Shown: positions 1 to 23,522 of the stretch, in pieces | How positions within the stretch are numbered: the stretch's first letter is position 1 | Layout: the number at the start of each line of letters is the position of its first letter | IMG/VR virus record: IMGVR_UViG_3300046656_000137 | Location: 1-23,522 of that record | Length of the DNA: 23,522 bases | Strand: one strand, 5' to 3' | Origin: a virus | The notes under the pieces: model-generated | Seen by the model: the letters and a program-made list of their open reading frames with translations, nothing else | What the model was told of the DNA's origin: nothing | The model's database searches: none | Made by a program: the position numbers and the translations under genes

Positions 1-1
1 C

Positions 2-184
2 CTCGGCGCGACGATCGACAACATGAACGACCCTGCTTGGCAGCAGGCCCTCCACCTTCAGGCTCTGCTCGCCCGCGACGACGAGTTCTTCAGCCGGAAC
101 AACCCGTTCGGCAGGCGCACTCTCGCCGTCTACGCCGCAGCACTCGGCTGGACCCGCCACCTGGTCAATGCAAAGCACAGCTGA
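2..184 (+). CDS. 3' end of a hypothetical protein (truncated by window edge)
   Basis: An open frame runs from the first bases of the window to a TGA at 182-184, giving about 60 codons with no visible start. It reads as credible protein: hydrophilic, with aromatic residues and GC-rich third positions, ending in ...RHLVNAKHS. The frame starting at base 37 in another phase is a shadow. I do not recognise a family. It is followed at 197-219 by a GC hairpin that may end its transcript, and it runs in the same direction as the small gene at 282. It is likely the last or second-last gene of a rightward operon entering from the left. The upstream sequence is needed to identify it. Confidence 0.6.
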   Translation, partial: LGATIDNMNDPAWQQALHLQALLARDDEFFSRNNPFGRRTLAVYAAALGWTRHLVNAKHS

Positions 185-196
185 CGAGCACAACCG

Positions 197-219
197 GCCG
201 GGGGGGTTACGCCCCCGGC
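197..219 (+). terminator. GC-rich hairpin after the first gene
   Basis: The arms GCCGGGGG (197-204) and CCCCCGGC (212-219) pair perfectly over 8 bp around a 7-nt loop. The hairpin begins 13 bp after the stop codon of the upstream gene. It has no T-tract, as is common for terminator-like hairpins in high-GC actinobacteria and their phages. It lies just upstream of a TAGGAT box (231-236), so it could instead be part of a promoter region. Confidence 0.4.
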
Positions 220-230
220 AAGCCATACGG

Positions 231-236
231 TAGGAT
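231..236 (+). promoter_or_regulatory. candidate -10 box TAGGAT for the 54-aa gene
   Basis: TAGGAT fits an actinobacterial sigma70-type -10 box and sits 46 bp before the ATG at 282. No good -35 is visible: TTACGC at 207-212 is 18 bp upstream but matches the consensus poorly. The 9-mer TAGGATGGT here also occurs on the minus strand near 15665-15673, again just after a strong hairpin. That supports a shared regulatory element, but the call is tentative. Confidence 0.35.
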
Positions 237-281
237 GGTGTTGCGCCGGGGGCCTGCCCCGACCAGACAAGGAGAATCGCC

Positions 282-446
282 ATGCGTCCGCTCACCCAGG
301 AGCAGCTGGACAAACTAAATGCTGCGCTCGCCGACGCGGGCCTGTTCCTCTCCCCCGTCTCCGACACCGTGTGGAACGTCCACAACGAGCCGAACGACAA
401 GGAAGAGACCTACGAGTACACCCTGACCGCAACCGTCACCGAGTAA
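282..446 (+). CDS. Small hypothetical protein, 54 aa
   Basis: The ATG at 282 is preceded by a good ribosome-binding site, AAGGAG at 269-274, with 7 nt spacing. The frame ends at TAA 444-446. The product is an acidic 54-aa protein: an N-terminal helix-like part (LTQEQLDKLNAAL) followed by a short part that looks beta-rich (DTVWNVHNEP..., YEYTLTATVTE). It has no signal peptide or membrane segment. I do not recognise a family. It is the last rightward gene before the convergent hairpin at 459-496 and is probably transcribed from the TAGGAT candidate upstream. Confidence 0.65.
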   Translation: MRPLTQEQLDKLNAALADAGLFLSPVSDTVWNVHNEPNDKEETYEYTLTATVTE

Positions 447-458
447 CCTGAACAGAGC

Positions 459-496
459 GCGGCCCCCCACCCAGCGACGACGAGGTGGGGGGCCGC
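459..496. terminator. Perfect 13-bp inverted repeat between convergent genes
   Basis: GCGGCCCCCCACC (459-471) and GGTGGGGGGCCGC (484-496) are perfectly complementary over 13 bp with a 12-nt loop. The hairpin lies 12 bp after the stop of the rightward 54-aa gene and about 115 bp beyond the end of the leftward lysis genes. A bidirectional terminator is the natural reading. There is no T-tract on either side. The remaining DNA from 497 to 590 shows no convincing gene on either strand. Confidence 0.65.
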
Positions 497-590
497 TCCC
501 TGTGTGCCGTCCGCCCCGCTCGGAGGTCACGGGACGAATCGGCCCGGCTGGCCTGGTGCGCTGGGACGGGGGTCGTATCCCGCGCGACGA

Positions 591-608
591 CGGGCCTTCC
601 GGAGCCCG
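591..608 (-). terminator. Short hairpin after the last lysis gene
   Basis: CGGGC (591-595) pairs with GCCCG (604-608), and the loop contains the palindrome TCCGGA. It starts 2 bp past the stop codon of the holin-like gene (611-613) on the minus strand. It is small and lacks a T-tract, so it is only a possible terminator or 3'-end stabiliser. Confidence 0.3.
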
Positions 609-610
609 AA

Positions 611-808
611 TCAGCTCGTCGGGCTGTTCTTCGGCGAGACGTACACCGCGAGGAAGCCAGCCGCGAATCCGGCAACCACCGCGCCGACGAACCTGCCGAG
701 CTCCGAGCTGATCGGACCGCCCGAGTAGGTGTAGGCTCCGGCGGCAACCACCGCTCCGGCGATTCCGCCAGCCCACGCCTTCTTGGCCTTACCGAAAATC
801 TTGTCCAT
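611..808 (-). CDS. Holin-like small membrane protein, 65 aa
   Basis: The chosen ATG at 808 gives MDKIFGKAKKAW..., preceded by TAGGACGAGA as ribosome-binding site. The longer open frame upstream runs into the neighbouring gene and has unlike composition. The product has a basic N-terminus (residues 1-10), two hydrophobic Ala/Gly/Val-rich segments (about 12-31 and 38-60), and a short polar tail. This is the layout of small two-segment phage holins, which assemble in the cytoplasmic membrane and time the escape of the endolysin. It is the last gene of the lysis end, 7 bp after the preceding gene. Holin function is inferred from size, topology and position. The two membrane proteins upstream are alternative holin or antiholin candidates. 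Confidence 0.65.
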   Translation of the reverse strand: MDKIFGKAKKAWAGGIAGAVVAAGAYTYSGGPISSELGRFVGAVVAGFAAGFLAVYVSPKNSPTS

Positions 809-815
809 TCTCGTC

Positions 816-1142
816 CTACTTCCTGGGCAAACAGCCCGATCTGCGGTACTCCTCAAGCCACGTGTCGTGCGCCTTCCGCCCGACATCGGTGACCGCCTCC
901 GAGTATACGTCCACCTGCGTACCGATCAGGCGACAATAGACCCGGAGGCCCTCAACCCGTGCCGCTGCTTCGGCTTGTGCCTGCGCCTCCTGGGTCCTGG
1001 TGATCGTGTGCTGATTGATCAGGACCGATGCGTAGATCGACAAGCCAGGCGACACCAGCATGACGAACATGCCGACCACCAACCAGTAGATCGACAGCCG
1101 GACCTCCTTGCGCAGCGGCCGTTCGCTGCCGCCGGGGGTCAT
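816..1142 (-). CDS. Membrane-anchored protein with helical ectodomain, 108 aa
   Basis: The ATG at 1142 gives MTPGGSERPLRKEVRL..., a basic N-terminus, one strong hydrophobic segment (about residues 17-41), then an Ala/Glu/Gln-rich helix (TRTQEAQAQAEAAARVEG) likely to form a coiled coil. The topology suggests one membrane pass with a long helical domain on one side, similar to accessory lysis proteins. An upstream in-frame ATG (1205) would add 21 Arg/Cys-rich residues that look like out-of-frame translation, so I prefer 1142, although no strong ribosome-binding site precedes it. The gene sits between two other small membrane proteins at the end of the late region. It may be an antiholin or accessory lysis protein, but I cannot name a family. 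Confidence 0.6.
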   Translation of the reverse strand: MTPGGSERPLRKEVRLSIYWLVVGMFVMLVSPGLSIYASVLINQHTITRTQEAQAQAEAAARVEGLRVYCRLIGTQVDVYSEAVTDVGRKAHDTWLEEYRRSGCLPRK

Positions 1143-1176
1143 CGGACCACCAGCAGCAGCACGACCACCACACCGC

Positions 1177-1440
1177 TCAATCCTGAGGCGATGACGGCAA
1201 GCCATCGGTACCAGACCGGCGTCGGCCGATCGCCTCCGCGATTGAGGTTGCGCCTACCGCCAGGCCCGGAACCCCAATGACCGAACCAGCCAGGATCAGG
1301 ACCGATTCCCGAATTTCCGGGCGTGAGATCTCCAAAAAAATGACCGCCCACCCCCCAAGGAACGACCCGATGTCCCGGATCAAGACCCATGGACGGGGCA
1401 ACCTGACGGCTTGACCCGAAGGTGTTTGCTGCTTGCTCAC
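1177..1440 (-). CDS. Small membrane protein of the lysis region, 87 aa
   Basis: The start is GTG at 1440 (VSKQQTPSGQ...), with AGGATGG about 6 nt upstream. Residues about 20-37 (LIRDIGSFLGGWAVIFLE) and 46-65 (SVLILAGSVIGVPGLAVGAT) form two hydrophobic stretches joined by a short charged loop. The C-terminal tail is polar (IGRRRSGTDG...). Two helices and a location just downstream of the endolysin and peptidase genes make it a second holin or antiholin candidate. It lies 50 bp downstream of the neprosin-like gene and 34 bp before the next start. The role is an inference from topology and neighbours. Confidence 0.6.
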   Translation of the reverse strand: MSKQQTPSGQAVRLPRPWVLIRDIGSFLGGWAVIFLEISRPEIRESVLILAGSVIGVPGLAVGATSIAEAIGRRRSGTDGLPSSPQD

Positions 1441-1490
1441 CCATATCCATCCTGACGGTCACTCGTCCAGCGATCAAGCCGGGTGGTTGG

Positions 1491-2405
1491 TTAGCAGCTC
1501 CCAGCGTTGCCGGGGAGGCCTCCGCCCGACGTGTAGCCAGGACCGCCGTAGTAGATGGTCCGGTTGGCAGCGGACGCGAACGACACGTTGTACGCACTCG
1601 AGTCGGTGATCGCCCCGTACGAGAAATAGCTGGTCGCGGCCGAGTTGACCAGCGACAGGCTGCCGACGTACGGGTGACCAGTGGTCGCAGGAGAGCCCTG
1701 GAGGAAGCCGTCACTCATGTCGCCGCACGGCTTGTCGTTCGCCGTCCCCGGGTTGTTGGCCCCGTTGTAGGCGTATTCACCGAACGCCAGCACGTACTGC
1801 GCCTTGGACCATCCGGCCGTGAATGCCGTTGGCTGCCAGCAACCGATGTGTGCGGGGGTCGGCGAGGTGCCGTAGTAGACATGCCAGCCGTTCGACGACA
1901 GACCACAGTCGAGATCGGAGTGGTACACCTGAATCAGCTTGGCGGTGCCGAGGACGGAGGTCAAGTCAGCGCCCAGGTTAGTGGAAGTACCCGTGTCGTC
2001 CACCCACGGACCCCCCGTACCGTTGTAGCACCCGGTAACCGGCGAGCCGTTGTGCCAGGCGCACGAGTAGAGATGGGCGTGGCTGTCACCCCACACGTCG
2101 TACGCGACCGCGATCCCGGCCTCGACGCAGTCCCCGGCGGTGACCGTGGTGTCCCGGCAGGCGCCCTCCGCGATCAGCGAGTGGTCCCGGACGCCTCCGT
2201 AGACCGTGGTCGGCACGTACGGCGCGACGACGTAGAAGCTGCCGGAAATGCCGTCGGAGTCCTGCGGCGCGACCAGCGTCTGGCTGACGGTGGCATAGTA
2301 GAAGCCAGCGCCGGTGAATGGAGTGGCCTGGGCCGGAGAGGCGATCCCGACCAGCGCGGCAGCGAACACCAGCGCGGCGCCCACGAACGAAACGAACTTC
2401 CTCAC
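1491..2405 (-). CDS. Secreted neprosin-like glutamic peptidase, 304 aa
   Basis: The start is GTG at 2405, coupled by a GTGA overlap to the endolysin stop; the open frame upstream is a shadow. Residues 1-27 form a classical signal peptide: basic MRK, hydrophobic core, then AQA before a likely cleavage after residue 27. The mature part resembles the neprosin (DUF239) family, prolyl endopeptidases first known from plants. Hallmarks visible are EAGIAV (95-100), YDVWGDSHAHLY (102-113), TGCYN (124-128), WHVYYG (174-179), IGCWQP (187-192) and FGEYAY (208-213). E95 and E210 match the two catalytic glutamates of neprosin (188 and 297), spaced 115 residues here against 109. Eight cysteines suggest disulfides after export. 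It sits between the endolysin and membrane lysis genes, so a role in degrading host envelope or surface protein at lysis is plausible. The family call is from motifs only. Confidence 0.7.
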   Translation of the reverse strand: MRKFVSFVGAALVFAAALVGIASPAQATPFTGAGFYYATVSQTLVAPQDSDGISGSFYVVAPYVPTTVYGGVRDHSLIAEGACRDTTVTAGDCVEAGIAVAYDVWGDSHAHLYSCAWHNGSPVTGCYNGTGGPWVDDTGTSTNLGADLTSVLGTAKLIQVYHSDLDCGLSSNGWHVYYGTSPTPAHIGCWQPTAFTAGWSKAQYVLAFGEYAYNGANNPGTANDKPCGDMSDGFLQGSPATTGHPYVGSLSLVNSAATSYFSYGAITDSSAYNVSFASAANRTIYYGGPGYTSGGGLPGNAGSC

Positions 2406-3229
2406 TTGCTGGACTCCTGTCCCTCGGTGATGCCGGTAAAGTGGGCCTGGAGCTTGTCGTTCATCGAGTCGACCTTGGCCGTCAGCGTGTCGACCTTGGT
2501 GTCGATGCCGGTAACGGTCTTCTCGGTGTCGTAGACCGTCTGGCCGACCTGCGAGTCGTACTCGTACTGCATGAGCTGACCCTCGACGAACGGCGCGCCG
2601 GGCCGACGCTGGCAGTTCACCGCGTGGCCGACCGGAGCTTCCGGCTTGGGCGGAGTGCCCATGGCCTTGCTCTGCATGAAGTACTCGTCCAGCCATGCGA
2701 ACAGCGTTGCTTTGTCAGGCATGTCGTCTGCAACTCCCCACGGGCTGACGTCGTTCTCGCACGACGTCTCGTATCGGGCACTGAAATGTGCGTGGTTAGT
2801 GTGCGGGTCACTGGTCGCGGTGTACGGCTTCCACGCGAAGTCGTCGACGTCCTTGTCGGCGATCTGGCCGAACCAGATCACGTAGTTCAGGCGGCACTTG
2901 TCGTTCGGGTCGAGCCACCGCTTGCGTTCGCGGTCGACGATCTCGTGAATCTTCTGGTCGTACCAGCTGCCCTTGATGTCCCCACGCTTGCCGTCCGGCC
3001 ACGGCCCGGTCGAGTCGCAGTCGTAGGCGTGGACCTCGTTGATTGCGTCCGAGTCCTTACTCCTCAGGACATCGGAGTCCTCGTCCGGCGTGTGGTCCGA
3101 GCTCGACTTGTGACTCTGGTCGCCGACGAAACCCTCGGCTCCCTTGTCCCGCCCACTACCGGCTGGCGAGGCCTCGTCGAACTCGCCTTGCAGTGCCTTC
3201 AGACACGGGATGACTACCCAGCTGCTCAT
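2402..3229 (-). CDS. Endolysin-like M15-type peptidase, 275 aa
   Basis: The ATG at 3229 follows GAAGGGGGAAC, a strong ribosome-binding site. The N-terminal domain (about residues 1-155) has the metal-site pattern of D-Ala-D-Ala peptidases of the M15/VanY type, as in many actinophage lysins: SDHTPDEDSDV (45-54), NEVHAYDCDSTG (64-74) and HTNHAHFS (143-150). Candidate zinc ligands are H46 or H67, D70 or D72, and H146 or H148. Such enzymes cut peptidoglycan stem or cross-bridge peptides. There is no signal peptide, so export would need a holin. The C-terminal third has a Pro-rich linker (193-200) and a helical tail (about 230-262, IDTKVDTLTAKVDSMNDKL) that could form a coiled coil. The gene lies after the minor tail genes and overlaps the secreted peptidase gene by 4 bp. 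The enzyme class is fairly secure; the exact bond cut is not. Confidence 0.8.
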   Translation of the reverse strand: MSSWVVIPCLKALQGEFDEASPAGSGRDKGAEGFVGDQSHKSSSDHTPDEDSDVLRSKDSDAINEVHAYDCDSTGPWPDGKRGDIKGSWYDQKIHEIVDRERKRWLDPNDKCRLNYVIWFGQIADKDVDDFAWKPYTATSDPHTNHAHFSARYETSCENDVSPWGVADDMPDKATLFAWLDEYFMQSKAMGTPPKPEAPVGHAVNCQRRPGAPFVEGQLMQYEYDSQVGQTVYDTEKTVTGIDTKVDTLTAKVDSMNDKLQAHFTGITEGQESSK

Positions 3230-3241
3230 GTTCCCCCTTCC

Positions 3242-3763
3242 CTACAGGTCGTCGACCTTGGCGATCTCTACCACGCTGCCCGCGTTGACAGCGATGTTGG
3301 ACGCGGTATTGACCCCCTGCGCCCACTGGACCGAGAAAACACCGGACGCGAGAATCTCAACCCGGAACGCCTTCTCCTCGATTGCCGCGCCGGGGGACGA
3401 GATGACCGCCGTGTCGTAGATCGCGTCGGCCCCCGCGTCAATGCCCTTCATCGTGACCAGGTTCAACGCATCCGCAGCCGCAGTGTTGGCGACGCCAGGC
3501 CCGTGGCATGACCGAATGGGCGATGTCCACGACCCGGTAAACGCCCAGCGCGTCTTGAGTTTCGCTGCTGCACTGGCAGTCGAGTGCATCAGCAGGACCT
3601 TGATCGAGTAGTACCCCGGGTCCAACGGGATGTTCGACAGGTCCGGGTCGTCAGCCAGGGTCACCGTCGAGATTCGCAGGGTCTGCGATCCTTTGTAGTA
3701 CTCGGCCGGTCGCAACCCAGCCATGTCGTCGGCGTAAACGATCTGACCCGCCCCTAGCCCCAC
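3242..3763 (-). CDS. Minor tail protein, 173 aa
   Basis: The start is GTG at 3763 (VGLGAGQIVY...), preceded by AAGGGGGCGAA and 9 bp after the stop of the large minor tail gene. The opening part (AGQIVYADDMAGLRPAEYYKGS) resembles the N-terminal segment of small actinophage tail-tip or fibre proteins. The rest is small, polar and probably beta-rich (YYSIKVLLMHS, FRVEILASGVFSVQW, IAVNAGSVVEIAKVD), as in a capsid-like or lectin-like sandwich. There are no catalytic motifs or membrane segments. Its position between the tail-tip gene and the endolysin is where receptor-binding or fibre proteins are often found. Function is inferred from context. Confidence 0.65.
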   Translation of the reverse strand: MGLGAGQIVYADDMAGLRPAEYYKGSQTLRISTVTLADDPDLSNIPLDPGYYSIKVLLMHSTASAAAKLKTRWAFTGSWTSPIRSCHGPGVANTAAADALNLVTMKGIDAGADAIYDTAVISSPGAAIEEKAFRVEILASGVFSVQWAQGVNTASNIAVNAGSVVEIAKVDDL

Positions 3764-3772
3764 TTCGCCCCC

Positions 3773-6700
3773 TTACCAAGCCATCCGCCACGGGTCCGCG
3801 ACGTCCACGCGAGACCCGGATGCCAGCGTCTTTAGTACACCATAGACCGGGGCCTGGTCGACCTGTAGTGTCTGAGGTGTACTGGAGTAGGTGGCGGGCT
3901 TCATCAATCGAACGTCGTCTATCCATGCGAACTTGCCGGTCGACAGCTGTGCAATCGCACGCACCCTAGCAAACACGGAGGAGGCCGGAACCACGATGTC
4001 GGCCGAGAAGTGCGTCCAAACGTTCGCCCCAACGGCAACCAGCGTCGGCGTCACCCCGGCGACGAACACCGACCCGGCGTCAAAGAAAATGCCCTGACAG
4101 ACGATGTTGGTTGCCACTTCGGCCTTGATCCACGCGCTGATGCGGACGGTCTCGCCCGGCGTGACCGCTGTCTGCGACGCCGATGATGAGGTGACTCCTG
4201 TGTCGCTCGCTGCCGCCCCGCTGGTCGCCCGCAGACACGGGTTGTTCGGGGTTCGCATGTCAGCGATCTTGCGGTCCCAATATAGGCCTGTGGTCGTCCC
4301 GACCGGATCCCAGCCGGAGATCCCCGCATCGAAATACGGATTGGCGTTGAGCACCCTGCCGACTGATCGGACCCGGAGGCGACAGCCGTTCACCTTGACC
4401 TCGAACGGAAAGGACTTCGGCTCTGCGGCAGGGAGCACCCACTGAGCCCAGGGCGAATTGATGGTCGACGACAGCAGCGTGTCGGTGCCGGAAGTGAACG
4501 TGGACGCCAGGGTCGCGTGTTCGGTCCCCAACCGTGTCGTCTTGCCGATCACGCCGATGTTGTAGACGCTGGCGGGCTGGGTGACCGCCGTCCAATCGTA
4601 TTCGTACTGGTCGATGGTCTCTTCGTACTTCTGGATCAGCTGGAGGGTCGGCTCCTTGCTGACCTCCGGGTTGAAGATCCGCAGCACGTCGCCGGTGTCG
4701 CACGAGATTAGCGCCCACATCCGCGCCGGATCGTCGTCCCACGGCTCGTTGTGGAACTGCGTGTGGATGCTCGGCATGCGCAGCTCGTCGAGCGTACCGA
4801 CTGAGCGCTTCCAGTCGGCGACCGACTGCAGCTGATCGTCGGCGAAATATGGGTATTCGGGGGCGATGTCGTAGGTGCCGACGCCTTGCCCGTCGACCGC
4901 AGGCTCGTTGACGTTGAGCGGTCCGGTGTACTGGACCGACCGGGCCGACCCGCCGTTGGTCCGCTTGACCGTGACGTCGTTGACGGTGTTCTGGTCGTCG
5001 TCGTCCGGCTCCATCGGCTCGGTCAGGTGCCCCAGGTCGATGTACAGGTCGATCGGCACCTGGTTCCACAGCGAGTCCCGGGTGCGCAGGTTCAGCCCGA
5101 AGCCGTCTCGCTCCTCCATCTGGATCGAGCCGTCCATCGCTGCCGCACTGCCCATCAGCTCCAGCGTCTTGCCCTTGGCCTGCACCCCGAGCAGCTTGCC
5201 GGTCGCGGCAAACACCGCCGTCTTGTTGGTCGGAATCCCCGAGTTCAGGGCCAGCCGGGTCCACCGGGCGAGAGCGTCCTCGCCGTTGTACCCAGCCGAC
5301 GCCCTAGCGAAGTCTGCCGTGACAAACGGGAGGTCTGCCGGGTAAATGAAGGCCTGCGCGACCTGGAGATGTCCGGCCGTCACCAGAACCGCCGAGCTCT
5401 GGAAGTCGGTACCGCCGCACGTCCCCGCCGACCCAGCGAAGGTGCTATTGATGGTGTAGAAGCCGGTCGCCCCGTGGTAGTGGTAGTTGAACGCCCAGGA
5501 GACCGTGCCCGCCGAGTCGAACACGTACAGGTTGGTCGCCATCCAGGCACCGAACGGGAGCTCCGAAGAGCCGTTGTAGAACGAGGCGGTACTCGAGCTA
5601 AGCAGCGTGCTCGCCGCGTCGTACGCCTCGATCCGGGCCTGCCTGTCGGCCTGTAGCCACACCTTCCAGGTCTTGGCCGTGCCAGACGAGTTGACCTTGT
5701 ACAGCAGGACGTCAGACGCCGGAGCATCAGGGACCCGCATGTAGCAGAAGTTGGACCACTTGCCTGGGGCCGCTCCTGGCCTGGCCCGGACCGCCAAATA
5801 CGAGTCGTTCTCAGCAAAGTCAGCGAATGCGAAGATGCCGGGGGCGGCTGCCGTCCCCGTTTCCTCCGGAGTCCCAATCGTCAGGTTCCGAGCAACCGGG
5901 GCCGCACCGTTGTCGATCAGGTTCGGGACCGTCCGGCCACCCTGCTCGAACTCGTCCAGCGGCAGCCAAGCACGGGCAGTCGCCGCATAGGAATCGAAAT
6001 AGAGCGTCGCCGGGGAGGCCTGCGGCTTCTTGCCCTGACCGTACCGACGCAGCGGGCCTCGGGCGCTGATCGGAACCCACTGGTCCTGACGCGACAGGTC
6101 CCAACGCGGAGGGAGCTTGGTGATCTCGGCATGGGCGCGCCAAACCGTCACCTGGACCGAGTCGAAAGTGACAGTCGCCGACCCGTCCTTTACGTACAGG
6201 CCGACCATGCCGACCCGGGGCGGGTTGCCTGCTTGGGTCGCTGCCTGCGTCTCGGAGGCCGTGATGTCCCAGGTGTTCAGCGGCTCCGGGTCGCCGTCTT
6301 TCCACATCCTCATTCGGCGCTTGATCCCGGTAATCTGGGCCTTGATCCAGTAGTACTGGTTGGCGAGGATGCTGGCCCCGGTCGTGTGGCTGATGAATGA
6401 GGAGCCGTTGTATACCGCGACCTTACGCAGGAACTCGGTGTCCGGCGACCCCGGGTTAATGCCCGCCGAGTAGTAGTCGAGATTGTCCGCCTCGAGGAAC
6501 TCCACGTCGTCGATGTAGAGTGTCGTCCCGTTGGCTGGCGACCCGGACAGCGACGAACCGATCAGCGCGGTGACGGCGGTGTCCGGCGCGACTCCGGAGA
6601 CCTCGTACACGCCCCACGTGTTGGCGACGAACACGATCGCCGTGGTGGAGCTGGAAATCAGCGACCCGCCCGCGTCGTACCAATTGATGACCCAGGAACC

Positions 6701-7486
6701 GGAGACGGCGGCGGTGCACCTCAACCAGCCGCGTGCCTGGTAGCTCCGGCCCGGCTGGACCTGCAACGTACCCGGGATCGCCTCAGTCCGCAGATGGGAG
6801 TTAGCAGGGGAGCCGGATACAGTCATCGATCCGGCAGTCGACCCGGAGTGCACCTGGGCTGAGGTCAAGGCAAAGGGGGTGGTGGTGCCGGTTGTGGTCC
6901 AGCTGCCAGGGCCGGACTCGAAGTCGGTCGAGTAGACCAGCGAGTCGCGCATGCGCAGGACGACACCGAACTCCGACGTCAGCGCGGAGGCCTTCACCCG
7001 AGTGAGGACCTCGCAGTCGCCGTACTGACCAAACACGGCCATCTGGGTGCCGGACGCCCCGACGATCGTCCCGGTGTTCGCAGTCGTGTCGAAGTTGGTC
7101 GCGGTACCGTAGATCCGCCAGTAATCGCCGAGGTGGGTGACGTTCTCGCGGTCGGTCCACGAGTCCATCCGCCCCCAGCTGTCAGCCAGCGTCCGGCCGT
7201 TGAACGTGTCTGTCCTGCGGGCCAGGCCGAACCGTACGGGGGTGTTGCGCCCGAGCTTCCCGTAGTTCACGCTGAGTTCGTTCTTCGGGCTGTACTTGCC
7301 CCCAGCGTTGTTCAGCACGAAGTCGACCTGGGTGGGCTCAACCTCGTTGCCTTCGTTGGGCATGCCCCGGGTGATCTTGAGTCCACCGCCGGAGTGGGCT
7401 GACCCGAGCCGCACGTCATCGGTGATGTCGGTCCACACCCCACCGATCAGCATCTCGACTACCGGATTGATCGGAGTGATGCCCAC
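3773..7486 (-). CDS. Large minor tail / tail-tip protein with two carbohydrate-binding-like modules, 1237 aa
   Basis: The start is GTG at 7486, directly after the TAA of the tape measure gene. The N-terminus (about 1-95: VEMLIGGVWTDITDDV, GMPNEGNEVEPTQVDFVLNN, GKLGRNTPVRFG) matches the opening of long siphophage minor tail proteins. Around 95-183 and 335-455 a concanavalin/laminin-G-like domain appears (FNGRTLADSWG..., YWRIYG, YSAGINPG, VTFDSVQV), split by an inserted sandwich module at about 183-334 ending IDDVEFLEAD. A second LamG-like region (NDSYLAVRARPG...) lies at about 550-700. Near the C-terminus, residues 1047-1196 form another carbohydrate-binding-like module (NANPYFDAGISGW ... FAWIDDVRLM). 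A stretch with EPDDDDQNTVNDVTVKR looks structural. It probably forms the tail tip and binds host cell-wall glycans. Domain limits are by eye. Confidence 0.8.
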   Translation of the reverse strand: MGITPINPVVEMLIGGVWTDITDDVRLGSAHSGGGLKITRGMPNEGNEVEPTQVDFVLNNAGGKYSPKNELSVNYGKLGRNTPVRFGLARRTDTFNGRTLADSWGRMDSWTDRENVTHLGDYWRIYGTATNFDTTANTGTIVGASGTQMAVFGQYGDCEVLTRVKASALTSEFGVVLRMRDSLVYSTDFESGPGSWTTTGTTTPFALTSAQVHSGSTAGSMTVSGSPANSHLRTEAIPGTLQVQPGRSYQARGWLRCTAAVSGSWVINWYDAGGSLISSSTTAIVFVANTWGVYEVSGVAPDTAVTALIGSSLSGSPANGTTLYIDDVEFLEADNLDYYSAGINPGSPDTEFLRKVAVYNGSSFISHTTGASILANQYYWIKAQITGIKRRMRMWKDGDPEPLNTWDITASETQAATQAGNPPRVGMVGLYVKDGSATVTFDSVQVTVWRAHAEITKLPPRWDLSRQDQWVPISARGPLRRYGQGKKPQASPATLYFDSYAATARAWLPLDEFEQGGRTVPNLIDNGAAPVARNLTIGTPEETGTAAAPGIFAFADFAENDSYLAVRARPGAAPGKWSNFCYMRVPDAPASDVLLYKVNSSGTAKTWKVWLQADRQARIEAYDAASTLLSSSTASFYNGSSELPFGAWMATNLYVFDSAGTVSWAFNYHYHGATGFYTINSTFAGSAGTCGGTDFQSSAVLVTAGHLQVAQAFIYPADLPFVTADFARASAGYNGEDALARWTRLALNSGIPTNKTAVFAATGKLLGVQAKGKTLELMGSAAAMDGSIQMEERDGFGLNLRTRDSLWNQVPIDLYIDLGHLTEPMEPDDDDQNTVNDVTVKRTNGGSARSVQYTGPLNVNEPAVDGQGVGTYDIAPEYPYFADDQLQSVADWKRSVGTLDELRMPSIHTQFHNEPWDDDPARMWALISCDTGDVLRIFNPEVSKEPTLQLIQKYEETIDQYEYDWTAVTQPASVYNIGVIGKTTRLGTEHATLASTFTSGTDTLLSSTINSPWAQWVLPAAEPKSFPFEVKVNGCRLRVRSVGRVLNANPYFDAGISGWDPVGTTTGLYWDRKIADMRTPNNPCLRATSGAAASDTGVTSSSASQTAVTPGETVRISAWIKAEVATNIVCQGIFFDAGSVFVAGVTPTLVAVGANVWTHFSADIVVPASSVFARVRAIAQLSTGKFAWIDDVRLMKPATYSSTPQTLQVDQAPVYGVLKTLASGSRVDVADPWRMAW

Positions 7487-9406
7487 TTACGCCCCCGCTC
7501 CCCTCGGCGACAGGACCTTCACCGGGTCCCCGCCCTTATCCCGGATCGCCTCGCGCAGGATCTCCAGCAGGAAGTTGGCGACCCGCGACCCGTCCCCTCT
7601 GATGGTGAGTGTACCGCCCCCGCCGTCGCCTCCTGACCGGTACGGCGTGACCCGAGCTGCTGGGGTGACCCGCTCGCCTCGGTGGATGACGGCGAGGCCG
7701 GACGACAGGACCATGCCCGCACCCTTGTCCAAGAACGGCAGGTTGGGTGTGCCGATCTCGATGCCTGGGACATTGATGCCCGCGAACGAGAAGCCTGGGA
7801 TGCCGAAATGCAGTCCGTTCCACCCAGCAATCAGCCGGTTGACAAACGATCGGAATCCGTTCCACAACGGGGCAAACATGTTCTTCAGCGCCCCGCCAAT
7901 CTTGCCGGGGATGGACTTGAAGAAATTGACGAGGGACGTGAATTTGCTGGTGATCAGCTTGATGGCGCTCAGCGCCCAGGTGCCGATCTGGACGTACACG
8001 CCCTTCCAGAAGCCGAAGTACAGCTTGACCGCAGCCCACACGCCCTTGGCGAACGCCACGATCTTGTTCCAGACCATCACGAAGAAATTGGCGAACGGCC
8101 CGGCGAACCAAGCCCCCACGGCCTTCATGAATCCCCACACGGCCTGCCAGATGGTCTGGAAGAACTTGGTCTTGACGCCCAGGTAGATCAGGATGCCGAC
8201 GAGGAACCCGATCGCCACAACGATCACCCCGATGGGGTTCGCGGTCATGGCGACGTTCCACGCCCACTGGGCAACGGTGACGATGCCGATCGCCACGGCG
8301 AAGATGCCCAGCGCGGTCGCCAGCGGGGCGATCACGGCCTGGTTCTTCTGGAGGAAGCCGAAGATGGCGTTGACCACGGGGAGCGCAGCGTTCAGCTTAT
8401 CGATCAGGGCCATCTGGAACTGGCGTCCGAGGGTGCCCCAACCTGCCGCGCCGGAGCTTGCGGTCGCTGCCGCCTTCTGAGTCGCTCCGGCCATCCCGTT
8501 CATTTGGTCGGCCGCGTCACCCATATTCATGGCGAACAGCGAGTCTCCCAGGTCCTCGGCCTTGGTGCCGAACAGCGCGACCGCTGCCTGGCTACGCTTA
8601 GCCGGATCCGGGATCGCGCTTAGGTGCTGCAACACGTCGCTGAACGCCTCGGCTGCCGTGTCACCTCCAGCGGCGATCTTGCCCTGCATCTCCTTCGCGT
8701 TGAGGCCGATGTCCTTAAAGCCCTGGGCCGTCGTCTTGCTCCCGTCGACCGCCCGGATCGAGAACTCCTTGATTGCGTCAGCTGCCGTGTCCGAGTCACG
8801 CGCGCCAGCCTTGATCGCCTGCGACAGCAACCCCATCGCGGTCGGCCCGTCGAGTCCGAGCTTGCGGAACTGCGTGCCGTACTCGTTGAGGGTGTCAAGC
8901 AGGTCCTGGCTCTTGTTCACGCCGCTCTGGGTCGCTCGAACGATCAGGTCCATGGCTTCTTGTGCCGACCCGGCCATGCCGGTACGCAACATCTGTGAGA
9001 CCGCCGAGCTAACTCGCTCGGAATCCTCGCCGACAACCTGACCCACCGTGAGCAGGTCCTTGGTCACTGACTGCGCCGCGTCCGATCCGGCGTTCTTCAC
9101 GTCGATCAGCCCGTTTTGGGCTGCGGCCTTGATCGCCTCGTTCACGCCAGTGAGGTCGTCGCCGAACCCCTGCGCGTAGACCTTGCCGGACAGCGCACCG
9201 AGCTGCTTGGCCTGCGCCGGGGTTGCCCCAAGCTGCGCGGCCAGCAGGTTGTCCAGCTTACTCTTCTCGATCGCCTGCTGGGCTGCTCCAATCAGAGCTG
9301 CGCCGATGGCTGCCCCAGCAACCGCAGCTCCGGCCTTGATCTTGTCGAAGGTGGCGGAGGTCTTGTCGCGCGCAATGATGTTGAAGATCAGGCTTGTATC
9401 TGCCAA
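7487..9406 (-). CDS. Tape measure protein, 639 aa
   Basis: The start is TTG at 9406 (LADTSLIFNIIARDKTS...), chosen because GGAGGG lies just upstream and the sequence matches usual tape measure N-termini. It follows the G-T stop by 16 bp. The first 320 residues are Ala/Lys-rich and helical, with the PhageMin_Tail-like segment LAAQLGATPAQAKQLGALSG (55-74). Two strong hydrophobic segments lie at about 358-378 and 390-410. They are followed by an aromatic repeat region (FFVMVWNKIVAFAKGVW, KLYFGFWKGVYVQIGTW, FTSLVNFFKSIPGKIG) and a C-terminal LAVIHRGERVTP motif. The protein sets tail length; at about 1.5 angstrom per residue it predicts a tail near 95-100 nm, short for a siphovirus. The hydrophobic part may help DNA cross the cell membrane. 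Confidence 0.9.
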   Translation of the reverse strand: MADTSLIFNIIARDKTSATFDKIKAGAAVAGAAIGAALIGAAQQAIEKSKLDNLLAAQLGATPAQAKQLGALSGKVYAQGFGDDLTGVNEAIKAAAQNGLIDVKNAGSDAAQSVTKDLLTVGQVVGEDSERVSSAVSQMLRTGMAGSAQEAMDLIVRATQSGVNKSQDLLDTLNEYGTQFRKLGLDGPTAMGLLSQAIKAGARDSDTAADAIKEFSIRAVDGSKTTAQGFKDIGLNAKEMQGKIAAGGDTAAEAFSDVLQHLSAIPDPAKRSQAAVALFGTKAEDLGDSLFAMNMGDAADQMNGMAGATQKAAATASSGAAGWGTLGRQFQMALIDKLNAALPVVNAIFGFLQKNQAVIAPLATALGIFAVAIGIVTVAQWAWNVAMTANPIGVIVVAIGFLVGILIYLGVKTKFFQTIWQAVWGFMKAVGAWFAGPFANFFVMVWNKIVAFAKGVWAAVKLYFGFWKGVYVQIGTWALSAIKLITSKFTSLVNFFKSIPGKIGGALKNMFAPLWNGFRSFVNRLIAGWNGLHFGIPGFSFAGINVPGIEIGTPNLPFLDKGAGMVLSSGLAVIHRGERVTPAARVTPYRSGGDGGGGTLTIRGDGSRVANFLLEILREAIRDKGGDPVKVLSPRGAGA

Positions 9407-9422
9407 GACCCTCCGCCCCCCT

Positions 9423-10045
9423 TCACCCGTCCAGCTCTTTGCGGATGTCGTGCACCGCCGAGATGGCCTGTTCCAACATCCTAACGGGCAGCTCGTCGGC
9501 AGCAGCAGGTGGGATGTGCAGGTGGTAAGCCATGTCCAGCCACACCTCCTGGTACCGGCCCGCTATCGTGCTTTTGGGTCCGGGTCGTCCGTGGCCGCTG
9601 CGGCGACCAGGTCACCCTCGATCGCCAGCTGACCCTCGACGAACTCGAACTGCAGGTCAAGGCCTTCGCGCTCGGCCGCATCCTCGAGCGACGTCTCGAA
9701 CGCTATCTCCAGGTCCGCCATCTTGTCGGGTGCCAGCTTCATCCGGAGAATCCGCTTCCACAGCTTCCGGAGCTCCTCGACCGTCATCTCGGTTTTGAGC
9801 TGCCGGACCCGGAAGTCGGGCAGGTCCTTGTACTGCAACTTCGGGTGCACCTGGGTCAGCATGTACCACAGCAAGATCGACCGGGCCTCGAACTCGCCTG
9901 CCTGCAACGCGGCGACCCACTGGTCGTAGCCGCCGTTTGTGTACAGCCTCTCGATCTCGATCGCGCGCCGCTTGGGGACGTCGTCCGGATCGAAGTGCCA
10001 CGTCTGCTTCTCGGAGCCGTCCTCGGCATCCCAAATCACCAACAT
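9423..10045 (-). CDS. Tail assembly chaperone G-T fusion, 207 aa, made by -1 frameshift
   Basis: The G frame (start ATG 10045) ends at TAG 9563-9565. Four codons before that stop is the slippery heptamer CCCAAAA (minus strand 9578-9572), phased correctly as C CCA AAA. A -1 slip after Lys158 continues as STIAGRYQEVWLDMAYH... for 49 more residues to TGA 9425-9423, giving 207 aa. The extension has good protein character (aromatics, amphipathic helix ending HDIRKELDG) and no start of its own, so it is only reached by frameshifting. In lambda and many siphophages the ratio of G to G-T controls tape measure folding and tail tube assembly. Position directly upstream of the tape measure gene fits exactly. 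Confidence 0.85.
9563..10045 (-). CDS. Tail assembly chaperone G, 160 aa
   Basis: The ATG at 10045 follows a strong ribosome-binding site, CAGGAGGACGAGACTG. The product is an acidic, mostly helical protein: WDAEDGSEKQTWHFDPDDVPKR at the N-terminus, then EIERLYTNGGYDQWVAALQAG and SILLWYMLTQVHPKLQYKDLPDF. The core resembles actinophage gpG-type chaperones. It ends DPDPKAR just after the slippery site. It works with its frameshift product to keep the tape measure protein soluble during tail assembly. The gene begins 18 bp after the neck protein gene. Confidence 0.85.
   Translation of the reverse strand: MLVIWDAEDGSEKQTWHFDPDDVPKRRAIEIERLYTNGGYDQWVAALQAGEFEARSILLWYMLTQVHPKLQYKDLPDFRVRQLKTEMTVEELRKLWKRILRMKLAPDKMADLEIAFETSLEDAAEREGLDLQFEFVEGQLAIEGDLVAAAATDDPDPKAR
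9572..9578 (-). other. Slippery heptamer CCCAAAA for programmed -1 frameshift
   Basis: Read on the minus strand the heptamer is CCCAAAA, fitting X XXY YYZ in the zero frame (GAC CCA AAA). The zero-frame stop follows two codons later and the -1 frame is open for 49 codons up to the tape measure leader. This is the standard layout for tail chaperone frameshifting. I did not model a downstream pseudoknot. Confidence 0.8.
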
Positions 10046-10063
10046 CAGTCTCGTCCTCCTGGG

Positions 10064-10546
10064 TCAGTGTATCGACGAGGCGATCTTAGCAGCCGCGACG
10101 TCGAGCGCGTGATGGACCTTGCGACCCACCTCGTCACGCTTACCCTTGGTCTCACTGTCGAACCACTGCGCTGGCCGGATCTGCTGGTGCAACGTCTCCC
10201 CGCCCAGCGACGTCGGGTGCCAGCCGCCCTCACGGTTGAACGCCCGGCCTGCGTAGTCGAACCCACGCGGCATCGCCCTGGCACGCTGGATCACCTGGAC
10301 GCCGACGTTCTTGCCGCCCCACCTGGTCGCTGCCTTGGTCTGCCGAGCGATCGCCTGGCGCATCGATTGCCCATGCGCCGTTCCCCTCGACGGCAGCCGC
10401 AGGACCTTGGCTCGCTGCTGCGCGACAATGGGATTCATGAGCCCCCGCAGCTCCTTGGCCAGCTCCCTCTTGACGTCCTTGCCGTTGGACGCCTCGGCCA
10501 TGGCCTTCTTCAACGCGACCATCTTCTTTTCGAGATCGGTGTCCAT
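10064..10546 (-). CDS. Neck / tail-completion protein (HK97 gp10-like), 160 aa
   Basis: The preferred start is ATG 10546 (MDTDLEKKMVALKKAM...). A TTG three codons upstream (10555) would overlap the preceding stop as TTGA and is a real alternative. The protein is very basic. An N-terminal helix (about 2-42) is followed by RLPSRGTAHGQSMRQAIARQTKAAT and a part with VGVQVIQRARAMPRGFDYAGRAFNREG and GGWHPTSLGG, a pattern found in HK97-gp10-type neck proteins. The C-terminus is helical (DEVGRKVHHALDVAAAKIAS). Such proteins join the head connector to the tail. Its position after the tail tube genes and before the chaperones is slightly unusual but occurs in actinophages. Assigned by resemblance and context. 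Confidence 0.6.
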   Translation of the reverse strand: MDTDLEKKMVALKKAMAEASNGKDVKRELAKELRGLMNPIVAQQRAKVLRLPSRGTAHGQSMRQAIARQTKAATRWGGKNVGVQVIQRARAMPRGFDYAGRAFNREGGWHPTSLGGETLHQQIRPAQWFDSETKGKRDEVGRKVHHALDVAAAKIASSIH

Positions 10547-10551
10547 CTCGA

Positions 10552-10689
10552 TCAACGGACTCGCCCCGCAAAGTAGGGGACGCTGGCCGCCCACGCCTCG
10601 TCGAACGTCTTGCACTCGACCCGGGTCTTCCGACCAATCACGTGGTACACCGCCCCCCGGCGCACGATCCGTACCGCCACACGACCCAT
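10552..10689 (-). CDS. Small basic protein, 45 aa
   Basis: The ATG at 10689 is preceded by GGGAGGACAAGAGAG, a good purine-rich ribosome-binding site. The frame ends at TGA 10554-10552, overlapping a possible TTG start of the next gene. The product reads MGRVAVRIVRRGAVYHVIGR and ends TFDEAWAASVPYFAGRVR. It looks like a compact beta-hairpin plus helix: a basic, valine-rich strand pair then an amphipathic helix. It has no known family to me. The overlap and ribosome-binding site suggest translational coupling with the neck protein gene. It is the first gene after the strong hairpin at 10735-10768, so it may start a separately expressed transcript. Confidence 0.6.
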   Translation of the reverse strand: MGRVAVRIVRRGAVYHVIGRKTRVECKTFDEAWAASVPYFAGRVR

Positions 10690-10734
10690 CTCTCTTGTCC
10701 TCCCGCGAATCAGGACGCCCCCGCCGGTATGGCC

Positions 10735-10768
10735 GTGCCCCCGGACGCTGGGGGCTGTCCGGGGGCAC
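10735..10768 (-). terminator. Perfect 12-bp hairpin after the tail tube gene
   Basis: GTGCCCCCGGAC (10735-10746) pairs perfectly with GTCCGGGGGCAC (10757-10768) around a 10-nt loop. On the minus strand it starts 13 nt after the stop of the 140-aa tail protein gene. No T-tract follows. It may be a terminator or attenuator that keeps tail tube mRNA more abundant than the genes beyond. The whole 92-bp gap (10690-10781) contains nothing else I can call. Confidence 0.6.
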
Positions 10769-10781
10769 GCGGAGCGCTAAA

Positions 10782-11204
10782 CTACGTGGCGGTCGCTCGG
10801 GCCAGCGGACCCGACCCCGGGAAGGTCACGTCGACCTCACCGACATCGCCGACGCTACCGGAGATCGGGACCCAAGACACGACCACCAGCTTGCCCGAGT
10901 ACTGCGGATTGGACGAGGTGACGGCAGACTGCTGTGCCCTCGCGGCGAAAGTGACCGTGGCGCGCCGGAGCGCCCACATCGCCTCGTCCAGAGCCGCCGC
11001 GTCGTAGTCCTGGTTGAGCGTCAGCGCAGCCTCGAACGACTCGAGTCCGCCCTTGTTCTCCTCTGCCCCGCCGGACCGGAAGTTCGTGGTCTTCTTGGCC
11101 TCGAACGTGTCCTTCAGCTCCAGCTTCTTGAGCCACGGCGAAATGTCGAAAGTCGACGGACCGATCGTCATGGTCGCATCGAGCAGAACGATAGGGTTTG
11201 CCAT
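10782..11204 (-). CDS. Tail tube-type protein, short paralog, 140 aa
   Basis: The ATG at 11204 (MANPIVLLDATMTIG...) follows the strong ribosome-binding site AGGAGGT. The upstream open frame is a shadow of the neighbouring gene. The protein contains LELKDTFEAKK and TTNFRSGGAEENK (about residues 28-53), which recur in the gene upstream as LKEDAEVRK and ITNWRSGGAEENK. It also has an AMWALRRATVTFAAR segment and a beta-rich C-terminus (KLVVVSWVPISGSVGDVGEVDVTFPGSG), typical of tail tube folds. It could be the major tail tube subunit with the longer paralog as tail tip or decoration variant, or the reverse. A strong hairpin follows its stop, as expected for a highly expressed structural gene. Confidence 0.7.
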   Translation of the reverse strand: MANPIVLLDATMTIGPSTFDISPWLKKLELKDTFEAKKTTNFRSGGAEENKGGLESFEAALTLNQDYDAAALDEAMWALRRATVTFAARAQQSAVTSSNPQYSGKLVVVSWVPISGSVGDVGEVDVTFPGSGPLARATAT

Positions 11205-11217
11205 GCGGTTGTACCTC

Positions 11218-11967
11218 CTACTCGATGCCCATCGAAACCAAAAACAGGAAACTCGGTGACGACCCGGTGATCGTCCAACTGACCCGCCAGAACGCGTCGG
11301 TGATCGCCGTGCCGTCGGTGCGCAGTGCCTGGCCACCGAGGGTGGTAGCGGCAGCGAACGAGAGCCGGTCAGTCGGCGAGCCGAATCCCACCGCAGCCGC
11401 CGACTGGATCTTCGCAGTGATCGTCGGTGTCGAGGTGCCCGCGATCGACAGGACATGCAGATTCGCGTACATCCGCTTGCCCGCAGTGATCGCTCCGGGG
11501 TTGAGGATGGTCCCCGTGCCGGTCGCCGTCCTCGGTACCCCAGACGCGTGACCGCAAATCCCCCGGACCAGCGGCCAGGTCGACCGGGCCTCACCCTCCC
11601 ACGGTGCGACCGCCCCGACGTCGCTGAACAGCTGGAGGTTGGTCCGTAGCGCCTTGACCAGGTACATCAGGCCGCCTGCAGCAAGGTCCGAGTCGGCCTT
11701 GGGGGCGGCAGACCACGGATCGAGTGTCCGGCGCATCGCCCAGAACACGTCGTCCGGCTTGCCGAGGTCTCCGGCCTCCCACTGGCCACCGGCCTTGATC
11801 GAGCAACCGTGCAGCGAGGCCTTGTTCTCCTCGGCACCACCCGAACGCCAGTTGGTGATTTTGCGGACCTCGGCGTCCTCTTTGAGCTCGATGTTGTTGC
11901 CGTTGCCAGACAGGTCCGCTCCCGCGACGAACAGCCGAGCGTCGAGTAGGACGAGGGGATTCGCCAT
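11218..11967 (-). CDS. Tail tube-type protein, long paralog, 249 aa
   Basis: The ATG at 11967 overlaps the stop of the tail terminator gene as TGATG. The N-terminal half (MANPLVLLDARLFVAG, ELKEDAEVRKITNWRSGGAEENK, FWAMRRTLDPWSA) is a paralog of the 140-aa protein downstream. The C-terminal half, from about residue 110 (GLMYLVKALRTNLQLFSDVG), is an added beta-rich domain (RMYANLHVLSIAGTSTPTIT, FWRVSWTITGSSPSFLFLVSMG). I recall similar segments in actinophage tail proteins. It is likely the major tail protein carrying a surface-exposed extra domain. The two genes are 13 bp apart, with the ribosome-binding site of the second in the gap. Confidence 0.7.
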   Translation of the reverse strand: MANPLVLLDARLFVAGADLSGNGNNIELKEDAEVRKITNWRSGGAEENKASLHGCSIKAGGQWEAGDLGKPDDVFWAMRRTLDPWSAAPKADSDLAAGGLMYLVKALRTNLQLFSDVGAVAPWEGEARSTWPLVRGICGHASGVPRTATGTGTILNPGAITAGKRMYANLHVLSIAGTSTPTITAKIQSAAAVGFGSPTDRLSFAAATTLGGQALRTDGTAITDAFWRVSWTITGSSPSFLFLVSMGIE

Positions 11968-12401
11968 CAGGCTGCTCCAATCACGAATATCTCGAACTCG
12001 GTCCCGTAGAACTTCGCCTCGCCGACGTTGAACAACCGGTTGCCTCGCATCGCAATGACCTTGATGCCCGACCACTCATAGGTCTGCGGATTGGCGTTGG
12101 TCGCCTGGAACGCCTCCAGCAGCGATGTGTCCCCGCCACCGGTAAGCCATTTACGCATCTCGATTATCGCGTGCCTGTCTGTGGATCGTGCGACCAGCAA
12201 ACGGCAAGTGATGTTCGCCTGGTCCGTTCCGGCGCGGCTGCCATCCGGCTTGCGCTTGTTGAACGCCTGGTTGGGCTCGATGTCCATCTCGCCGACGTAG
12301 AACGCCTTGTTGGGCAGGTCGTCGGGCACGTAAGCCAGCGCATTGATGCCCTTGGACTCGGCGATCTGCTCGAGCTGCTCGGCAACCGTGTTCCAGTCCA
12401 T
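11967..12401 (-). CDS. Tail terminator protein, 144 aa
   Basis: The ATG at 12401 lies 1 bp past the stop of the connector gene (TGACATG). The protein is small and mixed alpha/beta: an N-terminal helix (MDWNTVAEQLEQIAESKG), DLPNKAFYVGEMDIEPNQAF, a core strand ITCRLLVARSTDRHAIIEMRKWLTGG, then ALLEAF-like helix and FYGTEFEIFVIGAA. This matches the tail terminator group of siphophages in size and style (short N-terminal helix, RHAIIEMRKWL helix, C-terminal strand). It caps the tail tube and joins it to the head. Position between connector and tail tube genes is exactly as expected. Confidence 0.7.
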   Translation of the reverse strand: MDWNTVAEQLEQIAESKGINALAYVPDDLPNKAFYVGEMDIEPNQAFNKRKPDGSRAGTDQANITCRLLVARSTDRHAIIEMRKWLTGGGDTSLLEAFQATNANPQTYEWSGIKVIAMRGNRLFNVGEAKFYGTEFEIFVIGAA

Positions 12402-12402
12402 G

Positions 12403-12999
12403 TCAGCCGATCCCCGCCCTCATGTAGCCCCCGCCCTTCAGGATCGACAAGACGTCGGGATCGAGAGCCGGGATGCGGGTCAGTCCCCACTCGGCGGAGC
12501 CAGCGATGCCCTCGGGGCTTCCCTTGCGGCGGTAGTACCGGTGTGCCTGCATCTGGTGCGCCCAAGTGATGTCACCGGGGACCTCGGGCCAGCCGAACAC
12601 CCCCGCGAGGTCGAGCAGTCCGTCGTTGGCAAACACCGTCCCCCACGGGAGCTTGATCGCGTCGAACGGACGGCCCATCGAGTCGGCGTCCGGCTCCATC
12701 AGCTCGGCGTTCGAGTAGGCCGGGACTGAGAAGCCGGTACGGGTCGCGATGCCGTCACGCAGTAGGACCTTCATGTAGGAATACCCCGACTTGCGTACCG
12801 GCACGACCCGCCCAGCCACGTTGACCTTACGGGTTACGACACCCTCGGTCTTCCAGAACGTCGGCCATCCGGAGCGGTTTTCGATGGCGACCCGGGCTCC
12901 GAGCAGACAGCGGTCGATCCACCAATCCTCGTCAGTGCCGGTAATGTCCAGCACCGACTTGAATTGCTCCCGGCTGTTGTACGGGTCCCCGATCGCCAC
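12403..12999 (-). CDS. Head-tail connector protein (gp6-like), 198 aa
   Basis: The start is GTG at 12999 (VAIGDPYNSREQFKSVL...), behind GGGGGGTGACAG and 3 bp after the preceding stop. The N-terminal helices (REQFKSVLDITGTDEDWWIDRCLLGARVAIENRSG) are typical of the gp6/SPP1 gp15-type head-tail adaptor. The middle is beta-rich (VTRKVNVAGRVVPV, YMKVLLRDGIA). The C-terminal part (ITWAHQMQAHRYYRRKGSPEGIAGSAEWGLTRIPALDPDVLSILKGGGYM) contains the helix-turn and Arg/Leu pattern seen in actinophage adaptors. It forms a ring under the portal and prepares the head for tail joining. The role is fairly secure from sequence style and order. Confidence 0.75.
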   Translation of the reverse strand: MAIGDPYNSREQFKSVLDITGTDEDWWIDRCLLGARVAIENRSGWPTFWKTEGVVTRKVNVAGRVVPVRKSGYSYMKVLLRDGIATRTGFSVPAYSNAELMEPDADSMGRPFDAIKLPWGTVFANDGLLDLAGVFGWPEVPGDITWAHQMQAHRYYRRKGSPEGIAGSAEWGLTRIPALDPDVLSILKGGGYMRAGIG

Positions 13000-13002
13000 C
13001 TG

Positions 13003-13701
13003 TCACCCCCCTACGCTCCGGAGCAGCTTAGCATCCCGGTCGAGCCCGTCCGCCACCCATGAGCGAAGTAGATGCTCGTCCCGTTCGTACTGCTGCGGCC
13101 GGTTGACCCGGATGTACTGGTCGTCCGGCCTGGCCTTACCGACGAACGGATGCATGTGCTCGATGAGGATCGTCTCGTCGTACCCGAGGCAACCCGCCTT
13201 ATCGCCCAGCAGCTTGACCGCGTCGTCGCAGTACAGGTGCTGGACGGGGGCCGGGACCATCCCGCCAAGCCGACGCACGATCTCAGCATCCATCGACCAC
13301 CAGGTTGGCTTGTTCTGGTCCTGGAAACCGTCCTTGCCGTACCAGATCCAGTTCGGGTTGTGCCCGTGGTCGACCAGCAGACGGCTGGCCCAGTTCGGCG
13401 TCCGGGGGATGTGGTCGTCTCCCATGAACGCCAGGTATCGGTACTCCCTGGTCTTAGCGACCTCGTCCGCCACCGTGTTCAGCTTCGGGACCAGCGGCAT
13501 CCACTCCGGCAGGATCTCCAACTTCGGACCGGTCTGCCCATTCAGCACGTCCTGGTAGCCGCCGATCTGCATGTCGTCCGCATCCGCCACGAACAGCAGG
13601 TCGGCAAACCCGAACGCTCCGGTCTCCCACCAGGCTTGCAGAATCGGCTCGACGTTGTGCGGACGGCTGCGGGTCGGAACAATCACCAGCAGGTCAGTCA
13701 T
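13003..13701 (-). CDS. Glycosyltransferase-like protein (GT-A fold), 232 aa
   Basis: The ATG at 13701 overlaps the stop of the methyltransferase gene by 8 bp. The N-terminus LLVIVPTRSRPHNVEPILQAW is the classic opening of family 2-type glycosyltransferases. Then come LLFVADADD (35-43) and YLAFMGDDHIPRTPNW (89-104), where GDD (94-96) takes the place of the metal-binding DxD. Further conserved-looking points are WWSMDAEIVRRLGG, YCDDAVKLL (157-165) and IEHMHPF (180-186). It probably transfers a sugar from a nucleotide donor to a protein or another sugar. With the neighbouring glycosyltransferase and methyltransferase it forms a coupled three-gene set in the head-to-tail module. Acceptor and sugar are unknown. 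Confidence 0.7.
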   Translation of the reverse strand: MTDLLVIVPTRSRPHNVEPILQAWWETGAFGFADLLFVADADDMQIGGYQDVLNGQTGPKLEILPEWMPLVPKLNTVADEVAKTREYRYLAFMGDDHIPRTPNWASRLLVDHGHNPNWIWYGKDGFQDQNKPTWWSMDAEIVRRLGGMVPAPVQHLYCDDAVKLLGDKAGCLGYDETILIEHMHPFVGKARPDDQYIRVNRPQQYERDEHLLRSWVADGLDRDAKLLRSVGG

Positions 13702-14404
13702 CTTTGCGCCACCACCCTACCGGCGAATGCGAGATCCCATGCAGGCCCTCGACCGACGTGTCCCGCCAAAAGCCCTTGGCAGACAGCAACGGGAAGGTGT
13801 CCTGAATCGCCGGGAGCGCCCCGCCGAGCTCCGGGATCCGGTGACCACCGTGCCGCGCCCGCTCCGGGTACTTCGCGACCCACATGTCGAAGCAGGCGTC
13901 CTCGATGACCAGGTAGCAGCCCGGCGTCACGAACGACGACCAGATCCGGATCTCGTCGGCGACGTGCTGATAGTGGTGGTCCGAGTCGAGACTAACCATG
14001 ACCCGCTGACCCGACTGGATCCGCTCGCCGACCTCGAAGGCCAGCCGGGTATCGACCGAGCTCCAGCCGACCAGCCACTCGATCCTGTCGGTATTCGACT
14101 GCCGCCGGGCCTGGGTGCCTGCGTCCCGGTCGATGTCGATCGTGAGCACCTTCAGGCCCTGCTCTTCGAACCACAGGGCCGACCCGCCCTGTCGGGTACC
14201 GGTCTCGATCACCAGATCCGGCTGACTGATCTCGATGAGGTCGGAGTATCGATCGAGGTCGTAAGCGCTCTTCTGGAGCTCGACATTCCCGATGTAGGCG
14301 TGGTAGGCGTGGTTCTCGAACGTACGCCAAGTCCCGTCGCTGTCCCAACTCGGCAACGGAACCAGGTCGGCCGCCGAGCCGGGGATCTGCTTAGCCGACG
14401 ACAC
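13694..14404 (-). CDS. CmcI-like SAM-dependent methyltransferase / cephalosporin-hydroxylase family, 236 aa
   Basis: The start is GTG at 14404 (VSSAKQIPGS...), inside the end of the preceding gene (14-bp overlap). Residues 65-75, VIETGTRQGGS, form the SAM-binding loop; VLTIDID (86-92) ends strand two with an acidic residue for ribose. SLDSDHHYQHV (138-148) and CYLVIEDAC (163-171) match the CmcI/rhamnosyl O-methyltransferase family. D140 or D142, E168 and D169 are candidate metal ligands, as in CmcI. Related enzymes O-methylate sugars in glycolipids and glycopeptides. Sitting between two glycosyltransferase-like genes, it most likely methylates the sugar they attach. The name cephalosporin hydroxylase should not be read as activity. 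Confidence 0.75.
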   Translation of the reverse strand: MSSAKQIPGSAADLVPLPSWDSDGTWRTFENHAYHAYIGNVELQKSAYDLDRYSDLIEISQPDLVIETGTRQGGSALWFEEQGLKVLTIDIDRDAGTQARRQSNTDRIEWLVGWSSVDTRLAFEVGERIQSGQRVMVSLDSDHHYQHVADEIRIWSSFVTPGCYLVIEDACFDMWVAKYPERARHGGHRIPELGGALPAIQDTFPLLSAKGFWRDTSVEGLHGISHSPVGWWRKDD

Positions 14405-15359
14405 GGGACCCCCCTGTACAGACGCAGACCCAGTCGAAGTTGCCCTGGTCGTCCCGTAGACCGGCCATCATGGGTTGGCCGTGGTCCGGGCACGCCTTCC
14501 GGATCTTCGGCTGGCCGTCGTCCTTCGCTGCCTCCATCAGCCGAGCCATCGGCTCAACCTCAGGCATCCGGTAGTCGTCCTCGGAAAGCCAGAACTCCTT
14601 GTGGTGCGACACCTTAACACCGGTGTGCACAAAGATCGGGATCTCGTACTTACCGACCCGGTAGCAGAACGACAGGTCCTCACTGACCTGCATGCCGTCC
14701 TTGTACGACACGAAGTCGAACCAGTGGTCGCCGTCGTCTTTGCGGATCCGCTCGAGCACCGACCGATGGATCAGCAGAAACGCCGCGCCCGTCCCGGCGA
14801 CCTGAACCAGCGTCTCCGGCGGGTAGCGGAATCGATTGGCGAAACCAAAACCCTGGTCGGGGGTCTGGCCCCACATGAATAGGGTCGGCAGCGGCCGGAC
14901 GACGAAACCGCCCTTGCCGTCGGGACCCATGTGCTTGAGCGCGAAGCACAGGCCACCGACAACCGGCCGTTCAACGGGGTCGGCAGCGAGCCGCACGCGC
15001 TCGATCGCATCGGCCTCGAAGCCCATGTCGGTGTCCAGGAACATCAGCCAACTGGCGTCGGTCTCGTCTAGGAAGTGCTTGGCCGCCATGTTGCGACCCT
15101 CGACCAGCGAGTTCGGGCCGGAGCAGCTCACCGCAAACGGCGCGTTCTCGTACATGTTGAGGCCGACCGACTTGTCGTAGGCGATCGCATTCATGAGCGA
15201 GATGTGCCACGAGTGCGACACCTGCCCCGGGTGCAGGTAGGCGATCTGCACTGTGCCCCCGGGAGGCCCCTCCCAGCCTTCTCCCGCGAACTCGGGGGCC
15301 TCGGCCGGTATATCGGTGGGGGGACGGCCCGTCTCGTCCTCCGGAGCCGCCCCCGTCAC
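14391..15359 (-). CDS. Glycosyltransferase family 2-like protein, 322 aa
   Basis: The start is GTG at 15359 (VTGAAPEDETG...), forming a GTGA overlap with the 80-aa gene; the open frame further upstream is a shadow. An acidic, Pro-rich tail (1-35) precedes a GT-A-like domain: VQIAYLHPGQVSHSW (37-51), LVEGRNMAAKHFL (85-97), WLMFLDTDMGF (104-114) with DTD 109-111 as metal-binding DxD, GLCFALK, GTGAAFLLIHRSVLERI, and VSEDLSFCYRV (225-235), where E227-D228 fit the usual catalytic acidic pair. HTGVKVSHH (245-253) may add a metal ligand. The C-terminus holds CPDHG (290-294) and CVC (312-314), a likely zinc-ribbon. It probably starts glycosylation of a virion protein. The target is unknown. Confidence 0.75.
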   Translation of the reverse strand: MTGAAPEDETGRPPTDIPAEAPEFAGEGWEGPPGGTVQIAYLHPGQVSHSWHISLMNAIAYDKSVGLNMYENAPFAVSCSGPNSLVEGRNMAAKHFLDETDASWLMFLDTDMGFEADAIERVRLAADPVERPVVGGLCFALKHMGPDGKGGFVVRPLPTLFMWGQTPDQGFGFANRFRYPPETLVQVAGTGAAFLLIHRSVLERIRKDDGDHWFDFVSYKDGMQVSEDLSFCYRVGKYEIPIFVHTGVKVSHHKEFWLSEDDYRMPEVEPMARLMEAAKDDGQPKIRKACPDHGQPMMAGLRDDQGNFDWVCVCTGGSRVVG

Positions 15360-15598
15360 TGACCCGCCGCCTTCCGGACCCGACCGCCGCCGGGACCAGT
15401 CTGCATGGTCGACTCGACCACCGCGCCCGGCGTCGGGGCGAGGGTCAGGTCCGCGTCGACCGGAGCGAGCCCCCGGAACAGCTCGGGGCGCTCGACGTAC
15501 AGGGGGTGGTTCTCGTCGATCGACTGACCCTGACGCAGAATGGTCTGTCCGCCACTCCACATCACCACGCCGTCGAAACTCGAGTAGTGGTGCGTCAT
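15356..15598 (-). CDS. Conserved-looking 80-aa protein after the capsid gene
   Basis: The ATG at 15598 (MTHHYSSFDGVVMW...) has a strong ribosome-binding site, GAGGAGGTCAAGCA. Residues 1-45 are well ordered (SFDGVVMWSGGQTILRQGQ, DENHPLYVERPELFRG); the remainder (46-80) is Pro/Gly/Ala-rich and probably flexible. No catalytic motif, signal peptide or membrane segment is visible. I recall similar small proteins next to capsid genes in actinophages but cannot name a function; a decoration or minor head protein is possible. It is the first gene after the 260-bp gap and overlaps the glycosyltransferase gene by 4 bp. Confidence 0.7.
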   Translation of the reverse strand: MTHHYSSFDGVVMWSGGQTILRQGQSIDENHPLYVERPELFRGLAPVDADLTLAPTPGAVVESTMQTGPGGGRVRKAAGQ

Positions 15599-15622
15599 TG
15601 CTTGACCTCCTCGGTCGTTGAA

Positions 15623-15666
15623 GTCGGGCGGAGCGGCTGGAGTTAGCCGACTCCTCCCCGCCCGAC
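15623..15666 (-). promoter_or_regulatory. Stem-loop in the leader of the 80-aa gene
   Basis: GTCGGGCGG (15623-15631) pairs with CCGCCCGAC (15658-15666), with an inner CGGCT/AGCCG pair (15634-15638 and 15645-15649). On the minus strand it follows the TAGGAT candidates by a few bases and ends about a dozen bases before the ribosome-binding site. If transcription starts near the TAGGAT boxes, this stem would lie at the 5' end of the mRNA and could stabilise it or affect translation. It could also act as a second terminator. Confidence 0.35.
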
Positions 15667-15667
15667 C

Positions 15668-15678
15668 ATCCTATCCTA
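15668..15678 (-). promoter_or_regulatory. Tandem TAGGAT boxes, candidate -10
   Basis: On the minus strand the sequence reads TAGGATAGGATGGT: two TAGGAT hexamers overlapping by one base. It lies just past a 13-bp hairpin and about 70 bp upstream of the ATG of the 80-aa gene. TAGGATGGT is shared with the rightward candidate at 231-239. No good -35 is visible; CTGGCA is a weak candidate at poor spacing. The region would be able to restart transcription of the modification and tail genes after the capsid gene. Confidence 0.35.
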
Positions 15679-15680
15679 GA

Positions 15681-15729
15681 CTACCGGCCCCCGTGCCAGG
15701 GGACGAGGCCTGGAATCGGGGGCCGGTAG
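15681..15729 (-). terminator. Perfect 13-bp hairpin downstream of the capsid gene
   Basis: CTACCGGCCCCCG (15681-15693) and CGGGGGCCGGTAG (15717-15729) pair perfectly over 13 bp, and the loop holds an inner CCAGG/CCTGG pair. It lies 130 bp after the capsid stop on the minus strand. There is no T-tract. It is likely a terminator or processing barrier that separates capsid mRNA from later genes. Confidence 0.55.
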
Positions 15730-15858
15730 CCGACGTTGGGCGGTGGACCCGGGGGATTCGTGGACTCGTCCTCCATCCCCGCGCGTTTGGGAGGGAGGGT
15801 ACCCCGGCGTTCCCGTTTCTCCGATGGAAGCTACGCCATCGGGGTCCACCACGTCTGG
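15730..15858 (-). other. Capsid 3' region with a further hairpin, no gene seen
   Basis: Directly after the capsid stop, CCGATGG (15821-15827) and CCATCGG (15836-15842) form a 7-bp stem with an 8-nt loop, a first terminator candidate. The rest of the stretch to 15730 contains no open frame that looks like protein on either strand. Confidence 0.4.
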
Positions 15859-17442
15859 CTAGCTGGACTTGTTGGTCAGCAGCTGGAAGGCGGTCGGGTC
15901 GACCACGTTCGCGCCGTTGCGTGCCCACGCGAACCAACCACGCTGGCCGGTCGGCCGGTTGTTGGTCACGTCGAACAGCATGGGCACGAACTCAATGTTC
16001 ATGCCCGCTCGCTGCGCGAACAAGTAGCCCTGCCAGTTGCCGACGACCAGCCACGGCTGGGTGCCGGTACCGGCGACGATGTCCGTCATGTAGTCGTTCT
16101 GGTCCCACTCGCGACCGAAGACCTGGCCGATACCCTCCGAGGAGAGGTTGACCGTGAAGTTCGGGTCGAGCGTGCCCAGCTGGCGCACGGCGTTCTGCGT
16201 CTTGGTCGACGACATCCAGGCAGTCGACGCCCGGCGACGGTGACGCTGCGGCAGCCGCGCCCAGATGTTGTAGATGTCCGACGTGGCGATCGTGCCCGCC
16301 GTGCCAACCGGAGTCGACACGACCGGGTTGGTCTGGCCGGTCAGGGCCGGGACGATACCGGTCGGCACGTTCGCGCCGGTACCCGTGGTCAGCTTGTCGG
16401 CGAGCAGCTCGTCGTAGCCGGAACCCAGCATCTCCGACATGCGCTCGGCGAAACCGGGCCAGTCCTGGCCGACCTCGATCGAGAACGGGATGAACCCGTC
16501 CGCGCGCTTGGTCGGGACTGCGGGCTGGGCCAGCGACGGGGAGTTGTCGGTCGACGGCGCGGCCTCCTGGTCGTACTTCCAGGACACGCCCGCCGACGCC
16601 AGGCCCTTCCACTGGTCGTTGGTGATCGTCTCGATCCGGCAGCGGTTCAGAACCGGGTTGTCCGACCCTTGCGCTGTCAAAATGATCGTGGGGTCGATCA
16701 CGACCGGGACAGCGAACCCGCCAGCAGCCGGGGTGCCGATCGACATGGCCCGCTTGAGGTAGTTCACCTCCTGCACGGCACGCGCCTCTTCGGGCGAGAA
16801 CACCGGGCTCATGCCGGTCGCGGCCTTCTGGAACGCCGACCGGTAGTGCGGGTTGGACGTCGCCACCAGGAACGCGGCGATCAGCTCGCCGTCGGTGTCC
16901 TGGTCCGCACGGCGCATGAGCTTGTCGATCCGCTCACGCTGGTAGTCGGTGAGGTGCCGCTGGACCTTCTTGTCGTCGAGCAGGGTCGCGGCCCGCGAAT
17001 ACCACTGCTCACGGGTGTCGTCGGTCCCCATCCGCCGGTAGTCGACGTTGTAGCGGTCCATGCCGTCACGGGTGTCCGGCGTGACGCGCAGATCGCCGTA
17101 GCTGGCACGCGCGGCCTTCACTCGCTCCTCGCGGGCCTCGCGGGTCTTGACGACCTGGCGAATCGCCTCGATCTTGGCCTCGTTCTCCTTGAACTCAGCC
17201 TCGTACTTGTCGAACGTCTCGCCGTCGTCCTTGCGCTGCTGCGCCGACCGGGTCTCGTCACCCGAGTCCTTGTTCGCGGCCTCCATGAGGTCGACCAGCT
17301 CCCGCTGGCGCGCCTCGAGCTGCTCGAGCTCGTCCGGCGCACCACCGCGCACGGGGAAGATCGGCTGACCGCTCTTGCGGTAACCGATCGGTCGCATGAG
17401 GCCACCCTTGCCGAGATGGCCCAGCATCCGGTCCCTGTTCAC
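15859..17442 (-). CDS. Major capsid protein, HK97 fold with N-terminal delta domain, 527 aa
   Basis: The start is GTG at 17442, overlapping the protease stop as GTGA; a nearby in-frame ATG (17427) is an alternative. Residues about 35-115 are highly charged and helical (ELEQLEARQRELVDLMEAANK..., KYEAEFKENEAKIEAIRQVVKTREAREERVKAAR). This is the scaffold-like delta domain expected to be removed by the prohead protease. The remainder shows HK97-type capsid signatures: YLKRAMSIGTPAAGGFAVP, GVSWKYDQEAAPSTDNSP, FIPFSIEVGQDWPGFAERM, LLADKLTTGTGANVPTGIV, and the C-terminal GQRGWFAWARNGANVVDPTAFQLL. The subunit builds the icosahedral head. It is followed by several hairpins, consistent with separate control of this highly expressed gene. 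Confidence 0.9.
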   Translation of the reverse strand: MNRDRMLGHLGKGGLMRPIGYRKSGQPIFPVRGGAPDELEQLEARQRELVDLMEAANKDSGDETRSAQQRKDDGETFDKYEAEFKENEAKIEAIRQVVKTREAREERVKAARASYGDLRVTPDTRDGMDRYNVDYRRMGTDDTREQWYSRAATLLDDKKVQRHLTDYQRERIDKLMRRADQDTDGELIAAFLVATSNPHYRSAFQKAATGMSPVFSPEEARAVQEVNYLKRAMSIGTPAAGGFAVPVVIDPTIILTAQGSDNPVLNRCRIETITNDQWKGLASAGVSWKYDQEAAPSTDNSPSLAQPAVPTKRADGFIPFSIEVGQDWPGFAERMSEMLGSGYDELLADKLTTGTGANVPTGIVPALTGQTNPVVSTPVGTAGTIATSDIYNIWARLPQRHRRRASTAWMSSTKTQNAVRQLGTLDPNFTVNLSSEGIGQVFGREWDQNDYMTDIVAGTGTQPWLVVGNWQGYLFAQRAGMNIEFVPMLFDVTNNRPTGQRGWFAWARNGANVVDPTAFQLLTNKSS

Positions 17443-18242
17443 CTTACACCTTCCTTCATCGCGTTGAGACGGTACGCCCGGAGTCGTGCCTCACGGGCGA
17501 GAACAGCCTCGTCGATCTGACGGCGTGCTGACGTGTCGTCAGCAGGTGTCGGGATACCGGGCCGGTATTCGGCGGTACGGTAGTAGGTCCGTGCCGCTTC
17601 GTAGGAGCGTAGCAGATCGGTGTATCGCTCGTGCGACCGCTGGGCAAGCCGTTCCATCCAGGCGTCGGTGCCGCAACGCCCACGCATGCCAGCCGACGCG
17701 GTCGGCGAGGCAGGCCAAGTAACCGGTCCGGCCTCGAACGTGCGGACCTCGGAGACCGTCCGCTCGGGGATTCCCTCGGGGTTGTGGTCGCTCGTGCCGG
17801 GCTCGTTGTTCCAGTCCTCGCGGATCACGTTGAACATGAAGGACGAGCCGTATCCGTCGGCCCTCAAGCCCGGCAGCAAGTCCCGGTTGAACGACGTGTC
17901 GTGCAACGGACCTTCGATCAGCGGCCCGTGGTAGCCGTCGGCGTTAACCTCCTCGAACCGGGTCGGCACGGTGAGCAACTTGTCGCCGATGTGCATGTCC
18001 ATGCCGTGGTTGAACAACACCTTAGTCGAGAAGGTGCCGTCACCGCGCTGGGCTTCTTTCGCTGTCTTGACGAACGCCCCAGGCATCGTGCGCTCCAGGA
18101 AACGTCCCTCCCAGAACGAATTGATCTCGTACCAGGTGTCGAACGGCGAAAACCGAACGACCAGGGTGCCGAGACCCCCCTCGTCGTCCGCACGCGTCAG
18201 TGGCCCACCCGACCGGACGATCGGAAGTCCCTTGATCCGCAT
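17439..18242 (-). CDS. Prohead maturation protease, S78-type, 267 aa
   Basis: The ATG at 18242 follows GGAGGTAGGA, a strong ribosome-binding site. The protein has the pattern of HK97 gp4-type serine proteases: GRFLERTMPGAFVKT (46-60), VLFNHGMD with H79, GYGSSFMF (130-137) with candidate catalytic S134, and RTVSEVRTFEAGPVTWPASPTA (161-182) with E165 as the likely acid. Spacing of H79, S134 and E165 agrees with the HK97 triad (65, 115, 148). It cleaves the capsid delta domain during maturation. The C-terminal 60 residues are charged and helical (HERYTDLLRSYEAARTYY), possibly a scaffold-like tail that is self-cleaved. It is translationally coupled to the capsid gene. Confidence 0.88.
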   Translation of the reverse strand: MRIKGLPIVRSGGPLTRADDEGGLGTLVVRFSPFDTWYEINSFWEGRFLERTMPGAFVKTAKEAQRGDGTFSTKVLFNHGMDMHIGDKLLTVPTRFEEVNADGYHGPLIEGPLHDTSFNRDLLPGLRADGYGSSFMFNVIREDWNNEPGTSDHNPEGIPERTVSEVRTFEAGPVTWPASPTASAGMRGRCGTDAWMERLAQRSHERYTDLLRSYEAARTYYRTAEYRPGIPTPADDTSARRQIDEAVLAREARLRAYRLNAMKEGVR

Positions 18243-18259
18243 TCCTACCTCCAGCCGGG

Positions 18260-18913
18260 TTATGGCGTGACAGAGTCTAGCACGGCTGGCACCTCAGCGC
18301 TGCCAGTCCATACCGAAAGCGTAGCCCCGACTTCGGCCGATCCGTTCCAGACAGACAGGGTCGGACCAGACGGAGCGGTGTCGTCGAGAGTCGACGAAGA
18401 CAAATCGACCGCCCCATCCCAGGTGCAATCCGGGAACGAACCATCGAAGTACGTGTCGACCGCCGCGACCGGCTCGAACAGCACCGCCGTGAGGGTCACT
18501 CCGGCTGGCATCGTGTCGACGATCAGGAAGATTCCGGTCGCGTCGGCCGGGACCAGCGCGACGTTGGCGACCTTCGATGCTCGAGCCACGTTGCCGACGT
18601 CAACGTTCGGAGTGGTAAAGGTCTCCGGGAACACCTCGCCGTGCCCCGAGGTCGTGTAGCTGATGTACACGGTATGCGCAAACTGGAAGACGCCGGAGTC
18701 GTTACGCATGTAGAAGGAGACAGCGAACTGCTGGCCAGGCGAGCAGGCGACCGTGGGGGGTCGGAAGTAACCCGAACCACCCGAGGTGATGCCCGTCGTC
18801 CTCGGCATTCCCGCCACACCGGTCGACCTGGCCGGGGAGCAGGTGCTGCCAGTCCAGCCGGTCAGGTCCACCCCCGCCGCCGGGTTGGTCATCCGGTTGT
18901 GTCGGATGGTCAC
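18260..18913 (-). CDS. Fibre- or decoration-like protein with carbohydrate-binding-like fold, 217 aa
   Basis: The start is GTG at 18913 (VTIRHNRMTNPAAG...), 1 bp after the preceding stop. Residues 8-160 look like a jelly-roll binding module: NPAAGVDLTGW, a GGSGYFRPP strand, FAVSFYMRNDSGVFQFAHTVYISY, GIFLIVDTMPAGVTLTAVLFEPV, then TYFDGSFPDCTWDGAVDLSSST, a segment typical of siphophage fibre proteins. The C-terminus carries two copies of TLSVWxGSAEV (185-195 and 198-208). Proteins like this are usually minor tail proteins, but here the gene lies between portal and protease. A head fibre or capsid-surface binding protein is therefore possible. Function is inferred. Confidence 0.6.
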   Translation of the reverse strand: MTIRHNRMTNPAAGVDLTGWTGSTCSPARSTGVAGMPRTTGITSGGSGYFRPPTVACSPGQQFAVSFYMRNDSGVFQFAHTVYISYTTSGHGEVFPETFTTPNVDVGNVARASKVANVALVPADATGIFLIVDTMPAGVTLTAVLFEPVAAVDTYFDGSFPDCTWDGAVDLSSSTLDDTAPSGPTLSVWNGSAEVGATLSVWTGSAEVPAVLDSVTP

Positions 18914-18914
18914 C

Positions 18915-19682
18915 CTATGTCGTCCTCACGATGACCGAGTTCGCCGGGGTGCCCCCTGGGATCGGGTCGAGCGGCCCGAGGAGCACGAGAGCATTGACGT
19001 TGAGAGAAACACGAACCTGCGCCGGGGTGCGACTCGCCCAGGCACTCCCCTGCGCCATGACTGTGTTGCCTGACGTCGGCGTGAGACCCGCAATCGTCGT
19101 AAGGTCGCTATCGAGCGGCTGGTAAGACGCGTCGTGATTGTGAGTCGTCGCCGATGCTCCGATTGCTGCTGGAGTCGGGAGCGCAGGATTGCCGTGCCGA
19201 TGGTCCGACCGGCTAACCGAGTCTGCCGCGCCCGAGTTGGAGGATGCCCCGTAAGCCGTCTCCGCTGTGACTGGTCCGTACGTGACAGAACCGCCACCAA
19301 CGTGAGTGTGGTTGGCAAGCGCATAGAGCTGCCCCGTTCCGTCCGGCGGTACCGGCGCGAGCTGATTCAGATTGATGGTCTGGCTCGGTGCGTCGTACGG
19401 GACCACCACGCTAAACGACGACTTCCAGTTCGGGAAGAACGGCCGGACCTCCCAGGTCCATCCGGTCGGCGACGCGTTGGGGTCGTTGCTGGCGTAGAGC
19501 TGGACGGACAGGACTCCGTCGTCTCCGATGGTCGCAACGACCTCCTCCGGAATCAGCAGATTCTGGTCAGCTGCCGCCGCAGGGAACAGGACCTGCGACC
19601 GAACGAAGCCGATTCGCCCAGCGACCGGCCCATCCTTATCGCGCAGCAGTCCGGTCACCGTGATCAGGACAGGTAGGGTCAC
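18915..19682 (-). CDS. Fibre-like protein with three HxH motifs, 255 aa
   Basis: The start is GTG at 19682 (VTLPVLITVTGLLRDKDG...), forming a GTGA overlap with the portal stop and preceded by GGAGGTGCGCA. Residues 1-110 look like a fibre base or upper-baseplate-type beta domain (GRIGFVRSQVLF, IGDDGVLSVQLYASNDPNASP, WTWEVRPFFPNW). The rest is fibre-like: NHTHVGGGS (124-132), SDHRHG (159-164) and THNHDASYQPLDSDLTTIAGL (180-200). HxH at 125-127, 161-163 and 181-183 is a motif known to bind metal along the axis of trimeric phage fibres. Placement directly behind the portal argues for a head fibre or a relocated tail fibre gene. No enzyme motif is seen. Confidence 0.65.
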   Translation of the reverse strand: MTLPVLITVTGLLRDKDGPVAGRIGFVRSQVLFPAAAADQNLLIPEEVVATIGDDGVLSVQLYASNDPNASPTGWTWEVRPFFPNWKSSFSVVVPYDAPSQTINLNQLAPVPPDGTGQLYALANHTHVGGGSVTYGPVTAETAYGASSNSGAADSVSRSDHRHGNPALPTPAAIGASATTHNHDASYQPLDSDLTTIAGLTPTSGNTVMAQGSAWASRTPAQVRVSLNVNALVLLGPLDPIPGGTPANSVIVRTT

Positions 19683-20938
19683 TGCGCACCTCCGTCACCA
19701 GGGGGTGTCGGGTCGCCAGACGGGTCCGGAGGGGGCTCGCCGGGGTCGGTCGGCCCTGCCTTCTGCTCAGCGAGGGTCAGAGCCATCGGAACCTTACCCC
19801 AATCGACCGGCTCGAGGTTGTCCTTGGCCCGGATCTCGTCGATCGTGTAAGCGCCGGTGTCGAGCTTGGTCTTGTTGACCTGCCACCTCTGCGCGACGCT
19901 CGTGTCCAGGAACGAGTCCCGATCGAACAGGACGAATTGCGGTCGGGGCAGGAACGCCGACAGGATCCGCTCAACCCGCTTAAGCCACCGGTTGGCGCTG
20001 TATTTGAGCAGCTCGACGTCCCGGTCAACGATGTTGGCGTACGTCAGGGTCGAGCCGGTCGAGTAACCGAGCACCTCAGCGACTCCGGGTCCGAGAATCC
20101 GAGCGCACTGCGCCTCGCTATAGCCACGCGACTCGAGGAACTGCGACTCCTCCGGGTTGACCTGGATCTGCTCGTACTTCCAGCCGCGCCCCAGCACGAT
20201 CGGCTCACGGGTCCCGAACATCGCCGCGAGAAAGCGGTCCTTTGCGGTCTGCACGACGTTCTGGTCGGCCATGTCGGACTCGGAGTTCGACAAGATGCCG
20301 CCGGGGTGCCCGCCGTCCTGGAACCAGCTCTTGCCGAACCGGGTCGCTGCGATGGAGAGCCCGAGCTCGTCGCAGTGCGCCGCGACCGGCGACAGGCCGA
20401 GCAGGTGCCCTGCCACGGGATAGGCCCGGCGATGGAAGACGCTCTTCGTGTCCACCGACCGCCCCTGGACCATCCACTTCGGCTGGCCATCCTGTAAGCT
20501 GACCGTGACCAGGTCCGGATCCCACAGGTCGACCTGACGAAGCATTCCGGTCGGTCCCTGGTCGAGGATGTTTCCATAGGCGTTGCCGCGAAGGAACCAA
20601 GACTGGGTCAGCATGTAGATCCAGTCTTCGACCCCGTAACCGTCCCCCGCCGGGTCAAGCAAGCTGTCCGGGGTCCTGATCACTTTGCGTCGACCGTCGG
20701 CCTGCTGCCGATAGGAGTCGAAGTGCATCTCGGAGACCAGCGAGGCCATCGTGTCCACGGCCGTGTGGAAGGCAACCGACTGGAAGCTATTAGTTCCGGT
20801 GTACGGGTCGACCTCCTGGTAGGTCAGGCCCGTCGACCAGTTCAACGCGGACAGCGGCATCGCGGGCCACTGACCGATGTAGTCCTGCCGCTTCTCAGCC
20901 GCGACCGGCTTCTTGCGCCCGATGCGAGGCAGCCTCAC
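19679..20938 (-). CDS. Portal protein, HK97 gp3-like, 419 aa
   Basis: The start is GTG at 20938, overlapping the small membrane protein gene by GTGA. The protein has the usual portal features: AFHTAVDTMASLVSEM (56-71), EDWIYMLTQSWFLRGNAYGNIL, LWDPDLVTVSLQDGQPKW, HRRAYPVAGHLLGLSPVAAHCDELGLSIAATRFGKSWFQDGGHPGGIL, and the clip/stem region LESRGYSEAQCARILGPGVAEVLGYS with YANIVDRDVELLKYSANRWLKRVERIL. The tail is Pro/Gly-rich and disordered (about 395-419). It forms the dodecameric ring through which DNA enters and leaves the head. At 419 aa it is typical of the HK97-type family. Confidence 0.9.
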   Translation of the reverse strand: MRLPRIGRKKPVAAEKRQDYIGQWPAMPLSALNWSTGLTYQEVDPYTGTNSFQSVAFHTAVDTMASLVSEMHFDSYRQQADGRRKVIRTPDSLLDPAGDGYGVEDWIYMLTQSWFLRGNAYGNILDQGPTGMLRQVDLWDPDLVTVSLQDGQPKWMVQGRSVDTKSVFHRRAYPVAGHLLGLSPVAAHCDELGLSIAATRFGKSWFQDGGHPGGILSNSESDMADQNVVQTAKDRFLAAMFGTREPIVLGRGWKYEQIQVNPEESQFLESRGYSEAQCARILGPGVAEVLGYSTGSTLTYANIVDRDVELLKYSANRWLKRVERILSAFLPRPQFVLFDRDSFLDTSVAQRWQVNKTKLDTGAYTIDEIRAKDNLEPVDWGKVPMALTLAEQKAGPTDPGEPPPDPSGDPTPPGDGGAQ

Positions 20939-21147
20939 TTAGCAGCCCTCCCCGGATTTGCCCGCAGGAGGGTCAGCACGCAAATCGCCAGACCCGCCAG
21001 GATGTACATGGCCGGGGGGTAGATCTGCCAGGTCCCCCACAGAACCAGGAGAGGCCCTGCCACTACCGGCACCCAGCCGAGCAGGTACAGCACGACACGC
21101 AGCGCGTATCCGGTCGCTGCCGCCGCAGCTCCGATTGCTTCGTTCAC
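20935..21147 (-). CDS. Small membrane protein between terminase and portal, 70 aa
   Basis: The start is GTG at 21147 (VNEAIGAAAAATGY...), preceded by GGGAGGGGCGAGC. The longer open frame would begin before this good ribosome-binding site. The product has two hydrophobic segments (about 14-34, LRVVLYLLGWVPVVAGPLLVL, and 42-58, AMYILAGLAICVLTLL) and a short basic tail (RANPGRAAK). No family is recognised. It overlaps the portal start, so it is co-translated with head genes rather than with the lysis genes. It might affect the host membrane or entry; holin-like topology far from the lysin is unusual. Confidence 0.6.
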   Translation of the reverse strand: MNEAIGAAAAATGYALRVVLYLLGWVPVVAGPLLVLWGTWQIYPPAMYILAGLAICVLTLLRANPGRAAK

Positions 21148-21200
21148 GCTCGCCCCTCCCGTCTCGGACAGTGTACCGGACGCAGCCACACCGCATGTCC

Positions 21201-22724
21201 TTAGTGGATGAAGGCCAGCGGGTCGTATTCCGCCGTTGCCTTCTCGATCCGGTTGCGGTAGGCAAGCATGGCCAGACCGGCTCCGCAGGCCGGACCGACC
21301 TCCACACCCGCCTTGTGGTCGAACGTCGACCCCCCGCCGAGTGGTCGAGCCGGTACCGAAATCGCCGAGTTCAGCGGCGGCTCGTTGTGGTGGAGGACCA
21401 TCGGTACCGCAGCGGTCGCCGCGTCGACCAGCAAGGCGAACGCCTGTGCCGTGCCATCGATCCCCGGAACGAACAGGTCACCGCGTTTCGGCTTGTCTAG
21501 ATCCTTCGGAACCTCAATCCCAATGTCTTTCAGTTCCTTGATGGTCGATTCGCCCCGCGCATCGACCGCAAACGCAACCGGCGCGTACTTGACCTTCATG
21601 TCCAGTAGTCGAGGCAGGACCCAGTCAACGCCAGGCCGGTGATCGGCGATTCCGATCCTCCACTTGCCGTCGAGCTTGCCTGCCCACATGACCGTGGCAT
21701 GGGTGCGCTTGGCATTGATGTGGAAAGCCACGGCGATGTCGCCGGGGACGGCGGGATGGGCGGCAGCGAGCCGCGACCACACCACAGGGTCGATCGAGTT
21801 GTCTCCGGCGACTCGGGCCTTCGGGAGCCACATCCCGTTGCGTTCCATCGCGAAGGCCATGGTCATGCCGAGCTTGCGGACCTCGGCGTCGATCGTCTTC
21901 TGTCGGATTCCGGTTCGGTTCTCACGCCGGACGCCCATGCTCGGGTTGGTCCGCCTGTTGGTCTCGTCGCTGCCGACGGTGCGCCGGAACTCGTCGGCCT
22001 CGGTCACCGGATTGATGTACTCGATTCCGTAATCGAACCAGGCGATTCCGGGGTCGCAGCCCTCCCCGGCTTCCTTGATCTTGTAGATCCAGGCCTTGTC
22101 GTTGCGGGGCGGAGTGCCAAAGAACCAGACCTGCGGGTCCCACATCGCCGACTGGGTGGGCGTCAAAGTCTGCATCAGTTCGGCGGTCAGCGCCTGCGCC
22201 TCGTCCATCACCAGCTTGGGGAACGAGAACCCGAGGCCCTGCCCACCCTCTCGAGCCGCGAACAGCAGCCGAGCTCGTTTGTAGGCTCGCGTCAGCTCGA
22301 TACCCTGCTTGCCGTTTGCACTCCAGATGTGCTCGATCGCCGACCCGAGTATCGCGTCGTTCTCCTCGATCAAGACCTTGATCCGCTGGAATCCCTCGGC
22401 TGCGGTTGCGTACAGGTGCGCGCTGTGCCCGATCAGCGGAACACCGAACAGGAATAGCCATCCCATCTCTAGCGCCATGATCAGGTCACCCTTGCCGTTC
22501 TGGCGTGGTGCCCAGCAGCCGCAGGTGTCGGCCGCCATCACCAAGTCGCCAGACTCGTCGTCCTTGACCTGACCCAGCCCGTGGCCCAGAATCCAGGCTT
22601 GCCAGGGGTCGAGCGGCCGATGGAGCTGCGCCATCAGGTCGACGACCTCGCTACCCGCCGAGGTCAGGTACTTCGGGTAGTTCGCGACCCGGGGGAGGAT
22701 CAGCTCACCCGAGTTGACGTTCAC
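21201..22724 (-). CDS. Terminase large subunit, 507 aa
   Basis: The start is GTG at 22724, overlapping the small subunit gene by 20 bp, with AAGGAG upstream. The ATPase domain shows WAPRQNGKGD (71-80) as Walker A, KLVMDEAQAL (170-179) as Walker B with D174-E175, and FFGTPP (201-206) as coupling motif. The C-terminal nuclease domain has AVAFHINAKRTHATV (331-345), where the first catalytic acid of the RNase H-like fold would normally be Asp but His335 is read, and FAVDARG (385-391) with D388. The enzyme packages DNA into the prohead and cuts the concatemer. The ATPase call is secure; nuclease competence is open because of the unexpected His. Confidence 0.9.
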   Translation of the reverse strand: MNVNSGELILPRVANYPKYLTSAGSEVVDLMAQLHRPLDPWQAWILGHGLGQVKDDESGDLVMAADTCGCWAPRQNGKGDLIMALEMGWLFLFGVPLIGHSAHLYATAAEGFQRIKVLIEENDAILGSAIEHIWSANGKQGIELTRAYKRARLLFAAREGGQGLGFSFPKLVMDEAQALTAELMQTLTPTQSAMWDPQVWFFGTPPRNDKAWIYKIKEAGEGCDPGIAWFDYGIEYINPVTEADEFRRTVGSDETNRRTNPSMGVRRENRTGIRQKTIDAEVRKLGMTMAFAMERNGMWLPKARVAGDNSIDPVVWSRLAAAHPAVPGDIAVAFHINAKRTHATVMWAGKLDGKWRIGIADHRPGVDWVLPRLLDMKVKYAPVAFAVDARGESTIKELKDIGIEVPKDLDKPKRGDLFVPGIDGTAQAFALLVDAATAAVPMVLHHNEPPLNSAISVPARPLGGGSTFDHKAGVEVGPACGAGLAMLAYRNRIEKATAEYDPLAFIH

Positions 22725-23088
22725 GCTGCTCCTTCTCCTGACGCAGCCGGGCCAGCATGTCCTCCGGCGCGTCGGGTGCCTTGGTCTTGAGCGTCCCGGC
22801 CTGGATGGGGATTTTCGCTGCCCGGACCTCAGCGACCAGGGCTTTCAGCGCCAGCTGGTGGTTTCGACGCTGGTCGAGCAGCTTGTCGATCACCAGGTTG
22901 ACCTCCCCCATGTCGTCGAACACGATCATGGCCCACAGCTCGGCTCTGCCGACCACCAGGTCGTTCAGCCGGTCGCACGTGTCGGCACATCGGGCAAGCT
23001 CGAGGATGAGTGCTGCCGACGGCGAGTCGAGTTGGTCTCCGCCGTAAGCCTGCCAGATAGCGTTGCCGGTCGTCCCGAGGTCTGCCAT
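22705..23088 (-). CDS. Terminase small subunit, 127 aa
   Basis: The ATG at 23088 follows GTAAGGTAG and starts 4 bp after the preceding stop. The protein is helical and charged: SPSAALILELARCADTCDRLNDLVVGR, then NLVIDKLLDQRRNHQLALKALVAEVRAAKIP, and a basic, Arg/Glu-rich C-terminus (ARLRQEKEQRERQLG). Its size and position directly before the large subunit match the actinophage terminase small subunit, which recognises the packaging site. No obvious DNA-binding helix-turn-helix can be assigned by eye. Assigned mainly from context and style. Confidence 0.75.
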   Translation of the reverse strand: MADLGTTGNAIWQAYGGDQLDSPSAALILELARCADTCDRLNDLVVGRAELWAMIVFDDMGEVNLVIDKLLDQRRNHQLALKALVAEVRAAKIPIQAGTLKTKAPDAPEDMLARLRQEKEQRERQLG

Positions 23089-23092
23089 CGGA

Positions 23093-23446
23093 CTACCTTA
23101 CCACGCCGTGGGTCGGCTGACCGTACGTGGTTGGGGTCTGCATGGGTCCGGGGTCGTCCCTTGCGTCCGAGATCCACACGAACGCCAGCACGATGACCAC
23201 GATAAGCCCGGCCAGGACCATCAGCGCTGAAAGCAACCCGCTGGATGCGTCCATTCCCTCGGGGTGCCAGGAGGCTTCCTCGCCGAGCGGAGCACCGCAA
23301 TCGACACACCAACGCTTGTATCCGTTGGCGTCGTACACGTACGCGGCCGGACGGATGCAGCTGACCCCGTCTCGATGCCGTTCAGCGGCCTCCGGGGACA
23401 CGATGGGCAGGTCCGGTACCGACCGGCGGATGCGGGGATGGTCCAT
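23093..23446 (-). CDS. Zinc-ribbon-like membrane protein, 117 aa
   Basis: The ATG at 23446 (MDHPRIRRSV...) has AGAGGATTCGCC upstream; a TTG at 23464 would add six residues and overlap that site, so I prefer the ATG. Residues 30-50 contain C30 and CVDC (47-50), a possible metal site with H61 as fourth ligand. One strong hydrophobic segment follows (about 71-92, LLSALMVLAGLIVVIVLAFVWI), then a short polar tail. The N-terminal part resembles a cytoplasmic zinc-ribbon attached to the membrane. It is the first gene of the leftward late region, 4 bp before the small terminase. No family is recognised. Confidence 0.65.
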   Translation of the reverse strand: MDHPRIRRSVPDLPIVSPEAAERHRDGVSCIRPAAYVYDANGYKRWCVDCGAPLGEEASWHPEGMDASSGLLSALMVLAGLIVVIVLAFVWISDARDDPGPMQTPTTYGQPTHGVVR

Positions 23447-23458
23447 GGCGAATCCTCT

Positions 23459-23470
23459 CGACAATTGTCG
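23459..23470. promoter_or_regulatory. Perfect 12-bp palindrome upstream of the late region
   Basis: CGACAATTGTCG reads the same on both strands. It lies 12 bp upstream of the ATG of the first leftward gene and about 50 bp upstream of a rightward start at the window edge. It is AT-rich at the core, unlike its surroundings. A repressor or activator site for divergent promoters is possible. No convincing -10/-35 pair was found around it. Confidence 0.3.
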
Positions 23471-23500
23471 TGCGATAACCCTCGAGCCCCCCGGTTTGCC

Positions 23501-23522
23501 AGGAGAGAGAGAGCCAAATGAC
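23501..23522 (+). CDS. Start of a rightward gene at the window edge
   Basis: AGGAGAGAGAGAG (23501-23513) precedes an ATG at 23518-23520 by four bases. Only one codon plus two bases are inside the window, so the product cannot be described. The purine-rich site suggests a true start, which would make 23447-23517 a divergent intergenic region. Confidence 0.4.

Follow-up and report, generated by a model that had tools for sequence, protein, structure and literature searches.

Why does a phage carry a gene for a secreted relative of a plant peptidase, and does this gene belong to its lysis machinery? Neprosin (Pfam PF03080) is a glutamic-class prolyl endopeptidase of pitcher plants (Nepenthes). 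An ORF encoding a neprosin-family protein was found coupled to an endolysin-like gene in a 23.5-kb virus record, the whole of which was analysed and is here called the window.

Organization of the Window and Its Lysis Cassette

The window encodes terminase, capsid, tape-measure, and tail proteins. The nearest isolated phages infect actinobacteria, and the large tail protein of the window points to Streptomyces, Actinoplanes, and Thermobifida. A search of 396 actinobacterial genomes with the phage-type profile matched only the centre genome, so that it gave no host assignment; the host of the window phage is assigned to the actinobacteria and to no finer level. Sibling phages were found whose capsids are 69–93% identical to that of the window.

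The neprosin-family ORF encodes 304 aa on the minus strand, from a GTG start at 2405 to a stop ending at 1491. Its GTG lies inside the TGA stop of a 275-aa gene (3229..2402), giving a GTGA overlap; location, length, and overlap are as given in the original prediction. The three small membrane-protein ORFs that had been placed after the neprosin gene are present and conserved in sibling phages. The features of this region are as follows.

2402–3229, minus: endolysin-like protein with an M15-like motif, overlapping the neprosin start, in the position equivalent to the endolysin gene of the siblings
2414–2418, minus: ribosome-binding site AGGAG inside the endolysin-like gene, 9–13 nt 5′ of the GTG
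1491–2405, minus: 304-aa product of the neprosin family (PF03080), predicted to be secreted, translated from GTG (profile, relatives, fold)
2325–2405, minus: predicted signal peptide, residues 1–27, probable cleavage after AQA (read from the sequence)
1177–1440, minus: small membrane protein 1 of the lysis cassette (sibling DNA match up to 1453; sibling ORF L031:696–884)
816–1142, minus: small membrane protein 2 of the lysis cassette (homologues 56–63% identical in G019 and G014, 69% in G016)
611–808, minus: small membrane protein 3 of the lysis cassette (sibling homologues 52–64% identical)

The N-terminus of the 304-aa protein (MRKFVSFVGAALVFAAALVGIASPAQA, followed by TPF after the probable cleavage site) contains n, h, and c regions and an AxA site when read by eye, and the predicted signal peptide ends with ASPAQA. 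In the alignment, all relatives have a signal peptide, which is typical and has an AxA site in the copies that were read. The ORF is regarded as a gene and not as a chance frame because it matches the curated PF03080 profile and its relatives are under purifying selection (see below).

The upstream gene had been named an M15-type endolysin. Its position and its M15-like motif (SDH..D...HAxD...HxxHAHFS, invariant in seven homologues) agree with that name, but neither M15 nor any other family was matched in searches against Pfam, NCBIfam, and PDB profiles. A homologue of the gene, Pas66 of Actinoplanes phage phiAsp2, has no function named in its record.

Elsewhere in the window, three adjacent minus-strand genes (13003–15251) lie between the capsid and head-tail genes; the first of them (14391–15251) matches a PHROG named glycosyltransferase, and each of the three is conserved in those siblings whose data cover this region. 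Besides, two adjacent minus-strand genes (10782–11967), with products starting MANPIVLLDA and MANPLVLLDA, look like a duplication of a tail protein and are conserved in siblings.

Family Membership and Predicted Fold

The window protein matched PF03080 (Neprosin) with 40 bits (cut-off 22; E = 3.6e-10), and seven phage relatives, scanned in the same manner, scored 22.4–46.6 bits, all above the cut-off. An AlphaFold2 model built from a 45-row alignment reached a pLDDT of 84.2 and a pTM of 0.83; an earlier model from six sequences (pLDDT 56) was set aside. When the model was compared to the PDB with Foldseek, the best five matches were all neprosin (E = 1.5e-12 to 3.5e-11, probability 1.00; TM 0.66/0.77 for the best), the sixth was scytalidoglutamic peptidase, and weak matches to alginate lyase and glucanases were obtained. 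The alignment profile found neprosin structures among PDB sequences at E = 1.4e-26. The family assignment of the original prediction is therefore borne out by a profile match above the cut-off and by a predicted neprosin fold, with E95 and E210 aligned by sequence to the neprosin dyad. Its description of a phage-borne, secreted protein with the dyad kept is likewise supported by the PF03080 match, the fold, the alignment, and the signal peptide as read by eye.

Compared to Nepenthes neprosin (PDB 7zu8, 7zva, 7zvb, 7zvc, and 9qr8), the window protein has the fold, the PF03080 profile, the predicted secretion, and both catalytic glutamates with their context (EAG; GE) in common at about 19% identity. 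The phage proteins differ in being without the plant-type pro-domain, in their length of 300–335 aa, and in being phage-borne. Scytalidoglutamic peptidase (an eqolisin, PDB 2ifw) has a distantly similar fold (Foldseek E = 2e-3, TM 0.43/0.60) and one catalytic glutamate position in common (PMC9343461), but it contains a Q/E instead of an E/E dyad and is 8% identical to the window protein.

A tblastn search of 50,697 phage records with the window protein (P0002), the L009 protein, and the distant neprosin P0007 of sibling G014 (see below) gave no neprosin-family match, and P0002 found nothing in 72,556 plasmids. The phage clade matched no family in PHROGs, Foldseek against viral predicted structures (BFVD) gave weak jelly-roll matches and none that was clear, and a literature search for neprosin together with phage or virus returned nothing relevant. 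The neprosin relationship of this phage gene family is real, and the family is undescribed as far as the collections searched show.

Active Site: Kept Dyad and Lost Residues

The 45-row alignment was composed of the phage clade and 34 other rows (33 from the bacterial collection and P0007). The codons of interest in the window are the following.

2121–2123, minus: E95, corresponding to catalytic E188 of neprosin (invariant, 45/45)
1776–1778, minus: E210, corresponding to catalytic E297 of neprosin (invariant, 45/45)
2181–2183, minus: H75, at the place of neprosin F169 (no exception among the 45 bacterial and phage sequences)
2055–2057, minus: W117, T210 in neprosin (W in 43/45, F in 2/45)
2163–2171, minus: A79, E80, and G81; positions 79 and 81 are neprosin Q173 and W175, lost here (alignment; PMC9343461)

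E188 and E297 form the catalytic dyad of neprosin (PMC9343461), and the spacing of the aligned E95 and E210, 115 residues compared to 109 in neprosin, is the one that had been stated. Invariant positions in the alignment include E95, E210, H75, G52, P62, L77, and C126, among which the two glutamates are the only acidic residues.

In neprosin, the mutations Q173A and W175A abolish activity altogether, and activity drops by about 80% in H134A, Y136A, and Y214A (PMC9343461). Both oxyanion-hole residues, Q173 and W175, are kept in no aligned phage or bacterial relative: the phage clade contains A/E/D/S at the Q173 position and G/A/V/T/I at the W175 position, and the 34 other rows contain E at the former and A or S at the latter. 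Y214 corresponds to S121 in the window protein, and H134 and Y136 are without counterpart in the alignment. Since the positions of neprosin F169 and T210 lie on strands adjoining the E188 strand, with the same parity as known cleft residues, H75 and W117 may stand in for the lost Q173 and W175. Proline-directed cleavage, which the original prediction had suggested, is unsupported by the sequence since Q173 and W175 are replaced by A79 and G81 (PMC9343461); proline specificity, and strictly even peptidase activity, is for the same reason not to be assumed.

Peptidase activity of the window protein is likely, judged from the fold and the dyad, and is made less certain by the lost oxyanion residues, with which the enzyme activity of the phage family could be changed or absent. 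The loss of two residues that are essential in the plant enzyme would agree with a neprosin fold devoid of peptidase activity, serving as a binding protein, an inhibitor, or a hydrolase of another substrate such as a cell-surface polymer, and the beta-sandwich is a fold common to glycan-active proteins, as the weak alginate lyase and glucanase matches illustrate. However, a pure binder would not need the two invariant glutamates, the bacterial replacements are so uniform (E and A/S) that they may represent an alternative active site instead of decay, and outside neprosin the closest fold also belongs to a glutamic peptidase. We consider this alternative rather unlikely and prefer that of an active glutamic peptidase.

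A Phage Clade and Its Bacterial Relatives

Two scans of viral contigs detected eleven loci (L002–L012) with relatives at best-segment identities of 42–86%, including a truncated copy (L012) identical to the copy in L011. Eleven phage sequences, the window copy among them, fell into one clade with a support of 100/100 on a long stem, and the dN/dS values of the relatives (0.08–0.34 over 265–300 codons) showed purifying selection.

Peptide patterns taken from the phage alignment found no relative in bacterial genomes. The pattern CYNGCG[FY]V was found in 53 stretches of bacterial genomes, most of which encode neprosin-family proteins. Such proteins were present in Actinoplanes, Streptomyces, Kitasatospora, Catenulispora, and others, and those from the four named genera were 24–31% identical to the phage protein. 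The dyad, H75, W117, and the loss of Q173 and W175 are common to the bacterial and the phage proteins. The bacterial ones differ in being cellular and, in many cases, in having longer N-terminal regions, whereas the phage copies form the separate long-stemmed clade and contain an extra segment around NDKPCGD.

A neprosin-family ORF was also found on a contig binned as Candidatus Saccharibacteria (L107:1–933). This contig could be phage or misbinned, because its ORF is the closest match in the bacterial collection to the phage neprosin of G014 (39%).

Gene Context in Siblings and Other Carriers

Comparisons of the window with other phages showed two stretches of particular extent.

1453–3176, no strand: stretch without DNA similarity to siblings G014 and G019, similarity stopping and resuming at its ends (blastn)
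1529–2337, minus: the only DNA common to the first 5 kb of the window and the unrelated phage G001 (85% identity), a gene-bounded transfer of the neprosin gene

In siblings G014, G016, and G019, an endolysin gene, which in G016 is of the Amidase_2 type, is followed by the same small membrane proteins, and the cassette contains no neprosin gene. The dissimilarity of 1453–3176 to G014 and G019 indicates that the endolysin gene was exchanged and the neprosin gene added. Because the contig-wide family scan had missed L006, L010, and L011, though all three exceed the Pfam cut-off when scanned directly, the absence from siblings was rechecked by a six-frame profile search, which found no neprosin in G015–G019. 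G014 carries the distant neprosin P0007 (360 aa; L060:4001–5083 = G014:13069–14151) between tail genes; in the tree it fell outside the phage clade on a long branch with unsure placement, and its presence at another site is likely an independent acquisition.

Just after the small membrane genes of G016 (G016:21912–22400, in L051), a 162-aa protein with a signal peptide, several cysteines, and no Pfam match is encoded. Judged by this protein, the late operon may end in a preferred insertion site for secreted cargo.

Of the 11 copies in the phage clade, the window copy alone has the same direction as an endolysin gene and is coupled to it; the ten others are found next to terminase, amid early genes, or in convergent orientation to lysis genes. 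Seven of them (L002–L008) belong to a second phage group, recognized by Terminase_3 and portal matches in Pfam and with 52% terminase identity to Thermobifida phage P1312, and are located directly before the terminase gene. In the near-complete G001 the gene is about 19 kb from the presumed lysis genes, in L009 it is flanked on both sides by opposite-strand genes, and in L010 its place is a non-structural region, downstream of a helicase gene. Near the neprosin gene of L009, an ADP-ribosyltransferase exoenzyme domain was detected on the minus strand (L009:2824–4170; PF03496, E = 5e-15).

The motif TATACT-N6 precedes the neprosin start codon in L002–L007. G001 and G003 each contain three TATACT sites, all of them exactly 6 nt ahead of a gene start, that of neprosin included; since no TATACT in these two genomes is placed otherwise, the motif looks like a promoter class for leaderless mRNA. 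In G001, G003, and G006 (loci L035–L043), it marks a set of probably leaderless phage promoters. A strong hairpin 3′ of the neprosin gene was found in 9/9 of the other clade copies tested (L002–L004 and L006–L011; z −3.8 to −7.8), whereas the window copy, with a hairpin z of −1.0, has no promoter or terminator of its own.

These contexts bear on whether the protein is a lysis accessory, i.e., a protease that breaches an outer layer made of protein while the cell lyses or just afterwards, and whose coupling to the endolysin is functional. The gene overlap with a ribosome-binding site inside the endolysin-like gene would fit such a function, as would the place inside a cassette with three small membrane proteins and the copy in L011, which adjoins a lysis cassette though in convergent orientation. 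Yet the siblings have the same cassette without neprosin in it, the second group has its copies just before terminase with a separate promoter motif and terminator, and the G001 copy is remote from the lysis genes. A functional coupling is thus quite improbable. The endolysin–neprosin pairing that the original prediction had drawn attention to is not general, being present in 1/11 clade copies and missing from the siblings' cassettes, and the lysis role read from the junction does not hold as a rule, since one further copy is convergent to a lysis cassette and the rest occur at other places, accompanied by a terminator hairpin and, for several, by a candidate promoter of their own. Coupling to lysis is a local feature of the window phage, and the neprosin gene is extra cargo and not a regular part of the lysis machinery.

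Horizontal Transfer and Phage Lifestyle

The 85% DNA identity between the window and G001 ends inside the neprosin gene at both sides, and the other genes of G001 encode proteins with at most 34% identity to window proteins. Similarly, L010 and L011 showed 90.5% DNA identity within gene positions 94–1006 only. In both pairs, most of the part encoding the signal peptide is not common. By computation, these comparisons show that the neprosin gene has moved between unrelated phages.

No tyrosine or serine integrase (PF00589, PF00239, PF07508) was found in the longest related genomes. G006 and G007 look complete because of their end repeats of 127 and 123 bases, and these repeats together with the lack of a detected integrase make the carrier phages look virulent. 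The neprosin gene is mobile cargo of apparently virulent actinophages, captured here by a lysis operon. The novelty lies in a neprosin clade that is confined to phages, mobile, and changed in its active site, and of which the phage record and family collections searched contain no member.

Classic phage morons are single genes with their own promoter and terminator, found mostly in temperate phages. The neprosin gene resembles them as a single gene with varied insertion places that is present or absent among close relatives, but the window copy is without both promoter and terminator. The prophage-encoded secreted protease Jep of Staphylococcus aureus is likewise a phage-borne secreted-protease gene carried as cargo; it differs in being a serine protease of temperate phages, whereas the phage neprosin is a glutamic-type protein in carriers without detected integrase (PMC12554148 for Jep).

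Two further alternatives are very improbable. That the protein is part of the virion or tail, faces outward, and is anchored by its hydrophobic N-terminus could be imagined from the divergent neprosin between tail genes in G014. Against this stand the typical signal peptides with an AxA site in those copies that were read, several gene contexts remote from structural genes, and presence or absence among siblings with otherwise collinear structural genes. A passenger gene of no benefit to the phage, recently taken from a host, would be in line with the bacterial relatives in Actinoplanes, Streptomyces, and Catenulispora, but hardly with a well-supported, long-stemmed phage-only clade, purifying selection with the dyad intact in all copies, and repeated spread between unrelated phages.

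Proposed Function

We give slightly better than an even chance to the explanation that the gene encodes a Sec-exported neprosin-family protein, most likely an active glutamic endopeptidase (E95/E210), that is passed among apparently virulent phages of soil actinobacteria as self-contained, moron-like cargo. An extracellular accessory function is suggested by the mobility of the gene, its autonomy of expression, and the signal peptide. As its sequence suggests, the window protein would be exported by Sec from the infected cell and, given the fold and the dyad, would cut peptides via E95/E210 as a glutamic-class endopeptidase. The most likely targets, we propose, would be proteins on or secreted by infected or neighbouring cells, such as a receptor or sheath, and their cleavage would aid the spread of progeny or limit re-adsorption. 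The gene overlap, the place in the lysis operon, and the lack of an own promoter and terminator suggest that the window copy is expressed late; it would be made with the lysis operon and set free with the lysate. Cleavage of surface or extracellular proteins is our best guess, and a nutrient or counter-defence function is equally compatible with the results.

A more specific and less probable version is that phages have a clade of secreted glutamic peptidases of their own whose active site was rebuilt (E95/E210, with H75 and W117 for plant Q173/W175), and that virulent phages of mycelial actinobacteria exchange its genes so as to cleave proteins of the host surface or outside the cell while infecting, e.g., receptors on debris or on neighbouring hyphae.

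To our knowledge, few phage proteins are known to act outside the cell. A lineage found in phages alone suggests that they count glutamic-type peptidases among their tools. Its passage from one apparently lytic phage to another, unrelated one implies that it is of use outside the cell during infection. With the dyad kept and two residues essential in the plant enzyme lost, the bacterial and phage members offer a direct test of a little-studied peptidase class.
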